The position numbers and the translations under genes were made by a program. DNA of 64,000 nucleotides from Smithella sp. PtaU1.Bin162 (GTDB taxonomy: Bacteria; Desulfobacterota; Syntrophia; Syntrophales; Smithellaceae), in the NCBI GenBank assembly GCA_002068015.1, contig MVRV01000038.1, positions 1 through 64,000 on the forward strand. Direction: 5' to 3'. Positions 1 through 64,000 of this stretch are shown one piece after another. Each line of letters starts with the position of its first letter. The stretch's first letter is position 1. The notes beneath the pieces are model-generated. The model did no database searches and was not told the origin of the DNA. It saw nothing but the letters and a program-made list of their open reading frames with translations.

Positions 1-1457
1 CAACAGATTACGAAAGAATATTTCATCCAGAAAAGATCGCCATTATCGGAGTATCGGCGGAAGAAGGCAATACCGGGTTCGGCCGCGGCATTTTCGATGC
101 GATAAAAACGATCGGATTTGCCGGAGAAATATTTCTCGTTAATCCCAAAGGCGGTAAAATCGGCGATTATGTTATCCATAAACAGGTCGGGAACATTCCG
201 GAAAAATTAGATTTCGCTATAATTGCCGTCGCGGCAAGATTGGTGCCGGAAGTTCTGGAGGCCTGCCTGGAAAAAGGAGCAGCCGGCGCAGAGATCATAT
301 CATCCGGTTTCAGTGAACTGGGAACGACAGAAGGTAAAGACCTGGAAAAGAAAATTCAAGAAATAGCCGCCCGGGGTATCAGGGTTATCGGCCCCAATTG
401 CTTCGGTATCTATTGCCCGAAAAGCGGGCTCACTCTGCTGCCCGGACCGGATCTTTCCCGCCAGAGCGGTCCCGTGGCATTTCTGTCGCAAAGCGGCGGC
501 ATGTCCATCGATTTTGCCCACACCGGAAAATGGATGGGGATCAGATTCAGCAAGGTCATCAGTTTCGGCAACGGTGCCGACCTCCGCGAAACGGAACTAC
601 TGCATTATCTGGCCTCTGACCCGGAAACCCGCGTTATTGCCATGTATATAGAAGGCATCAAGAACGGCGATGCTTTTTTCCGGGCAATTAAAGAAGCAGC
701 CCGAATAAAGCCCGTCGTCATTTATAAAGGCGGCCTTTCTCTTGCCGGTCAAAGGGCGGTTGTAAGCCATACCGCATCCCTGGGCGGCAGCCGCACCATC
801 TGGCAGTCGATTTTAAACCAGGTCAACGCCTGTCAGGTTCAGGATATGACGGAAATGGCCCAATCCTGCCTTGCCTTTTCCCTGCTTCCGGCAAAAGAGT
901 TCAAAAAAATATCCGTTATCGGCGGAGGGGGAGCCCTCGGTGTAACAGCCTGCGATACCGCAGAAAATTTCGGTATCGAAATACCACCGCTTTCGGCCGC
1001 CCTGCAGGCAAAAATAGAAGCTTTTCTGCCGCAGCCGGGATCAAGCGCTAAAAATCCTATCGACGTAGCCAACCCCTACGTCCGGCCCAGGGCGCTGCAA
1101 GAGGTTCTTCGTCTGGCGGCGCAAGATGAACAAATTGAACTGCAAATAATTATCCCCCTCCTTTATCATTACAAACCGCTGGCGGAGGCCAGAGGCAAAT
1201 CCGTAGCGGAAATCACTCCCTATAAGGAACTTGCTTTTGCTATTCACGATATAGTCAAAGAAACCGGGAAACCCGTAATCGCCGTCATGCCCAATCCCAA
1301 AAAGGGAGCAGATGATCTGGATATTCTGGAAATGCTCGCACTGGCCAGAAAAGAATTTCTCGAGCGGGGAATTCCTGTTTTTGATGAGATTTCTGATGCC
1401 GTCCGGGCGCTGGGAAATGTCAACACCTACTATAGGAAGGAGGGCTTCGGGAAATGA
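1..1457 (+). CDS. Acyl-CoA synthetase (ADP-forming), alpha subunit, 5' partial
   Basis: The reading frame is open from base 3, so the gene begins before the window. The TTG at 240 is not the start, because the upstream codons already encode the CoA-binding Rossmann domain (I-A-I-I-G-V-S, then L-V-N-P-K-G). The succinyl-CoA-ligase-like domain follows, with the nucleotide-binding SQSGGM motif and the segment SHTASLGG; its His codon (768-770) corresponds to the phospho-histidine of ADP-forming acetyl-CoA synthetases. The family makes acyl-CoA reversibly with ATP to ADP plus Pi and often conserves energy by running toward ATP. The stop overlaps the next start (ATGA), so alpha and beta subunits are translationally coupled. 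The acyl substrate cannot be told from sequence. Confidence 0.9.
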   Translation, partial: TDYERIFHPEKIAIIGVSAEEGNTGFGRGIFDAIKTIGFAGEIFLVNPKGGKIGDYVIHKQVGNIPEKLDFAIIAVAARLVPEVLEACLEKGAAGAEIISSGFSELGTTEGKDLEKKIQEIAARGIRVIGPNCFGIYCPKSGLTLLPGPDLSRQSGPVAFLSQSGGMSIDFAHTGKWMGIRFSKVISFGNGADLRETELLHYLASDPETRVIAMYIEGIKNGDAFFRAIKEAARIKPVVIYKGGLSLAGQRAVVSHTASLGGSRTIWQSILNQVNACQVQDMTEMAQSCLAFSLLPAKEFKKISVIGGGGALGVTACDTAENFGIEIPPLSAALQAKIEAFLPQPGSSAKNPIDVANPYVRPRALQEVLRLAAQDEQIELQIIIPLLYHYKPLAEARGKSVAEITPYKELAFAIHDIVKETGKPVIAVMPNPKKGADDLDILEMLALARKEFLERGIPVFDEISDAVRALGNVNTYYRKEGFGK

Positions 1458-2140
1458 ATAAAAAAGAGGCAATCCTGGTAATCAATAATGTATTATCCGA
1501 AGGACGTAATGCTCTTTCCGAATATGAATCCAAACAGCTGCTCGCCGCTTACGGTATTCCCGTAACCCGGGAAATTCTTGTGGAAAAAAGAAGTGAACTA
1601 CTGAAAGCAATCCGGGAAATCGGCTTCCCGCTGGTTTTGAAGGGATGTTCCGCCGCGATAGCCCATAAAACGGAAAAAGGTCTGATCCGCATTGATCTTC
1701 GCAATAAGAAAGAAGTCCTGCAGGCATTTGATGAAATTCAGGCAGGTATGAATGATGATCGCGGTGCCGTTTTAGTCCAGGAAATGATCAAAGGGCAAAG
1801 GGAGCTTGTCCTCGGTATGACGAGAGACGACCAATTCGGCCCTTGCATCATGTTCGGCCTGGGCGGTATCTTTACGGAGATCCTGCACGATGTTTCTTTC
1901 CGCCGGGCGCCGCTCACAAAAAACGACGCTTATTCCCTGATGCAGGAAATCAGGGGCCATAAAATTATTTCGGCTGTGCGTGGAATGGAAGCAGCGGATA
2001 AAGAAACTCTGGCGGACATGCTGATTGCGCTTGGTCTCATCGGAACGGAGATCGGAGAGATCAGGGAAATTGATCTTAATCCCGTCATCATCTCCCGGGG
2101 AAAACCAATTGTGGTCGATGCCCTCATCATTCTGAAATAA
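1454..2140 (+). CDS. Acyl-CoA synthetase (ADP-forming), beta subunit (ATP-grasp)
   Basis: This 228-residue protein is the ATP-grasp half of a split ADP-forming acyl-CoA synthetase. It opens with the typical linker (S-E-Y-E-S-K-Q-L-L-A-A-Y-G-I-P) and has the ATP-grasp lysine segment (F-P-L-V-L-K-G) and the glycine-rich FGLGGIF region. It ends with E-I-D-L-N-P-V-I, the metal/ATP-binding end of the fold. Length matches stand-alone beta subunits of archaeal acetyl-CoA synthetases. Its ATG overlaps the alpha stop by four bases. In many bacteria the two halves are fused, so the separate arrangement is worth noting. Confidence 0.9.
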   Translation: MNKKEAILVINNVLSEGRNALSEYESKQLLAAYGIPVTREILVEKRSELLKAIREIGFPLVLKGCSAAIAHKTEKGLIRIDLRNKKEVLQAFDEIQAGMNDDRGAVLVQEMIKGQRELVLGMTRDDQFGPCIMFGLGGIFTEILHDVSFRRAPLTKNDAYSLMQEIRGHKIISAVRGMEAADKETLADMLIALGLIGTEIGEIREIDLNPVIISRGKPIVVDALIILK

Positions 2141-2457
2141 TAATCGCAGCTGAACCAAATATCTGTTCGCTAACCGGCAGGAAGAAATTTAATCAAATGA
2201 AGTTTCTCTGCTGCTCGCCTATGAGAACGGAAATTAAAAATTCCATTGAATCCTTTAAACGATGTTTAACATTTCTTTCAATAAAACATCCGCAATCAGG
2301 TAATTATGAAATAACAGCAGGCATAATTAAAATTAAATAATTATTTTATTTCCAATACATATAAACATTTTCTGTTTACCGGTCATTTCTGGCACACTTA
2401 TTTCATAACTTAATAGAAAAAGTAACAACAAGTTATGTGCTAAGGAGAATCGGATTT
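2141..2457. other. 317-bp AT-rich intergenic region, no gene recognised
   Basis: No ORF, tRNA or clear hairpin is visible. The stretch is notably AT-rich and must carry the promoter of the small membrane protein that follows. I see no convincing sigma-70 boxes; a near-miss to a sigma-54 element is discussed among the rejected items. Confidence 0.4.
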
Positions 2458-2733
2458 ATGAAAAAGACAATTCAAACATTATTTCTGGTGGCTTTCGTAA
2501 TTTTTACAACGGCGTCGTTCAGTTTTGCCGAAGCAAGCGCTGCCGGCAGCGGTTCCTTTCCCTTTTTCCATCTGGGATGTCTGATTGTCGGTGGCTTGAT
2601 CATCGTTTCTCTGAAGCAGAAATATGCCAAGTTATACTTAAGCGAAGCAATCGGATCTTTCGCCCTTTATACACTGCTCATTGCCCTCTTCACGGCACCA
2701 GTAGTAGACGCCCTGAAAAATCTGGTTAATTGA
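2458..2733 (+). CDS. Small exported or membrane protein of unknown function
   Basis: I do not recognise this 91-residue protein. I chose the ATG at 2458 because AAGGAG lies about ten bases upstream and the protein then starts M-K-K-T like a signal peptide; an ATG seven codons earlier would place the ribosome site inside the gene. Residues 1-25 form a signal peptide ending in F-A-E-A. Two hydrophobic segments follow (around residues 35-50 and 65-85), separated by a short basic stretch, with no catalytic motif. A strong terminator follows at once, so the gene is probably monocistronic. Confidence 0.65.
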   Translation: MKKTIQTLFLVAFVIFTTASFSFAEASAAGSGSFPFFHLGCLIVGGLIIVSLKQKYAKLYLSEAIGSFALYTLLIALFTAPVVDALKNLVN

Positions 2734-2741
2734 TCATTTAA

Positions 2742-2773
2742 AAAACCCATCCTTTTATTTCAGGATGGGTTTT
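2742..2773 (+). terminator. Rho-independent terminator of the small membrane protein gene
   Basis: A perfect 11-bp inverted repeat (AAAACCCATCC and GGATGGGTTTT) encloses a 10-base loop and ends in T residues, nine bases after the stop codon. Confidence 0.85.
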
Positions 2774-2790
2774 AAAATTTTCCTGAATAA

Positions 2791-2823
2791 AAAAGCCTCC
2801 GTTGAGTTGCCACGGAGGCTTTT
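2791..2823. terminator. Bidirectional terminator between convergent genes
   Basis: An 11-bp stem (AAAAGCCTCCG and CGGAGGCTTTT) is flanked by A and T runs on both sides. It can terminate the acyl-CoA synthetase transcript arriving on the minus strand as well as backing up the plus-strand terminator. Confidence 0.85.
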
Positions 2824-2849
2824 CTTCTATTTGTATATCCTGATTTTCA

Positions 2850-4748
2850 TCAAGCTTCCGCCGCCAGTTTTTTCGCGGCGTCTTTTATGACATCCAAAAC
2901 GGAAGCATCTTCAATTGTCGACGGTACAACGTATTGCTGCTGATTGACTATTTTACGCATCGTGCTGCGCAGGGTTTTGCCGGAACGGGTCTTGGGCAGA
3001 GCCTTGACGATAGCACACTGCTTGAAACAGGCAACGGCACCGATATCATTGCGTACCATCTGCACCAATTCCTTCACAATTTCATCGGGATTGCGGTTAA
3101 CACCGGCTTTCAGTACCGCAAAGCCCACCGGCACTTCACCTTTCAGTTTCTCGTTCATGCCGAAAACGGCACATTCGGCAATATCCTTATGTTTGGCAAT
3201 AATTTCTTCCATCGCTCCCGTGGAAAGACGATGACCGGCAACATTGATGACATCGTCAATCCTTCCCATAATGAAAAGATAACCGTCCTGATCAAAGAAA
3301 CCGCCGTCACCGGTCACATAATAACCGGGAATTTCGGTCACATATTCCAGATACCGTTTGTCATCCTTCCACAATGTGGGCAGACATCCGGGCGGAAGCG
3401 GCAGCTTTATGGAAACGGCACCCTCCTGACCGTTGGGAATTTTTTTACCGTTATTATCAAGAATTTCCACATTATATCCGGGAACCGCTTTGGTCGGCGA
3501 ACCTGCTTTGATGGGAAAAGGTTCTATTCCCATGCAATTGGCGGCAATGGGCCAGCCGGTTTCCGTCTGCCACCAGTGATCAACTACCGGTATTTTCAGC
3601 ATACCGCTCGCCCAGTGATATGTATCGGGATCAAGTCTCTCCCCGGCCAGAAATAAATACTTCAGCGTTTTAATATCGTATTTTTTCAGATAGTCGGCGT
3701 TGGGATCTTCTTTTTTGATGGCGCGGAATGCCGTTGGAGCCGTAAATAAAACGGATACGCCATGCTGCGCTATGACCCTCCAGAATGCACCCGGATCGGG
3801 AGTACCGATCGGTTTTCCCTCATAAACAATTGTGGTACAGCCATAAAGCAGAGGTGCATATATAATGTAGGAATGCCCCACAACCCAGCCGACATCGGAT
3901 GCCGCCCAGAAAACCTCGCCGGGTTTTACATCATAAATATATTTCATCGACCACTTGAGAGCAACTGCATAACCGCCGTTGTCACGCATGACGCCTTTGG
4001 GCTTGCCGGTTGTACCGGATGTATAAAGAATATAAAGAGGATCGGTTGCCTTTACCGTCACACAATCCGCCTTTTTTGCAGTTTTCATTACCTCATCCCA
4101 GTTATAATCGCGGCCGGCAATCAAATCAGCCGCAAGTTGGGAACGTTGATAAATAACGGTTTTTTGCGGCTTATGTTCAGCCAGCTTGATCGCTTCATCC
4201 AAAAGCGGCTTGTAAGGAATAACTTTCTTCCCTTCGATGCCGCAGGAAGCGGAAATAATGACGTCGGGTTGGGCATCATTGATGCGAATGGCCAATTCAT
4301 TAGGTGCAAATCCGCCGAACACAACGGAGTGCACAGCGCCCAGGCGGGCACAGGCCAAAACAGCCGTCAGAGCCTGCGGAATCATGGGCATGTAAATGAT
4401 AACCGTATCGCCTTTTTTCACTCCCATATCTTTCAGGACACCGGCAAAACGGGCCACCTGATCAAGCAACTCATTGTAAGTAATTTTGAGAACCGTATTG
4501 GTCATCGGACTGTCGTAAATAATCGCCGCCTGATTGCCGCGGCCGTTTTCGACATGATAATCAAGAGCATTGTAACAGGTATTAAGCTCACCGCCGACAA
4601 ACCAGCCGTAAAAAGGCTTTCTACTGTCGTCGAGAACCTTGTCCCACTTCTTCACCCATTGAATTTCTTCCGCCGCCTTGCCCCAGAAAGCAGCGGGATC
4701 CGTTATGGATTCATTATAAATATCCGCATACTTCAAACTACCTGCCAT
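2850..4748 (-). CDS. prpE: Propionyl-/acetyl-CoA synthetase (AMP-forming), PrpE-like
   Basis: This 632-residue ANL-superfamily ligase activates a short-chain acid to acyl-CoA through an acyl-adenylate. The adenylation loop YTSGTTGKPKG is at residues 242-252. The A5 region H-W-W-Q-T-E-T-G-W-P-I and the A8 region D-D-V-I-N-V-A-G-H-R are intact. The catalytic, acetylatable lysine is K591 in P-K-T-R-S-G-K. The wording around W-Q-T-E-T-G-W-P-I-A-A-N resembles propionyl-CoA synthetase (PrpE/ACSS3) more than acetyl-CoA synthetase, but either substrate is possible. In syntrophs this class can also run backwards to make ATP. It lies 63 bp downstream of a GntR gene on the same strand, probably in one transcript. 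Confidence 0.92.
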   Translation of the reverse strand: MAGSLKYADIYNESITDPAAFWGKAAEEIQWVKKWDKVLDDSRKPFYGWFVGGELNTCYNALDYHVENGRGNQAAIIYDSPMTNTVLKITYNELLDQVARFAGVLKDMGVKKGDTVIIYMPMIPQALTAVLACARLGAVHSVVFGGFAPNELAIRINDAQPDVIISASCGIEGKKVIPYKPLLDEAIKLAEHKPQKTVIYQRSQLAADLIAGRDYNWDEVMKTAKKADCVTVKATDPLYILYTSGTTGKPKGVMRDNGGYAVALKWSMKYIYDVKPGEVFWAASDVGWVVGHSYIIYAPLLYGCTTIVYEGKPIGTPDPGAFWRVIAQHGVSVLFTAPTAFRAIKKEDPNADYLKKYDIKTLKYLFLAGERLDPDTYHWASGMLKIPVVDHWWQTETGWPIAANCMGIEPFPIKAGSPTKAVPGYNVEILDNNGKKIPNGQEGAVSIKLPLPPGCLPTLWKDDKRYLEYVTEIPGYYVTGDGGFFDQDGYLFIMGRIDDVINVAGHRLSTGAMEEIIAKHKDIAECAVFGMNEKLKGEVPVGFAVLKAGVNRNPDEIVKELVQMVRNDIGAVACFKQCAIVKALPKTRSGKTLRSTMRKIVNQQQYVVPSTIEDASVLDVIKDAAKKLAAEA

Positions 4749-4811
4749 AAATTCCCTCCTTTAATAAAAAAATAATAATATAACCAGTCCTGCATGGACT
4801 GCTTCCAACAA

Positions 4812-5546
4812 CTATTTGTCGAGAACCACTTTAAATTTGTACTTATTCTCCACAAAATAAGTCCAGACTATTTCCACGGGACACTGTTTACCGTCATAAA
4901 CGGAAGTTTTAACGGTAAGCACGGGATCGAGAGGAGCAATACTCAGATGAGATGAAATCAACTTATCGGCCCGGTTAATTTCCACCTCATGTTCGATAAT
5001 ACCCAGTTCCAGACCAATGACGTTCTCGAGTATTTCCAGCATCATCATCTGCCGTAAATGCTTCTTTAATATTTTTTCACCGAATATTTTGGGCATATAA
5101 TTAATTGTAAAACTGAGCGGTTCATTGCCCAGATACCGCAGACGGGTGAATTTATAAACTTCCGCTCCCTTATCCAGCCCCAGAAACTGAGACACGGCAG
5201 CGGAAGCTTTTACGAGTTCTTTCCCGGCGGATTTGACCGTTGTCTTTTCACTGATCCGGAATATCTGCCTGTTAATACCGGACTGCTTTTCTTTGCGGAT
5301 GCCCCGGGAGATGTCCGTCCAGAAATTACCCTTGCCCTGCTTCTTTATTATCATTCCCTGTTTCGACAGATGATCCAGTGCGTGACGTACGGTAGCACGA
5401 CTGACACCGAAAACATTACTCAATTTTTCTTCGGGCGGCAGTCTTTCACCTACCGGCGTTTCACTGCTTTTAAGCATATTGATAAGATAATCCGCAATCT
5501 GATAATGCAGCGGCATCTGTTTATTTTTCAGAACTACTCTTTCCAT
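4812..5546 (-). CDS. GntR-family (HutC-type) transcriptional regulator
   Basis: This 244-residue protein has an N-terminal winged helix-turn-helix of the GntR type (P-L-H-Y-Q-I-A-D-Y-L at residues 12-21; S-R-A-T-V-R-H-A-L recognition helix near 50). A C-terminal UTRA ligand-binding domain matches the HutC subfamily. It is the first gene before the PrpE-like synthetase, so it probably controls activation of short-chain acids in response to an acid or acyl-CoA. A palindrome over its own promoter suggests autoregulation. The ligand cannot be read from sequence. Confidence 0.88.
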   Translation of the reverse strand: MERVVLKNKQMPLHYQIADYLINMLKSSETPVGERLPPEEKLSNVFGVSRATVRHALDHLSKQGMIIKKQGKGNFWTDISRGIRKEKQSGINRQIFRISEKTTVKSAGKELVKASAAVSQFLGLDKGAEVYKFTRLRYLGNEPLSFTINYMPKIFGEKILKKHLRQMMMLEILENVIGLELGIIEHEVEINRADKLISSHLSIAPLDPVLTVKTSVYDGKQCPVEIVWTYFVENKYKFKVVLDK

Positions 5547-5583
5547 TTTCGAAACGGCGGCTCCTTGCTGCCAAGTTATTTAG

Positions 5584-5603
5584 TTGTATGCACCATTATA
5601 CAA
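5584..5603 (-). promoter_or_regulatory. Candidate GntR operator overlapping a -10 box
   Basis: A 6-bp inverted repeat, TTGTAT and ATACAA with 8 bases between, lies 38-57 bp upstream of the GntR start. On the minus strand the left half merges with a perfect TATAAT. A TTGACA further upstream has only a 14-base spacer, so it is probably not a normal -35. A symmetric site over the -10 is what an autorepressor would use. Confidence 0.5.
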
Positions 5604-5665
5604 GTTAATTTTTTTGTCAATGATTATGTGGAAAAAAATATTCCGGAGGCTGAATTTCGATATGT

Positions 5666-6193
5666 TTATTTTTTTAAATCGGCAACAAGCTTCGTGAGCT
5701 GTAAGGACAATTTCTGCGCCAGCTTCTGCAAGAGCGCCGTGTCCATGTCCGGCCGGTAACGATCAGGAATCGCGTCACCGTTATTCCAGCTGCCGGCAAT
5801 TTCATCACCTATCCGAAAGGGTATAAGGGCCAGCGATTTGACAAAATATTTATGGGCGGGAGGGAATAGTTTATAATAGGGATGTAATTCCCTGTTGACT
5901 AAAACCGGCTGCACTCCGGCGGGAATAAGGCGTTCGAATAATCCCCGGGAAATGACATTGAGTTTATTTTTCAACAGGTCGGAAGATTTTGCAGCCTCAA
6001 TAATGGGTGCGGTATCAGCATTCTCAATCAGCGTAAGCCAGACAAAAGGTACGGCGAATTCCTTCTCAATTCCGGCAATGAGCGTTTCGAAAAGCCCGGT
6101 CATGCTTTTTGCCTGGGAAAGTTGCAGCTCAATTTTACTTAATTTTACCGATATTTCCAGATTGATGCGCCTTATTTCATCCGTTTTATCCAT
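5666..6193 (-). CDS. DUF484 family protein (GAF-like)
   Basis: This 175-residue protein matches the DUF484 family: a short N-terminal coiled segment followed by a GAF-like domain ending with the signature G-S-W-N-N-G-D and R-Y-R-P-D-M-D-T-A-L-L. In gammaproteobacteria the family often sits near xerC or dapF; its function is unknown, with a small-molecule or signalling role assumed from the GAF fold. Here it begins three bases after the xthA stop, so the two are co-transcribed with xthA first. Confidence 0.75.
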   Translation of the reverse strand: MDKTDEIRRINLEISVKLSKIELQLSQAKSMTGLFETLIAGIEKEFAVPFVWLTLIENADTAPIIEAAKSSDLLKNKLNVISRGLFERLIPAGVQPVLVNRELHPYYKLFPPAHKYFVKSLALIPFRIGDEIAGSWNNGDAIPDRYRPDMDTALLQKLAQKLSLQLTKLVADLKK

Positions 6194-6196
6194 AAA

Positions 6197-6973
6197 TTAA
6201 TGATCTCCAAATTCGGCATAAACCAGTACATGATCCGACGGCTTTTCCGTAAACCTTGTCGGCAGATCAATATTGCAGGCCCGTGAGAAACCGGCCAAAG
6301 ATTGCGTAGCAAGAATATGGTCGACCCGCCATCCTAAATTTCTTCCGGCCGCATCCCGCACCCGGTAATCAAAAAAAGAGTACTGACCGGCTTCGGCAGG
6401 ATGATGCCTGCGGAACACATCAATAAATCCCCAGGATTTAATATTGCCAAAAGCACTCCAAACTTCCGGATTAAAGCAGACATGACCCAGAATTCTTTTG
6501 GGATCATGCACATCGATTGCTTCCGGCGCCACATTTAAATCACCGCACCAGACAATCCGGTTTTGCGGTTGAAAATGTTTTTGCAGATATTTTTTCAATC
6601 TCCTAAACCATGCCAGTTTATATGCATACTGCGGGCTGTCTTTAGACTGCCCCTGCGGCACATAGGTGTTAATAACGGCAAGGCCGTCGTAAGTTGCTGC
6701 GATTATGCGATCGGCATCGTTCGTTTCATCATCCAGGCCGAAAATAACTTTTTGCGGTTTCTGCTTCGACACTATGGCTACACCGGCATGTTGTTTATAG
6801 CCTTTTAAAATAACGTGATAGCCTAAACCGGCAAATTCGGCTGCCGGAAACTTATCGTCGGCAACTTTCGTTTCCTGCAGGCATAAATAATCAGGCCTGT
6901 TTTTTTGCAGCCAGGGCAAAACAATATGCAACCGGGAACGAATGGAATTTACATTATAAGTCGCAATCTTCAC
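6197..6973 (-). CDS. xthA: Exodeoxyribonuclease III
   Basis: This 258-residue enzyme is an AP endonuclease and 3'-5' exonuclease of the EEP fold that acts in base excision repair. Catalytic residues are present at expected places: N7, E34 in L-Q-E-T-K, the tyrosine of N-T-Y-V-P-Q-G, D and N of G-D-L-N-V-A-P, the W-R-V-D-H-I segment, and the final H248 in S-D-H. The start codon is GTG (complement of 6971-6973), with AAAGG about nine bases upstream. The DUF484 gene follows in the same transcript. Confidence 0.95.
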
Positions 6974-7073
6974 ATTCTTCGCCTTTCTTCAAAAATTACC
7001 GGTTTAATACCATGAGCAACGTTCCTACTCAAGATTTTTTGCTCCGTTTTATAAAATGGTGTATAAATGAAAA

Positions 7074-8168
7074 ATGGAAAAAGCGGATATCACCATAATC
7101 GGCGCCGGAGTAATCGGACTGGCTATTGCAGCGGAAATTGCCGAACCCGGTTTAAATATTTTCATCCTGGAAAAAAATCCTACCCACGGCAGCGCTACCA
7201 GTTCCCGCAACAGCGAAGTAATTCACAGCGGCATGTATTATCCGGCAGGATCGCTCAAAGCATCCCTTTGTGTTGCCGGAAGAACCATGCTTTACGAAAT
7301 TGCCGCCCATAACAATATACCGCATAAAAAAATCGGCAAATTAGTCGTGGCGACAAAACCGGACGAAACCGAAGAAATTGAACGTCTCCATGCAAATGCC
7401 CGGAAAAACGATGTCCGCTCCGTCGCAATCATCAGTACCCGGAAAATCGCTCAAATGGAACCGCATATTACTGCATGTGCCGCCCTGCACTCTCCGGAAA
7501 CCGGCGTTATCAGCGCCCATGCTCTGATGAATTATTTTCTGCTGCAGGCGAAGAGCAAAAAAGCCCAGTTCGTTTATAATACAGAGGTCGTGCGGATCGA
7601 GAAAGAAACCGGCGGCTACAGGATTTTTACCGAAAATTCAAAAAATGAGGCTTTTGAATTTTCCTCCGCAGTTGTAATCAATGCGGCGGGCCTTGAATCC
7701 GACACCATTGCCAATATGGCCGGCGGTGATTATCAACTGCATTACTGCAAGGGTGATTATTGCAGCATCTCCGGTATAAAGCAGGGAACCGTGCAGAGAT
7801 TAATTTACCCGGTTCCGGTTAAAAACCACGTGGGGCTTGGCGTGCACCTGACAATTGATCTTGCCGGCCGTTTGAAACTGGGACCGGATACCGCTTATAT
7901 TTCCCGCGGAGAAAACTACGCTGTCGCGCCGGAAAAAGTTCATCTCTTCTATCAAAGCGCCAGAAAATTTCTGCCTTTTTTAAAAGAAGAAAACGTGAAC
8001 CCGGATATGTCCGGCATCCGTCCTAAATTGCAGGGTCCCGCCGACAGCTTCCGTGATTTTATCATTCAGGAAGATCGGCCGGGATTCATCAATCTGGTAG
8101 GCATTGAATCGCCCGGGCTTACTTCTTCACCCGCCGTTGCCCGGTATGTAAAGAAAATGTTGACTTAG
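7074..8168 (+). CDS. FAD-dependent oxidoreductase, L-2-hydroxyglutarate oxidase-like
   Basis: This 364-residue flavoprotein opens with the dinucleotide-binding motif G-A-G-V-I-G (residues 10-15) and the acidic strand end L-E-K. The segments T-S-S-R-N-S-E-V-I-H-S-G and G-L-G-V-H-L-T are typical of the LhgO/YgaF group in the DAO superfamily. That family oxidises L-2-hydroxyglutarate to 2-oxoglutarate and passes electrons to quinone; the substrate is inferred from family resemblance. The start has no strong ribosome site, so translation may be weak or the start slightly misplaced. A peroxiredoxin gene follows 65 bp downstream on the same strand. Confidence 0.82.
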   Translation: MEKADITIIGAGVIGLAIAAEIAEPGLNIFILEKNPTHGSATSSRNSEVIHSGMYYPAGSLKASLCVAGRTMLYEIAAHNNIPHKKIGKLVVATKPDETEEIERLHANARKNDVRSVAIISTRKIAQMEPHITACAALHSPETGVISAHALMNYFLLQAKSKKAQFVYNTEVVRIEKETGGYRIFTENSKNEAFEFSSAVVINAAGLESDTIANMAGGDYQLHYCKGDYCSISGIKQGTVQRLIYPVPVKNHVGLGVHLTIDLAGRLKLGPDTAYISRGENYAVAPEKVHLFYQSARKFLPFLKEENVNPDMSGIRPKLQGPADSFRDFIIQEDRPGFINLVGIESPGLTSSPAVARYVKKMLT

Positions 8169-8233
8169 GAAAAAACACCGGAAGGATCTCTCCAAAGCAT
8201 TATGCAAAGCTGAACAAACAGAGGAGGAAAATT

Positions 8234-8701
8234 ATGGCAGCAAAAAAAGTTCTCAATATCGGCACGAAAGTCCGCAATTTCAGTCTAAAGGATCAGAATC
8301 AAGAGGTTTTTCAGTTCACCTCCGTCAAGGGTAAAAAAATCCTCTTGTCTTTCCATCCGCTGGCCTGGACACCGGTCTGCGCAAAACAGATGCAGTCTCT
8401 GGAAAAAAACTATAAAGTCTTCCAAAAGCTCCGCACCATTGCCGTGGGCATCAGTGTAGACAGTGTCCCCAGCAAAAGCGCCTGGGCTAAGTCTCTTAAG
8501 ATTTCCCAAACCAGCCTGCTTGCGGATTTCTGGCCGCACGGCGGCGTTGCCAAATCTCTGGGGATACTCAGAGACGAAGGCTTTTCGGAACGGGCAAATA
8601 TAATTATCGATGAAAACGGCCGTATCTCTTTTGCAAAAATATACCCCATTGGTCAGCTGCCGGACATTGCAGAGATAATCGGGAAGCTGAAAGTGCTATA
8701 G
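8234..8701 (+). CDS. Peroxiredoxin, 1-Cys (AhpE/AhpC-TSA type)
   Basis: This 155-residue thioredoxin-fold peroxidase reduces peroxides with a thiol. The peroxidatic cysteine C49 lies in P-L-A-W-T-P-V-C, matching P-x-x-x-T-x-x-C, and is the only cysteine in the protein. It must therefore work as a 1-Cys enzyme, resolved by an outside thiol. A strong GAGGAGG ribosome site precedes the ATG. Its place between a flavin oxidase and an amidohydrolase fits defence against peroxide made by flavoproteins in an anaerobe, though that is inference. Confidence 0.9.
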   Translation: MAAKKVLNIGTKVRNFSLKDQNQEVFQFTSVKGKKILLSFHPLAWTPVCAKQMQSLEKNYKVFQKLRTIAVGISVDSVPSKSAWAKSLKISQTSLLADFWPHGGVAKSLGILRDEGFSERANIIIDENGRISFAKIYPIGQLPDIAEIIGKLKVL

Positions 8702-8738
8702 ATGATATACGATGCGACAGAAAAGAAGGGAATGTGTT

Positions 8739-10067
8739 ATGCAGACAAACGGTTTGGATATCATTATTACCGGTGGAACACTTCTCACCATGTCGGGGAA
8801 AATGGAGATTCTCGAAAATCCCGTTGTCGGCATTAAAAACGGAGTCATTGTCAGCATCGAAACAACCGCCGGTCATTGCAATAACTCCGGTACTGCAAAA
8901 GAAATCATTGATGCTTCCGGCTGTATTATCATGCCGGGGCTAGTCAACACCCACACACACCTGCCCATGGTCTGCTTCCGCGGCATGGCGGATGACCTGC
9001 CTCTATCGGATTGGCTCAACCATCATATTTTCCCGGCGGAAGCACGCTTTGCCGGTAAAAAGATGGTCTACGCAGGCGCACTGCTTGCGATGGCGGAAAT
9101 GATTCTTTCGGGAACAACTACATTTTGCGACGGTTATTTTTTTGAAGGTAAAGTCGGCGAGGCGGCACTGCAGACGGGCATGCGCGCAGTTATCGCCCAG
9201 GGCTTTCTCGATTTTCCCACACCGGATAATCCTGATCCGTTGAAAAAAATGACAACTGCCGGACGATTTCATGCCGATTGGAAAGATGTTTCACCACTCA
9301 TAACTCCGGCGTTTTTTTGTCATGCGCCTTATACCTGTTCTCCGGAAACTCTCACAATCATCAAAGAAGCCTCCCGGAATGCCGGCCTTCTCTTCTTCAT
9401 CCACCTCCTGGAGAACAAAGACGAAGGAGAAACGATACGGCATAAATACGGCAAAAAGCCGGTGCAGCTCTTACAGAGCTTAGGTATTCTGGACAAACAG
9501 ACAATCGCCGTTCACTGTAACTGGGTGGACAATGAAGACATGGCTGTTTTCGCCGACAGCGGTGTCAAAGTTTCGCACAATCCGGAAAGCAGCATGAAGC
9601 TTGCGGCCGGTGTCGCCCCCATACCCGCAATGCTGAAAAGAGGCATTGCGGTAGGACTGGGAACAGACGGAGCTGCAAGTAACAATGATCTCGATATGTT
9701 CCGGGAAATGGATACGGCCGCAAAAATTCATAAGGTCGTCACGTTGGATCCTACGGTTATGAGTGCGGAAACCGTCCTGAAAATGGCGACTATCGGCGGC
9801 GCCGGCGTGCTGGGGCTTGCCGACCGGATCGGATCAATCGAAGTAGGGAAAGAGGCCGACATCATTATAATGGATATGAGCAGTCCTCACCTCACCCCGC
9901 TTTACAATTGTTATTCCCATCTCGTCTATGCCGCCAGCGGCACTGATGTTAAAACCAGCATTATCGGAGGAAAGATAATCATGAAAAACAGACAATTGCT
10001 TACTCTTGATGTGGATAGCGCCATGGAAAATGTCCGTAAAATTGCCGCCGATATTATGCTGAGCTAA
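8739..10067 (+). CDS. Amidohydrolase, MtaD/SAH-deaminase-like
   Basis: This 442-residue metal-dependent hydrolase has the N-terminal metal site G-L-V-N-T-H-T-H, central metal ligands in F-F-C-H-A-P-Y and A-V-H-C-N-W, the S-H-N-P-E-S-S motif, and the aspartate of G-T-D-G-A-A-S-N-N-D-L-D. These are features of 5-methylthioadenosine/S-adenosylhomocysteine deaminases and related guanine/chlorohydrolase-type enzymes. I chose the ATG at 8739 because AGAAGGGA sits about eight bases upstream; an ATG nine codons earlier (8712) lacks a site. It ends four bases before a PaaK-like gene. Deamination of MTA or SAH is the leading guess; the neighbours do not support a standard salvage pathway. Confidence 0.82.
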   Translation: MQTNGLDIIITGGTLLTMSGKMEILENPVVGIKNGVIVSIETTAGHCNNSGTAKEIIDASGCIIMPGLVNTHTHLPMVCFRGMADDLPLSDWLNHHIFPAEARFAGKKMVYAGALLAMAEMILSGTTTFCDGYFFEGKVGEAALQTGMRAVIAQGFLDFPTPDNPDPLKKMTTAGRFHADWKDVSPLITPAFFCHAPYTCSPETLTIIKEASRNAGLLFFIHLLENKDEGETIRHKYGKKPVQLLQSLGILDKQTIAVHCNWVDNEDMAVFADSGVKVSHNPESSMKLAAGVAPIPAMLKRGIAVGLGTDGAASNNDLDMFREMDTAAKIHKVVTLDPTVMSAETVLKMATIGGAGVLGLADRIGSIEVGKEADIIIMDMSSPHLTPLYNCYSHLVYAASGTDVKTSIIGGKIIMKNRQLLTLDVDSAMENVRKIAADIMLS

Positions 10068-10071
10068 ACAA

Positions 10072-11397
10072 ATGAAATTCTATCCCCGTTTTCCCGCCGA
10101 TTACGAATTTTTATCCGGAAAAGTACTGGAGGAAGCACTCCATAAAGTACCGGCTTATCGGAGCTGGCGGGGATTTGACGCCGGTCCAACCGCTTCCATA
10201 AATAACCGCTTTTCCGTTTTACCCGCAATTTCCAAAAGTGATTTACGAAGACAGACCTGGCGCAGCTTCGTGCCTTCCGGCATGAATATTGAAAAAGCCA
10301 TCCGGAACGGCATCATCGAGATTGTCAGCACCAGCGGAACAACTCAGGAACAAGTTACAAACATCTGGTATCAGCCCTGGTGGAACGCCTCCGAAGCCGA
10401 ATCGTGGCATTACAATATACATACAAAGGCGCTGCCCCTGGGAAATCATCGGGAAGCAATACTCACAAGTCCCTTAAATACCGGCATTCTATCGGAAAAC
10501 GGCCTGTTAACCATGAAAGAGCGAACGCAGGGACGCTTCTTATATCTCAATGAAATGGCAAACCCGGCTTTGTGGGATGATAATATAATTGAGAGAATTA
10601 TTCGGGAGTTGGCTATTTTTCAGCCGGTTGTTCTGGAAGCCAACCCTTCCTATCTGGCCAAAGTCTCACTTTATGCCGCAAGGCATGATCTTCCCGTCTT
10701 CCAGCCCGGAGTAATTATCCTTACTTATGAAAACCCGGGCATGCTGGCGAGAAGGAATATCAAACGGGCATTTTCCGCCCCGCTTGTCAGCTCTTACGGT
10801 TCGACCGAAGCCGGCTATGTCCTGATGGAGTGCGAAAAGGGGAAAATGCATCAGGTTTCTTCCTCCTGCCGGATCGATCTGGAATATCTGCGCCCTGAAT
10901 ACGGACAACCAAATACAGGCCGGATGCTTTTGACAACGTTTGGCAATCCCTGGCGGTCTTTAATTAGATTTGATGCCGGCGACCTGGTGGAAGTCGAAGA
11001 AAATGCCACCTGTACCTGCGGCCGCAACGACGGTTATATTATCCGCAATTATGCGGGACGCACGGTCGATCTTACTTACACCACCAATGGACATCCCATA
11101 ACCACCGCCGCAATAGAAGCGGCCATCGCCGGAATGGAATCAATAACGGACTATCAGATTACCCAGCAGTCCGGATGCTATAACGTCGGTATCGTCCTTG
11201 ATGACGGTATTACCGCATCACCCGCCCTGCAGGATGAAATCACCGGAAGATTGCAGATGATTTACGGCAATAAAGCTGTGACTAAAGTTCATTTTCCCGA
11301 TCGGATCGAGGCGGAAGCATCCGGTAAATACCGCCGGACTCGATCGGATATTCTACTTAATAATGATAAACTTTTTCTTCAGGGAAATATCCAATGA
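10072..11397 (+). CDS. PaaK-like adenylate-forming ligase, divergent
   Basis: This 441-residue protein resembles the phenylacetate-CoA ligase (PaaK) branch of the ANL superfamily. Recognisable parts are S-T-S-G-T-T in the ATP loop, S-S-Y-G-S-T-E-A-G in the A5 region, and R-F-D-A-G-D-L followed by C-T-C-G-R-N-D-G. The ATP loop departs from the usual form: after S-G-T-T comes Q-E-Q instead of the G-x-P. The family joins a carboxylate to CoA or another thiol through an adenylate; the acid is unknown. It is sandwiched, with 4-bp spacing on each side, between an amidohydrolase and an S51-like protein, so the three probably serve one pathway. Confidence 0.75.
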   Translation: MKFYPRFPADYEFLSGKVLEEALHKVPAYRSWRGFDAGPTASINNRFSVLPAISKSDLRRQTWRSFVPSGMNIEKAIRNGIIEIVSTSGTTQEQVTNIWYQPWWNASEAESWHYNIHTKALPLGNHREAILTSPLNTGILSENGLLTMKERTQGRFLYLNEMANPALWDDNIIERIIRELAIFQPVVLEANPSYLAKVSLYAARHDLPVFQPGVIILTYENPGMLARRNIKRAFSAPLVSSYGSTEAGYVLMECEKGKMHQVSSSCRIDLEYLRPEYGQPNTGRMLLTTFGNPWRSLIRFDAGDLVEVEENATCTCGRNDGYIIRNYAGRTVDLTYTTNGHPITTAAIEAAIAGMESITDYQITQQSGCYNVGIVLDDGITASPALQDEITGRLQMIYGNKAVTKVHFPDRIEAEASGKYRRTRSDILLNNDKLFLQGNIQ

Positions 11398-12074
11398 CAA
11401 AGTCAGCACCGATCCTCCTCATTGCCGGTGGACCGCAGGCGGAAAATAATGACATCATTCTGTCCGCAGCAATGAAACTAACCTCTGCACAACATCCTGT
11501 CATTGCCTACATCGGCACCGCCAGCAATGATGATAAACCTTTTTTCAATATGTTCAAGCAGCGGTTTATTGCCGCCGGTGCGGCTGATGTCACTTTGGTT
11601 CCTCTTGTCCGGCAATTTGACCGGCCCCGGGCAGAAGCCATTCTTAAGGCCGGCGACCTTGTTTTTGTAAGCGGCGGTGAAGTGGCAAGGGGAATGGAGA
11701 TTTTAAAAAAGCGGCAGCTGATACCATTTCTTACCGGATTGTATGGATCAGGAAAACCATTTTTCGGAGTATCCGCCGGCAGCATTATGCTTTGCCGAAA
11801 CTGGGTGCGCTGGCATGACCCGAATGATGACAATACCGCTGAACTTATGGAATGCCTCGGCTTCACACCGCTGCTTTGCGACGTCCATGCCGAAGAAGAC
11901 AATTGGGAAGAGCTGAAAAAATTAATGAGCTTCTTCCCGAAAGGAACCAAAGGTTATGGCATTCCCGCAGGCGGAGCACTGCATGTCACGAAAAACGGAA
12001 AAATCACCGCTCTCGGCATCAAGCCCGTGCAGTTTGTCAAGAAGGGTAATAATGTGATTTTACACAAACCATGA
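11394..12074 (+). CDS. Peptidase S51-like protein (cyanophycinase/dipeptidase E fold)
   Basis: This 226-residue protein has the class I glutamine-amidotransferase-like fold of the S51 family. The nucleophile elbow G-V-S-A-G-S places the catalytic serine at S127. S51 members include aspartyl dipeptidase (PepE) and cyanophycinase, which cut bonds next to aspartate. Its ATG overlaps the stop of the PaaK-like ligase (ATGA). Together with the deaminase-like and ligase-like genes it forms a three-gene unit that I cannot match to a known pathway. Confidence 0.75.
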   Translation: MTKSAPILLIAGGPQAENNDIILSAAMKLTSAQHPVIAYIGTASNDDKPFFNMFKQRFIAAGAADVTLVPLVRQFDRPRAEAILKAGDLVFVSGGEVARGMEILKKRQLIPFLTGLYGSGKPFFGVSAGSIMLCRNWVRWHDPNDDNTAELMECLGFTPLLCDVHAEEDNWEELKKLMSFFPKGTKGYGIPAGGALHVTKNGKITALGIKPVQFVKKGNNVILHKP

Positions 12075-12204
12075 AAACAGATTGATAACACATTGAAATT
12101 GCGGTATTAGATCACGATCTTACATTTTCGGAAATGAGACGAAGCAGAAATCTGCAAACACATAGTCGACTACTGTATAGTAGTGAAAACGAATCTGCTT
12201 TTCA

Positions 12205-12324
12205 GGCTGTTCAAAAAGGTTTAGATGCAAGGTGCGTGAGTATCGTGGAGTGAGGCCTATTTTTTCGCAGGTCGCAGCGACGCGAACGGAGCGCAACACA
12301 GCAGATGAGCCTTTTTCAACAGCC
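12205..12324 (+). repeat. 120-bp element with terminal inverted repeats, copy 1
   Basis: The ends GGCTGTTCAAAAAGG and CCTTTTTCAACAGCC form an imperfect 15-bp terminal inverted repeat. A second copy lies in the opposite orientation at 60056-60176, and the 23 bp at one end are identical between the copies. There is no transposase gene, so it is a MITE-like or structured intergenic element. The apparent ORF extension of the next gene into it is spurious. Confidence 0.75.
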
Positions 12325-12340
12325 ATACCAAAAGGTGATT

Positions 12341-12772
12341 ATGGACGAGAAGATAAAAGAAGCTATAATCAAGAAGATGGAAAGCGAGCCTTTCCCCAAA
12401 AAATTCGGCATTAAATTAATTGACGTGCAGAAAGGCTACGCCAAAGTGGCAATGACCTTCACCGAAGATATGGGAAACATGTTCGGCATGGTCCATGGCG
12501 GAGCGTTGGTGGCATTAATTGACGAAGCATTTGAAATAGCTTCCAATTCACATGGTACGATAGCTGTTGCTCTGAATATGAATATCACCTATTTAGCCAC
12601 TCCACCCAAAGGTTCCCGTCTCACTGCGGAGGCCAAAGAATTCAATAAAACGAAGAAAACCGCCGCCTATGACATTCGGGTGACCGACGGCCTGAATAAC
12701 CTTATCGCAACATGTCAAGCTCTCGTTTACCGGATGGATAAACCGTTGCCTTTTCTCCATCTTTCACCTTGA
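12341..12772 (+). CDS. PaaI-type hotdog thioesterase
   Basis: This 143-residue protein has the hotdog signature H-G-G-A-L-V-A-L-I-D-E-A-F-E with a catalytic-type aspartate, and a later N-I-T-Y-L. It should hydrolyse an acyl-CoA thioester; PaaI relatives prefer aryl- or hydroxyaryl-CoA. I chose the ATG at 12341, behind AAAGGTG. The ATG twelve codons upstream falls inside the terminal inverted repeat of the element at 12205-12324 and would add repeat-encoded residues. Confidence 0.85.
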   Translation: MDEKIKEAIIKKMESEPFPKKFGIKLIDVQKGYAKVAMTFTEDMGNMFGMVHGGALVALIDEAFEIASNSHGTIAVALNMNITYLATPPKGSRLTAEAKEFNKTKKTAAYDIRVTDGLNNLIATCQALVYRMDKPLPFLHLSP

Positions 12773-12828
12773 CAAATAATAGTTACTATGATTTACGCAT
12801 TGCCCTATTACTTTTAGGGGTTTAACTT

Positions 12829-12966
12829 ATGAAGAAGACTTTAACCAACAAAACAAATACAAAAAGAAAGAGAACCCACGGCTTCCTTGTCCGGATGTCT
12901 TCGAAAAACGGCCGACAGGTTTTGAGCCGTCGGCGAGCTAAAGGAAGAAAGCGTCTGGCAGTGTAA
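12829..12966 (+). CDS. rpmH: 50S ribosomal protein L34
   Basis: This 45-residue basic protein carries the hallmark core R-K-R-T-H-G-F and [18 protein letters not shown] of bacterial L34. It belongs to the large ribosomal subunit. The gene is short enough to be overlooked, but the neighbours rnpA, yidD and yidC in the conserved order confirm it. AGGGG precedes the ATG by about nine bases. Confidence 0.97.
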
Positions 12967-13010
12967 ATTTCCGGCATTAATGCCTCAAGATGGTCATACA
13001 GTCGGTATGC

Positions 13011-13361
13011 ATGAAAGAACAATCTTACCGAAAATTGGAAAGAGTTACAAAAAGAAGTAGATTTCGGACTATATACCAGCAGGGGGTGTGGAGTAGTTCA
13101 AGACATTTTACAACCGTAATATGCAGCAATACACAAGGGGTAAAGCGGCTGGGAATTACCGTAACCAAAAAAACAGGTAATGCCGTAAAAAGAAATCGCA
13201 TCAAACGTCTGATCCGAGAATTTTTTCGCCTGAACAAGGCTTTATTTCCCGCCGGATACAATGATGTCGTCATCATGGCCAAGAAAACTGTGCCACCCCT
13301 TACTTATCAGGAAGCATGCAGGGAACTAGCTGAACTCCTCACGCGGAAAGTCAACAGATAA
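13011..13361 (+). CDS. rnpA: Ribonuclease P protein component
   Basis: The protein of about 116 residues is the basic cofactor of RNase P, which trims tRNA 5' ends. The family signature is [22 protein letters not shown] followed by L-I-R-E-F-F. The start is uncertain: ATG 13011 (M-K-E-Q-S-Y) gives the usual length, while ATG 12990 would add seven residues; neither has a clear ribosome site. It follows rpmH by 44 bp and precedes yidD by 3 bp. Confidence 0.93.
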
Positions 13362-13364
13362 TTT

Positions 13365-13592
13365 ATGTTCAGAAAAATTTTGGTAAATTTTTTCATTTCC
13401 ATAATCCGTTTATACCAAATCTGCGTGTCACCATTCTTTTTTGCTCCATGTTGCCGCTTTTATCCGTCATGCTCCGAATATGCCATCGGGGCTATTCGGC
13501 TGCACGGACCGGCAAAAGGAACCTTCCTGGGCATAAAAAGAATCCTGCGTTGCAATCCACTGCACCCCGGCGGTTACGATCCAGTCAAATAA
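13365..13592 (+). CDS. yidD: Membrane protein insertion efficiency factor YidD
   Basis: This 75-residue protein has the YidD signature with paired cysteines: [15 protein letters not shown] near the middle and [12 protein letters not shown] at the end. It starts with an amphipathic hydrophobic stretch (residues 5-25) and acts at the inner membrane, helping YidC-dependent insertion. It lies three bases after rnpA in the canonical order. Confidence 0.95.
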
Positions 13593-13728
13593 GCCCCGTT
13601 AGAGTAACGGGCGGCGGCAATTTCAGCTGGCAATATTTAATCGCCATCTGTCTAACAGAACATTAACCCCCCAACAATAATTGGAAGTTTTCTCTAAACG
13701 GGGTGAAAAATTAATAGGGAGGTTTTCT

Positions 13729-15423
13729 ATGGATAAAAGGACAATCCTGGCCATCGTCCTGTCAATCGTCGTGCTTTTAGGATATCAGATGTTTTTCGCC
13801 CAAAAGCCGCCGGCACCGCCGCAACAGGCGGCAGCGCCAACCGAACAAACTCAAAAAGCGGCCGAACCCGCAAAAGAAGCCGCAATCAAACAGACTCCGG
13901 CACAAAAAACGGTAACCACTAAAGAAGCTGCTGCTAAAACCGTGGCTGCCCCCAAAGACGTCACCGTGGAGACCGCGCTATATACTGCCGTTTTTTCCAC
14001 CAAAGGCGGTGCGCTGAAATCATTCCAGATCAAGGGATACCAGCAAGAATGCACCGAATGTGCCGAAGATATTTATCCGAAGATTAAAAAGATGATTTTC
14101 GGAGGCAATGAACCACTCCCCTCCAAAAAAGCAGGTCTGGTGGAACTTGTTAATGTAAAGGACGGAATGCCTTATCCGCTGGCAATTACTTTTCCCGAAT
14201 CCAGCATTGATATCGCACCGGATTCCGCGTATGAAACAAGCGCAACCAAGCTTGATTTGATGAACACCAAAGAAAAACAGCAGCTGGTTTTTTCTCAGAA
14301 TTTCGATGACAAAATAAAAGTGGAAAAGATCTTCACTTTTAATGCTGAAACTTACACCATTAATCTGGATGTCAAAGTACATAACCTGACTGATACCACC
14401 GTAAATCAGATACCCAGATTAAGCTGGCAGCAGTATGCCGATCCTTCCTGGGAAGAAGACAGCTATGGTCACGACGGGCCGGTTGCTTCCATTGCCAAAA
14501 GTATTGAACGGCAAACCATCAAAGAACTGGACAAAGAAAAAATATTCGGTCCGAACGTACTGTGGGGCGGCTATGAGAGCAAATACTTCCTTGCCTCCTT
14601 TATTCCGGGAAATCCTTCTTTAACCAGCATAACCATGAACCGGAATGCCGGCAATATGGTTTCGGTCAGCATCAAGGGACAAAAAGAACTCATCCCCGGC
14701 GGCCAAAACGGCAGTTTCAGCTACACGCTCTATCTCGGCCCCAAACAATACGATCTGCTCAAAACACAAAATGTCGGGCTCGAAGATTCCATTGATTTCG
14801 GCAGCTGGCTCAAATGGTTGGCCATGCCGCTTCTGTTTGTCGTAAATTTTATTCATAATTATGTCGCCAACTACGGTATTGCCATTATCCTCCTGACCTT
14901 GCTGATTAAAATAATTTTCTGGCCGCTCGGTAATTTAAGCTACAGATCGATGAAATCCATGCAGGATCTTCAACCTAAAATCGTTGCATTGAAGGAAAAA
15001 TATAAAGGCGATCAGGCTAAGCTCAACCAGGAAACAATGGCGCTTTACCGTACCCATAAAGTCAATCCCTTCAGCGGTTGTCTGCCTATGCTGATTCAGA
15101 TCCCCATCTTTTTCGGCCTTTACAAGGCACTCCTTTATTCCATCGAACTGCGCCATTCGCCGTTTTTCTGGTGGATTCAGGATCTTTCCGCCAAGGATCC
15201 TTATTACATTACTCCGATAATCATGGGAGCTACGCAGTTCATTCAGCAAAAGATGACCCCGACAATGGGCGATCCGATGCAGGCAAAGATAATGCTGTTT
15301 ATGCCTGTGATTTTCACTTTCTTTTTCCTGAACTTCCCCTCCGGACTGGTCATTTACTGGTTGTTCAACAACATTTTCAGTATCGGCCAGCAGTATTACA
15401 TCAACAAAAAGTTATCACACTGA
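13729..15423 (+). CDS. yidC: Membrane protein insertase YidC
   Basis: This 564-residue inner-membrane insertase begins M-D-K-R-T-I-L-A-I-V-L behind AGGGAGG; the upstream TTG extension is not needed. An Ala/Pro/Lys-rich linker follows the first membrane helix (residues 25-75), then the periplasmic beta-domain typical of Gram-negative YidC. The C-terminal core of five membrane segments contains N-L-S-Y-R-S-M-K-S-M-Q, L-P-M-L-I-Q-I-P-I-F and L-V-I-Y-W-L-F-N-N. It inserts and folds membrane proteins with or without SecYEG. The large periplasmic domain supports a diderm organism. Confidence 0.97.
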   Translation: MDKRTILAIVLSIVVLLGYQMFFAQKPPAPPQQAAAPTEQTQKAAEPAKEAAIKQTPAQKTVTTKEAAAKTVAAPKDVTVETALYTAVFSTKGGALKSFQIKGYQQECTECAEDIYPKIKKMIFGGNEPLPSKKAGLVELVNVKDGMPYPLAITFPESSIDIAPDSAYETSATKLDLMNTKEKQQLVFSQNFDDKIKVEKIFTFNAETYTINLDVKVHNLTDTTVNQIPRLSWQQYADPSWEEDSYGHDGPVASIAKSIERQTIKELDKEKIFGPNVLWGGYESKYFLASFIPGNPSLTSITMNRNAGNMVSVSIKGQKELIPGGQNGSFSYTLYLGPKQYDLLKTQNVGLEDSIDFGSWLKWLAMPLLFVVNFIHNYVANYGIAIILLTLLIKIIFWPLGNLSYRSMKSMQDLQPKIVALKEKYKGDQAKLNQETMALYRTHKVNPFSGCLPMLIQIPIFFGLYKALLYSIELRHSPFFWWIQDLSAKDPYYITPIIMGATQFIQQKMTPTMGDPMQAKIMLFMPVIFTFFFLNFPSGLVIYWLFNNIFSIGQQYYINKKLSH

Positions 15424-15440
15424 TTAATGAGGTTTAAAAA

Positions 15441-16298
15441 ATGAGCAGCAAGACATTGGAAATAGAGGGAAAAACAATTGATGCGGCAATCGAGACCGCA
15501 TGCCGGGAATTTAATGTCCCGCGGGAAAAACTGAATATCGAAATAATTTCCGAAGGCAACGGCGGATTCTGGGGAGTGCTTTCCAAAAAAGCGAAAATCC
15601 GGGCATCGCTCCTTTCTTTGGATGTATCATTCGACCTGAACGTCAAGGAGAATGCTCCAGCTAAAACAGCGGCACACGTAATAACCAGTGCTAAAGATGC
15701 CCCCGTTTTGCCAACACGCGAAATAAAAGCAGCGGCGGCACCAGCAGCCGTGCCTGCGGTAACGGTACTTTCTGCCGATTCCTCGGCTCCTAAAGCAAAA
15801 GAACTCCTCGCCGGCATCTTGCAGAGGATGTCGTTCGAATGTCAGGTTGCCGTTCAGGAAACTCCGGAGAAAATAATTCTCAATATTGAAGGCGACGGCA
15901 GCGGCTTGCTTATCGGTAAGCGCGGACAAAACCTCGATGCAATTCAATATATTTTGAATAAAGCCATCAACAGATCCGATACCGACCGTAAAATGATCAT
16001 GGTGGATTCGGAAGCTTACCGGAAAAGAAGAGAAGAGTCACTGATGGTTCTGGCTGAAAGAATAAGGGAAAAAGTAAAGAAAACTAAAAGGCCGGTATCG
16101 CTTTCCAACATGAATGCCCACGACCGGCGCATCATTCATCTGGCCCTGCAGGAAGACGAAACGCTCACCACGAAAAGCCGGGGAGAAGGAGAATACCGCA
16201 AGATTGTTATTCTTCCGGCAAAAAGAGGTAATGCCGTTCATCATCATTCAAGAAGACAGACTCCCGGCGGACAGTCGACCGGATATAATAAAGACTGA
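15441..16298 (+). CDS. jag: Jag/KhpB RNA-binding protein (Jag-N, KH, R3H)
   Basis: This 285-residue protein has three parts: an N-terminal Jag domain (G-G-F-W-G-V-L-S-K-K-A near residues 35-47), an Ala/Pro-rich linker (about 70-115), and a C-terminal KH domain (L-I-G-K-R-G-Q-N-L-D-A-I-Q). An R3H domain (M-N-A-H-D-R-R-I-I-H) ends the protein. It binds RNA and is usually encoded directly after yidC, as here. Its start is 17 bp after the yidC stop. Confidence 0.93.
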   Translation: MSSKTLEIEGKTIDAAIETACREFNVPREKLNIEIISEGNGGFWGVLSKKAKIRASLLSLDVSFDLNVKENAPAKTAAHVITSAKDAPVLPTREIKAAAAPAAVPAVTVLSADSSAPKAKELLAGILQRMSFECQVAVQETPEKIILNIEGDGSGLLIGKRGQNLDAIQYILNKAINRSDTDRKMIMVDSEAYRKRREESLMVLAERIREKVKKTKRPVSLSNMNAHDRRIIHLALQEDETLTTKSRGEGEYRKIVILPAKRGNAVHHHSRRQTPGGQSTGYNKD

Positions 16299-16337
16299 AA
16301 ACTGAGGGCTGAGGACTAAAGACTGAAGGCTGAGGGC
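16297..16337 (+). repeat. Short degenerate tandem repeat between jag and mnmE
   Basis: Units built on ACTGA(A/G)GGCTGAGG recur about three times directly after the jag stop. The stretch is low-complexity and non-coding. A weaker similar stretch lies near 42755-42795. Confidence 0.5.
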
Positions 16338-16425
16338 CGGCAATAAATTGCAATCTGCCTCAGCCAGGGCTTTATTTTTATGGGCTTTTCGACAGTTTTC
16401 TCCTGTTTCAAGGAAGTGCCATACC

Positions 16426-17802
16426 GTGTATACCCATGACACCATAGCAGCAATCGCCACCCCTGCCGGCACAGGAGGCGTGGGCATAATCCGCGTCAGC
16501 GGCTCCACCGCCGAAAGTATCGCCCGCCGGATTTTCCGGCCAAGCAAAACAAGTTGTTCCTGGGAAAGCCACCATCTGTACCACGGCGACATCATCGCCG
16601 GCGACAGCCAAACCGCAATTGACGAAGTCCTGGTTGCACTGATGCGCGCACCGCATTCTTTCACAGGGGAAGATGTTCTGGAAATCAATTGTCACGGCAG
16701 CCCCGTAATCATGCAGGCCATCTTGTCCGAACTTATGCGACTGGGCTGCCGGCCGGCGAAACCGGGAGAATTTTCCCAGCGTGCTTTTCTCAACGGCCGC
16801 ATCGATTTATCCCAGGCCGAAGCTCTGGCAACGCTCGTTGCCGCCCGTTCGGAAAAAAGCTCCGCCATCGTCCTCACCCAGTTAAAAGGGGCACTGGGCA
16901 AGGAGATTGAAAGTCTGCGGTTGCTGCTTATCGAAGCTATCGCTCTTACGGAGACGGAAATTGACTTTACGGAAGATGTATCTTCCGGGGAGGCTCCGGG
17001 AATCCTGCCGCAGCTCGACACTCTGGCCAAACGGCTGAAATTGCTTTTGGATTCCTACCGAAGAGCAAAAATCTATACGGAAGGGCTCAATGTAGTTATC
17101 ACCGGCAAGCCCAACGTCGGTAAATCCAGCCTGCTCAATGCCCTTACGGGAAGAAAAAGAGCGATTGTTACCGATATTCCCGGCACAACCCGCGATCTGA
17201 TCACCGATACAATCGATATAAACGGCATCCCCGTCAATATCACCGATACTGCCGGGCTAAGAAAACCTCTCGATATCATTGAAAAAGCAGGCATCGATCT
17301 CGCTTTAGAAAATCTGTCCCAGGCCGATTTTATAATAGTCCTTTTAGACGGCAGCAAGCCGCTTACGGAAGAAGATACAAAGATCATCGAGGGAATTCCC
17401 GCAAAAAACAATATTATCGCCATTAATAAAACCGACCTGCCTCCGGCCTGGGAACCGGATAGATCAAGTCCGCTGCCGCCCGACACCCGAACACTGAAAA
17501 TATCTGCAAAATTCGGCAGCGGGATTAATGAATTAAAAAATATTCTTGCCGCCGATATTGCCTCTCCGGAAAAAGAAAACACCGGTACGGTTATGATAAA
17601 CAATCTGCGTCACAAGAACGCCCTGGAACGAGCTCTCGATAATATCCGGAAAGCAAAAGAAAACCTGGTCTGCGGCACATCGCCGGAATTCACTGCTCTG
17701 GATCTGCGGGAAGCGCTCGACAATCTCGATGAAATCACCGGCCGGAAAATCACCGATGAAATTCTGGATAAGATTTTTTCCACCTTCTGTATCGGAAAGT
17801 AA
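16426..17802 (+). CDS. mnmE: tRNA uridine-5-carboxymethylaminomethyl modification GTPase MnmE
   Basis: This 458-residue GTPase works with MnmG to modify wobble uridine 34 of some tRNAs. It has the N-terminal tetrahydrofolate-binding domain (T-I-A-A-I-A-T-P-A-G-T-G-G), the G domain with G-K-P-N-V-G-K-S-S, D-T-A-G and N-K-T-D, and the C-terminal C-I-G-K motif with the catalytic cysteine. The start is GTG at 16426, behind AGGAAG, giving the normal family length; the in-frame ATG 26 codons earlier would add a non-homologous extension. Confidence 0.95.
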   Translation: MYTHDTIAAIATPAGTGGVGIIRVSGSTAESIARRIFRPSKTSCSWESHHLYHGDIIAGDSQTAIDEVLVALMRAPHSFTGEDVLEINCHGSPVIMQAILSELMRLGCRPAKPGEFSQRAFLNGRIDLSQAEALATLVAARSEKSSAIVLTQLKGALGKEIESLRLLLIEAIALTETEIDFTEDVSSGEAPGILPQLDTLAKRLKLLLDSYRRAKIYTEGLNVVITGKPNVGKSSLLNALTGRKRAIVTDIPGTTRDLITDTIDINGIPVNITDTAGLRKPLDIIEKAGIDLALENLSQADFIIVLLDGSKPLTEEDTKIIEGIPAKNNIIAINKTDLPPAWEPDRSSPLPPDTRTLKISAKFGSGINELKNILAADIASPEKENTGTVMINNLRHKNALERALDNIRKAKENLVCGTSPEFTALDLREALDNLDEITGRKITDEILDKIFSTFCIGK

Positions 17803-17865
17803 CCGGCATCACCGTTAAAATAGGCTTGAGAAACATCCCTTAAGCTTTTTGCGGAAATATAAACC

Positions 17866-17990
17866 TGGAGATCCCGGATAGCTTCGCCTCAACCGGCTCG
17901 CCCTGCATTCGCCGGATTTTACTTACGGGATCAATTCTACTTACGCTTCAAACTTAACTACATTCGTTTTCAGCGAGTATCATTGAATTT
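17866..17990 (+). repeat. Dispersed composite repeat, copy A (degenerate)
   Basis: It contains the landmarks ATCCCGGATAGCTTCGCC, ACGGGATCAATTC and CGTTTTCAGCGAGT in the same order as copies at 26366, 28782 and 33755. This copy is diverged and lacks the leading GC hairpin. Read on the opposite strand, its short frame is broken by a TAA after GAAGCG. Confidence 0.75.
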
Positions 17991-18073
17991 GAATCTCTCA
18001 GCAATCTATGCTAGCATATTAAAAAATTCCGGCATTACTTAACCATTTTGGTCAAACATATTGAGGTTGCGTT

Positions 18074-19213
18074 ATGAAAAAAACCTGTTTTTTATTTTGC
18101 CTTGCCGTTTTATTTTGCCTGGGAACAAACGAGGCAGTCAGTGCGGAAAAATGTGTCAATGCCGAAGCGGATGCGGTAATAGTCAATAACGACGTACCGT
18201 CGGCCAAACTGGAGGCAATAGCCCGCGCCAAATGGTCGGCAATTGAACAGGTTGTCGGCACGGAAATCAAAGCACAGAGCCTGGTACAGAATTTCACCCT
18301 GGTGGAAGATGCAATAAAAACAAAGGCGGGCGGTGTCATCAAAAGTTTTAAAGTTCTTCAGGAGGAAAAACGAGATGACATCCTCAATGTCAGAATTAAA
18401 GCCTGCGTGGAGCCCGCAGGAGCCCGGGAAGCCGTTTCCCAGCTGGCCCTCAACAATTCCATAGCGCTCTTTATCCCGGCACGCCAGCCCGGAAAAAGCG
18501 GTGACGAATTTGAAGAAACCAATATTCTTTCGGAAACACTGATCGGTAAAATCACCGAACAAAATTATACAGTCATAGATGTCGCTCCGACCGGCACGAT
18601 TGAAGCCAAAGAAATAGAAAACGCGATGAAAAGCGGCAGTACTATGGCTGTCCGCAGCATGATGTACAAATTCCTTTCCAACATGATCATTATCGGCAAA
18701 GTCGATTACAATATTTCCACAAAAAAGGGCGAGGATATAGGCTATAAGATTGTCATGCCCTTCAATACTGTAACAGTACGGCTGACTTACCGGATTCTGG
18801 CCAAAAACAACAAAACAGGTAACATGGAAATATTATCGGCCGGCGCCGAACAGGCCAAGGGAATAGCCAACAGCGTGGAAGACGCGGCTGCCGCTGCAAT
18901 GAAGGAACTTGCCGAAAATCTGGCGCCGACACTGCTTGACAAAATATCAACCTACATTAAAGGCAACACCAAGAAAATCACCGTTAAAGTCAACGGTGTG
19001 AATGACTTAAATACTGTTATTGAAGTTAAAGGGATGCTGCAAAATATTGTCTGGGTTTCCGCAGTGGAGGAAAAACAAATGGGTGATTTCGTTGTCAGCT
19101 ATGCGGAAAATACCCTATATCTCGCCAACAGCATCAAGCAGAAGGGAAACTTCAAAATCGTAAATTTTTCACCCTATTCCCTTACATTGGATTATTTCAA
19201 AGAAAGCAATTAA
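18074..19213 (+). CDS. Exported protein with FlgT-like N-terminal domain
   Basis: This 379-residue protein has a signal peptide (residues 1-24, ending V-S-A-E). A domain like the N-terminus of flagellar assembly protein T/LPP20 follows: A-I-A-R-A-K-W-S-A-I-E-Q-V-V-G, then G-G-V-I-K-S-F-K-V with V-R-I-K-A-C-V. The rest is alpha/beta with no catalytic motif I can recognise. Such domains occur in periplasmic or outer-membrane-associated proteins, often beside CsgG-like lipoproteins. A CsgG-like lipoprotein follows 93 bp downstream, suggesting a shared envelope role. No flagellar genes are visible in the window. Confidence 0.65.
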   Translation: MKKTCFLFCLAVLFCLGTNEAVSAEKCVNAEADAVIVNNDVPSAKLEAIARAKWSAIEQVVGTEIKAQSLVQNFTLVEDAIKTKAGGVIKSFKVLQEEKRDDILNVRIKACVEPAGAREAVSQLALNNSIALFIPARQPGKSGDEFEETNILSETLIGKITEQNYTVIDVAPTGTIEAKEIENAMKSGSTMAVRSMMYKFLSNMIIIGKVDYNISTKKGEDIGYKIVMPFNTVTVRLTYRILAKNNKTGNMEILSAGAEQAKGIANSVEDAAAAAMKELAENLAPTLLDKISTYIKGNTKKITVKVNGVNDLNTVIEVKGMLQNIVWVSAVEEKQMGDFVVSYAENTLYLANSIKQKGNFKIVNFSPYSLTLDYFKESN

Positions 19214-19306
19214 ATCAACATAAGAAAATAAAAATACGGATGGAGGATTTCCTCTCCGTCTTCGCAGAAGCGGATAAAAAACACTGCTCTACCGGAAGGC
19301 TGTAAA

Positions 19307-20371
19307 ATGATTACTCTCAAAAAAATTGCCCGCATTTCTTCTTTCCTTTTCAGTGCTCTTCTTCTCACCTCTATCCTCCCCGGCTGCGCCACTAAAGTCA
19401 AAATAAACATGATCCAGCCGGCACAGTATCATGAAGCATCACTAACCAAAGCGGTAGCCGTACTGCCTTTTATAGGACCTGAAGGCAAAGAATTTGCAGC
19501 CGAGTTAGAAGGAGTAATCGCGGGTATCGGCATTGACGATAAACGTTATTTTACACTGGTGGACCGGACGGAACTCGATAAAACAATCTCGGAGATGAAA
19601 CTTACGCAGAGCGGGCTCGTCGATCAGAAAACAGCGGCCAGGCTGGGCAAGCTTGTCGGGGCACAGGGTATTTATACGGGAGTTATTCAGCAGAACAGCT
19701 GTAAGGACAGTCCATATCAGGAAAAGCGCACCGTTTGCACTCAATATGAAACAAGACGCGACAAAGACGGCCTTACTTACCGCGGCCCCTGCACCCATTG
19801 GCGGCAGTATAATGTGGCCTGCACAAAAAGAATAGCGAGCTTCGCCGTATCGCCGAAGCTCGTGGAAGTGTCGACAGGTAAAATTCTCTATTCCCGTAAT
19901 CTCTCCGCAACCTCGGAATCCGCAGGCTGCATTGATACAAAACCGGTGCAGAGCGAAAATGTACTGATCGAAAAAGCAAAAGAATCGGTAAAAAGAGACT
20001 TCCGCCGTGATATTGCCCCCTACTACGTAACGGTGGAAATAAAGCTCATGGATTCCGAAGACGGCATCGATTCTCCGGAGGCAAAAGATAAACTGAAAAA
20101 CGGACTGGCCTATGCGGATAAAGGAAGGATGGACAATGCCTGCGAACTCTGGGGTGAGGCGCGCAACCGGGCCGGCAATTCCCCTGCCCTGCTTTATAAC
20201 CTGGGAGTATGTGCCGAAAGCCGGGGAGACCTCGACGCCGCTCTTAATCTTTACAAGCAGGCCGACAAAATTATGGGCAAGCCCGATGACGATATCAGTC
20301 TGGCTTTAAACCGCGTTGGGAATGCCATCAAAAACAAGGAAAAGATAAAAGAAGAGCTGAGCGGAAAATAG
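19307..20371 (+). CDS. CsgG-like lipoprotein with C-terminal TPR
   Basis: This 354-residue protein has a lipoprotein signal peptide with lipobox I-L-P-G-C at about residue 27. The first domain resembles CsgG/TolB-like curli-assembly domains (A-V-A-V-L-P-F, then F-T-L-V-D-R-T-E-L-D-K and L-V-G-A-Q-G-I-Y-T-G-V-I). It is interrupted by a Cys-rich insertion (C-K-D, T-V-C-T, G-P-C-T, V-A-C-T, around residues 125-170). A C-terminal tetratricopeptide region follows (L-L-Y-N-L-G-V-C-A-E-S-R-G-D-L-D-A-A). It probably sits at the outer membrane facing the periplasm and pairs with the exported protein upstream. Confidence 0.72.
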   Translation: MITLKKIARISSFLFSALLLTSILPGCATKVKINMIQPAQYHEASLTKAVAVLPFIGPEGKEFAAELEGVIAGIGIDDKRYFTLVDRTELDKTISEMKLTQSGLVDQKTAARLGKLVGAQGIYTGVIQQNSCKDSPYQEKRTVCTQYETRRDKDGLTYRGPCTHWRQYNVACTKRIASFAVSPKLVEVSTGKILYSRNLSATSESAGCIDTKPVQSENVLIEKAKESVKRDFRRDIAPYYVTVEIKLMDSEDGIDSPEAKDKLKNGLAYADKGRMDNACELWGEARNRAGNSPALLYNLGVCAESRGDLDAALNLYKQADKIMGKPDDDISLALNRVGNAIKNKEKIKEELSGK

Positions 20372-20573
20372 TTCCCATAAAAAAACCGTCGTCCCGCTTA
20401 AGTATTGCGTTTGCGCACTTCTTCGGCATGTCAACAATATTGATATTACTCCCTCGACACAACCCTTCCCGCGGCAGTAATCAAATAATGGCGGAACTCT
20501 AACTTGATATGTGGTAAAATTGCATCCGGATGATCACATCCAGTTTGCCGATAACCATGAGGAGGAATGTCCG

Positions 20574-22088
20574 ATGAACCTTATTACCCTGGCTGATGAA
20601 AACCTGCAATTCTTCGGTGAGTATTCCTGTCTGATCTTTGAAGATTCAGTTTTCACCAACAGACAGATGCTTCATGCCGCCAATTCCCTCTCCTGCGGGC
20701 TTGCGGCCCACGGCATTACACCGGGGAATAAAGTGGTGGTTATGCTTCCCAACTGCCCGGAGGTTCTTGTCGGTTACCAGGGCATTCTCCGCAGCGGCGC
20801 CGTCATAGTACCCGTTATTCCCCTGCTCCCGGGAAAGGAATTAAACCATATTCTTCTTAACTGTGACGCTGCGGCAATAATTACCAATCGCGATATATTT
20901 ATCAAAAATGAGGACATGCTAAAATCGATTGCAATCTTGCGGCACGTAATCATCGTTGATGGCGAGGCTCCGGCCGGAACAATCTCTTACCGGGACATGC
21001 TCGGTAATCATTCGGAAGAACCCGCCTGTCGCACAATTAAAGAAAATGATTTGGCGGTCATCCTTTATACGGCCGGAACCACTGCAACGCCCAAGGGTGT
21101 TATGCTGACGCATAATAATCTATATTCCAATGCCGTCAGTTCCGCTGCCTCGCATGGCACAAAATCCACGGACATAACCATTGTCGCTCTGCCCCTGTCA
21201 CATTCTTTCGGTCTCACAACAATGAATAAGGCCTATAAATACGGCAATCTGCATATCCTCATGCGCAGATTTCAGGCTGAAGAAGCTTTCCGGTTAATTG
21301 AGAAATATAAAGTGACCGATTTTCCCGGTGTTCCCGCCATGTTTATGATGATGCTCAACAGCCCGGAGTCGGCCAAGTACGACTTGTCTTCATTAAAAAA
21401 ATGTCTGAGTGCCGGAGCGCCTTTCCCGCTGGCCGGCATGACGGCGTTTCAGCAAAAATTTAACTGTCAGGTGTTTGAAGGTTACGGCCTTTCCGAAGCG
21501 TCACCGGCCGTCGCCACTAATTATCATGATCGCCCCGTAAAGCCTGGCTCCATAGGCCAACCCATGCCCGGTGTACAAGTCAGAATCGTCGATGAGCAGA
21601 TGAGGGATGTACCGGCGGGAGTTGCCGGTGAACTGCTGGTAAAAGGTCCTAATGTGTCAGCGGGTTATTACAAATTACCCGAAGAATCCGCAAATACTTT
21701 TGTCAACGGCTGGTTGCGTACCGGCGATATGGCTAAAATGGACGAAGATGGTTACCTTTATCTGGTAGAGAGGAAAAAAGACCTGATTATCCGTGGCGGT
21801 TTCAATATCTACCCCCGGTATATTGAAGAAGTCCTTTATAAACATCCGGCTATCCAGGATGCTGTGGCCATAGGTGTTCCCGACCCCGTAATGGGCGAGG
21901 AAGTTAAAGTATATATAACATTAAAAGAGGGGAAAGCGGCCACCGCGGAAGAAATTCTAAGCTACTGTCAGTACCAGCTGGCTAAAAACAAATTACCGAA
22001 ATACATCGAATTTATAAAAGCAATCCCCAGAAATCCTATGGGCAAGATTTTGCGCAAAGAGCTGAGAAAGCTCAACTATGCCGAATAA
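20574..22088 (+). CDS. Long-/medium-chain acyl-CoA synthetase (AMP-forming)
   Basis: This 504-residue ANL ligase has the adenylation loop Y-T-A-G-T-T-A-T-P-K-G, the A5 motif F-E-G-Y-G-L-S-E-A-S-P, the A8 hinge (R-K-K-D-L-I-I-R-G-G-F-N-I-Y-P) and the C-terminal catalytic lysine in P-R-N-P-M-G-K-I-L-R-K. It activates a fatty or related acid to acyl-CoA. I chose ATG 20574, directly behind GAGGAGGAAT; the upstream in-frame extension has no ribosome site. Acyl-CoA ligases are numerous in syntrophic fatty-acid degraders, and this is one of three or four adenylating enzymes in the window. Confidence 0.9.
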   Translation: MNLITLADENLQFFGEYSCLIFEDSVFTNRQMLHAANSLSCGLAAHGITPGNKVVVMLPNCPEVLVGYQGILRSGAVIVPVIPLLPGKELNHILLNCDAAAIITNRDIFIKNEDMLKSIAILRHVIIVDGEAPAGTISYRDMLGNHSEEPACRTIKENDLAVILYTAGTTATPKGVMLTHNNLYSNAVSSAASHGTKSTDITIVALPLSHSFGLTTMNKAYKYGNLHILMRRFQAEEAFRLIEKYKVTDFPGVPAMFMMMLNSPESAKYDLSSLKKCLSAGAPFPLAGMTAFQQKFNCQVFEGYGLSEASPAVATNYHDRPVKPGSIGQPMPGVQVRIVDEQMRDVPAGVAGELLVKGPNVSAGYYKLPEESANTFVNGWLRTGDMAKMDEDGYLYLVERKKDLIIRGGFNIYPRYIEEVLYKHPAIQDAVAIGVPDPVMGEEVKVYITLKEGKAATAEEILSYCQYQLAKNKLPKYIEFIKAIPRNPMGKILRKELRKLNYAE

Positions 22089-22239
22089 AACAATTACCGG
22101 AAGGCCGAACTGCCGCGACTGATTATCGGCAATCAACCCCTGCACATCCGGCAACATCGGCACCATTTTTTTCATTTTATTCGATTGGCGCTGAAAAATG
22201 CCTCCCCGACTGCCCGGCTGACCAAAATACGGAGATGTT

Positions 22240-22929
22240 TCATCGGGTGTCTTTGCCTTTTTCGGCAAGTTCTTTCAGCAGGCCGCGGTTAATCAGCCTG
22301 ATATTGGCACCTTCTTCTTTAATAAGCTTTTTGCTTTTCATGTTGCCCAATGCACGGGAAAGTGATTCCGGTCCGGTACCCAGAAGATTAGCCAGCTGTG
22401 CCTTGGAAATATTAAGTCTGATAAGGTCATTGTTCCCCTGCTCCTGCGAAAGATAAAGCAGGTAGACGGCCAGGCGGCCGGGTATCTCTTTAAGCGATAG
22501 ATTTTCCACCTGAAGAGTGAACTCCCGCAGTCGCATGGAAAGCAGTGCCAGAATATTCATCGTGAGAGCCGGCTTGTTTGTTATAAGCCGGATAAAACTA
22601 TTCCGGTCGAAAAATAACAGGTGACTTTTGGAGATTGCCCGGGCATTGGCGGGAAATGATTTGCCGGAAAAGACGGGAACCGCGCCGATGGTCTCACCTT
22701 CTTGCACAATGTGGAGTATCTGCTCTTTCCCTTCGGGGGAGAGCTTGTAAACATTGACACTGCCCGCGATGACAAGATAAAAGCCTGCACCTTCGTCTCC
22801 GTCATAAAAGATGACATCGCCTTTGTTGTAATGTTTATCAACTGCAATCTTTGCGATTTCTGTGATATACTCTTCCGGCAATCCACCGAAAAGCTGGCTT
22901 TTTATCAGGATATCACGCGCTTTTTTCAT
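22240..22929 (-). CDS. hcpR: Crp/Fnr-family regulator, probable HcpR
   Basis: This 229-residue protein has an N-terminal cyclic-nucleotide-like beta-barrel (G-D-V-I-F-Y-D-G-D-E-G) and a C-terminal winged helix (S-K-A-Q-L-A-N-L-L-G-T-G-P-E-S-L-S-R-A-L). It contains no cysteine, so it cannot be an Fe-S FNR. It is divergent from hcp and its partner ferredoxin, the arrangement described for HcpR, the regulator of hybrid-cluster genes in deltaproteobacteria and other anaerobes. HcpR is thought to sense NO, probably through haem. The name rests on this context, not on a similarity search. Confidence 0.82.
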   Translation of the reverse strand: MKKARDILIKSQLFGGLPEEYITEIAKIAVDKHYNKGDVIFYDGDEGAGFYLVIAGSVNVYKLSPEGKEQILHIVQEGETIGAVPVFSGKSFPANARAISKSHLLFFDRNSFIRLITNKPALTMNILALLSMRLREFTLQVENLSLKEIPGRLAVYLLYLSQEQGNNDLIRLNISKAQLANLLGTGPESLSRALGNMKSKKLIKEEGANIRLINRGLLKELAEKGKDTR

Positions 22930-22965
22930 TGTTTACGTCCCTTTGGTAAAAAATATATCTTTTTC

Positions 22966-23007
22966 TTAACATAAGTCAAGGATACGTGAATTTATTTCAA
23001 CTATAGT
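22966..23007 (+). promoter_or_regulatory. Candidate HcpR operator and hcp promoter
   Basis: A near-palindrome TTAAC-ATAA-GTCAA (22966-22979) is of the Crp/Fnr-family type. A -10 like TATAGT lies at 23002-23007. A start of transcription about seven bases further on would place the palindrome centre close to -41.5, the class II activator position. No good -35 is present, consistent with an activated promoter. Confidence 0.6.
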
Positions 23008-23047
23008 GGCCAACAAAAAACAAGGAAACTTTTACAGGAGGTCTAAT

Positions 23048-24682
23048 ATGTTTTGCTTTCAGTGTCAGGAAACAGTAAAAAACGAAGGCTGCGGCATCAA
23101 GGGTGTCTGCGGCAAGAACGAAGAAACAGCCAATCTTCAGGACCTGCTGATTTATGTCCTGAAAGGTCTCGCCATTCATGCCGAAAAAGCCCGGCAGGCG
23201 GGAACATTGGATAACAAATATGGACGTTTTACCGCGGAAGCACTTTTTGCGACGATTACAAACGCAAATTTTGACAAGGACAGGATCATTGCTCTCATCC
23301 GTGAAGCGCTGAAACTGCGGGATGAACTAAAAAAACAATCCGCAGCGGATATTAAGGGCAATCTGCACGATTCCGCCTCGTGGTTCGCAGATGATGTTGC
23401 CGAATTCAATAAAAAGGCGGCCGGAGTCGGTATTCTTTCCACGGAAAATATGGATGTCCGATCGCTGCGGATGCTATTGATCTATGGAATTAAAGGAATT
23501 TCCGCCTATGCGGAGCACGCCGCCGTACTGGGTTTTGAGGATGATAAAATTTATAATTTCCTGATGGAAGCGCTCTCCTCCACAACTCGGGATTTGAATG
23601 TTGATGAAATGGTCGCGATGGTCATGCGTGCCGGGGAACACGCCGTTAAAACCATGGCTCTTCTGGACAAGGCAAACACTTCCACTTACGGAAATCCTGA
23701 AATATCCAGGGTAAATATCGGCGTCCGGAGCAATCCGGGTATTCTGATTTCCGGCCATGACCTCAAAGACATGGAAGAACTCCTGCAGCAGACGGATGGA
23801 ACCGGTGTAGATGTGTACACGCATGGTGAGATGTTGCCGGCCAACTCGTATCCCGCATTCAAGAAATACTCTCACTTCGCAGGAAATTATGGAAGCTCCT
23901 GGTGGAAGCAGAATGAGGAATTCGAGTCTTTTAACGGCCCTATCCTGATGACGACCAACTGTATTATTCCGGTCAAGGATTCGTACCGGGACAAAATATT
24001 CACAACCGGCGTTGTCGGTTACCCCGGACTCAGACACATTCCACCAAGAAAAAAAGGCGGAGTAAAAGATTTTTCCGACATAATTGCGCTCGCGAAAAAA
24101 TGCGCCCCGCCGAAGGAAATTGAAAAGGGCGAACTGGTAACAGGATTCGGCCATAACCAGGTCCTCGCTCTGGCCGACAAGGTTGTGGACGCGGTAAAAT
24201 CAGGGGCCATCAAGCGCTTCATTGTCATGGCCGGATGTGACGGACGGCATAAAACACGCAGTTACTATACGGATGTCGCCCAAGCGCTTCCCCAGGATAC
24301 GGTCATTCTGACAGCAGGTTGCGCCAAGTACCGCTACAACAAACTGGCTCTGGGCGACATTGGCGGCATTCCCAGAGTGCTGGACGCAGGGCAGTGCAAT
24401 GATTGTTACTCGCTGGCGGTTATCGCGCTGAAGCTGAAAGAGGTTTTCGGGCTGAAAGATATCAATGAACTGCCGATTTCCTTTGATATAGCCTGGTATG
24501 AACAAAAGGCGGTGGCCGTACTTCTGGCACTGCTGTTTCTGGGAATAAAAGGAATCCGCCTCGGGCCGACACTGCCGGCATTTGTATCGCCGGGCGTCCT
24601 CAATGTTCTTGTGAAGAATTTCAATATCAAACCTATCGTTGATGTGAAGACGGACGTTGAAGCAATGATTCAGGGACAATGA
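23048..24682 (+). CDS. hcp: Hybrid-cluster protein / hydroxylamine reductase, class I
   Basis: This 544-residue enzyme starts M-F-C-F-Q-C-Q-E-T. Its N-terminal cysteines C3, C6, C15 and C21 have the spacing of class I proteins of strict anaerobes, which hold a [4Fe-4S] cluster. Hybrid-cluster ligands are visible in G-H-D-L, N-C-I-I-P, A-G-C-D-G-R, A-G-C-A-K-Y and G-Q-C-N-D-C-Y. Known activities are NO reductase and hydroxylamine reductase, giving protection from nitrosative stress. ATG 23048 follows a perfect AGGAGG; the upstream extension is not translated. A ferredoxin gene follows 21 bp later. Confidence 0.97.
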
Positions 24683-24703
24683 TTTTCAAAAAAAGGTGAT
24701 TTC

Positions 24704-25435
24704 ATGAAAATATTACGAAAGATTATCGAAATTGATGAAGAGTTGTGTAATGGGTGTGGAAATTGTGTGACAGGTTGCGCCGAAGGCGCCCTGCAAATAG
24801 TCGACGGTAAGGCCAAGGTTGTTGCAGACACATTTTGCGACGGCCTCGGCGCCTGCATCGGAGAGTGCCCCACAGGGGCGCTTTGCATCGTCGAGCGCGA
24901 AGCAGCTCCTTTTGATGAAGAAGCAGTTAAAAAGCATCTGACGGAAAAAGAAAAGCCCACTCTGCCGTGCGGCTGTCCGTCAACACATATCCGGATTTTC
25001 GATAAACCCTCCGCCTGCGAGACAGCCAATAAGCCTGCGCATTTCGAGGCCGGCCGGGAAGAATCGTCTCTCACCCACTGGCCGATTCAGATAAAGCTTA
25101 TACCGGCCGGTGCACCTTTCCTGAAAGACGCCGACCTGCTGGTTCTGGCGGACTGCACGGCTGTTGCCTTTCCCACCCTGCACCGTGACCTGCTCACGGG
25201 AAAGGTGGTGATGATGGGCTGTCCGAAATTTGATGACGTGCAGGGATATGCGGGCAAATTCGCCGACATCTGCAAAACCGCAGGGATCAAGAGTATAACC
25301 ACGGTTGTTATGGAAGTGCCCTGCTGTTCGGGACTGCCCTTTATCGTCAAAAAGGGGATGGAAGAGGCAAACAAAAAAATCCCTCTGCATGAAATCGTAC
25401 TGAGTATACGAGGAAAAATATTGAAGAACCAGTAG
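24704..25435 (+). CDS. 4Fe-4S ferredoxin partner of Hcp (FrdX-like)
   Basis: This 243-residue protein begins with two [4Fe-4S] motifs: C-N-G-C-G-N-C-V-T-G-C and C-D-G-L-G-A-C-I-G-E-C-P. A longer C-terminal domain follows with further cysteines (C-G-C-P, D-C-T, M-M-G-C-P-K, V-P-C-C-S-G). A ferredoxin of this kind is regularly encoded next to hcp under HcpR control and probably donates electrons to Hcp. The 21-bp gap implies one transcript. Confidence 0.9.
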   Translation: MKILRKIIEIDEELCNGCGNCVTGCAEGALQIVDGKAKVVADTFCDGLGACIGECPTGALCIVEREAAPFDEEAVKKHLTEKEKPTLPCGCPSTHIRIFDKPSACETANKPAHFEAGREESSLTHWPIQIKLIPAGAPFLKDADLLVLADCTAVAFPTLHRDLLTGKVVMMGCPKFDDVQGYAGKFADICKTAGIKSITTVVMEVPCCSGLPFIVKKGMEEANKKIPLHEIVLSIRGKILKNQ

Positions 25436-25464
25436 AGAATCATGCGGTAGGGCTAAAGCGGAAA

Positions 25465-26259
25465 TCAGATATTTTTTCGAAGATAGGACATCAGCCGGGA
25501 ATAGATGAAATCGATTCCTTCGGACTTTGGCAGTGTATCCCTGATTTTCCTTAAGTAATCGCGCTCATAAATCATCCGGAATGTCGGCCGATAATTGATG
25601 TCATAAATCCAGGCCAACTGGAGAAGTTTGAAATCATTCAATGACCTCAACTGCCGCACGCTGATCTTTTTGCCTTCATTAAGGCTTGTCATAATTTCTT
25701 CGGATACTTCCGGTATATCCGGCAAATCAAGCTCAACTGCGGCGCTTCTTTCTGAATTGCCGACGTAGTAGTAAGTCGAAACCAGGTTGAAAATGTCCAG
25801 TTTATCCGCATCGCGGAGCAATTTACTGAAATAAAGGCAGACAGTGCTTTCATCCTCAGGGATACTGAATCGGTTATGGTAGGAAACAGCTTTCATAATC
25901 AGTTCCCGGGTATCTTCATCCAGAGCCGTCAGTGTTTTTTCCCGTTTAAGTACCTTGACACCCAGCTCTCCGTGATTTTCCGATTTCCTGTCCACGAATG
26001 TTTTATAGCGGGTGAATTGCTCAAAACGGCCTATATCATGAAACAGGGCCATAACCTCGGCAAGCATCAGGTCTCCGGAATTCATGTCCAGCATCCTGCC
26101 GATATTCATGATTTCCTTGCAGACCATTAAAGAGTGTTTTTCCTTCAGCACTATGGCTTTTCGAACCATTGGATCAGGGGAATAGAAGGATTGCACATAC
26201 CGGGAAAACCACTGTTTCAGGTTAATTAAATCAAATTCCGTTATTTGATACCGTTGCAT
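25465..26259 (-). CDS. HD-domain metal-dependent phosphohydrolase
   Basis: This 264-residue protein carries the HD superfamily metal ligands: histidine in K-E-K-H-S, the H-D pair in F-H-D-I-G-R, and the aspartate in L-R-D-A-D-K-L-D. Family members hydrolyse nucleotides or cyclic nucleotides. It has no fused GGDEF or HD-GYP signature, so the substrate is open. It converges on the hcp operon from the right and appears monocistronic. Confidence 0.82.
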   Translation of the reverse strand: MQRYQITEFDLINLKQWFSRYVQSFYSPDPMVRKAIVLKEKHSLMVCKEIMNIGRMLDMNSGDLMLAEVMALFHDIGRFEQFTRYKTFVDRKSENHGELGVKVLKREKTLTALDEDTRELIMKAVSYHNRFSIPEDESTVCLYFSKLLRDADKLDIFNLVSTYYYVGNSERSAAVELDLPDIPEVSEEIMTSLNEGKKISVRQLRSLNDFKLLQLAWIYDINYRPTFRMIYERDYLRKIRDTLPKSEGIDFIYSRLMSYLRKNI

Positions 26260-26365
26260 GATTGTTTCCTTTTTCGCACAAGCGAACTATCACAAGGCCA
26301 GAGGAAAAGCAACTATTGGAAAACGGAATAATTGCCGCTATAACACCCCGAGACCGGCACCACAT

Positions 26366-26556
26366 AATGAACAACCCCGCCGCAAGCAGCGGGGTATCAT
26401 AAAGTGTACGGTCCTTCTCCAATCGCAGTAAACTGCGGGGAATACGACCCCGGGATCCCGAATAGCTTCGCCCAAACTCGCTCGCTTTCGGGATCAATTC
26501 CACTTTCGCTTCAACCTTCATTGCATTCGTTTTCAGCGAGTGTCATTGATTTAAAT
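26366..26556 (+). repeat. Dispersed composite repeat, copy B (full length)
   Basis: It starts with a GC hairpin (ACCCCGCCG...AGCAGCGGGGT), then GGGATCCCGAATAGCTTCGCC, CGGGATCAATTCC and TTTTCAGCGAGTGTCATTG in fixed order. On the minus strand it is open for a short ORF starting M-K-V-E-A-K-V-E-L-I-P-K, which I do not consider a gene because two sister copies have a stop at codon 6. Confidence 0.85.
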
Positions 26557-26657
26557 TCATCTCTTTGATTATTTTTTTCCGGGAGCGGGACGGTATCTCC
26601 TACGCTTCTCCGGTTGATCTGCAACGACATCAATACTCTTTTGCAGTCACGATTCTC

Positions 26658-26686
26658 TTGACATACAAGGCCTCGTTTCCTATACT
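26658..26686 (+). promoter_or_regulatory. Sigma-70 promoter of the LUD gene
   Basis: TTGACA (26658-26663) and TATACT (26681-26686) are separated by exactly 17 bases and lie 45 bp upstream of the LUD start codon. Confidence 0.8.
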
Positions 26687-26730
26687 TCCCCCACACAAAA
26701 ATTCTTATCAGGAAATGGGATTGAAACACC

Positions 26731-27381
26731 ATGAATAAATTTGAATTCGCGTCAATATGGCATAAAGAAACTGTTCTTGAAGAATTGAGCGTCCGGTTGA
26801 CCAAAAGAGGCTTCAACCCCGTAATTTTAAATACTGCAGATACGATCAAAGATTTCATCAGCCAGACGATACCGGCAGATGCAACCGTTGGGCTGGGAGG
26901 GTCCGTTACGCTGAGGGAACTGGAAATTGATGTTTTGCTTAAATCAAGGGGTAATATTGTATTCGATCACTGGGACAGCAGCAAAAGCCCCGAAGAAAAC
27001 ATTGCGACAAGAAGACGGCAGCTGACATCCGACTATTTTTTAACCAGTATTAACGCTGTTACCATAGACGGTGAACTTGTCAATATTGATGGAGCGGGCA
27101 ACAGAGTGGCGTCGATGATTTTCGGACCAAAGCATGTCATTGCCATAGTAGGATACAACAAGATAGCAGGCAGCAGAGATGAAGCCATCCGGCGGGTAAA
27201 AAACGTCGCCTCCGCGAAAAACTGCAAGAGACTGGGCATGAATACCCCCTGCGCTAAAAAAGGGTTCTGCCTGGATTGCAAATACCCCGTTTCCGCCTGC
27301 CGGGTTACGACTATCATTGATTATAAACCGATGCTTACTGAATTTACAATAATATTGAGTGCGCTTGATCTCGGTTATTAA
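26731..27381 (+). CDS. LUD-domain protein (LutC/YkgG-like)
   Basis: This 216-residue protein has the LUD fold, with G-L-G-G-S-V-T near residue 55, N-I-D-G-A-G-N-R-V near 118 and C-X2-C pairs near the end (C-L-D-C-K). Relatives are subunits of the LutABC lactate oxidation complex. No lutA or lutB gene is nearby, and single LUD proteins of this size are common and uncharacterised in anaerobes. A consensus promoter drives it. Confidence 0.8.
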   Translation: MNKFEFASIWHKETVLEELSVRLTKRGFNPVILNTADTIKDFISQTIPADATVGLGGSVTLRELEIDVLLKSRGNIVFDHWDSSKSPEENIATRRRQLTSDYFLTSINAVTIDGELVNIDGAGNRVASMIFGPKHVIAIVGYNKIAGSRDEAIRRVKNVASAKNCKRLGMNTPCAKKGFCLDCKYPVSACRVTTIIDYKPMLTEFTIILSALDLGY

Positions 27382-27525
27382 TTTTCGGTTATAAACAGTA
27401 TTGATAATGATCAACTTTTGGCACAAAAAACCGCTCCTCCATGAACTTTATCCTTACACTCATTTCCACTGACAATTTGCAGTTTACCGTTTCCATAAAC
27501 CTATCGATTCGTAAAGGAAGATAAC

Positions 27526-28704
27526 GTGAATAAAGAAAAAGTATGGACAAAAGATTTTATCATCGTGTCCATCGCTAATTTTGTGACATTTCTGGTTTTT
27601 TTATTATTATTGGTCATTATTGCTCCTTATGCCGTAGATAAATATAATGCTTCGACAAGCGTAGCCGGTCTGGTTGCGGGTATTTTTATTATCGGAGCTT
27701 TAATCGGGCGATTAGGTACCGGACGCATTATCGAAGATATGGGCAGCAGAAGAGTTTTAATCGCCGGCTCACTATTTTTTATTATCGCCACGGCATTATA
27801 TTTTGCTGCAATCAATTTACCTCTGTTGATAATAATCAGGCTCTTGCACGGGATTGCTTTCGGAATAGTGAGCACGGCCTCGGGAACAATCGTCGTCCAG
27901 ATTATTCCCGGAAGCAAACGCGGGGAAGGAATCGGTTATTTCAGTATGAGTGCCATGCTGACATTGGCCCTGGGTCCTTTTATCGGAATCTTTTTAATTC
28001 AGCATACAAATTTTACGACTATCTTCGTTTTCAATTTAGTACTGGCTGTTATCAGTTTTGCCATATCTTTTGCCGTTAATGAACCGGCATATAAATCGCC
28101 GGGAGCAGATCAGGCAAAAACCGCCAAAAGCTTTCCAATGGCAAATTATTTCGAATTGAAAGCGCTGCCGCTTTCTATCATTTCTTTAATCGTTTGTTTA
28201 AGTTATTCCGGCATCGTACCTTTCATCTCATTATATACCAAGCAACTTCAGTTGGAAGAAATTGCCAGCTTCTACTTTCTGGTATATGCGGTTACGGTCC
28301 TGGTATCGAGGCCTTTTTCCGGGCGGTTACTTGATGTCAAAGGTGAAAATTTTATAATGTATCCCTGCCTTTTCATTTTTGCCGCCGGCATGCTTTTATT
28401 CAGTCAAGCCTCCCATGGAATTACTTTATTATCAGCCGCAATATTAATAGGTCTTGGTTTTGGGAATTTCCTGACCTGCGCTCAGGCGATTTCCATAAAA
28501 GTGGTTCCGCCTCATCGATTAGGATTGGCCACATCCACCTATTTTATTTTTACCGACTTGGGATTGGGCGCAGGGCCTTTTTTACTGGGTTTTCTGATTC
28601 CCTTCACGGGATACCGCGGCTTATACTTACTGATGGTTATCCTGATACTGGCGACTACTGTTCTCTACTACTTTCTACATGGCAGAAAAGCGGCAGCTAA
28701 ATAG
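27526..28704 (+). CDS. Major facilitator superfamily transporter
   Basis: This 392-residue protein has about twelve hydrophobic segments and the MFS loop 2-3 signature G-R-L-G-T-G-R-I-I-E-D-M-G-S-R-R. The next genes are a tyrosine-decarboxylase-like enzyme and an EF-hand protein. The transporter could serve the decarboxylase, but a dispersed repeat separates them and its sequence does not resemble a tyrosine/tyramine antiporter. The substrate is unknown. Confidence 0.85.
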   Translation: MNKEKVWTKDFIIVSIANFVTFLVFLLLLVIIAPYAVDKYNASTSVAGLVAGIFIIGALIGRLGTGRIIEDMGSRRVLIAGSLFFIIATALYFAAINLPLLIIIRLLHGIAFGIVSTASGTIVVQIIPGSKRGEGIGYFSMSAMLTLALGPFIGIFLIQHTNFTTIFVFNLVLAVISFAISFAVNEPAYKSPGADQAKTAKSFPMANYFELKALPLSIISLIVCLSYSGIVPFISLYTKQLQLEEIASFYFLVYAVTVLVSRPFSGRLLDVKGENFIMYPCLFIFAAGMLLFSQASHGITLLSAAILIGLGFGNFLTCAQAISIKVVPPHRLGLATSTYFIFTDLGLGAGPFLLGFLIPFTGYRGLYLLMVILILATTVLYYFLHGRKAAAK

Positions 28705-28781
28705 TATCGACGATGAAAGTCTCCTTGACACGCAAGAGTGCTTTTTCTATTCTGGCGGCATGTAAAAGCGAAATTTTTTTA

Positions 28782-28945
28782 AATGAACGTCCCCGCAGCA
28801 AGCTCATGGGAATATGACTCCGGGACCCCGAATAGCTTCGCCCAAACTCGCTCGCCCTGCATCCGCCGGGCTTTGCTTTCGGGATCAATTCCGCTTACGC
28901 TTCAAACTTCATTGCACTCGTTTTCAGCGAGTGTCATTGATTTAA
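28782..28945 (+). repeat. Dispersed composite repeat, copy C
   Basis: It shares the landmarks GAATAGCTTCGCCC, TCGGGATCAATTCC and TTTTCAGCGAGTGTCATTG with copies B and D but has lost most of the leading hairpin. The minus-strand frame has TAA at codon 6 (ATG AAG TTT GAA GCG TAA). Confidence 0.85.
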
Positions 28946-28966
28946 TTTTCTTAACGGAGATTTTTT

Positions 28967-30826
28967 ATGAAGAAAAAAGTCAATGTCAATGCCCTGTTTC
29001 TGGGTCCGAAATCGGAAAATTATACTTTTTTCAAAGAAATGCTGAATTTTCTGATGGATGATCACGCCGCCTGGCGGCAGGATTTTCACCCGGACGACGC
29101 ACCGATCGTAACAGGAAAAGAACAGACTCAGCAGGATTTCCTCACTACATTGCAAAAAACACGGGAAGCACTGATCGAGCTTGCGGGCAATCTCCAGATC
29201 AAATCAATGCCGTGGTTTTCTCCCCGCTACCAGGGCCATATGACTACCGATACGCTGATGGCCGCCAATCTCGGCTACATGCTGACCTTACTTTACAACC
29301 CCAACAATTGCGCCTATGAAGGTTCTCCGGCAACGACAGCGCTGGAAATCGAAGTTGGCCGCCAGCTCGCGAAGCTGATGGGTTACGATCCCCAAAAAGC
29401 CTGGGGACACATCACCTCCGGTGGAACTGTGGCCAACTACGAGAGCCTGTGGTTAGCCCGTAACCTCAAATCCATTCCTTCCGCCCTGCGGGCTGTTATG
29501 CCGGGACTCGTGGCCGATCTCGATGAATGGCAACTTATGAATCTCCCGACCGGAAAAATACTCGATCTGGCCGAGCGGGCACAATGCGCGGGAATCTTCG
29601 ATGAAATGCGCCGGCAGTCCGTGCGGGGCAAAGGAATGGCAAAGCAAAACCTGGGCAAGGTCCTCGTCCCCCAGTCCAAACACTATTCATGGACGAAGGC
29701 GGTGGATATTCTGGGCATCGGCCAGGAAAATCTGATTTTCGTGCCGGTCAAGGATAATTACCGGATGGATATCACCGCCCTCAAGCGGGAAATCGACCGG
29801 CTGGTGGAAACACGCACGCCTGTTCTCGCCGTCGTCGCCGTTTTCGGCACAACGGAAGAAGGAGCGGTGGATGAAATTCATGAGATCGTCCGGTTGCGCG
29901 ACTGTTATGAAGTTCAGGGAGTTTCTTTCTACCTGCACATCGACGCCGCTTATGGCGGGTACGCGCGCGCTCTTTTCCTCGACGAAGACGACCGATTTCT
30001 CGACTACAACAAAGTAAGCCGGCAGCATGCCGGCCAGGGCATTCTCCACCATGACACGGATTGGCTCACCCCCGAAGTATATGAAGCCGTGAAGGCGATG
30101 CCGGAAGCCGATTCGATTACGGTCGATCCGCATAAACTTGGTTACATCCCCTATGCCGCAGGAGCCATCGTCACCCGCGACCGGCGCATCATCGACATCA
30201 TCTCCTATTTTGCCGCCTATGTGTTTGAAAAAACAGATGATAACCCGATGCTGCTCGGCAGTTACATCATGGAGGGATCAAAAGCCGGGGCGGCCGCGGC
30301 AGCGGTATGGATGGCGCACAAAGTCGTCCCACTCAATATAACCGGGTACGGCCGGATTATCGGTTACAGTATCGAAGGGGCCTACCGCTTTTACCGCTCG
30401 CTGATCGCCGCTCACCCGATCCGGGTTGGCGATAAGCAATTTGAAGTTCTTCCGCTGACGAGACCCGACATCAACATCGTCGATTATGCTTTTCATGAGC
30501 TTGGCAACGGCAGCCTCGATGATATGAATCGCCTGAATCAGTCCATTTATGAGCAATGTTCATACAAGTCCGGCCCCGTCTACGGCAGCGATTTCATTAC
30601 GTCGAAGACGGCACTGACCAGGGAAGAATACGGAGCAACACCACAGTTGTTTGTAAAAAAGTTCGGCATTAAGGAGGGTGACTGGGAAAGATTGGGAAGC
30701 GTTTACGTGTTGCGCTCCTGCATTCTGACCCCGTATTTCACGAACAATACAACCTATGAGGAGTACTGGCAGAATTTCATCAAGGCGATGGAACGCGCAA
30801 TCAGCCGCATCGGCACTTCCGCATAG
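28967..30826 (+). CDS. PLP-dependent group II decarboxylase, tyrosine decarboxylase-like
   Basis: This 619-residue protein aligns by eye along its whole length with the approximately 620-residue tyrosine decarboxylases of enterococci and lactobacilli. Shared segments include N-A-L-F-L-G near the N-terminus, W-G-H-I-T-S-G-G-T-V-A-N, V-P-Q-S-K-H-Y-S-W-T-K-A, H-I-D-A-A-Y-G-G-Y and D-P-H-K-L-G-Y with the PLP-binding lysine K390. The expected reaction is tyrosine to tyramine plus CO2, with other aromatic amino acids possible. It is unusual in a Gram-negative anaerobe and may have been acquired. The usual tyrosine/tyramine antiporter gene is not adjacent. Confidence 0.85.
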   Translation: MKKKVNVNALFLGPKSENYTFFKEMLNFLMDDHAAWRQDFHPDDAPIVTGKEQTQQDFLTTLQKTREALIELAGNLQIKSMPWFSPRYQGHMTTDTLMAANLGYMLTLLYNPNNCAYEGSPATTALEIEVGRQLAKLMGYDPQKAWGHITSGGTVANYESLWLARNLKSIPSALRAVMPGLVADLDEWQLMNLPTGKILDLAERAQCAGIFDEMRRQSVRGKGMAKQNLGKVLVPQSKHYSWTKAVDILGIGQENLIFVPVKDNYRMDITALKREIDRLVETRTPVLAVVAVFGTTEEGAVDEIHEIVRLRDCYEVQGVSFYLHIDAAYGGYARALFLDEDDRFLDYNKVSRQHAGQGILHHDTDWLTPEVYEAVKAMPEADSITVDPHKLGYIPYAAGAIVTRDRRIIDIISYFAAYVFEKTDDNPMLLGSYIMEGSKAGAAAAAVWMAHKVVPLNITGYGRIIGYSIEGAYRFYRSLIAAHPIRVGDKQFEVLPLTRPDINIVDYAFHELGNGSLDDMNRLNQSIYEQCSYKSGPVYGSDFITSKTALTREEYGATPQLFVKKFGIKEGDWERLGSVYVLRSCILTPYFTNNTTYEEYWQNFIKAMERAISRIGTSA

Positions 30827-31050
30827 GAGAAGCAAGAAAAATACGCCGGAAAGTGGAATATGCTTTATTCAGTGTTTTATCCGGTTTAAGAACAAACGGT
30901 TATTTTTCTTGCATTGCTTTCAATAAATTGTATGATTCGGGAAACATTAATTCCGGTGGAAATGGACTATTCCCGGGAAATAACCTTATTCGAAAACCAT
31001 CGGCAGGGATAGATTTATTGCCTGATTCTATAGTGCAAAGGAGAAATATT

Positions 31051-31635
31051 ATGAAAAAAATATGCGTCGTTTTAGGATTATTGCTGTTGTTGGCGATTGC
31101 GGGCACGGCAGACGCCCAGAGCAAAAAACCGAATGTCGGCCGTAGCGTGCATTCCCAGATGGATACCAACGGCGATAAAGTTGTTACTGTGACGGAGCAC
31201 GCGGCATTTTGGCAGAAACGCTTCAAGGACATTGATATCGATAACGACGGCAAGCTTACCGCAGCCGAATTTCACGCGGCAACCAAAGAATTCTTCGGCA
31301 ATATTGATGTGGATAAAAACGGCACGCTGGTGGCCAAGGAATATTTTGCCTTCTGGTGCGGGCCGCAAGCCAAATTTCCCGAAAAGATCAAAGTAGCACA
31401 AATTAAAAAATTGGATGCCGATCAGAACGATAAAATCAGCGCTAATGAGTGTGTTGCTTACTGGGCGGCAAACTTTTACAACATCGATCAGAATCACGAC
31501 GGCATCATTACACTGGATGAATTTATAGCGGCAATGTCCAAGAGGTTCAAAGAAATCGATCACGACGGAGACGGGTTAGTATCCATTCAGGAACATGCTT
31601 TCTTCATGACAGGCAAGGCGGCGCCTGTAAAATAA
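31051..31635 (+). CDS. Exported protein with six EF-hand loops
   Basis: I chose ATG 31051, behind AAAGGAGA; the frame is open far upstream but without a ribosome site. The 194-residue product has a signal peptide (residues 1-22, ending A-D-A) and then six 12-residue EF-hand calcium loops at 38-49, 62-73, 86-97, 122-133, 146-157 and 170-181. Each has Asp at position 1 and Glu at position 12. The third loop has Val at position 9 and the fourth lacks the usual Gly at position 6. The protein should bind several calcium ions in the periplasm or outside the cell. An HDOD gene follows 60 bp on. Confidence 0.85.
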   Translation: MKKICVVLGLLLLLAIAGTADAQSKKPNVGRSVHSQMDTNGDKVVTVTEHAAFWQKRFKDIDIDNDGKLTAAEFHAATKEFFGNIDVDKNGTLVAKEYFAFWCGPQAKFPEKIKVAQIKKLDADQNDKISANECVAYWAANFYNIDQNHDGIITLDEFIAAMSKRFKEIDHDGDGLVSIQEHAFFMTGKAAPVK

Positions 31636-31695
31636 ACATGTAATTAGTTGATTATTGAGTTTATAGAATTACAACAATATGTTAGGAGAATGGGC

Positions 31696-32544
31696 ATGGA
31701 TAATAAGACCGTTTGGGAAACACTCGAAAACATCAAGGATTTACCGACCTTGCCCAGCGTCTATCTCAAAGTCAATAAACTGCTGCAGGACAATAAAGCA
31801 TCGATTGAGAATGTGGCTCACATTATCGAAGTCGATCCGGCCATGTCGTCGCGCATTTTACATCTGGTCAATTCCGCATTTTACGGACTACGCGCCAAGA
31901 GCAACTCTATTGCCCATGCCGTTATGATTCTGGGATTCAACGCCGTAAAAAATGCCGTCGTCTCCGTTGCCGTACTTGACACACTCAGTTTCAAGGACAA
32001 ATTTCAGAACTTTAACATTACCGAATTCTGGCGCCACTCCGTAAGCGTCGCCGTTTTGAGCAAGCAACTCGCGGAAAAAAGCCGTCTGGTTCCGCCGGAT
32101 GACGCTTTTATGTCCGGCCTTCTGCACGATATCGGTAAAACCATCATGATCAAGTATTTCAAGGAAGATTTCAGCAAAGTCTGGCAAAGAATGCAGGAGA
32201 CCAAATGCAGTTTTTCCGATGCCGAGGCTGATGTGGCGGCAATCGATCATGTCCAGATCGGGGCCTACCTGACTCGAAAATGGCAGCTTCCCGAACACAT
32301 CATTCAGGCCGTTGCCGGCCATCATTATTACATTTCTTCATCCAAATCCACCGGACTGATCGAGTGCATCATGCTGGCCGATGCGCTTGCCAATTCCGGA
32401 TACCAAATCGATCCGGATCTTTATGTCCTTGAAGATCATATAGAAAAAGTAATCCGACCGCTTATTACCAACACCGAAAGCTGGTTGCCGCAGGCCCGGA
32501 CGGAAATTGAAACGGCTTATGAATTCTTTTTGGAAGGTAAATGA
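31696..32544 (+). CDS. HDOD-domain signalling protein
   Basis: This 282-residue protein is an HDOD domain throughout: L-P-T-L-P-S-V near residue 15, D-P-A-M-S-S-R-I-L-H-L-V-N-S-A-F near 45 and G-L-L-H-D-I-G-K near 140. HDOD proteins are signalling modules often tied to c-di-GMP or chemotaxis; no effector domain is fused here. ATG 31696 lies about eight bases behind TAGGAG. The stop overlaps the start of an MFS gene (ATGA). Confidence 0.87.
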   Translation: MDNKTVWETLENIKDLPTLPSVYLKVNKLLQDNKASIENVAHIIEVDPAMSSRILHLVNSAFYGLRAKSNSIAHAVMILGFNAVKNAVVSVAVLDTLSFKDKFQNFNITEFWRHSVSVAVLSKQLAEKSRLVPPDDAFMSGLLHDIGKTIMIKYFKEDFSKVWQRMQETKCSFSDAEADVAAIDHVQIGAYLTRKWQLPEHIIQAVAGHHYYISSSKSTGLIECIMLADALANSGYQIDPDLYVLEDHIEKVIRPLITNTESWLPQARTEIETAYEFFLEGK

Positions 32545-33701
32545 TCAGTCCGGCCAAGGTTTTATTTTATCTCATCGAATTTATCAATTGTTACGCCTCT
32601 GTTTATTATTCCAATTTTCTCTTTTTTTATCTCCGGCGCACATTCGGTTTCGGTGAACTGGAAAATCTGCTCACGGCGGCCGCAGGCGGCTTTGTCTATA
32701 TTATCGCCGCGTGGCAGGGCGGAAAATTGGCACAGCGCCATGGCTGCATTCCTCTGCTTTACGCAGGCACCCTCATCATAATTTTGTCTCTGGCCCTGGG
32801 CATGGCCTTTCCAAACCCTGCCGCACAGGTTCTGGTGTATTGCCTGTGGACATTGGGAGTTTGTTTTATCTGGCCGGCGCTCGAAGCACTGGTAAGTGAT
32901 GAGGCCGGAGTCGCGCTGCCGCAGATGGTCGGCATCTATAATGTCACCTGGGCCGGCGGCGCCGCGGTGGCCTACTTCACGGCCGGCATCCTGATTGAAA
33001 AATTGGGCATGGCGAGCTTATTCTGGCTGCCGCTCGGTCTTACCGCTATCGAGCTTGCCCTGCTGCCCTGCGCCGCAAAATTGCTAAAAAAACAAAACGG
33101 CCGCAAACATCAGACGGAACCACTGACACCGGCAGCCTGCCCTGCCGATACCAAACGGTTTTTGCGGATGGCCTGGATCGCGAATCCTTTTTCCTATGTG
33201 GCGATAAACACCGTTATCCCGCTCATCCCCTCCGTTGCGGCAAAACTTGATCTTTCCACCGGCATGGCGGGCATCGTCTGTTCGCTGTGGATGTTTGTAA
33301 GGCTGGCCGCCTTTGCAGCCTTCTGGCAATGGAAGGGCTGGCATTACCGCTTCCGGTGGCTCGCGGGTTCCTGTCTTTTGATGATTGTCTGCTTTTTCGG
33401 AATCCTCCTTACGCAATCGCTCGCATTGCTGTTGCTCGCGCAAGTTGGTTTCGGTCTTTCGATAGGGCTGATCTATTATTCATCCCTTTATTATTCCATG
33501 AACGTCACGGAAAACCAAGCATCAAACGCCGGCCTCCATGAGGCGATGATCGGGGCGGGCCTGTTTATCGGTCCGGCCTTCGGCGCCGCTACCATCTATC
33601 TCGTACCTGCCGCCATCGGCATCGGGGCCTGGTCCGTAGGAGGACTCCTTTGTGTCGGATTTTCCGGTCTGCTTTTTGTGAGATATTACCGGGGAAAATA
33701 A
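32541..33701 (+). CDS. Major facilitator superfamily transporter
   Basis: This 386-residue protein has about twelve hydrophobic segments with a central basic loop (K-K-Q-N-G-R-K-H near residue 180) and a G-K-L-A-Q-R-H-G loop 2-3. Its start overlaps the HDOD stop by four bases, so expression is coupled. The substrate is unknown. A dispersed repeat follows 54 bp after the stop. Confidence 0.83.
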   Translation: MISPAKVLFYLIEFINCYASVYYSNFLFFYLRRTFGFGELENLLTAAAGGFVYIIAAWQGGKLAQRHGCIPLLYAGTLIIILSLALGMAFPNPAAQVLVYCLWTLGVCFIWPALEALVSDEAGVALPQMVGIYNVTWAGGAAVAYFTAGILIEKLGMASLFWLPLGLTAIELALLPCAAKLLKKQNGRKHQTEPLTPAACPADTKRFLRMAWIANPFSYVAINTVIPLIPSVAAKLDLSTGMAGIVCSLWMFVRLAAFAAFWQWKGWHYRFRWLAGSCLLMIVCFFGILLTQSLALLLLAQVGFGLSIGLIYYSSLYYSMNVTENQASNAGLHEAMIGAGLFIGPAFGAATIYLVPAAIGIGAWSVGGLLCVGFSGLLFVRYYRGK

Positions 33702-33754
33702 TAATACCAGGCGGCATTGTCGTTGCAGGTTCGCGGCAGTGAACGTGGCAATCT

Positions 33755-33960
33755 AAATAAATCAATGACACTCGCTGAAAACGAGTGCAATGAAATTTGA
33801 AGCGGAAGTGGAATTGATCCCGAAAGCGGAGCCCGGCGGATGCAGGGCGAGCGAGTTTGCGCGAAGCTATTCGGGATCTCGGGGTCATATTCCCACGAGC
33901 TTGCTGCGATCGGAGAATAACTGCTATGATACCCCGCTGCTTCGGCGGGGTCGTTCATTA
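33755..33960 (-). repeat. Dispersed composite repeat, copy D (full length, inverted)
   Basis: This is the inverted counterpart of copy B: CAATGACACTCGCTGAAAA, GAATTGATCCCGAAAGC, GCGAAGCTATTCGGGATC and a GC hairpin (ACCCCGCTG..CGGCGGGGT). The short plus-strand ORF starting M-K-F-E-A-E-V-E-L-I-P-K is the translation of the repeat. Confidence 0.85.
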
Positions 33961-34016
33961 CACAAGAAGCGATCCGTTTGTTTCAACGATAACTGTTTAT
34001 TTTCCCGGAAAATAAT

Positions 34017-34045
34017 TTGACAGAACCGACAAATTGTGTTTTTAA
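34017..34045 (+). promoter_or_regulatory. Candidate promoter of the dapA leader transcript
   Basis: A perfect -35 TTGACA is at 34017-34022. Seventeen bases later the sequence TTTTAA is only a weak -10 match. A start near 34052 would include the leader ORF at 34074. Confidence 0.45.
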
Positions 34046-34073
34046 GGCCAAACAGTATTCAAACAGGATAATT

Positions 34074-34169
34074 ATGAACTTCCTCTCTATAAGCAGAAGA
34101 AACACGGGTAAGAAGCGGGGCATAAAGCGCATGGGGCTACCCATCGGTTTGAGGACGTGTATGCGTTAA
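34074..34169 (+). CDS. Putative 31-residue leader peptide upstream of dapA
   Basis: An ATG behind CAGGATAATT opens a 31-codon ORF ending at TAA 34169. The peptide is basic: R-R at residues 8-9, K-K-R at 13-15 and K-R at 18-19. Codons 20-23 (ATG GGG CTA CCC) lie in a segment that can pair with the terminator stem downstream (CATGGGGCTACCC 34130-34142 with GGGTAAGCCCCATG 34202-34215, 13 pairs with one bulge). A ribosome waiting at the Lys codons would leave that segment free and so prevent termination. This fits attenuation of a lysine-pathway gene. Translation is not proven. Confidence 0.5.
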   Translation: MNFLSISRRNTGKKRGIKRMGLPIGLRTCMR

Positions 34170-34193
34170 TGCCTGTAAAATATACCATCCTTT

Positions 34194-34223
34194 AAAGCCA
34201 TGGGTAAGCCCCATGGCTTTTTT
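34194..34223 (+). terminator. Leader terminator (attenuator) upstream of dapA
   Basis: AAAGCCATGGG pairs perfectly over 11 bp with CCCATGGCTTT around a 5-base loop, followed by a T-run. It lies between the leader ORF and dapA, 66 bp before the dapA start. There is no gene before it except the leader ORF, so it is a premature terminator for dapA. Confidence 0.8.
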
Positions 34224-34288
34224 GTTGTCCGAAATATTTCAAATTCCAATAAAATTTAACCATGTCACTAAAACAGAAAGGAAAACAT

Positions 34289-35194
34289 ATGCAGATACAA
34301 TCCTGGGCCGGATGCCATATACCCATCATTACGCCCTTTAAAGACGACCTGTCGATCGACGAGGCAGGATTGCGCAAACTCGTTAATTATTACATTGAAG
34401 AAGTTGGGTGTGACGGTCTCGTTCCCTGCGGAACAACCGGCGAATCGCCCACTCTGGACAACCATGAACATACCCGGGTAATTGAAATTGTAGTTGATGA
34501 AACCAAAGGGCGCGTGCCGGTCATGGCGGGAACTGGCTCCAACAGCACGAAAGAAGCCATAGAAATGACAAAGCATGCCGAAGACCTTGGAGTCTCGGCA
34601 AGTTTACAGGTATGTCCCTATTACAACCGGCCCACACAAGACGGGCTCATGAAACATTTCGAAGAAATTGCAAAGTCCACAAAGCTGCCGCTTTTTATTT
34701 ACAACATTCCGTCCCGAACGGCACGACTTATTGAAGCAAAAACAATGATTGCACTTTCCCAAATGGACAATATCATCGGAATGAAAGACGCCTGCGGTGA
34801 TCTCGCGATCACAATGGAAATTATCCGGGCTACACGAATGAGTCCAAAGAAATTCTATGTTCTTTGCGGAGAAGATGCGCTCACGTATCCGATGCTTGCT
34901 TTAGGCGGGGATGGAGGAATCCTGGCGGTGGCTCATGTCATCGGGAAAGAATATCGCGAAATGATCAATCTGCACCGTTCGGGAAAAGCAAGCGAGGCTC
35001 TGGAGATTCACTATAAAATGCTGCCCGTGGTAAAGGCATTATTTATTGAAACCAATCCGGTACCTGTCAAAGAAGCCTTGGCAATGATGGGGCTTCCATC
35101 CGGAAAACTCCGCTTGCCGCTTGTTCCGCTGCGCCCGGAGAATCGTGAAACCTTGCGCAATACCCTTACCCAGTTCGGATTTTTAAAGGGATAA
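34289..35194 (+). CDS. dapA: 4-hydroxy-tetrahydrodipicolinate synthase
   Basis: This 301-residue enzyme condenses pyruvate with aspartate semialdehyde, the first committed step to lysine and meso-diaminopimelate. Active-site features are in place: G-T-T-G-E-S (residues 48-53), Y-Y (111-112), the catalytic tyrosine Y138 in I-Y-N-I-P and the Schiff-base lysine K166 in G-M-K-D-A. I chose ATG 34289, preceded by GAAAGGA; an in-frame ATG nine codons earlier is possible. The preceding leader ORF and terminator suggest regulation by attenuation. Confidence 0.93.
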   Translation: MQIQSWAGCHIPIITPFKDDLSIDEAGLRKLVNYYIEEVGCDGLVPCGTTGESPTLDNHEHTRVIEIVVDETKGRVPVMAGTGSNSTKEAIEMTKHAEDLGVSASLQVCPYYNRPTQDGLMKHFEEIAKSTKLPLFIYNIPSRTARLIEAKTMIALSQMDNIIGMKDACGDLAITMEIIRATRMSPKKFYVLCGEDALTYPMLALGGDGGILAVAHVIGKEYREMINLHRSGKASEALEIHYKMLPVVKALFIETNPVPVKEALAMMGLPSGKLRLPLVPLRPENRETLRNTLTQFGFLKG

Positions 35195-35203
35195 ATATAA
35201 TAC

Positions 35204-35233
35204 GCCGGGGCGGAGCATTTCCGCCCTGGCTTT
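35204..35233 (+). terminator. Probable dapA terminator
   Basis: An 11-bp stem (GCCGGGGCGGA and TCCGCCCTGGC, one G-T wobble) with a 5-base loop is followed by only three T residues, 10 bp after the dapA stop. Confidence 0.6.
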
Positions 35234-35280
35234 AGATACGCAACAACAATAACCGAGACCTTTGCATAATTTCCCTATTC

Positions 35281-35372
35281 GTCATTCCGGGCTGAGGCTC
35301 CGGCGAATGCCGGATGACCCGGAATCCAGGAAGTCCTTCATAATACTGGATGCCGGCTTCTGCCGGCATGAC
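35281..35372. repeat. REP-type palindromic repeat pair
   Basis: Two palindromes of the GTCATTCC..GGAATCCAG class lie head to tail: 35281-35329 with arms GTCATTCCGGG and CCCGGAATCC, and 35346-35372 (CTGGATGCCGGC..GCCGGCATGAC). A related palindrome occurs at 47894-47922. A REP-associated transposase is 1.1 kb away. Confidence 0.7.
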
Positions 35373-35750
35373 AAAATTGCTGGTTTTATGTGATTGTGCA
35401 AAACCCTCTAACCGGCAACTGCATGTTTTTCCTTGCATTCTTTTAAGAAGTAGTATTATTCGTGGAACTCAAGTTTCAGAAATTGAATCCGGCGTATGCC
35501 GGACGAAGTGAACTGAAACTTTTAAGTTGAATTATCCCCGAAGCATAGCGAATGGGGATCATGTCATATCTTAAACAAGTCTTATTCAATAATTATGAAA
35601 TGTTAATAGGAAGCCAGAAACTGATATTTCAACGACCCCAATTATATTTTGTAAAAAAAGAAAATCATTAAACGTGTTCATAGTCATAAAAACAAAACCC
35701 ACTGAAAAGCTGGTTCTTAATAATTCGCTCTCGATAATCAATTGTAATAA

Positions 35751-36317
35751 TTAATTAGCTTTATTAGGATTGTTTTTTTCCTTATATTCTGAAGGATTGC
35801 TTATAAACTCAGCAATATTTCGAGAAATCAATGGGACGTCCTGCATAAGTGCGTCTTCATTGCTATAATTACCAGTCGCAAGATTTGTTAATGTAGTTGT
35901 TTCTGTTATTCTTGCTTCAGCTTGAATTTCCCCTTTCTTAAATACTTTTACAAAAACAGTAGAAACAGAACGTCCCGCTCCGAATCCAACCCAAAACCTG
36001 GCTGCCGCACTTCCTCCATGAATTTCCTCAATATTTATCTCTATAGAAATATCTGAATTGTCGTTAATATAATTTAATTCTGGAGCTATTTTTAGAAGTG
36101 CCATTTTTACGTTACTTTCCAGTAATTGTGTATATCCAGAAAGAAAGTTTTTATTTAAATTCGGATCAATATTTGCTTTAGAATTATCAATCTTCAGTGA
36201 ATAGCTTTTAGCTCCAAGCAACGAATAATTTTTACTAATTTCCATTTTTTGCGGTAAAGTTGCGGTACATCCCATTATAAGAATCACAGACAATAATATT
36301 AATATATTCTTTCTCAT
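35751..36317 (-). CDS. Lipoprotein, DUF4410-like
   Basis: This 188-residue protein has a lipoprotein signal with lipobox L-I-M-G-C (C17). A central glycine-rich segment (F-W-V-G-F-G-A-G-R-S) and the overall layout resemble DUF4410 proteins, whose function is unknown. The gene is clearly more AT-rich than its neighbours and sits in a patch with repeats and a transposase, which suggests recent acquisition. Confidence 0.6.
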   Translation of the reverse strand: MRKNILILLSVILIMGCTATLPQKMEISKNYSLLGAKSYSLKIDNSKANIDPNLNKNFLSGYTQLLESNVKMALLKIAPELNYINDNSDISIEINIEEIHGGSAAARFWVGFGAGRSVSTVFVKVFKKGEIQAEARITETTTLTNLATGNYSNEDALMQDVPLISRNIAEFISNPSEYKEKNNPNKAN

Positions 36318-36415
36318 CTAATCCCCTCCATTCTAGTTATTTAAATTATTCATTTTAGGTTATGAAAATTACATTTAGTAACAATGATTTTCAAGAGATA
36401 TTTGATGATATATCC

Positions 36416-36455
36416 TCGATAATTAGGATAATTAGATAATTAGAGATAATTAGGG
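36416..36455 (+). repeat. Short direct repeats of GATAATTAG at the transposase element edge
   Basis: The motif GATAATTAG or a close variant occurs four times in tandem directly outside the left inverted repeat of the RAYT element. Confidence 0.6.
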
Positions 36456-37219
36456 ACAGCGCCCTATTATTTTATTGATTTTCCGGATTGATTGATGCTA
36501 TTAATAACACATGCCAAGAGTCGCTAGGATCACAGCAATTGGTTACCCCCATCATGTCACGCAACGTGGCAATTATCGCCAGCGTGTCTTTAAATCACAG
36601 AATGACTACAAACAATATTTGTCCTGGTTGAAAGAATATTCGGATAAGAATACTCTGGATATCTGGGCTTATTGCCTCATGCCCAACCATGTGCATTTTA
36701 TATGCGTGCCGCAAAACAGTGATTCTTTGGCCAGGACGTTCAATACCCTCCACATGCGATATGCTCAATATGTAAACAAAAAACAGGGAATGTGCGGACA
36801 TTTGTGGCAATGTAGGTTTTATTCGTGCATTCTCGACGAGAAACACTTATTTGCCGCCGTCCGTTATGTTGAAAATAATCCTGTACGGGCAGGCCTTGTC
36901 CAAGAACCAGAAGAATATCCATGGTCAAGCGCTAAAGGCCATGTCACAAAGGGAGGCAATATCATCTTATGCAACGACTCCTATTTACACCATGACATCA
37001 AAGATTGGTTGTCATATTTGAAATCGGATACGGGCAACGAGGTTGTCGAAGGTATACGGGCAAAGACAAGGATTGGTCGACCATACGGTGAAGATGCTTT
37101 TACGGCCAGGATTGGCAAAAAACTCGGTATAGAATTAACTGCGCGGCGGCGAGGCAGGCCGAAGAAAGTCAAAACAGCAAAAAATAAATAGAAAATAAAT
37201 AGGGCGCTGTCCCTAATTA
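36447..37219 (+). mobile_element. RAYT (REP-associated tyrosine transposase) element with inverted repeats
   Basis: The transposase gene is enclosed by an inverted repeat of 21 bp (36447-36467 and 37199-37219) with core AGGGACAGCGCCCTAT and ATAGGGCGCTGTCCCT. Both ends are perfectly matched, so the element looks intact. Fragments of the same sequence (TTGTCCCT-A-T-T-T) occur after 37219 and at 47664-47705. Confidence 0.75.
36511..37191 (+). CDS. REP-associated tyrosine transposase (Y1_Tnp, TnpA_REP family)
   Basis: This 226-residue protein has the Y1 transposase fold: M-P-R-V-A-R at the start, H-H-V-T-Q-R-G-N-Y, the HUH motif in P-N-H-V-H-F, and the catalytic tyrosine region A-V-R-Y-V-E-N-N-P-V-R-A-G-L. 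RAYTs nick single-stranded DNA at palindromic REP sequences and are usually single-copy residents rather than active IS elements. A basic tail (A-R-R-R-G-R-P-K-K-V-K) ends the protein. Confidence 0.9.
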   Translation: MPRVARITAIGYPHHVTQRGNYRQRVFKSQNDYKQYLSWLKEYSDKNTLDIWAYCLMPNHVHFICVPQNSDSLARTFNTLHMRYAQYVNKKQGMCGHLWQCRFYSCILDEKHLFAAVRYVENNPVRAGLVQEPEEYPWSSAKGHVTKGGNIILCNDSYLHHDIKDWLSYLKSDTGNEVVEGIRAKTRIGRPYGEDAFTARIGKKLGIELTARRRGRPKKVKTAKNK

Positions 37220-37264
37220 CTAATTAATTAAGTTGTCCCTGATCAGGGAATAGGAGGTTCAATC

Positions 37265-38056
37265 ATGCAGGATTATCAAAACATCCAGTTTAAACAACAA
37301 GGCAGCATTGCCATAATTACGTTAAATCGTCCTCATGCCGCAAACGGCATCGACATTGCTCTGGGCAAGGAGCTTATGCACGCGGCCATTGAATGCGATG
37401 AAAATCCGGCGATTCGGGCCGTGGTCATTACCGGCGCCGGGAAAATGTTCTGCGCGGGCGGCGATCTTTTGAGCTTCAAAGCGCTGGGTGATAAATTGCC
37501 GTCGGGGCTTAAGGAACTCACCGCTTATCTGCATTCCGCCATGTCGCGTTTTGCTCGGATGAACGCACCGCTCATCACTGCCGTCAATGGCGCGGCGGCC
37601 GGTGCCGGCATGAGCCTGGCCATTGCCGGTGATTATGTTATTGCCGGAGAGTCGGCCAAATTCACCATGGCCTATACCGCCGCAGGGCTGGTACCAGACG
37701 GATCGGCCACATTTTTTCTGCCCCGTCTGGTGGGATTGCGCCGGGCGCAGGAACTTATTTACACCAACCGCCGTCTGACTGCCCGGGAAGCGCTGGAGTG
37801 GCAGCTGGTAAACCGCGTCGTTCCCGATGCCGAACTGCTGCCCGAAGCATTAAAAGTGGCCGAACAACTGGCCTGCGGCCCGACCCGTGCCTTCGGCACA
37901 GTGAAAAAACTGCTGCTTGCAACTTACGACCAGAGTCTGGAAACGCAGATGGAAATGGAAGCGCGCGGCGTCAGCGCAATGAGCGGCACTCTGGACGGCC
38001 GGGAAGGCATAACTGCCTTTACCGGCAAAAGAAAACCGGTCTTTTCCGGCAAATAA
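37265..38056 (+). CDS. Enoyl-CoA hydratase/isomerase family protein
   Basis: This 263-residue crotonase-fold protein has the oxyanion-hole segments G-A-G-K-M-F-C-A-G-G-D and A-V-N-G-A-A-A-G-A-G-M-S-L-A. Where hydratases carry a second catalytic glutamate, this one reads A-G-L-V-P-D-G-S, with Asp, as in PaaG-type isomerases. It may therefore isomerise rather than hydrate an acyl-CoA. AGGAGG precedes the ATG. The gene lies just outside the RAYT element and has normal base composition. Confidence 0.85.
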   Translation: MQDYQNIQFKQQGSIAIITLNRPHAANGIDIALGKELMHAAIECDENPAIRAVVITGAGKMFCAGGDLLSFKALGDKLPSGLKELTAYLHSAMSRFARMNAPLITAVNGAAAGAGMSLAIAGDYVIAGESAKFTMAYTAAGLVPDGSATFFLPRLVGLRRAQELIYTNRRLTAREALEWQLVNRVVPDAELLPEALKVAEQLACGPTRAFGTVKKLLLATYDQSLETQMEMEARGVSAMSGTLDGREGITAFTGKRKPVFSGK

Positions 38057-38212
38057 AACCATACAATATTCACTAATTATAAAAGCCAAGAGAGGTTTGC
38101 ATCCATTCTTCCATTGACAGAAGAGAGCTTATCCTATACACAGGCACCCACATAGTTACACCTGATCGATATCAATTGATTATCAATCCTAATAAATTCT
38201 AAGGAGATTATT

Positions 38213-38659
38213 GTGCCTTCAACTGGTGAAAACGTCGATTCCTATTGTTTGAAATGTAAACTGCTGCTTGCTCACGTTATCGTATCCATGATTGGTGAAA
38301 CCATCAGCAAGGTAAAATGTAAGACCTGCGGAGCGGAACATAAATACCGTCCGGAAAAATCGGCGGCAAAAAAAACCGCTGTCCGCAAGCCTCTTACCGC
38401 TAAACAGTCAATGGCAAAAAGGGCTGCCGCCGCCAAAATTAATGATAATAACGCACCTATGCAGTGGGATCTCAAAAACCGCAATATGAGCGGCTCAACA
38501 CCGGTCAAAGATTACTCGATTCACGACCGGTATCGTGTAAGCGATACAATCAACCATCCCGTCTTTGGTTTGGGTTTTGTTGAACGCATCGCCTCCGATA
38601 AAACCATGAACGTCTTATTCCGTGACTCTGTAAAATTAATGGCAATGAATATAACTTAA
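38213..38659 (+). CDS. Small protein with N-terminal zinc ribbon, unknown function
   Basis: This 148-residue protein starts with GTG behind AAGGAG. Two C-X2-C pairs (C-L-K-C near residue 12; C-K-T-C near 36) form a probable zinc ribbon. A Lys/Ala-rich linker follows (residues 45-75), then a C-terminal module with H-P-V-F-G-L-G-F-V-E-R-I, a beta-rich segment also found in other uncharacterised deltaproteobacterial proteins. The basic linker suggests nucleic acid contact. I do not recognise a function. Confidence 0.6.
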   Translation: MPSTGENVDSYCLKCKLLLAHVIVSMIGETISKVKCKTCGAEHKYRPEKSAAKKTAVRKPLTAKQSMAKRAAAAKINDNNAPMQWDLKNRNMSGSTPVKDYSIHDRYRVSDTINHPVFGLGFVERIASDKTMNVLFRDSVKLMAMNIT

Positions 38660-38978
38660 CTTTTTCAAAGAATCAAACGGCAGACAGTTTTATTAAGTGT
38701 TGCGTAATTGTTCTTATAAGACATCCGGCAATTACACATATATTGCAGCGGCTGCTTATTTCTGATAGCCTCGGTCGAAATAAAAGAATTTATGCATCCT
38801 CCTGATAGATTGAACACGCAAAGAGCATTATCCATTTGCTTTTGGGTTGAAGATATGGGAAAAATGCGGCGGCAAATACAAACCGGAGTGGTTCCTTACC
38901 GCGCTCACAATCCGGTTAACTTCAGCGGATTGAGCAACGGTTAATCAGGATTAATTTTAATTTAATGGAGGTCGGATT
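38660..38978. other. 319-bp intergenic region with a possible 50-codon ORF
   Basis: The only notable content is an ATG-to-TAA frame at 38792-38944 encoding 50 residues (starts M-H-P-P-D-R-L-N). It has no good ribosome site and no recognisable domain, so I do not call it a gene. No hairpin or RNA signature is obvious. Confidence 0.4.
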
Positions 38979-39281
38979 ATGCAGTTTTTAGTTATTGGCT
39001 ACGATGGAAAGGATGATAAAGCAACGGAGCGGCGGATGTCTGTAAGAGAAGCCCATCTTGCCGGTATAGTGAAAATGAAAGATGAGGGGAAAGCCGTTTT
39101 CGGTGTTGCCATGTTGGATGAGCAGGAAAAGATGATCGGTTCGGTTATGGTAGTGGATTTCCCTTCCCGGAAGGAATTGGATGCCTGGCTTAAGGTCGAA
39201 CCTTATGTCCGGGGAAATGTCTGGCAGAAAATCGATGTTTTCCCGGCACGGGTACCGCCTCTTTTCATGCCGTCTAAATAG
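38979..39281 (+). CDS. YciI-like protein
   Basis: This 100-residue protein has the YciI ferredoxin-like fold pattern: F-L-V-I-G-Y-D at the start, R-E-A-H-L with the conserved histidine, M-V-V-D-F-P-S-R-K-E-L-D-A-W near the middle and D-P/E-P-Y-V near the end. YciI proteins are small putative enzymes of unclear substrate. AATGGAGG precedes the start. It converges on the dus gene, whose end is one base away. Confidence 0.8.
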   Translation: MQFLVIGYDGKDDKATERRMSVREAHLAGIVKMKDEGKAVFGVAMLDEQEKMIGSVMVVDFPSRKELDAWLKVEPYVRGNVWQKIDVFPARVPPLFMPSK

Positions 39282-39282
39282 C

Positions 39283-40227
39283 TCAAGATGGAATTAACTC
39301 ATCAAAAATTTTATTCACTACATCCACATAACTATCCCGATGATGTGTTTTCCGTATTTTCTTGAGTATTTTTTCCCGGTTTTCCAAAAAGCTCCCCATG
39401 TAAGTCCAGATTTCCTTCATTTTATTGGTGATATGCGCGGGACCGGACAAAACTTTTAAATATTCCTCAAATAAATGATCGTGGAAAGTCCTCATGATCT
39501 TGATTTTTTCATGACAGGGCTTTTCCGTATTAAATTTAATTTTCTCCGCCAGGAACGGATCTCCGATGAGCCCCCGGCCGAGCATCCATCGCTTGACCGA
39601 TCCGAAACGTTTGGCGAGCAGATCATATTTCTCAAAAGAATCGATGTCCCCGTTATAGACGATCCGATGTTGCGACAGCTTCAGGCACCGCTCGAAAACA
39701 TCGAGGTTAACCTCACCTTCATACATTTGCACACCGGTTCTCGGATGAATGATCAGTTCCGTAAGCGGAAACCGGTTGAAAATGGGAATGAGCTCCAGCA
39801 CTTCGTCGGGACAGGTCAACCCCAGCCGGAGCTTGATCGATAATGCCGGTTTCAGCGCCGGCAGAGCTTTTTCCATAAATGCTTCGACCCTGGCCGGATA
39901 ACAAAGCATGCCCGCCCCCCTGCCCTTCTTTCTGACCATGGGAAACGGACAGCCCAGGTTCCAGTTTACCGTGCCGCATCCGATATCGTATAGCATATTG
40001 GCGAGCACAGCAAAGTCATCCGGGCTGGAACTCAGTATCTGCGGGATTGTGGGAATACCCGTATTTCTACCAGGATAAAAGTCGCGCAGAAGGTTATTCC
40101 CCGGTTTCATTCTCTTTGCTGAAGAGATGAAAGGCGCAATCGCCAGATCAACTCCCTTAAAATAGTGAGGAAACAGGTTGCGGTAAATTCTGTCGGTTAT
40201 ACCCTGAATAGGAGCGAGGTAGATCAT
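39283..40227 (-). CDS. dus: tRNA-dihydrouridine synthase family protein
   Basis: This 314-residue FMN enzyme reduces uridines in tRNA. It starts M-I-Y-L-A-P-I-Q-G-I-T-D and has the N-W-N-L-G-C-P-F-P segment with the catalytic cysteine in A-G-M-L-C-Y-P. S-I-K-L-R-L-G and the R-M-G-R-G-L-like W-M-L-G-R-G-L-I-G-D-P phosphate-binding region follow. I chose the ATG at 40227 because the family begins with this strand; the frame is open for 15 more codons. It resembles the DusC-like branch. Confidence 0.85.
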   Translation of the reverse strand: MIYLAPIQGITDRIYRNLFPHYFKGVDLAIAPFISSAKRMKPGNNLLRDFYPGRNTGIPTIPQILSSSPDDFAVLANMLYDIGCGTVNWNLGCPFPMVRKKGRGAGMLCYPARVEAFMEKALPALKPALSIKLRLGLTCPDEVLELIPIFNRFPLTELIIHPRTGVQMYEGEVNLDVFERCLKLSQHRIVYNGDIDSFEKYDLLAKRFGSVKRWMLGRGLIGDPFLAEKIKFNTEKPCHEKIKIMRTFHDHLFEEYLKVLSGPAHITNKMKEIWTYMGSFLENREKILKKIRKTHHRDSYVDVVNKIFDELIPS

Positions 40228-40402
40228 ATAAATTATCTCATAACAATGTGTATTCTTCGTCACCGGACGCACAAATTTTCCTTAATATTTTCTGATAACG
40301 GATAGTTTGTCAAGGCCGGTTTTAAACAGTACTTGCCTGATGCAAAGTTTTTTAGTAGAGAGAACTTGTTATCATTTATAACCGAAAAGGGGGAATAAAA
40401 AT

Positions 40403-41602
40403 ATGCTCACCGAAAAAATACTGGAAAGATATGCCGATGTGCTCCTCTGGGCATTGGCGACCGCAAAGAAAGCAGCTCTGAAGAAAAATGAAACCGTTCT
40501 CATCCAGTATGATCTGCCGGCACTCCCGCTTGCCGAAATCCTCTACGGGCGGCTTTTAGATATCGGCATTAATCCGGTGCAGCGCATGGTTTCCACCTGC
40601 GGCATGGAACTCAGTTTCTACAGGAAGGCCAATCCAAACCAACTCACCTTCATTGCTCCCGGCGATAAGGAACTATACAAAAATATTCACGGGCGTATAT
40701 TTCTGCACGCTCCGCAGTCGCTTACGCATCTGAAAAATATCGATCCGGCCAGAATCGGCAAATTTCTGGTCGCCCGGAAACCGCTCAAGGATATTCTCGA
40801 CAAACGCGAAGAGCAGCGTCACTACAGCTGGACGCTTTGCATTCTCCCTACCGATGAACTGGCCCGCCAGGCAAAAATGTCGCTTAAGCAGTACGCGGCA
40901 CAGGTTGTAAAAGGCTGCTACCTGGATAAGGACGATCCCGTTGCCGCATGGAAAAACATTCACAAAGAGGTCATGAACATTAAAAAGTGGCTCGGCTCGC
41001 TTTCCGTCCGGCATTACCATCTGGAATCGGCCAAGATGGATTTGCGGATCACACCGGGGGAAAAACGCAAATGGGCGGGCGTCTCCGGCCATAATGTACC
41101 AAGCTTTGAAGTCTTTGTCTCACCCGACTGGCACGGTACGGAAGGGGTTTATTATGCCAATCAGCCATCTTTCCGGAGCGGAAACTACGTTCAGGATGTC
41201 CGCATCACCTTTGCCAAAGGCAGAGCAGTTAAAGTTGAAGCCGGCCAGGGCGCGGAATTTGTCAAAAAGCAGCTCGCCATGGATAAAGGCGCCGCTCAGG
41301 TGGGTGAATTTTCGCTCACCGACAAGAGATTCTCGCGGATCGACCGTTTCATGGCGGAAACGCTATTTGATGAAAATTTCGGAGGAAAAGAAGGAAACTG
41401 CCATATCGCACTCGGTTCATCCTACAGCGATACCTACGCGGGCAACCCGGCGCGATTGACCCCGGCATTGAAAAATCAACTGGGGTTTAACGATTCCGCT
41501 CTCCACTGGGACCTGGTCAATACCGAACCCAAAACGGTGACGGCGCATCTGACCGACGGCAAAAAAGTTATTGTCTACGACCGGGGAATTTTTAAAATCT
41601 GA
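40403..41602 (+). CDS. Aminopeptidase, M29 family
   Basis: This 399-residue metallopeptidase resembles thermophilic aminopeptidase T/AmpS. Probable metal ligands lie in the V-P-S-F-E-V-F-V-S-P region, the glutamate of K-V-E-A-G-Q-G, C-H-I-A-L-G and the H-W-D-L-V segment near the end. Family members cut N-terminal residues using two cobalt or zinc ions. AAAGGGGG precedes the start. Confidence 0.85.
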   Translation: MLTEKILERYADVLLWALATAKKAALKKNETVLIQYDLPALPLAEILYGRLLDIGINPVQRMVSTCGMELSFYRKANPNQLTFIAPGDKELYKNIHGRIFLHAPQSLTHLKNIDPARIGKFLVARKPLKDILDKREEQRHYSWTLCILPTDELARQAKMSLKQYAAQVVKGCYLDKDDPVAAWKNIHKEVMNIKKWLGSLSVRHYHLESAKMDLRITPGEKRKWAGVSGHNVPSFEVFVSPDWHGTEGVYYANQPSFRSGNYVQDVRITFAKGRAVKVEAGQGAEFVKKQLAMDKGAAQVGEFSLTDKRFSRIDRFMAETLFDENFGGKEGNCHIALGSSYSDTYAGNPARLTPALKNQLGFNDSALHWDLVNTEPKTVTAHLTDGKKVIVYDRGIFKI

Positions 41603-41623
41603 AAAAAAGCTGTAAATAAAAAA

Positions 41624-41977
41624 ATGGCTTCCGACCAGGATTTTGTTGAATTTATCGCCGATCAAATAAGAGACGCCGGACATATTTCCTACAGGAAGAT
41701 GTTCGGCGAGTACGCCGTCTATTGCGACGGCAAAGTAGTCGCGCTTGTTTGCGACAATCAGCTTTTTATAAAACCGACGGAAAAAGGAAGATCGTACATC
41801 GGCAATATTTGTGAAGCGCCGCCTTATCCCGGAGCCAGAATGTATTTTCTGATTGAAGATGCCTTCGAAGACCGGGAATGGATCAGCGGTTTAATCAAAA
41901 TAACGGCGGATCAGCTTCCTCTACCTCAAAAAAGGAAAGGGGAAAAATCAAGAGGCGATTCACGCCATCCTGTTTAA
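41624..41977 (+). CDS. TfoX N-terminal domain protein
   Basis: This 117-residue protein has the TfoX-N fold signature: R-K-M-F-G-E-Y-A-V-Y-C-D-G-K-V-V-A-L-V and L-F-I-K-P-T-E-K-G, with A-P-P-Y-P-G-A. TfoX/Sxy regulates competence in gammaproteobacteria, but stand-alone N-domains elsewhere are uncharacterised. It follows the aminopeptidase by 21 bp with a weak ribosome site. Confidence 0.8.
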   Translation: MASDQDFVEFIADQIRDAGHISYRKMFGEYAVYCDGKVVALVCDNQLFIKPTEKGRSYIGNICEAPPYPGARMYFLIEDAFEDREWISGLIKITADQLPLPQKRKGEKSRGDSRHPV

Positions 41978-41991
41978 GTTAAAACGCTGTT

Positions 41992-42738
41992 TTATTTTTC
42001 ACTCAGACCTTCGATAAACGCCAGTACGTTTTTCCCTAAAACACTGTGATTGTAACCGCCCTCGAGAATGCCGAAACAACCGCCTTGGTTGCGCAGTGCC
42101 GTTTCCCGTACAAGATTTCCCATAAATTTATAATCTTCCGTTTTCAGGAGGCCGCCCCAATCCTGTTCATGATTATCGAAACCGGCGGAGACGGCGATCA
42201 TATCGGCATCGGTCCCGGTCAGATTATATTCCACGCTTTTTAAATATTCATTACGGTTTGATCCCGTAGGATTGAGGATATTTACATATCCCCTGCCGCC
42301 CAGAATATTGACATTACCGTCGCCGTAGTGCAGATCAAAATCAAGGATAAAAGCTTTTTTGATTTTGTCCGCACACTTCAGTTTGGCAAGCGCAATCGAC
42401 ATATTGTTGAAATAACAAAAACCCCAGGCGCTGCCTGCCGAAGCGTGGTGCCCGGGCGGCCGGATGAGGGCAAAACATGGCTCCGTAAGACCGATCTCGG
42501 CGGCCATAATTGCGCCTCCGGCGGCGAGAGCCGCTATGTCATAAACGCCTTCACGCTCGACATCATTTATATGCTGAGCTGTGTGTATCAGGAGAATGTC
42601 TTCCCGGGAGGCGGGACGGGGCTCGACAAATTTTACCCGACCGCGCAGAGCGATTTCCACGGCTTCAATTCTTCCCGCTGCGGATGCCGGATCGGTCGAA
42701 TAAACCTGCTTGTATTTTTCGGAATAAACGACTTTCAT
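41992..42738 (-). CDS. Histone deacetylase-like amidohydrolase
   Basis: This 248-residue zinc hydrolase belongs to the HDAC/acetylpolyamine amidohydrolase family. The catalytic histidine pair is H97-H98 in R-P-P-G-H-H-A. Zinc ligands D135 and H137 lie in D-F-D-L-H-Y-G-D-G, and the later aspartate is in S-A-G-F-D-N-H. Bacterial members deacetylate small molecules such as acetylpolyamines or acetoin, or proteins. It is shorter than most HDACs (about 300-370 residues) but the core motifs are complete. A sirtuin gene lies 1.3 kb away, in the same direction. Confidence 0.88.
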   Translation of the reverse strand: MKVVYSEKYKQVYSTDPASAAGRIEAVEIALRGRVKFVEPRPASREDILLIHTAQHINDVEREGVYDIAALAAGGAIMAAEIGLTEPCFALIRPPGHHASAGSAWGFCYFNNMSIALAKLKCADKIKKAFILDFDLHYGDGNVNILGGRGYVNILNPTGSNRNEYLKSVEYNLTGTDADMIAVSAGFDNHEQDWGGLLKTEDYKFMGNLVRETALRNQGGCFGILEGGYNHSVLGKNVLAFIEGLSEK

Positions 42739-42797
42739 AAGGACCTCCCTGAATAAGGCTGACGGTCGATAGGCGGAAGACTGAAGGATAAAAGGAG

Positions 42798-43235
42798 TCA
42801 GCCAATAAAACCGATTTCCTTCAACGCTTTCAGAGTATTTTTTGCCACCGGCAATTCTTTTAACTCTTCCGGTGCGACAAAACGGGCTTCATCGGCATCA
42901 TCGGCGCCTTTGGGCTCGCCCGACACATATTCTCCGGCAAAATCAACAATGACGAAATGAAACTTGATTTTCCCTTCCGCATCCCGTTCCATAAAATCAA
43001 AGACATAAATGCAGGCACCGACTTTTATGGTTATTCCCGTCTCTTCCAGAATCTCACGGGCGGCACATTCCTGCATCGTTTCTCCCAGTTCCAGTGTGCC
43101 CCCGGGAATCGCCCACAAGCCGCGGCTGGGCTCAGCACCACGTTTTACCAGCAACACACGGCCTTCATGAATTGTAATCGCCCCGATGCCGACGCGGGGT
43201 GCCAGGGGATAAAGGTTACCGGACTTCCGCTCCAT
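42798..43235 (-). CDS. NUDIX hydrolase
   Basis: This 145-residue protein has a complete Nudix box at residues 46-68 (G-X5-E-X7-R-E-I-L-E-E-T-G-I). The fold hydrolyses a nucleoside diphosphate linked to another group; ADP-ribose or an oxidised nucleotide is likely. Its start overlaps the stop of the upstream NRDE gene by one base, so the two are coupled. Confidence 0.9.
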   Translation of the reverse strand: MERKSGNLYPLAPRVGIGAITIHEGRVLLVKRGAEPSRGLWAIPGGTLELGETMQECAAREILEETGITIKVGACIYVFDFMERDAEGKIKFHFVIVDFAGEYVSGEPKGADDADEARFVAPEELKELPVAKNTLKALKEIGFIG

Positions 43236-44011
43236 TATTTTTTACCTCCTGCAATCAGGAAGGAAAACCTGCTTTCAATCCAGGGTTCGGATTCCCGATC
43301 GAATACCTTCTCCACAAATTTTACCCGCTTGTTTTTGGCAATCAGGAGCACTGCCGAGGAACGTGTCCCGTAGATGGAACTTTTGATAAATATTGATGAT
43401 AGCAGCCGTTCCCAGTCAAGACCGATGCCGGTGGACGGAAGTTTATGGTCCGGCGCAACTTTCCTGTCGGCCAGTACCGTAAAAAGCGCTGTTTCCAGCA
43501 GATCGCCCTTTTCTTTCATTGCCGCCGTCAGAGCTTTTTTACCACGCACAACTTTCGGCCAGGGACTATCCAGGAACCGGTTGCTGAGACCATAAATTCC
43601 GGGCTCCAGCTTTTGCGTTTCTCCGCGGTTGGAATAAACAAAAAATTCCTCATTATCGCCGCAGAGCAAATTAAAACCATTATAGTCATGAGAACTGCCG
43701 GATATTTTATTCACGTAGGAGCGAGCGCTCTTTCGCCCGGAGAGAAAATTGCTCACGAGCCTGCCGCGCGAGGGCGCTCCTGTTTTGATGGCGGTGGGAT
43801 CACGGTAATTGGTGATCGCGGCAAACTTGCCTTCCCGGGTAATCCCGAACCAGGTACCCCCTTCTTTCAAATCGCGGCCGCCCAGTATTTTCGGTTTATC
43901 TTCCCAGAACGCAGCAGGCGCCGAGGGACGATCATAAAACTCGTCGCGGTTGGCGGCCAAAATCAGACGGTACGACGGATGCATTTTATAGGCAAAAAGA
44001 ATAAGGCACAT
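43235..44011 (-). CDS. NRDE/TANGO2 family protein
   Basis: This 258-residue protein starts M-C-L-I-L-F-A-Y and carries the defining A-A-N-R-D-E-F-Y segment near residue 20 and G-G-T-W-F-G-I near 52. The cysteine at position 2 suggests an N-terminal nucleophile fold. The eukaryotic relative TANGO2 is linked to haem and lipid metabolism; bacterial function is unsettled. It is followed directly by the NUDIX gene. Confidence 0.87.
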   Translation of the reverse strand: MCLILFAYKMHPSYRLILAANRDEFYDRPSAPAAFWEDKPKILGGRDLKEGGTWFGITREGKFAAITNYRDPTAIKTGAPSRGRLVSNFLSGRKSARSYVNKISGSSHDYNGFNLLCGDNEEFFVYSNRGETQKLEPGIYGLSNRFLDSPWPKVVRGKKALTAAMKEKGDLLETALFTVLADRKVAPDHKLPSTGIGLDWERLLSSIFIKSSIYGTRSSAVLLIAKNKRVKFVEKVFDRESEPWIESRFSFLIAGGKK

Positions 44012-44051
44012 GCGGATTTTTCTCTTCTCCTGCGGCAGGAATAAAATTATT

Positions 44052-44816
44052 TTACGGCTTAATTTCTTTTAATCTCTTCATTATTCCGGTCATCGCATGC
44101 CCGGCCGGAACACTCACCAGCACATCGGCAATTTCATCGAGTCCAGTCGGCCCCATGTTAACAATTACTATCCGGGCACCGGCACGTTTGGCATAAAGAG
44201 GCATATAAGCAGCCGGATAAACGACCAGGGAAGAACCAACGACAATTAAGAGATCGCATTCCTGTGCTGATTTTGTAGCTTTCATCAGTGTGTCCTGCGG
44301 CAGTGCTTCACCGAAGAAAATTACATCCGGTTTGAGAATGCCCCGGCATTTTTTACAGACCGGAGCAGAATCGTTCAAATTCGCTTCTCTGATCAGAGAA
44401 AGAGGATAACGGCTGCGGCAATTCAGGCAAATAATCATTTGCATGTTGCCGTGCAGCTCATAAACCAGCTCAGGATTATTGCCCGCCTTTTGATGCAGAT
44501 TATCCACGTTTTGCGTTATAATTGAACTTAACTTACCGGTTTTTTCCAATTCGGCAATGGCATAATGAGCAGCATTGGGCGGAGCTTCGCCGATCAGGCC
44601 CCCTTCCCGGAAAATATGCCATAATTTTTTACGTGTTTCTTCGGAACCAAGGAATTTATCAATTGTAAAATCATCGGGATCATATTTTGACCACATTCCT
44701 CCCGGACCGCGAAAATCGGGAATACCGGATTCCGTGCTGACACCAGCTCCGGTAAAAACAACAATTTTTTTGGATTGAGCTATCATCTCCGCAACTCGAT
44801 TAATCTTATCTTCCAT
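44052..44816 (-). CDS. cobB: NAD-dependent protein deacylase, SIR2 family
   Basis: This 254-residue sirtuin has the NAD-binding segment G-A-G-V-S-T-E-S-G-I-P-D-F-R, the catalytic histidine region T-Q-N-V-D-N-L-H-Q-K-A and H-G-N. The zinc cysteines are C-L-N-C and C-K-K-C, separated by about 20 residues. It removes acetyl or other acyl groups from lysines. In bacteria it reactivates acyl-CoA synthetases by deacetylating the P-K-T-R-S-G-K lysine, so the PrpE-like synthetase in this window is a plausible target. Confidence 0.92.
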   Translation of the reverse strand: MEDKINRVAEMIAQSKKIVVFTGAGVSTESGIPDFRGPGGMWSKYDPDDFTIDKFLGSEETRKKLWHIFREGGLIGEAPPNAAHYAIAELEKTGKLSSIITQNVDNLHQKAGNNPELVYELHGNMQMIICLNCRSRYPLSLIREANLNDSAPVCKKCRGILKPDVIFFGEALPQDTLMKATKSAQECDLLIVVGSSLVVYPAAYMPLYAKRAGARIVIVNMGPTGLDEIADVLVSVPAGHAMTGIMKRLKEIKP

Positions 44817-44917
44817 TCTTTTATCCTTATCAAACAGGTATTTTTGTAAAATACACTATGCCGCTGAAAAATCAAAAGGAAAATACAATCCGGATTCAAG
44901 GAATGGGCTTACGGCGT

Positions 44918-46210
44918 CTATTTCATGTTTCGTCCGGATTTGCCAAGCATTATCAGCAGGACTGCGGCAGCAAGCAGGCAACCCACCAGAAATAACAGGC
45001 CGCCGTTAAAGGATCCCGTGGCGTCATGGATATAACCCATCGCATAAGGACCTACGAAACCGCCGAAATTACCAACGCTGTTGATCATGGCAATCGCTCC
45101 GGCCGCGGCGGTAGCGGTCAGAAAGGAATGAGGAATCGCCCAGAACGGCCCGAAGGAAGCGTAAATTCCCATAACCGATAACGTAAAAAAAACCATCGAT
45201 ACAAAAATGCTGATATGAGCAAAAAGCACACTGCACCCCAGGCCCACTGCCCCCGTTATCATGCCGAATACCGTATGCCAGCGGCGTTCACCGGTACGAT
45301 CCGAATTCCTTCCCACCAGAAACATCGCTATAAAAGCAAATATGTATGGTACGGCAACAAGAAAGCCCACTTTCTGATTGCTGAACGCAGCAGACAGGGA
45401 TTTGACTAAGATCGGCAGGAAAAGCCCAAGGCCGTAGAAGCCGCAAACCCAGAAAAAATAGACACCGGCAAGCTTTATCACATCGGCATCGGTAAAAGCC
45501 TGCCACAGAGTGTACTTTTTCTTTTCGACCTTTTTACCTGCCTCCAGGGCCAGCACATCGATGAGCCAGTTGCGTTCAGCATCCGTAAGCCATTTGGCAT
45601 CGGAGGGATGATTCGTCAGATAAAAAGGTGTCATTATCCCCAGGATCACGGCGGGAATCGCCTCCAAAATAAAGAGCCATTTCCAGCCGGCTATACTGAG
45701 CCAGTCAATTCCCAGGAGATATGTGGATACGGGAGCTCCCAAAACATTGCAAAGCGGCAGCGACATCATAAAAACGGCCACGGCCTTGGCCTGATCTTGG
45801 GCGCGGCACCAGGTTCCCAGATAGTAAATTATTCCCGGGAAAAAGCTGGCCTCGGCAACACCGAGAAAAAAACGCACCAGATAAAACTGGTGCGGCGTGG
45901 AAACAAGCGCGGTGAGGCCGGCAATGATCCCCCACGAAATCAAAATCCGGGCTATCCAGATTCGGGCGCCTACCCGGGCCATAATCAGGTTGCCCGGAAT
46001 TTCCATCACAAAATATCCGATGAAAAAAATGCCCGCACCAAAGCCATAGACGGCATTGCTGAATCCCAAATCTTTATTCATGGAAAGTGCGGCATAGCTG
46101 ACATTCACGCGATCGAGAAATGCAATAATGTAAAGCAGGCATAAAAACGGCATCAGCCGCCAAAAAACTTTTTTAACCGTTCGTTCTTCCAAGCTTGGTA
46201 TTTCTGTCAT
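44918..46210 (-). CDS. MFS transporter, anion:cation symporter (ACS) family
   Basis: This 430-residue membrane protein has about twelve segments. The N-terminal F-L-D-R-V-N-V-S-Y-A-A-L, the G-Y-F-V-M-E-I-P-G-N-L segment and the later G-W-K-W-L-F-I-L-E-A-I-P signature belong to the ACS family. That family imports organic anions such as sugar acids, phthalate or hydroxybenzoate derivatives. It lies next to a quinone oxidoreductase gene 130 bp upstream on the same strand. The substrate is not predictable. Confidence 0.88.
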   Translation of the reverse strand: MTEIPSLEERTVKKVFWRLMPFLCLLYIIAFLDRVNVSYAALSMNKDLGFSNAVYGFGAGIFFIGYFVMEIPGNLIMARVGARIWIARILISWGIIAGLTALVSTPHQFYLVRFFLGVAEASFFPGIIYYLGTWCRAQDQAKAVAVFMMSLPLCNVLGAPVSTYLLGIDWLSIAGWKWLFILEAIPAVILGIMTPFYLTNHPSDAKWLTDAERNWLIDVLALEAGKKVEKKKYTLWQAFTDADVIKLAGVYFFWVCGFYGLGLFLPILVKSLSAAFSNQKVGFLVAVPYIFAFIAMFLVGRNSDRTGERRWHTVFGMITGAVGLGCSVLFAHISIFVSMVFFTLSVMGIYASFGPFWAIPHSFLTATAAAGAIAMINSVGNFGGFVGPYAMGYIHDATGSFNGGLLFLVGCLLAAAVLLIMLGKSGRNMK

Positions 46211-46340
46211 TTCATTAATAACATTTCACCTGTTTTCCATGTCCGTCCAAGATACACTATGTTTATAAAAACAACGCCGCTGGACATTCGGCTCTATCAG
46301 GCCGCATGAATAATAGAGCGCTTTTGTCCTTGTAGAGGAG

Positions 46341-47327
46341 TCAAACGACCAGAACTACAGAGCCGACTGTCTTGCCGGCCACAATGTCTTCATGGGCCTT
46401 GGCAGCTTGGCGAAGCGGATATTTGTGCTCGACGTGAATACGCAGATTACCTTCCTTGATCATGCGGAACAATTCCGTGGCGCCACACCGGAAATCTGCC
46501 GGCTCCGCCGTGTAATGCGTGACAGTCGGCCGGGTAATGAAGAGAGAGCCTTTGTTGCGCAGGGTCATCAACGAAACCTCGCCGGGATCGCCGGATGGCC
46601 ATCCGTAGGACACAATCAACCCGAACCTTCCGGCACAATCGAGTGATTTGCCGAATGTCGCAGCTCCGATACTCTCATAAACCACGGCCGCTCCTTTACC
46701 GTCTGAGACTTCCTTAACCTTTGCCGCGAAATCTTCTTCCGGTATCACGACGGGATAGTGGCAGCCATAGGTAAGCAATGTAGAAACTTTCGTCTTTTCG
46801 TGAACGGTGCCGACGACTTTTACCCCGAGGTGTGTAAGCCACTGGACGAGAATCAGGCCAACGCCGCCCGCCGCGGCATGAACCAATGCCGTGTCGCCTT
46901 GCTTAAGATCCCTTAGCCGCGTGGCCAGGTACCATGCGGTCAAACCCCGGAAAAGCGCACCGGCAGCGATTACAGGGGAAAGGGATTGATCCGGAAGCTT
47001 AAAAACGCGATCGGCGGGCACATAACGTTGTTCAGCATAGCTGCCGCCCACGAAGTACATATACGCGACCCGGTCTCCCTTGGAGAGATTCCGTACCTCC
47101 GTACCAAAATCTTCAACAATTCCCACTCCGGCAAATCCGATCCCGACAGGCAGAGCTGTCGGCAGCTGCCCGGAACGAATCATCGTGTCTATAAAGTCCA
47201 CCCCGACTGCTTCGTTTCTGACGCGAACCTCGTTCGAAGCAGATTGACGAAATTCCTCCTGAGTCCATTCCAGAACTTCCGGAGCGCCCGTTTTATTCAC
47301 TACATATTTCCCATACGTTTTGTTCAT
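46341..47327 (-). CDS. NADPH:quinone oxidoreductase-like MDR protein
   Basis: This 328-residue zinc-free medium-chain dehydrogenase/reductase has an N-terminal GroES-like domain (N-E-V-X-V-R-N-E-A-V-G-V-D-F-I-D) and the cofactor motif H-A-A-A-G-G-V-G near residue 155. The zinc-binding cysteines are absent, as in quinone oxidoreductases (Qor). It probably reduces quinones or enones with NADPH. Confidence 0.9.
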   Translation of the reverse strand: MNKTYGKYVVNKTGAPEVLEWTQEEFRQSASNEVRVRNEAVGVDFIDTMIRSGQLPTALPVGIGFAGVGIVEDFGTEVRNLSKGDRVAYMYFVGGSYAEQRYVPADRVFKLPDQSLSPVIAAGALFRGLTAWYLATRLRDLKQGDTALVHAAAGGVGLILVQWLTHLGVKVVGTVHEKTKVSTLLTYGCHYPVVIPEEDFAAKVKEVSDGKGAAVVYESIGAATFGKSLDCAGRFGLIVSYGWPSGDPGEVSLMTLRNKGSLFITRPTVTHYTAEPADFRCGATELFRMIKEGNLRIHVEHKYPLRQAAKAHEDIVAGKTVGSVVLVV

Positions 47328-47432
47328 CTTGATCTCCTGACTCCTCTCTATATTGTTTATTTTAAAATAAAAAGAAGAATTTTGTCAAATCCTGAAAATA
47401 TTAATGATCAGGATTTTGGTTATAAGGTTATC

Positions 47433-47660
47433 ATGAAATGTGTAATCTGCAAACACGTTGAGACCGTTCCGGGAATAACAACAATTACATTGGAGCGTGG
47501 GGGATTTACATCCATTGTCAAAGATGTTCCGGCGCAGATTTGTCCAAACTGCGGTGAAGATTACGTTGCTGAAAAAATCACGGCCGAATTGCTCAAAGCC
47601 GCAGAGCAGATGGTTAAATCAGGAACGTTGGTAGACATTCGTCAATACAAAGCTGCGTAA
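47433..47660 (+). CDS. YgiT-type zinc-finger antitoxin (MqsA N-terminal-like), orphan
   Basis: This 75-residue protein starts M-K-C-V-I-C and has a second pair C-P-N-C, a four-cysteine zinc finger of the YgiT type. L-E-R-G-G and V-P-A-Q-I-C are typical of the family. Such genes normally follow a DUF4258 or MqsR-like toxin gene. Here only about 100 bp separate it from the divergent oxidoreductase gene, and no toxin gene remains. The upstream frame reads R-I-L-S-N-P-E-N-I, possibly a toxin remnant. No C-terminal helix-turn-helix is present. Confidence 0.8.
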   Translation: MKCVICKHVETVPGITTITLERGGFTSIVKDVPAQICPNCGEDYVAEKITAELLKAAEQMVKSGTLVDIRQYKAA

Positions 47661-47940
47661 ATAATAAGGCGTTGTCCCTATTTAATCAGTTGTCCCTATT
47701 TAATCAAAAGTCGGAAGAAGAAATATTAGAAATAATGAGCAAACTGAAATCGAACTGGATAAACTATTTAAATAAAGACTAATTGGGAACGACAGCAGCC
47801 AGTTTTGCTAAAAACATTTCAATTGCAAACATATTGCACGCAACGTCTCTACAAGAAATCTTCATCACTTCTGCGTTGGTACTGTTAATAAAACTGGATT
47901 ACCGGATCAAGTCCGGTAATGACAATTATGAAAACTATTA
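47661..47940. repeat. Repeat debris: RAYT-type motif fragments and a REP palindrome
   Basis: AGGCGTTGTCCCTATTTAA and a second GTTGTCCCTATTTAATCA (47664-47705) resemble the end sequence of the RAYT element at 36447-37219. A short open tail (S-E-E-E-I-L-E-I-M, ends 47781) looks like the end of a lost gene. A REP palindrome with arms TTACCGGA and TCCGGTAA lies at 47894-47922. The 85-codon frame across this region is not credible as a gene. Confidence 0.55.
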
Positions 47941-48717
47941 TCAGAAAAGTTTCCCCGCCTTCTTTATCATCACTTCTTTCATTCTTTTTCCATCGCCGGC
48001 TTTGAGAAGCGCGGATATCTCAGCCAGTGATTTTTTATAGAGAGCGGATATTTCTCCGGCAGCAGGATTATGCATGATAATGTCGGCATAAAGTCCGGGC
48101 GTTTCCGTAAATATTTTTTTTATGATTTCGACTTTGGTTTTAAAAATCGGCGTGGAAAATTTTTTAATTTCGGCAAGCGGAATTCCCGTTGCCGCAAGTG
48201 TAAGTCCTAAGGAAATAGTATTGAGATGATTCAGTACCTGAACAATTGCCATCATTTTATCATGTTCGGCAGGCGTTTTCTCGGTCACAATGAGCCCTCC
48301 TTGCACCAGAAGTTTCTTCAGCCAGGAAAGCCATCTTTTATTCGCCCGGGCAGGACAAAGAATTACGTTTTGTCCCCGGACATTTTTCAGAGACGGACCA
48401 AAAAGCGGATGGCAGCCGATAACATCCGCACGCGAAGAAGCCAGCATTAATTCCACCGGTTCTTTTTTGATTGAGGTCAAATCCATCAAAAGAGAATCTT
48501 TACCCATCAATGGACCAACCTGCTTTATCACCTCCGCCGTGGCGGCAATAGGCACGGCAACAACAACGACGTGGCATAACCCGGCCAGATCATCAATACC
48601 CAAGCGTGTTTTCCTGCCGCAGACATGGACTTTGTAATCGTCATTACGCAGCAGACGCGCAAACCAGCGCCCCATACCGTGGGTTCCGCCGATAATGCCG
48701 ACAACCGTTTCTTTCAT
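47941..48717 (-). CDS. tyrA: Prephenate dehydrogenase (TyrA, T-protein-type core)
   Basis: This 258-residue enzyme oxidatively decarboxylates prephenate toward tyrosine. It begins with a dinucleotide-binding motif (I-G-G-T-H-G-M-G-R-W-F), followed by S-V-P-I-like V-A-V-P-I-A, G-C-H-P-L-F-G-P and E-H-D-K-M-M. The C-terminal helix F-S-T-P-I-F-K and G-L-Y-A-D-I-I-M resembles the dehydrogenase half of the E. coli T-protein, without its mutase domain. The ATG at 48717 overlaps the aroC stop (ATGA). It is the last gene of the aro operon. Confidence 0.9.
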   Translation of the reverse strand: MKETVVGIIGGTHGMGRWFARLLRNDDYKVHVCGRKTRLGIDDLAGLCHVVVVAVPIAATAEVIKQVGPLMGKDSLLMDLTSIKKEPVELMLASSRADVIGCHPLFGPSLKNVRGQNVILCPARANKRWLSWLKKLLVQGGLIVTEKTPAEHDKMMAIVQVLNHLNTISLGLTLAATGIPLAEIKKFSTPIFKTKVEIIKKIFTETPGLYADIIMHNPAAGEISALYKKSLAEISALLKAGDGKRMKEVMIKKAGKLF

Positions 48718-49790
48718 GATTTCGCCGCCCTTTGCCGGAGCCATTGATCCGCAAGCACCATGCTCACCATGGCTTCGCAGACCGGAATAATTCTGGGAAG
48801 CACACAGGCATCATGCCGGCCCGAAATTTTAATTTTTCTTAATTTTCCCTTCTCATCCACGGTTTGCTGCTCACAGGCAATGGACGGGACCGGTTTGCAA
48901 TACACCCGCAGAATAATATCTTCCCCATTGGTAATACCGGCTAAAATGCCGCCCGCATGATTCGAAAGAAATCCATTCTTACCCATCTGATCATTAACCT
49001 GTGATCCCCGCATCCGGGCTACGGCAAAGCCGTCACCCACTTCCACCGCTTTTACAGAACCGATGCTCATGAGCGCGCCGGAAAGTGCTGCATCCATTTT
49101 ATCAAATACCGGTTCTCCCAGCCCCGGAGGACATCCGTGCACAACAACTTCGACAATTCCCCCGAGGGAATCGCCCGCGGCACGCACTTCCGCCATCTTT
49201 TTTTCCATGGCGGCGGCAGCTTGAGTATCCGGACAAAAAAGATCACTGGCACGGACCAAACGGCATAGTTTTTTTACCTCCGGCATTTTCTTTAAATTTA
49301 TTTCGATACCGCCGATTGCTCTGGTGTAGGCCAGCACTTCCATACCCGCTTTGCCGATCAGCTTTGCGGCAATGGCACCTGCGGCAACCCGGGCGGCAGT
49401 TTCCCGGCCCGATGATCGTCCACCTCCCCGCCAGTCACGGATGCCGTACTTTTCCCAATAGGTAAAATCACCATGACCGGGACGAAAAACATCTTTCACT
49501 TCATCATAGTCGGCGGAACGGATATTGGAATTGCGGATTAAAAGGGAAATGGGCATACCGGTTGTTTTTCCGGCAAAGACACCGGAGAGAATTTCCACTT
49601 TATCTCCCTCATCTCTTGTGGTCGAGGCCGCGCTTTTCCCCGGTCTTCTCCGATCAAGCGCCTGTTGAATATCGGCCCTGTCAATTTTAAGTCCGGCAGG
49701 ACAGCCGTCAACTATCGCACCCAGCGCTTCACCGTGCGACTCCCCCCAGGTTGTTACACGAAATATACTGCCCGTCGTATTTCCCGCCAT
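48714..49790 (-). CDS. aroC: Chorismate synthase
   Basis: This 358-residue flavin-dependent lyase converts EPSP to chorismate. Family blocks are clear: T-T-W-G-E-S-H-G at residues 13-20, G-H-G-D-F-T-Y-W, R-G-G-G-R-S-S-G-R-E-T-A-A-R-V near 125, and the late S-N-H-A-G-G-I-L-A-G-I-T-N-G. It needs reduced FMN. The gene starts 46 bp after aroK and is coupled to tyrA. Confidence 0.97.
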   Translation of the reverse strand: MAGNTTGSIFRVTTWGESHGEALGAIVDGCPAGLKIDRADIQQALDRRRPGKSAASTTRDEGDKVEILSGVFAGKTTGMPISLLIRNSNIRSADYDEVKDVFRPGHGDFTYWEKYGIRDWRGGGRSSGRETAARVAAGAIAAKLIGKAGMEVLAYTRAIGGIEINLKKMPEVKKLCRLVRASDLFCPDTQAAAAMEKKMAEVRAAGDSLGGIVEVVVHGCPPGLGEPVFDKMDAALSGALMSIGSVKAVEVGDGFAVARMRGSQVNDQMGKNGFLSNHAGGILAGITNGEDIILRVYCKPVPSIACEQQTVDEKGKLRKIKISGRHDACVLPRIIPVCEAMVSMVLADQWLRQRAAKS

Positions 49791-49836
49791 AATTTTTCCT
49801 TTTTAGATATGCTGCTTATCGTTACCGGCAGCTGTT

Positions 49837-50367
49837 TCAATGGTATTTTTCTCTCTTTTCCCAATATCCGGTAATCTCTTCCGCGATCTGAAGAGCACTT
49901 TTACCTGCGGTATCTATTGTAAAATCAGCGGCCTCTCTATAAAGGGGAAGCCTCCTTTGCAGTACTTCAGCTGTCTCCGCTTCAATATCGCCGCAGGTAA
50001 ACTGCGGACGGGTGTTGCCACTTCGCGCATCATCTTTGAGCCGTTCAATAATATCATGAAGCGGCGCGTCAAGCCAGATGACTATTCCCATTTTTTTCAG
50101 CAATTCCACATTACACGGATCAAGCACCACTCCGCCGCCTGTGGCAAGAACGCAGTTTTCCCGCAAATCAATGTTCTCGACGACTTCCTTTTCCCTGCAC
50201 CGGAAAAAGCTCCAGCCTAAAAGGGCTAAAATTTCTTTAACCGGCATGCCCACATTTTTTTCCACAAGAACATCCGTATCCCGGAAAGGAATTCCCATTT
50301 TTTCAGCTAAAAGCTTACCCACTGTAGTTTTTCCGGAAGCCCGATAGCCGATCAAAACGATATTCAT
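49837..50367 (-). CDS. aroK: Shikimate kinase
   Basis: This 176-residue P-loop kinase phosphorylates shikimate. The Walker A motif is G-Y-R-A-S-G-K-T-T (residues 7-15), the shikimate-binding D-T-D is near residue 30, and the A-T-G-G-G-V-V loop is near 75. The lid residues include T-R-P near 118. Its start overlaps the aroA stop by four bases. Confidence 0.95.
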   Translation of the reverse strand: MNIVLIGYRASGKTTVGKLLAEKMGIPFRDTDVLVEKNVGMPVKEILALLGWSFFRCREKEVVENIDLRENCVLATGGGVVLDPCNVELLKKMGIVIWLDAPLHDIIERLKDDARSGNTRPQFTCGDIEAETAEVLQRRLPLYREAADFTIDTAGKSALQIAEEITGYWEKREKYH

Positions 50368-51620
50368 ATTTTTTTCAACTCCTCCCAGAAACCGGGAAAG
50401 GATTTATCCACACATTTTTTATCGGCAATCGTTATGCCGGGAACTGCAAGACCGGCAACAGCAAAGCTCATGGCAATGCGGTGGTCATTGTAAGTTTCAA
50501 TTGCCGCAAAACGCGGTCTGCCGCCCTCAATAACAAGACCGTCCTTGGTTTCTTCGGCAGCAATACCGATACGGTTTAATTCGGCGACAAGCGCTCCCAG
50601 ACGGTTACTTTCCTTTAAACGCAGATGAGCGACATTCGTAATCATCGTCTTTCCTTCACGGAAGGCCGCAAGCACTGCAAGTGTCGGCACCATATCCGGC
50701 ATATCGTTCAAATCGAAAGTAAAATCACCCGGAGCCAAATTTTTGCCTTCCACTTCTATCCAGTTATCTCCGGCGCTTATCCGGCAGCCGAGTTTTTCCA
50801 AAACTTCAATGAGGCGAATGTCGCCCTGTCTGCTTTTCCGGCTTATACCTTTAATCCTCACCGCTTTTTTTAAAAGCGCCGCCGCCAGAAAAAAATAAGA
50901 AGCACTGGAAGCGTCACCTTCTACAATATAATTGCGTCCCCGGTAAATCTTCCCAGCGGCAACGGAATATCGATGACGGCCTGTTGCACTGATCTCCGCA
51001 CCGAACTCGCGCATCACCTCTATTGTAAGATCAATATAAGGCAGCGAGACAATTTCCCCCTGTAAAGAAAGATCCATGCCTTTTAGCGTATAGGGCGCGC
51101 ACAGAAGCAATGCGGAAACATACTGTGAGCTTTCAATGTCTTTTAAAAACACCGCGCCTCCCTTCAGGCCGCAGGCGTTCACCGTTACGGGAGGACAATT
51201 ATTCCGGCAGGAAACATCAGCCTGCATACCCTGCAGAGCTCTAACCAGCGCACCCACCGGCCGTTCGCAAAGCCTCTTCCCTCCGGTCAAAACATATTTA
51301 CCGCTTCCCAGTGTGACCAAAACGGTAAGAAAACGCAGGGCTGTACCATTATTTCCCAGAAAGATTCCGCCTTCGCAATTACGGAGTTTGCCCGCTGTTC
51401 CGGAAACAAAAACGCCGCCTTCAGCCGGCACAATCTGCGCTCCGAGCGATTTCAGGCCTTCCATGAGATAGACGGTATCTTCCGCAATCAATGCATTACC
51501 GATAAAAGAATTCCCCTGCGCCAGTGCTGCCGCCACAAGCGCCCGCTGAGTCAGGCTTTTGGAACCGGGTACACGAACAGCTGCCGGCAGTGATTCTCGA
51601 TGTATTTCTTCATTCGACAC
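50364..51620 (-). CDS. aroA: 3-phosphoshikimate 1-carboxyvinyltransferase (EPSP synthase)
   Basis: This 418-residue enzyme joins PEP to shikimate-3-phosphate. It has the N-terminal P-G-S-K-S-L-T-Q-R-A, the central L-G-N-N-G-T-A-L-R-F (where the common class I form is L-G-N-A-G-T-A-M-R-P), the S-Q-Y-V-S-A-L-L segment, D-M-P-D-M-V-P-T and the late N-D-H-R-I-A-M-S. The changes next to the PEP site mark it as a divergent branch. It overlaps aroDE by 11 bases and aroK by 4. Confidence 0.95.
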   Translation of the reverse strand: MSNEEIHRESLPAAVRVPGSKSLTQRALVAAALAQGNSFIGNALIAEDTVYLMEGLKSLGAQIVPAEGGVFVSGTAGKLRNCEGGIFLGNNGTALRFLTVLVTLGSGKYVLTGGKRLCERPVGALVRALQGMQADVSCRNNCPPVTVNACGLKGGAVFLKDIESSQYVSALLLCAPYTLKGMDLSLQGEIVSLPYIDLTIEVMREFGAEISATGRHRYSVAAGKIYRGRNYIVEGDASSASYFFLAAALLKKAVRIKGISRKSRQGDIRLIEVLEKLGCRISAGDNWIEVEGKNLAPGDFTFDLNDMPDMVPTLAVLAAFREGKTMITNVAHLRLKESNRLGALVAELNRIGIAAEETKDGLVIEGGRPRFAAIETYNDHRIAMSFAVAGLAVPGITIADKKCVDKSFPGFWEELKKI

Positions 51621-53169
51621 GCTTTAACTTCTCCAGCACCGTCATTTTCATGAGCGCCCTGTCCGGTTCTTTACCCGTCCACAGTTTAATCTGTTCGGCA
51701 CCCTGATGCACAAACATATTGAGCCCCGAAAAAATACGGCAACCCGCTTTTTCCGCATCCTGCAAAAGTCTTGTCTTCAGGGGATTGTAAATAACATCCA
51801 CCACGTATTCATACCCGGTAAGCACGGAGGCGGAAACCGGAGACTCAGCAACGGCAGGATACATACCGACCGGCGTCGTATTAATAAGGCAATCGGCCTT
51901 TATTTTATCGATTTCCGAAAGTGCGTAAAACGGACAGCCGAACTTTTTTGCCAGCAGATAGCCTTGCTCCGGCGTACGATTAACTATCACCGGGGAACCG
52001 CCTTCCTTTATTATTCCATAAACCGCAGCTCTGGCCGTACCGCCGGCGCCGATAATGACAAATTTTTTCCCCCGGATTTCCAGCCCCTCCCGAATGGTCA
52101 TTATCAGTCCCTTGAAATCCGTATTAAATCCCGCAAGACATCCATTATCATTATAAATTGTATTTACCGCCCCGATCGCCAGTCCGTCCGGAGAAACATC
52201 ATCCAGGTATTCCATAACGGCTGATTTAAAGGGAAGCGTCACACTGGCACCACGGATATTCATTCCTCTTATCCCCTGTACAGCGGACGCGAGATCGACG
52301 ACACAAAAGGCGCTATAATTTCCCCCGATGCCAAGACCGGCAAGTGCCGTATTATGCATGAACGGCGAAAGGCTTTGTGCTACAGGATTCCCCAGCAGGA
52401 CAAAATTTACCGGCCGGCTGTCTCCCGCAGAAGTCAAAAAAGCATTTTCCCCTGACCCATTACCGGCTGTCCGACGGACGATTTGCTTCATTTCGGTGAG
52501 CGTTAGTTGTCCCGGCGCCGATGCGGCACTATTTTCCAACGTGGCAAAACTAAGGAAATTTCCCAGATGCGGCGCCGCAATCCGGCTGATCCGGCCTTTT
52601 TCACCCATGCCCAGGGCGATTATTTTCTGAGAATATTTACGGGCATACGGGATAAGTGCGAGTATCTTTAAATTATCTTCCGGTTTCACGGCGAAAGTAA
52701 CAATTTTCACGACATCGGCCTGAAGTGCTCGTGAGCGGTGGAATATTTCTTTTAACCGGAGAAGAGACGGGGTTTTTTTTATATCGTGAAAAGAAACTAT
52801 GACTTTTGTCCGCCCTCCCCGTCCACAGCAGTAAGCCAGTAACTCCCTCACCACGTCATCTCCGCAGGCAAGCTCAATATCTACATAATCGGCTTCCAGA
52901 TCGACAGCTTTTTTGAGCAGAACCATTTTCTCTTCTGCCGTATATACGACCGGCAATCTCCCGACAGACGCCGCTTCTTCCGGCCTGCGGCAGGTAACAA
53001 TTATTTTTACGCGGTCAGACGTTTTGCGGGCGGTCGAGATTAATTCCGCAAGAGTTCCTCCGGCAATCAAATCCATCCTCAACTCAACGGCATCGGCGGC
53101 AAGACAGGCCCGCTGAATATCATGCAGCGCCTGATCTGCCGATTTTGACGTAACAGGCAGGCAGATCAT
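51610..53169 (-). CDS. aroDE: Bifunctional 3-dehydroquinate dehydratase (type I) / shikimate dehydrogenase
   Basis: This 519-residue fusion performs steps three and four of the shikimate pathway. Residues 1 to about 225 are type I dehydroquinase: E-L-R-M-D, the histidine in S-F-H-D-I-K-K-T and the Schiff-base lysine in A-D-V-V-K-I-V. Residues from about 250 are shikimate dehydrogenase: P-V-A-Q-S-L-S-P-F-M-H-N, N-T-D near 345, and the NADP motif G-A-G-G-T-A-R-A. Fused AroDE is the rule in plants and occurs in scattered bacteria. The gene overlaps pheA by four bases. Confidence 0.95.
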   Translation of the reverse strand: MICLPVTSKSADQALHDIQRACLAADAVELRMDLIAGGTLAELISTARKTSDRVKIIVTCRRPEEAASVGRLPVVYTAEEKMVLLKKAVDLEADYVDIELACGDDVVRELLAYCCGRGGRTKVIVSFHDIKKTPSLLRLKEIFHRSRALQADVVKIVTFAVKPEDNLKILALIPYARKYSQKIIALGMGEKGRISRIAAPHLGNFLSFATLENSAASAPGQLTLTEMKQIVRRTAGNGSGENAFLTSAGDSRPVNFVLLGNPVAQSLSPFMHNTALAGLGIGGNYSAFCVVDLASAVQGIRGMNIRGASVTLPFKSAVMEYLDDVSPDGLAIGAVNTIYNDNGCLAGFNTDFKGLIMTIREGLEIRGKKFVIIGAGGTARAAVYGIIKEGGSPVIVNRTPEQGYLLAKKFGCPFYALSEIDKIKADCLINTTPVGMYPAVAESPVSASVLTGYEYVVDVIYNPLKTRLLQDAEKAGCRIFSGLNMFVHQGAEQIKLWTGKEPDRALMKMTVLEKLKRVE

Positions 53170-54248
53170 GTTTCACCTTCCGCTTTCGGATAAGATCCGA
53201 GAATTTTCAGAAAAGTCGTTTTTTTTCGCAATTTGGACAGGCAGTCCTTAATTTTTTTATCGGCAATATGGCCGACAATATCGACGAAAAAGAGATATTC
53301 CCACAATCTCTCGCGAACCGGATGAGACTCAATTTTAATCAGGTTTATACCGCGCCTGGCAAAAGGATCAAGCGAGCGGTGCAATGATCCCGGAGAATGA
53401 GGCGTTGCATAAACCAGGGAAGTCTTATCCCTGCCGGTGGCGGCACTTTCTCCGTTACCGATAACCAGAAACCGCGTCGTATTGGAATTATTGTCCTCAA
53501 TGCCCCGGGCCAGTATATTCATGCCTTTTTCGGAAGCAGCCAGCGAACTGCCGATAGCCGCCTCGGTCTTTTTCCCTTTAATCATGCAGGCGGCAGCGGC
53601 CGTACTCTCCACCTCATGCAGCGTACAGGAAGGCAGATTGGTCGTAAGCCAGGTGCGGCACTGCGCCAGAGCCTGCGGATGCGAATATATTCTTTTAATG
53701 CTCTTCATATCTTTGGCCGAAGAAATCAGGCACTGGCAGATTCGCAGATATATTTCCGCCCGGATTTTGAGCGGTGTTGCAATAAGCCGGTCCAGCGTCA
53801 CATTTACTGAACCTTCCTGTGAATTTTCCACAGGAACCACACCCCAGTCGGTGAGCCCTCTTTCCAGTTCATCAAACACATGAGCAATGCCGGGCTGCGG
53901 AATATAACGGCTGGAATCACCAAAATGCCGGCGGGCCGCCAGATGGGAAAATGACGCTTCCGGTCCCAGAAAAGCAACTGTTGTCGGTTTCTGTAATTTC
54001 CGGGAAGCTGAAATAATTTCCCGGAAAATCGAATTCACGGCGTTGGACGGCAACGGCCCGCAATTGAGTTCCTGCAGATAATTATATACTCTCGCTTCCT
54101 GTGAAGGATCATATACATCCAATCCCGCCCGGCCTTTGACTTCGCCGATCCGGACGGATATCTGCGAGCGTTCATTTAAAAGCCGGATAATCTCCCCGTC
54201 TTTTTCTTTCATACTTTCCCGCAATTTTTCGAGCCGTGATTTCATCAT
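53166..54248 (-). CDS. pheA: Chorismate mutase / prephenate dehydratase (P-protein)
   Basis: This 360-residue bifunctional enzyme leads chorismate to phenylpyruvate. Residues 1 to about 85 are an AroQ-type chorismate mutase (L-L-N-E-R-S-Q-I-S-V-R-I-G-E-V-K). The dehydratase begins V-A-F-L-G-P-E-A-S-F-S-H and has P-V-E-N-S-Q-E-G-S-V and S-N-T-T-R-F. The C-terminal ACT domain carries G-S-L-H and E-S-H-P, variants of the GALH and ESRP phenylalanine-binding motifs, so feedback inhibition by Phe is likely. It lies four bases into aroB. Confidence 0.95.
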   Translation of the reverse strand: MMKSRLEKLRESMKEKDGEIIRLLNERSQISVRIGEVKGRAGLDVYDPSQEARVYNYLQELNCGPLPSNAVNSIFREIISASRKLQKPTTVAFLGPEASFSHLAARRHFGDSSRYIPQPGIAHVFDELERGLTDWGVVPVENSQEGSVNVTLDRLIATPLKIRAEIYLRICQCLISSAKDMKSIKRIYSHPQALAQCRTWLTTNLPSCTLHEVESTAAAACMIKGKKTEAAIGSSLAASEKGMNILARGIEDNNSNTTRFLVIGNGESAATGRDKTSLVYATPHSPGSLHRSLDPFARRGINLIKIESHPVRERLWEYLFFVDIVGHIADKKIKDCLSKLRKKTTFLKILGSYPKAEGET

Positions 54249-55336
54249 TTCATTCCTTCAATTACTGCAGAGGTAATTTTATCATCAATGCCGCCATTGA
54301 CAAAGGGCATTCCAATCTTTTTGAGTAAAACAAAATGGACAACGTCACCATCTTTCTTTTTATCCGTTTTCAGTCGGGACATTATCCCCCTCGTGGAAAG
54401 GGAAACAGGTATCCGGCCGGGCAGGCCGGCTTTCCCGATGAGATCTTCAATCCTCTTGCACTCTGCGGATTCAAGATAACCGACATTTTCCGAAATCCGG
54501 GCGGCGGCAGTCATCCCCAGAGCAACGGCTTCGCCGTGGGCAATGCTGAAGGCTGATTCCGATTCTATTGCATGACCCAGCGTATGGCCGTAATTGAGAA
54601 TACGGCGCAGGCCTTGTTCTTTTTCATCAATTTCCACTATGGACTTCTTGATACGGCAACAGCCCTCGACAAGCTTTAACAATAATGCAGGGTCTTTTCT
54701 TTTTACCTGCTCGATATTATTTTCCAGTAAAGAAAATATTTTTTCATCATCAATGATGCCGTATTTGATAATTTCCGCAAGTCCATTCTTGAATTCTTTT
54801 TCCGGCAGTGTCGTAAGATAATGCAAATCGGTAAAAACAGCCCGCGGCTGATAGAAAGTCCCCAGCAGATTCTTTCCGGAAGGAAGATCAACGGCGGTCT
54901 TTCCGCCGATGCTGCTGTCCACCTGAGCCAGCAGAGTGGTTGGAATCTGAATATAGGGAACTGAGCGCATGAATATGGAAGCGACGAAGCCTGCCATATC
55001 CCCGACTACACCGCCGCCCAGAGCAAGAAGCAGTGAATTTCTATCCGCCCCCAGGTCAAGCAGCTTTTCTGCAATTTCCATGGCGGTATCGATGTTTTTC
55101 GAATGTTCTCCTGCCGGAAATTCGATCATATCCACGGTAAGCCCTGCCGTCTTTAATGCCGCAATCAGTTTGGCACTGTGCAGAGGGCCGACATTATCAT
55201 CAGTAACAATAATATACCGGCCGGCCTTGTGGTTTTTGGCAATCAAAAGCGCCATCCGGTCAAGGATGGAATTACCTATCCGGATTTCATGAGAGGACAG
55301 AGTTTTTTTATCGAGATTGACTTTCATCGACCGCAT
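54245..55336 (-). CDS. aroB: 3-dehydroquinate synthase
   Basis: This 363-residue NAD- and metal-dependent enzyme cyclises DAHP. The motifs G-G-G-V-V-G-D-M-A-G-F, P-T-T-L-L-A-Q-V-D-S-S-I-G-G-K-T and the metal histidine segment N-Y-G-H-T-L-G-H-A-I-E are intact. The ATG at 55336 follows GGAG by seven bases; a second ATG three codons in is possible. It starts 12 bp after the DAHP synthase stop. Confidence 0.96.
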   Translation of the reverse strand: MRSMKVNLDKKTLSSHEIRIGNSILDRMALLIAKNHKAGRYIIVTDDNVGPLHSAKLIAALKTAGLTVDMIEFPAGEHSKNIDTAMEIAEKLLDLGADRNSLLLALGGGVVGDMAGFVASIFMRSVPYIQIPTTLLAQVDSSIGGKTAVDLPSGKNLLGTFYQPRAVFTDLHYLTTLPEKEFKNGLAEIIKYGIIDDEKIFSLLENNIEQVKRKDPALLLKLVEGCCRIKKSIVEIDEKEQGLRRILNYGHTLGHAIESESAFSIAHGEAVALGMTAAARISENVGYLESAECKRIEDLIGKAGLPGRIPVSLSTRGIMSRLKTDKKKDGDVVHFVLLKKIGMPFVNGGIDDKITSAVIEGMK

Positions 55337-55348
55337 ATATTTACTCCA

Positions 55349-56359
55349 TTAACGTTTTATTACCGCCGCCAGCATTCTTAATTCATCCATCAGCTGATAG
55401 AATTTTTCCGGCTTCAATGATTGCATACCGTCGGAAACAGCCAGCTCCGGCTGCGGATGCACTTCTACAATAAGGCCATCGGCGCCTACTGCCATTGCCG
55501 CCCTGCTTAGCGGAATGACAAGTCTCCAATGTCCGGCGGCGTGACTGGGATCAATAACAACAGGCAAATGCGTCAGGCTTTTTAATACGGGAACGGCACT
55601 GATATCAAGAGTGTTGCGAGTCGCCGTTTCGAACGTCCGGATGCCGCGCTCACATAAAACCACGTTAGGGTTACCCGACGACAGGATGTATTCCGCCGAC
55701 ATCAGCAATTCCTCAATTGTCGTCATCATACCCCTTTTCAGGAGCACTGGTTTTCTCGACTGGCCGACCTTCTTGAGCAGAGCAAAATTCTGCACATTAC
55801 GCGCGCCTATTTGCAGCATATCGGCATATGATTCAACCAGATCAACGTCGGCCGGATTAATTACCTCCGTAACAACAGGCATAGAGGAGCGCTCGCGAAC
55901 CTGTTCAAGGAGTTTCAAACCTTCTTCTTCCATGCCCTGGAAACTGTAGGGCGATGTGCGCGGTTTGTAAGCACCTCCCCTGAGAATATGTGCGCCGCCT
56001 TTCTTCACGATATACGCGCTTTCCATTAATTGCTCTTCGCTTTCAATGGAGCAGGGTCCGGCCATCACTACAAACTCCGGTCCGCCGATCCGCACGGAAC
56101 TCACATCAACAATTGTATCACCCTCGTGTGATTCACGGCTGGCCAGTTTGTATGGTTTCAAAATGGACATGGTTTTTTCCACTCCCGGCAAAGATTCCGC
56201 ATATTTTAATATTCCCTTCTCGCGGCTATCACCGACCGCCCCGATAATGGTTCTTTCCACTCCCCGCGAAGGATGGGCTTTATAACCGACGGATTCGATC
56301 CAGCGGATCACATCCTCAATCTGTTTTTCCGTCGCCTGATTTTTCATTACAATAATCAT
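55349..56359 (-). CDS. aroF: 3-deoxy-7-phosphoheptulonate (DAHP) synthase, type I-beta
   Basis: This 336-residue enzyme makes DAHP from PEP and erythrose-4-phosphate, the entry to aromatic biosynthesis. Residues 1 to about 75 form the ferredoxin-like regulatory domain found in T. maritima-type enzymes, which mediates feedback by Tyr or Phe. The catalytic barrel follows with [30 protein letters not shown] and [14 protein letters not shown] precedes the ATG. It heads an eight-gene operon and lies directly behind a leader with an aromatic-rich ORF and terminators. Confidence 0.96.
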
Positions 56360-56380
56360 TTCTTTTTCCTCCTGAAAATC

Positions 56381-56410
56381 AAAAAGGCCATGGCTTTTGC
56401 CGCCATGGCC
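56381..56410 (-). terminator. aro leader terminator (hairpin 2)
   Basis: On the minus strand GGCCATGGC pairs over 9 bp with GCCATGGCC around a 7-base loop, followed by TTTTTGATTTT. It sits 22 bp before the DAHP synthase start and after the leader ORF, so it is a premature terminator. All arms contain the self-complementary GCCATGGC core, so they can swap partners with hairpin 1. Confidence 0.8.
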
Positions 56411-56424
56411 TCTAAAGGTAGAAA

Positions 56425-56455
56425 AGCCATGGGGGCTTTCGCTCTACCCATGGCT
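56425..56455 (-). promoter_or_regulatory. aro leader hairpin 1 (possible first terminator)
   Basis: AGCCATGGG and CCCATGGCT pair over 9 bp around a 13-base loop, followed by TTTTC. The arms are the same as those of the dapA leader terminator. The 3' arm could pair with the 5' arm of hairpin 2, giving an antiterminator. A second alternative pairs GGGTAGA in the loop with TCTACCT beyond the stem. Confidence 0.6.
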
Positions 56456-56476
56456 GTTTTGGTGTGTTAATTTACC

Positions 56477-56572
56477 TTAACAAGTCCTCCTCAACAACGG
56501 GCAGACCGATGCAAAATAGGTATAAAACCAATAACCATAAAAATTAATATTTGCGTTTATTTTTCCGTCCAT
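56477..56572 (-). CDS. Putative aromatic-rich leader peptide of the aro operon
   Basis: A 31-codon ORF begins about 25 bp after the predicted transcription start, with AAGG about 11 bp before its ATG. Residues 11-20 read F-Y-G-Y-W-F-Y-T-Y-F (codons at 56513-56542): three Phe, four Tyr and one Trp among ten residues. It ends V-C-P-L-L-R-R-T-C. Its place between a consensus promoter and two terminator-like hairpins ahead of the DAHP synthase gene is that of a classical attenuation leader sensing charged tRNA-Phe, -Tyr and -Trp. Expression is not shown by sequence alone. Confidence 0.78.
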   Translation of the reverse strand: MDGKINANINFYGYWFYTYFASVCPLLRRTC

Positions 56573-56603
56573 TGTAAAAAAACCTTACTTTTTATTATGG
56601 CTC

Positions 56604-56632
56604 TCTATAAACAAACCGGAAATTCTTGTCAA
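56604..56632 (-). promoter_or_regulatory. Sigma-70 promoter of the aro operon
   Basis: On the minus strand TTGACA (56632-56627) and TATAGA (56609-56604) are separated by exactly 17 bases. Transcription would start near 56597 and read into the leader ORF. Confidence 0.85.
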
Positions 56633-56726
56633 GGAATAATTTATTGCAATATTTAACTGTTCAGCCAAACAATTGTTGTTTTTATTTTTTTTCAGCTAAA
56701 ATTATCTTTAAAAACGGCTTTTGTTA

Positions 56727-59297
56727 TCAATCTTTCAACAGTTCCACATGTTTCTTAACGGATATGATTTTCACAATTTCAAACCAGGCAACGCTTAACA
56801 TTCCCGTAACGGCAGCGGTTATAATATCGAGAGAATGCATCGGAGCAAAGTGAAACATCTTCTGCAGGAAAGGCACGTAAATGACCAATCCCAGAAAAAG
56901 AACCGCTCCCAGCATTACCCATTTCAATGCCGGATTGGGGACACGCAGGGAAGACAGAATACTTTTACACCAGCTCCGGTTGGTGAGAATAAGACACAGG
57001 TTGGAGACAATGAGCGCAAAAAACGACAATGTTCTTGCTTCAGCAACCGTTTGTTCCAAAGCCAAAGCTACTTTATACACGGCGATAATCACGGCAAAGG
57101 AAAAAAGCCCCTGCAGGACACTCAACAGTAAAAGCCGTTTTCCGAAGAGCGGTTCGGCGGGATCCCGGGGTGGTCTTTGCATCGTATTTGCTTCTTCCTT
57201 TTCCTGTTCAAATACTATGGAACAAGCCGGATCAATCAAAAGCTCCAAAAATAAAATATGCACGGGGTATAATATCACCGGCCAGCCCAGTAAAACAGGG
57301 ATCAGTGCGATTCCTGCAATCGGAATATGCACACTGATAATATAAGCCATGGCCTTTTTCAGATTATCAAAAATACGCCGCCCCAATCTTACGGCTGCGA
57401 CAATCGAGGCAAAATCATCTTTCAGAAGAACGATAGCGGAAGATTCTCTGGCCACATCCGTGCCTCTCTCTCCCATGGCCACACCGATATGAGACGATTT
57501 TAAAGCCGGGGCATCATTGACACCGTCTCCGGTCATGGCTACAATTTCTCCTTTTGCTTTTAAAGCATTCACGAGCAATAGTTTCTGCTCGGGAACAACC
57601 CGGGAAAAGATATTTACTTCGCTTATCTTATCTTTCAATTCGTCGGGATTCATTGCCGAAAGTTCCGGCCCGCTGATAATCCGGTCGATGTTTGCAAGCC
57701 CAATCTGCCGGGCAATGTTTTGTGCCGTTACCGGATAATCACCGGTGATCATCACTACACGAATACCGGCCCGGTAACATTCCTTGATCGCCTCCGGTAC
57801 CGAATCCCTTACCGGATCGGCAAGGCCGATCAACCCGACAAATTCAAATTCAAAATCATGTTGATTCCCGGGAAGGATATTTTTATTAAACTTAGCCTTG
57901 GCTACACCCAGCACGCGTAAGCCGTCTCTCGCGATGGCATCGACTTTAACCGCCAGGTTGTCTTTTTCTCGTAATTCCAAGTGACAAAGATCGAAGATTG
58001 CTTCAGGAGCTCCCTTGGCCGACACATAATAAGCTCCCGTTTCCGGATGTTTATACACATGTGATAACGACAAAAGCTCTCTGGAGAGAGGATATTCTTC
58101 AAGAATATTCCAGCCTGCATGCAGATGTTCCGTACTGTATAGAGTTTTACGTCCCAGTTCATGCAGCGCTTTCTCCATCGGATCAAAAGGATCTTTCTTA
58201 CTGGCGAGTATTCCATATTCAATCAATTCATGAAAAATTTCCGGAAGACTGGAAATCGAACTGTCTGAAATGTCGTAAATTTCGTTATTGCTGAATATTT
58301 TTTTGATGCTCATCCGATTTTGCGTCAGTGTCCCCGTTTTATCCACGCACAAAACCGTAGCCGCTCCCAGTGTTTCAATGGCCGCAACCCTGCGTGTCAG
58401 CACCTGCTTTTTAGACATCCGCCAGGCGCCCAGAGCCAGAAATATAGTCAGCACTACGGGGAATTCCTCCGGCAACATAGCCATGGCAAGCGTTATGCCG
58501 GCAAGTATTCCGTTCAGCCAATCGCCCCTCATCATTCCATAAACGCAGATAAGAATTAAACTCAATACGGCGGCAAAGATAAAAACGGTCTTGACGATTT
58601 TACCGGTTTCTTTCTGCAGAGTTGTTTTTTCCTCTTCGATGTTATGGAGGGCTTTGCCGATTTTTCCGATTTCCGTATCAAGACCACAGGAAAGCACTTT
58701 GGCCACACCCTGCCCCTGTACAATCAGACTTCCGGAATAGATAAAGGGAAGATCATCGCCGCCCGGACGTGTAATTGTGAGATCAGCCTCTGCCTGCGGG
58801 CTTTTCCTGACCGGCATGGATTCCCCGGTCAGGAGCGATTCATCAACAGTCAGGTTCATATCCCAGATCAGGACGGCATCGGCGGGAATTCTGTCGCCCT
58901 CTCTGATTATGATGAGGTCGCCGGGAACGACTTCTCTTCCGGCGATGCGTTTTTCCGCACCGTCACGGATAACAAGAGCCCGCGGGCTCGCCAGATCCTT
59001 CAAGGCATCAAGCGCTTTTTCCGTTTTATTTTCCTGATAGATGGTTATGCCGATGATTACAAAAACAAACCCCAGCAGCATCAGAGCTTCTTCAACATCG
59101 CCCAGGATAAGATATAAAGTACCGCAGGCAACAAGCAGTAAAAACATCGGCTCCTTGAAGATTTCCAGCATTATCTTGATTATGCTGCGTTTTTTTGCGG
59201 AAGGCAGTTCATTATAGCCGCACTTCTTCAGGCGCTCCGCTGCTTCAGCGGAAGACAAGCCTTGCAGTGTTTTAATGTCCTGTTCTGATATTTTCAT
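56727..59297 (-). CDS. Cation-translocating P-type ATPase (P2-like)
   Basis: This 856-residue ATPase has the N-terminal cation-ATPase domain, the actuator loop T-G-E-S near residue 160, the phosphorylation motif D-K-T-G-T-L-T-Q, the hinge T-G-D-G-V-N-D-A-P-A-L-K and a C-terminal set of membrane helices. It belongs to the P2 (Ca, Na/K, H) side rather than the heavy-metal side, with no C-P-C motif. In the fourth membrane helix, where Ca pumps read P-E-G-L-P, this one has P-E-E-F-P. The ion is therefore uncertain. The next gene upstream encodes a MarR regulator. Confidence 0.9.
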   Translation of the reverse strand: MKISEQDIKTLQGLSSAEAAERLKKCGYNELPSAKKRSIIKIMLEIFKEPMFLLLVACGTLYLILGDVEEALMLLGFVFVIIGITIYQENKTEKALDALKDLASPRALVIRDGAEKRIAGREVVPGDLIIIREGDRIPADAVLIWDMNLTVDESLLTGESMPVRKSPQAEADLTITRPGGDDLPFIYSGSLIVQGQGVAKVLSCGLDTEIGKIGKALHNIEEEKTTLQKETGKIVKTVFIFAAVLSLILICVYGMMRGDWLNGILAGITLAMAMLPEEFPVVLTIFLALGAWRMSKKQVLTRRVAAIETLGAATVLCVDKTGTLTQNRMSIKKIFSNNEIYDISDSSISSLPEIFHELIEYGILASKKDPFDPMEKALHELGRKTLYSTEHLHAGWNILEEYPLSRELLSLSHVYKHPETGAYYVSAKGAPEAIFDLCHLELREKDNLAVKVDAIARDGLRVLGVAKAKFNKNILPGNQHDFEFEFVGLIGLADPVRDSVPEAIKECYRAGIRVVMITGDYPVTAQNIARQIGLANIDRIISGPELSAMNPDELKDKISEVNIFSRVVPEQKLLLVNALKAKGEIVAMTGDGVNDAPALKSSHIGVAMGERGTDVARESSAIVLLKDDFASIVAAVRLGRRIFDNLKKAMAYIISVHIPIAGIALIPVLLGWPVILYPVHILFLELLIDPACSIVFEQEKEEANTMQRPPRDPAEPLFGKRLLLLSVLQGLFSFAVIIAVYKVALALEQTVAEARTLSFFALIVSNLCLILTNRSWCKSILSSLRVPNPALKWVMLGAVLFLGLVIYVPFLQKMFHFAPMHSLDIITAAVTGMLSVAWFEIVKIISVKKHVELLKD

Positions 59298-59487
59298 AAA
59301 TTACTCTTTGGCCGGAGGCACCGTTTGTGCTTAAATAATCGCGAAATTATAAATTGTGTTGACCTGGATTAAATAATTTTCCGGAATTTTTTCTCTGCAC
59401 AGGCTAAATGCACAGATATTTCTGCAATCATCTTTCTCCTATCGAATAGCAGCCGATATTCAATCATTTGTTTACACAAACCAACTA

Positions 59488-59934
59488 TTAATCCAAAACA
59501 AATCGGCTTTTCGATACCACTTTATTTAAAATAACAACCAGTGCTTGAAGATCGTGATCATCCAGATTGTTCTTGAATAGGTCGGCTATTCTGCTATGGG
59601 CTTTGTTGTGCATCTTGACAAGTTTTTTCCCTCTGGCACTCAAGTGAACATGGAAAGATCGCCTGTCCTTATCTGATTGAAACTTTTGAATGTAACCCTT
59701 GCCGGCTAGTTTATCCACAATTGCCGTAACGGACGGCTTGCTTAATTTCAATGCTTCGGCAATTTCCCCTAAATTGGGATTACTAAGTTTGTTGATTACG
59801 TCAATATACTCAAGCTGACGTGGAGTAAGGCCTTCATCTCCATATTTTTCGCCAAACCGTGTTTCCCAGTCGCCAATTATCTTAGTTGTTATTTCGATTA
59901 ACTCTACCAGAGAATACGGCATAAGCTCGCTCAT
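59488..59934 (-). CDS. MarR-family transcriptional regulator
   Basis: This 148-residue protein has the MarR winged helix: L-T-P-R-Q-L-E-Y-I near residue 36, L-G-E-I-A-E-A-L-K-L-S-K-P-S-V-T-A-I-V-D-K-L as the helix-turn-helix and the wing D-K-D-R-R-S-F. It lies upstream of the P-type ATPase on the same strand (190 bp gap) and may control it. A perfect palindrome just before its start suggests autoregulation. Confidence 0.88.
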   Translation of the reverse strand: MSELMPYSLVELIEITTKIIGDWETRFGEKYGDEGLTPRQLEYIDVINKLSNPNLGEIAEALKLSKPSVTAIVDKLAGKGYIQKFQSDKDRRSFHVHLSARGKKLVKMHNKAHSRIADLFKNNLDDHDLQALVVILNKVVSKSRFVLD

Positions 59935-59937
59935 TAG

Positions 59938-59955
59938 TTAGTTTATGTGAACTAA
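59938..59955 (-). promoter_or_regulatory. Candidate MarR operator
   Basis: TTAGTT-TATGTG-AACTAA is an 18-bp site with perfect 6-bp arms, three bases upstream of the MarR start codon. Position and symmetry suit autorepression. MarR sites are commonly such AT-rich palindromes of 16-20 bp. Confidence 0.5.
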
Positions 59956-60055
59956 ATATAATTTATGCAAGCTTTTGTCAATAAATATTTCCTGATAAGC
60001 ATAAATTGAATATTAAAATATGCAGGTCCAGACCAGCTGAGCAGCCAGTCCAGGA

Positions 60056-60176
60056 GGCTGTTGAAAAAGGCTCATCTGTGGCGTAACGCTTCGGCTCTCG
60101 CTGCTCGCATACCTCTAAAGCATGCTCCGCTGACCGATCCTCGCGATGCCTGGCAACCAAACTTTTTTGAACAGCC
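60056..60176 (-). repeat. 120-bp element with terminal inverted repeats, copy 2
   Basis: It begins GGCTGTTGAAAAAGG and ends CTTTTTTGAACAGCC, in the opposite orientation to the copy at 12205-12324. The first 23 bp are identical to the complement of that copy's far end; the interior is more diverged. It lies in the 350-bp gap between rfbD and the MarR gene. Confidence 0.75.
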
Positions 60177-60284
60177 TGCAAAGCAGTGGTTTTTCAACAC
60201 TCTGTCAGACCTGATAATATTCCGTGCCGGGAATAACCGAAGGCTTTATAAAACCATTTTTCTTCAGGCTTTTCAAATATCCTG

Positions 60285-61130
60285 CTAATATTTCATGTTT
60301 TTTAAATAATCCTGCAGTGCCAGCTGCCAGGGTTGCATCGTTTTGCCGGTGGCCGCAATAAACTTCTGCATACTCAAAACACTGTAATGAGGCCGCTTCG
60401 CCGGCCGCGGAAGATCGGCTGATTTTATGGGCAGCACCTGCACTCCACCGATTCCCGATTCCTGCAATATTTTTAGCGTAAACTGATACCAGCTGCAGTT
60501 TCCCCGATTGGTTATATGAAATACTCCGGTAAGATTTTTCTCGATGAGCAGTTCCGTCGCCGCCGCCAAGTCTTTGGTATAAGTAGGCGAACCGATCTGA
60601 TCGTCAACAACTTCCAGTTTATCTGACGTTTGGGCTTTTGCCAAAATCGTCCGTACAAAATTCTTACCGTTTTTACCGTAGAGCCACTCTGTCCGAATCA
60701 GAACATAATTACGCGAAAGCTCCTGCAGATAACGTTCACCGGCCAGTTTGGAAGCACCGTAAACATTGATGGGATTGCAGATGGAGTCTTCCCGGTAAGG
60801 CTTGACGCCCTCGCCGTCAAAAACATAATCCGTACTGAAATGAACAATACGGATATTTTTTTCGTTGCAGGCTTCGGCAATATTTTTCACTGCCTCCGCA
60901 TTAACGGCAAAACATTCGTCTTTGGTCTTTTCACAGCCGTCAACATCCGTATAAGCGGCGGCATTGATCACAAGGTCGGGAACATTTTCATTGATTGCTT
61001 TTCGGCATTCCTCTTTGGAAGTAATGTCAATTTCATCTTTGTCCAGTCCGGTAATTTGATATTTTCCTGCAAATCGCAAAAAAAGGTCATTCCCCAACAT
61101 GCCCTTATGGCCGAGCAGCAATATTTTCAT
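60285..61130 (-). CDS. rfbD: dTDP-4-dehydrorhamnose reductase
   Basis: This 281-residue short-chain dehydrogenase makes dTDP-L-rhamnose for cell-surface polysaccharide. It has the NADPH motif G-H-K-G-M-L-G, the S-T-D-Y-V-F-D-G segment, the catalytic Y-G-A-S-K and G-V-F-H-I-T-N near the end. The other rhamnose genes (rfbA, B, C) are not in the window; instead the gene follows truA by one base and is co-transcribed with it. Confidence 0.93.
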   Translation of the reverse strand: MKILLLGHKGMLGNDLFLRFAGKYQITGLDKDEIDITSKEECRKAINENVPDLVINAAAYTDVDGCEKTKDECFAVNAEAVKNIAEACNEKNIRIVHFSTDYVFDGEGVKPYREDSICNPINVYGASKLAGERYLQELSRNYVLIRTEWLYGKNGKNFVRTILAKAQTSDKLEVVDDQIGSPTYTKDLAAATELLIEKNLTGVFHITNRGNCSWYQFTLKILQESGIGGVQVLPIKSADLPRPAKRPHYSVLSMQKFIAATGKTMQPWQLALQDYLKNMKY

Positions 61131-61131
61131 T

Positions 61132-61869
61132 TCAATACTTGACCTCCTTTAAATAAAGGCCGCAGGCGGGAGCAGTAATCCCGGCAATATTCCGGTCACG
61201 GGAGTCAATTATTGCCTTAATATCTTCCGGCGGACGTTTACCCCGGCCGACTTCCACAAGCGTGCCGACAATGTTACGCACCATATACTTTAAAAAACCC
61301 CGCGCCTCAATGGTTATATCGAGCAACCCTTCTTCATCTCTTTCAATATTTACTCCTGTAACCGTTCTTATCCGATCCTTAACATGACTGCCCGTCGCAC
61401 AAAAGCAGGAAAAGTCGTGCGTACCGATCAGATAGCGGCCGGCCTCATTCATCTGCAATAAATTGAGCGGGTGATGAATGAACCAGAAATAATTGCGTCC
61501 GAGAGCCGGGCGCAAACGCTTATTGCAGATTCTATAAACATAAATTTTACCCCGGGCATCGTGCTGAGCATGAAATACGTCGGCAACTTCTTCCAGGGCT
61601 TTAACAACAATATCCCGCGGTAGTAATCCATTAACTCCGCGAAATAAAATTTCTGCAGGCAGACGGGTATGGCTTTTAAAGCTCGCCACCTGATTTAAGG
61701 CATGCACTCCGGCATCTGTTCTCCCTGAACCAATCACAACCACTTTTTCACGAGTAATCAGCCCGATCGTCTCTTCCATGACCTGTTGAATGGAAATGCC
61801 GTTATCCTGACGCTGCCAGCCGCAGTAGTTGGTACCGTCATATTCCAGGACTATCTTAAAATTGCGCAT
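61132..61869 (-). CDS. truA: tRNA pseudouridine(38-40) synthase
   Basis: This 245-residue enzyme modifies the anticodon stem-loop of tRNAs. The catalytic aspartate lies in S-G-R-T-D-A-G-V-H-A, and other family blocks are Y-D-G-T-N-Y-C-G-W-Q-R-Q and R-A-R/R-G-F-L-K-Y-M-V-R-N-I-V-G-T. The family length is normal. The rfbD start lies one base after its stop. Confidence 0.95.
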   Translation of the reverse strand: MRNFKIVLEYDGTNYCGWQRQDNGISIQQVMEETIGLITREKVVVIGSGRTDAGVHALNQVASFKSHTRLPAEILFRGVNGLLPRDIVVKALEEVADVFHAQHDARGKIYVYRICNKRLRPALGRNYFWFIHHPLNLLQMNEAGRYLIGTHDFSCFCATGSHVKDRIRTVTGVNIERDEEGLLDITIEARGFLKYMVRNIVGTLVEVGRGKRPPEDIKAIIDSRDRNIAGITAPACGLYLKEVKY

Positions 61870-61902
61870 AATATTTCAACAACCGGTATGTGGATTACGG
61901 AT

Positions 61903-61955
61903 CCTCTCCGATAGCAGCAATCTACGGGGAATATGACCCCGGGATCCCGAAGCCG
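61903..61955 (+). repeat. Dispersed composite repeat, copy E (fragment)
   Basis: GATAGCAGCAATCTACGGGG, then GAATATGACCCCGGGATCCC, match the middle of copies B and D, after which similarity is lost. It lies between truA and the pgk terminator. Confidence 0.6.
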
Positions 61956-62030
61956 CTGACATCGGCCTGCGCCGGGGCAGGCTATGCCGGCAAATTCAGC
62001 CTGCGTGCGCGAAGTGGTTACTAAAAATAA

Positions 62031-62054
62031 AAGGGGAAGTTACAACTTCCCCTT
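62031..62054 (-). terminator. pgk terminator
   Basis: AAGGGGAAGTT and AACTTCCCCTT form an 11-bp stem with a very short loop, 35 bp after the pgk stop. On the minus strand it is followed by a T-rich run. Confidence 0.85.
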
Positions 62055-62088
62055 GCCTTTACACCGCTTTATTCTGAAACATATTCAA

Positions 62089-63276
62089 TCAATCCGCACA
62101 CTTCTCCAGAGCCTCAATTGCCGGCAGGACTTTTCCTTCTAACAGTTTCAGGGAAGCTCCGCCACCGGTCGATATATAAGTGATGTTGTCGCTTTCCCCG
62201 GCTTTCTGAACAGCCACATCGGTATCACCACCGCCGACTATCGATAAGGCATGGGAACTCGCCACAGCATGAACCATAGCCGATGTGCCGCGGCTGAAGG
62301 CGTCGATTTCAAAAACCCCCATCGGTCCGTTCCAGAGAATTGTTTTGGCGTTGGCTAAAACTTCCCGAAACAGGGTTATCGTCGCAGGACCGATATCAAG
62401 TCCCATCCAATCGGGAAATATTTCCTGCACCGGAATATTTTTTGTTACCGCTTCCGCAGTCTTACTTGGTGCGACTACACAATCGATCGGCAGAAATAAT
62501 TTTACATTCAGTTCCTTCGCCTGCTGGAGAATATCTTTCGCCTGGGGAATTAAATGATCTTCCACCAATGATTTTCCCACTTCAAATCCCTGGGCTTTTA
62601 AAAACGTAAAAGCCATTCCGCCGCCGATGATCATTTTATCCACTTTCTTAATTAAGTTGCTCAATGTGGAAAGTTTGTCGGACACTTTGGAACCTCCGAT
62701 AATGGCAACAAACGGCCGGATCGGATTTTCGAGCTGCTTCTGAAAGTAATTCAGTTCCTTTTTCATCAGGAATCCGGCACCGCATATTTTAACATACTTG
62801 GTTATACCGACATTGGAAGCATGAGCCCGATGAGCGTTACCAAAAGCATCGTCAATGTATACATCGGCCAGAGAAGCAAGCTTTTTGGCAAATTCGTCAT
62901 CATTTTTTTCTTCTTCCTTGTAAAAACGAAGATTTTCCAGCATCAGGACACAACCCGGTTTTAATTCCCGGACCATCCTTTCCACATCCGGGCCAATGCA
63001 GTCGTTCGCCATAAGCACCTGCTTGCCTAAAAGACGGGATAATCTTTTAGCCACCGGCGCGAGACTCATTTCCGGAACAACTTTGCCTTTCGGCCGACCC
63101 AAATGGGATATGATGATAATTGCCGCACCTTCATCAAGTGCATAGTTTATCGAAGGCAGGGCGGCACGGATTCGAATATCGTCGGTAATGTTCTGACTGC
63201 TGTCCAGAGGAACGTTAAAATCAAAGCGAAACATTATTTTTCTGCCATTGAGATCAATTTGATTAATATATTTCAT
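62089..63276 (-). CDS. pgk: Phosphoglycerate kinase
   Basis: This 395-residue glycolytic/gluconeogenic kinase transfers phosphate between 1,3-bisphosphoglycerate and ADP. It shows R-F-D-F-N-V-P-L-D near residue 17, S-H-L-G-R-P-K-G, L-E-N-L-R-F, G-G-S-K-V-S-D-K, N-G-P-M-G-V-F-E and the late G-G-G-D-T. No gap or triosephosphate isomerase gene is adjacent in the window. A terminator follows. Confidence 0.97.
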   Translation of the reverse strand: MKYINQIDLNGRKIMFRFDFNVPLDSSQNITDDIRIRAALPSINYALDEGAAIIIISHLGRPKGKVVPEMSLAPVAKRLSRLLGKQVLMANDCIGPDVERMVRELKPGCVLMLENLRFYKEEEKNDDEFAKKLASLADVYIDDAFGNAHRAHASNVGITKYVKICGAGFLMKKELNYFQKQLENPIRPFVAIIGGSKVSDKLSTLSNLIKKVDKMIIGGGMAFTFLKAQGFEVGKSLVEDHLIPQAKDILQQAKELNVKLFLPIDCVVAPSKTAEAVTKNIPVQEIFPDWMGLDIGPATITLFREVLANAKTILWNGPMGVFEIDAFSRGTSAMVHAVASSHALSIVGGGDTDVAVQKAGESDNITYISTGGGASLKLLEGKVLPAIEALEKCAD

Positions 63277-63457
63277 TTAATTTCTCCTTGCCAATTTCCC
63301 GCAAACAAGCTAATGTTATATACGAAGTGTGTTATTTTTACCATTAGAATCATATACTTAGAAATAATGAGGTGACCAATTTGTGCGGCATAATAACCTA
63401 CCTGCAATTATTGGTCAAGTTAAAACTATAAAATGCAAGAGAAGGAGAGAGATCTGA

Positions 63458-64000
63458 TGAGTGAGGATGTTCAAAAAAGCACAACTAAGGGAAAAATAAA
63501 CATTTTCGAGGCAAAAAAAGAATCTTTAAAACTGATGGGCGGAGAAAAACAGGTCAAAAAGCAGCATGATGCCAACAAGCTTACCGCCCGTGAACGGCTG
63601 GCTATTTTATTTGATGAAGGAACTTTTCAGGAGGTACAGCTTTTCGTCCAGCACCGTTCCATTCTTTTCGGACTGGATAAAAAACAAATTTCCTCGGACG
63701 GAGTCATTACCGGCTTCGGTAAAGTTAACGGGCGCACCGTTTTTGCGGCTGCGCAGGATTTTACCAGTTCCGGTGGCAGCCTGGGAGAAATGCACGCCAA
63801 AAAAATCTGGAAAGTGATGGATATGGCCATTGCAGCCAAAAAGCCTTTTGTATCTCTTAACGATTCCGGCGGAGCACGCATTCAGGAAGGTGTGCCGGCG
63901 CTGGACGGTTACGGCGGAATCTTTTACCGCAATACCATCGGATCGGGATATATTCCGCAGATTACCGCAATTATGGGACCAACGGCAGGCGGTGCCGTTT
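63458..64000 (+). CDS. Acyl-CoA carboxylase carboxyltransferase subunit, 3' partial
   Basis: ATG 63458 follows AGAAGGAGAG; 181 codons are inside the window and the frame is open at the end. The sequence has the carboxyltransferase start (K-L-T-A-R-E-R-L-A-I-L-F-D-E-G-T-F), A-A-A-Q-D-F-T, S-G-G-S-L-G-E-M-H and the acyl-CoA-binding N-D-S-G-G-A-R-I-Q-E-G. It belongs to the propionyl-CoA carboxylase beta / methylmalonyl-CoA decarboxylase alpha / glutaconyl-CoA decarboxylase group. In a syntroph it could serve propionate metabolism or a sodium-pumping decarboxylase; the genes beyond the window would decide. Confidence 0.92.

Follow-up and report, generated by a model that had tools for sequence, protein, structure and literature searches.

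A predicted lysine-sensing transcription attenuator upstream of a second, stand-alone dapA gene in Syntrophales

The window analysed here is a whole stretch of 64,000 nucleotides from a 3.6-Mb genome (G000:C38), and its positions 34017-34289, directly 5' of a dapA gene that we call dapA2, hold a leader with all of its parts on the + strand. The leader begins with a predicted promoter-like pair, TTGACA ... TTTTAA with a spacer of 17 (34017-34045), of which the TTGACA box was read directly at 34017-34022. A Shine-Dalgarno sequence, AGGA (34065-34068; AAAGGAAAGTTGATG and similar in relatives), precedes a leader ORF of 31 codons and a TAA (34074-34169; MNFLSISRRNTGKKRGIKRMGLPIGLRTCMR) that starts with the ATG at 34074 and stops at 34167-34169. 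The ORF includes region 1 (codons 2-4, 34077-34085), the tandem codons Lys13-Lys14 (34110-34115), the Lys18 codon (34125-34127) and the whole of region 2 (codons 19-28, 34130-34157), which forms the 5' arm of a putative antiterminator, so that region 2 ends before the stop codon; Lys13-Lys14 are about 15 nt upstream of the antiterminator. Region 3, the antiterminator 3' arm (34188-34215), takes in the 5' arm, the loop and part of the 3' arm of a predicted intrinsic terminator (34194-34223), with an 11-bp stem AAAGCCATGGG/CCCATGGCTTT (34194-34204/34210-34220), the loop TAAGC and six T residues (34218-34223). A preliminary description had listed the TTGACA element, the 31-codon ORF and the 11-bp terminator with its T-run upstream of dapA, and all of these were read directly where it had placed them.

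The gene behind the leader (dapA2, 34289-35194, + strand) encodes a 301-aa 4-hydroxy-tetrahydrodipicolinate synthase and is therefore a member of the lysine pathway. Its product scores 338 bits against TIGR00674, the NCBI dapA equivalog model (cut-off 206), and its nearest solved structures are DapA/dihydrodipicolinate synthases (2yxg, E 3e-83). The earlier naming of the gene as dapA holds on these grounds, with two refinements. The start at ATG 34289 is better placed than that at 34262, because it is conserved in relatives and has its own Shine-Dalgarno sequence. A paralogue, DapA1 (G000:C69), is 44% identical to DapA2, and its gene is clustered with arg-like genes and one like dapB, neighbours that were named by inspection of their sequences; as read here, dapA2 is the second, stand-alone paralogue, and the main operon copy is the other dapA. 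On the 3' side of dapA2, a repeat-like stretch (CGTCATTCCGG...GCCGGCATGAC; 35270-35390) resembles those commonly found dispersed in genomes of this sort.

Fourteen genomes have the element directly 5' of this dapA paralogue, 11 of them Syntrophales and three from another family of the same phylum. A first covariance model, built from six leaders and searched against 155 genomes of the class, returned 11 strong copies (E <= 2e-24), each directly upstream of a dapA2 orthologue. Three more distant leaders (G274, G370 and G210), 5' of dapA2 genes 73-77% identical, were recovered by a second covariance model in a search of the phylum (two copies) and by a protein search of their order (one copy). 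Orthologues of dapA2 that are 76-85% identical occur in two genera of the same family and in one genome of another family, and the named records among them are Syntrophus, Syntrophaceae or deltaproteobacterial MAGs. The genes flanking leader and dapA2 vary from genome to genome, and the upstream gene is not conserved, so that leader and dapA2 travel as one unit. In G053, a Syntrophales genome, dapA2 lacks the leader, which counts against the explanation favoured below. In other families, DapA orthologues at 64-71% identity had no such leader upstream. The final 200 bases 5' of a dapA2 orthologue at 65% identity (L160, G180) contain a terminator, AAAGCCACGGG..CCGTGGCTTTTT, and a short frame, MAHIKRGKHNSGK, that has no stop before the terminator and may be a decayed or a different attenuator. 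Weak covariance matches (E 1e-5 to 1e-2) were rejected as extra copies; those inspected were attenuators of trpB, leuA, oxidoreductase and DAHP synthase genes with the same style of terminator. In another family of the phylum, an FGWWYF leader 5' of a DAHP synthase-like gene (L135 1380-1900, reverse strand) is a possible aromatic attenuator.

Comparison of the copies indicates that the ORF is maintained as a coding sequence. Its frame is open in 14/14 leaders (29-32 codons), with start and stop intact in every copy. The TTGACA box and an AT-rich, -10-like element also precede the ORF in most homologues and are absent in G014. Lys13, Lys14 and Lys18 never vary among the 14 leaders, although their codons alternate between AAA and AAG. 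The preliminary description had proposed to follow the reading frame and the Lys codons in near relatives, where loss of the frame beside a conserved RNA structure would have overturned the attenuator reading; both were retained in the 13 homologues, the Lys codons with synonymous change. When the 11 Syntrophales leaders are compared in pairs over codons 12-19, 72% of the codon differences are synonymous in the ORF frame, as opposed to 1% and 10% in the other two frames, and none of 2000 column permutations reached so high a share. The ORF had been described as rich in Lys and Arg codons, and here the two residues part company: codons 8-9 are Arg-Arg in this copy and in two relatives and Lys-Lys in most others, and for this reason the signal conserved across the aligned leaders is Lys, not Arg. 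In the distant family the residues near the Lys codons are altered (E in place of G16, a second Lys at 19), and each leader has 5-7 Lys. Gly12, too, never changes; sensing of Lys would not by itself call for this, and it counts against the favoured explanation. Among the 11 Syntrophales copies, codon 20 (34131-34133) reads ATG, TTG or GTG and has G-rich sequence 8-10 nt before it. Translation might conceivably start at this internal codon, although a chance effect of the pairing constraint is more likely.

Two mutually exclusive RNA folds are conserved, in the classical 1:2 / 2:3 / 3:4 layout. In the terminating fold (RNAalifold consensus), a small hairpin is enclosed by the pairing of codons 2-4 with codons 26-29, and the terminator forms on its own; the match of region 1 to codons 26-29 is a perfect 9 pairs in relatives such as G002 and has one mismatch here. 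In the alternative fold the partner of codons 20-28 is the terminator together with the stretch just ahead of it. A pairing of 34130-34142 with the terminator had been proposed, and such a pairing exists, but the 13 pairs given for it were too few: the antiterminator has about 24 (34131-34155 with 34188-34214), including TTTGAGGA with TCCTTTAAAG, upstream of the terminator. In the antiterminator alignment 92.2% of cells are paired, compared with 36-58% after a shift of one arm by 1-3 columns, and pairing was also above that of a shuffled control, which is to be read with the relatedness of the sequences in mind. The check for covariation recommended at the outset gave five antiterminator pairs altered on both sides; in G003, for example, region 2 has changed from GGGGCT to GGGGAA and the terminator loop has changed along with it. 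The terminator stem is kept in 14/14 leaders, with both-side changes in G003 and G150.

Switching between these folds was calculated by folding each leader with a ribosome-sized mask on it and computing the probability of the terminator. With the mask at K13, terminator probability was <=0.03 in all of the 11 Syntrophales leaders but G002 (0.53), and with the mask at codon 22 it was >=0.99 in 11/11. The model thereby reproduces the behaviour first proposed, in which a ribosome stalled at K13/K14 blocks the terminator and a moving ribosome allows termination. A scan with a narrower mask again placed the boundary near codons 17-19, although G002 and G151 were less clean, as was G003 at codons 10-12 and 16. 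When the transcript was ended before the terminator 3' arm (kinetic window), a ribosome at Lys18 gave a region 2:region 3 pairing of 0.56-0.99 in 14/14 leaders, while one at codon 22 or 26 left hardly any; since a ribosome at Lys18 would release region 2 to region 3 before the terminator is complete, each of the three invariant Lys codons can act. Dinucleotide shuffles of three leaders reproduced the switch in 0/200, 0/200 and 1/200 cases. Equilibrium folds without a ribosome favour the antiterminator in most of the 11 Syntrophales leaders, the window copy included, and full repression would therefore have to rest on kinetics or on a following ribosome. In the window copy, a ribosome on the stop codon did not restore the terminator at equilibrium (P 0.00) but did hinder the pairing of region 2 with region 3 in the kinetic window (0.18). 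The three distant leaders prefer the terminator at equilibrium almost throughout, and the switch appeared only in the kinetic-window calculation, weakly in G370.

Taken together, the parts of the leader, their conservation, selection at the level of codons, covariation and calculated switching argue from sequence that this is very probably a transcription attenuator of the classical, ribosome-mediated kind, which senses charged Lys-tRNA and controls the stand-alone dapA2; promoter use, translation of the ORF, stalling, a lysine signal and the direction of control would all follow from this reading, in which the earlier interpretation as an attenuator is supported and largely right. When lysine is plentiful, the ribosome would trail RNA polymerase past codons 13-18 and cover region 2 (codons 19-28), so that the terminator would fold and transcription would end before dapA. 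When Lys-tRNA is short, the ribosome would wait at Lys13/Lys14 (or Lys18) and leave region 2 free to pair with the emerging region 3, which would absorb the terminator stem and allow dapA to be transcribed. Without translation, region 1 could pair with region 2, favouring termination.

The same RNA switch would follow if the peptide itself arrested the ribosome, with GKKxGIK stalling it on a small molecule and not on a lack of Lys-tRNA; TnaC and SpeFL are arrest peptides that stall the ribosome in response to a small molecule. The conservation of Gly12 as an amino acid beyond the Lys codons would fit this idea, as would that of Gln/Arg15, Gly16 and Ile/Val17 within Syntrophales. In the distant family, however, positions 15-17 are P/R/Q, E and F/V, and what has been retained there is the Lys residues and one Gly alone, with further Lys gained. 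As the conservation towards the C terminus is explained by RNA pairing, and tandem Lys codons before a Lys-pathway gene fit a simple codon model, we regard peptide arrest as unlikely. An attenuator that senses Arg, or amino-acid shortage in general, could be suspected from the window copy, in which Arg is frequent (R8, R9, R15, R19, R27 and R31), but most relatives have Lys-Lys at codons 8-9 and an Arg count of 0-2, Lys13/14/18 never change and the controlled gene is that for DapA, so that Arg sensing is hardly credible.

The conserved secondary structure might instead be that of a ligand- or protein-binding RNA (a riboswitch or an RNA-protein attenuator) in which the ORF arises by chance. A search with all Rfam models, the result of which had been named beforehand as able to overturn the attenuator reading, gave no match for the leader at the gathering threshold and chance matches only at a relaxed one. 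The T-box leader model (RF00230) had no match in the window at either threshold. The leader had also been described as unlike the lysine riboswitch, and in agreement with this the RF00168 covariance model matched nothing in the window or in 30 relatives, while the control was detected in 4 known genomes. Together with the strong in-frame synonymous pattern and the intact start and stop of all copies, these searches make a binding RNA very improbable. Lone terminator hairpins are common between genes, and the simplest account would be an ordinary terminator of the upstream transcript beside a chance ORF, with no regulation. To this we give next to no weight: the leader accompanies dapA2 into unrelated neighbourhoods where the upstream gene is not conserved, and shuffled sequences almost never reproduce the switch.

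Sensing of Lys-tRNA by the dapA2 leader would place it beside other attenuators of the same build in this genome. These lie 5' of trpB (NNNNWWWQ) and leuA (Leu-rich), before an acetolactate-synthase-like gene, ilvB (LVLVVVL), and before the gene for a 2-oxoacid:ferredoxin oxidoreductase subunit (Leu/Val-rich leader), the controlled genes being named by eye from their sequences. Elsewhere in the genome (L150 1400-2000, G000:C146), a Tyr-rich NRNYYGYYYYYTVAYRSARH and a terminator lie 5' of the gene for an ABC-type substrate-binding protein, a possible Tyr attenuator of a transporter. The dapA2 and Leu-type attenuators have in common, at an equivalent place, a switch core CCCRTCGNTTTNAGG ... CCTNAARGCCATGGG, which in region 2 of dapA2 reads CCCATCGGTTTGAGGA (34140-34155). 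The pattern CCCRTCGNTTTNAGG ... CCTNAARGCC occurs in 33/155 genomes of the class and never reversed; examples are L175 (G000:C175:3458-3505) and L166-L195, with Leu-rich leader ORFs, and Rfam gave no match for the core loci L172 and L175. The best core match falls at the same place in 14/14 Lys leaders, with scores of 7.6-21.7; shuffles of one leader scored a median of -11.9, a 99% point of 0.5 and a maximum of 9.9. A shared origin of the Leu and Lys leaders is plausible and is put no higher because a common terminator sequence forces a similar partner. Like the dapA2 leader, the core leaders that were read, before leuA or the oxidoreductase subunit gene of Syntrophales, are rich in their cognate codon; they differ in having Leu codons in place of Lys and the core in a different frame of the leader ORF. 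A tentative proposal, which we put a little below an even chance, is that the attenuator is a module in Syntrophales with one core and an exchanged sensor (Leu for leuA and the oxidoreductase, Lys for dapA2), the Lys attenuator being a re-coded Leu attenuator and the first case in which a leader peptide governs the diaminopimelate route to lysine.

Control of the diaminopimelate lysine pathway at the RNA level has been ascribed to riboswitches, lysine genes being listed under L-box riboswitches and His, Thr and Phe under attenuators (PMC1262725). The L-box (RF00168) likewise controls lysine-pathway genes, often by termination, but has no sequence or structure match to the dapA2 leader, which has a conserved ORF. 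A codon-reading attenuator appears to serve in a group without the lysine riboswitch among the 30 genomes tested, and suggests how a second dapA stays in reserve. Our literature search found no lysine leader-peptide attenuator of dapA. The dapA2 leader is nevertheless not the first lysine case, since the main lysine cluster of Thermus thermophilus is reportedly controlled by leader-peptide attenuation with Lys codons (Tsubouchi et al. 2005, J Biol Chem); lysine is made there by the alpha-aminoadipate and not the diaminopimelate route, and the phylum differs from that of the dapA2 leader hosts. The kind of element is known; its occurrence with this amino acid, gene and group together is, as far as shown, new in the literature searched. 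Leaders that share a core and read Lys or Leu lend themselves to tests of how a switch of this sort comes to read another amino acid. The closest classical parallels are the trpL, hisL, leuL, thrL and pheL attenuators of Escherichia coli, which likewise combine a short leader ORF with tandem cognate codons, 1:2 / 2:3 / 3:4 folds and an intrinsic terminator. In trpL the distance from codons to antiterminator is about 15 nt, as it is here. In contrast to the E. coli attenuators, the cognate amino acid of the dapA2 leader is lysine, the gene is dapA and the stop codon is downstream of region 2, and a lysine case would thereby join a mechanism for which trp, his and leu are the usual teaching examples.
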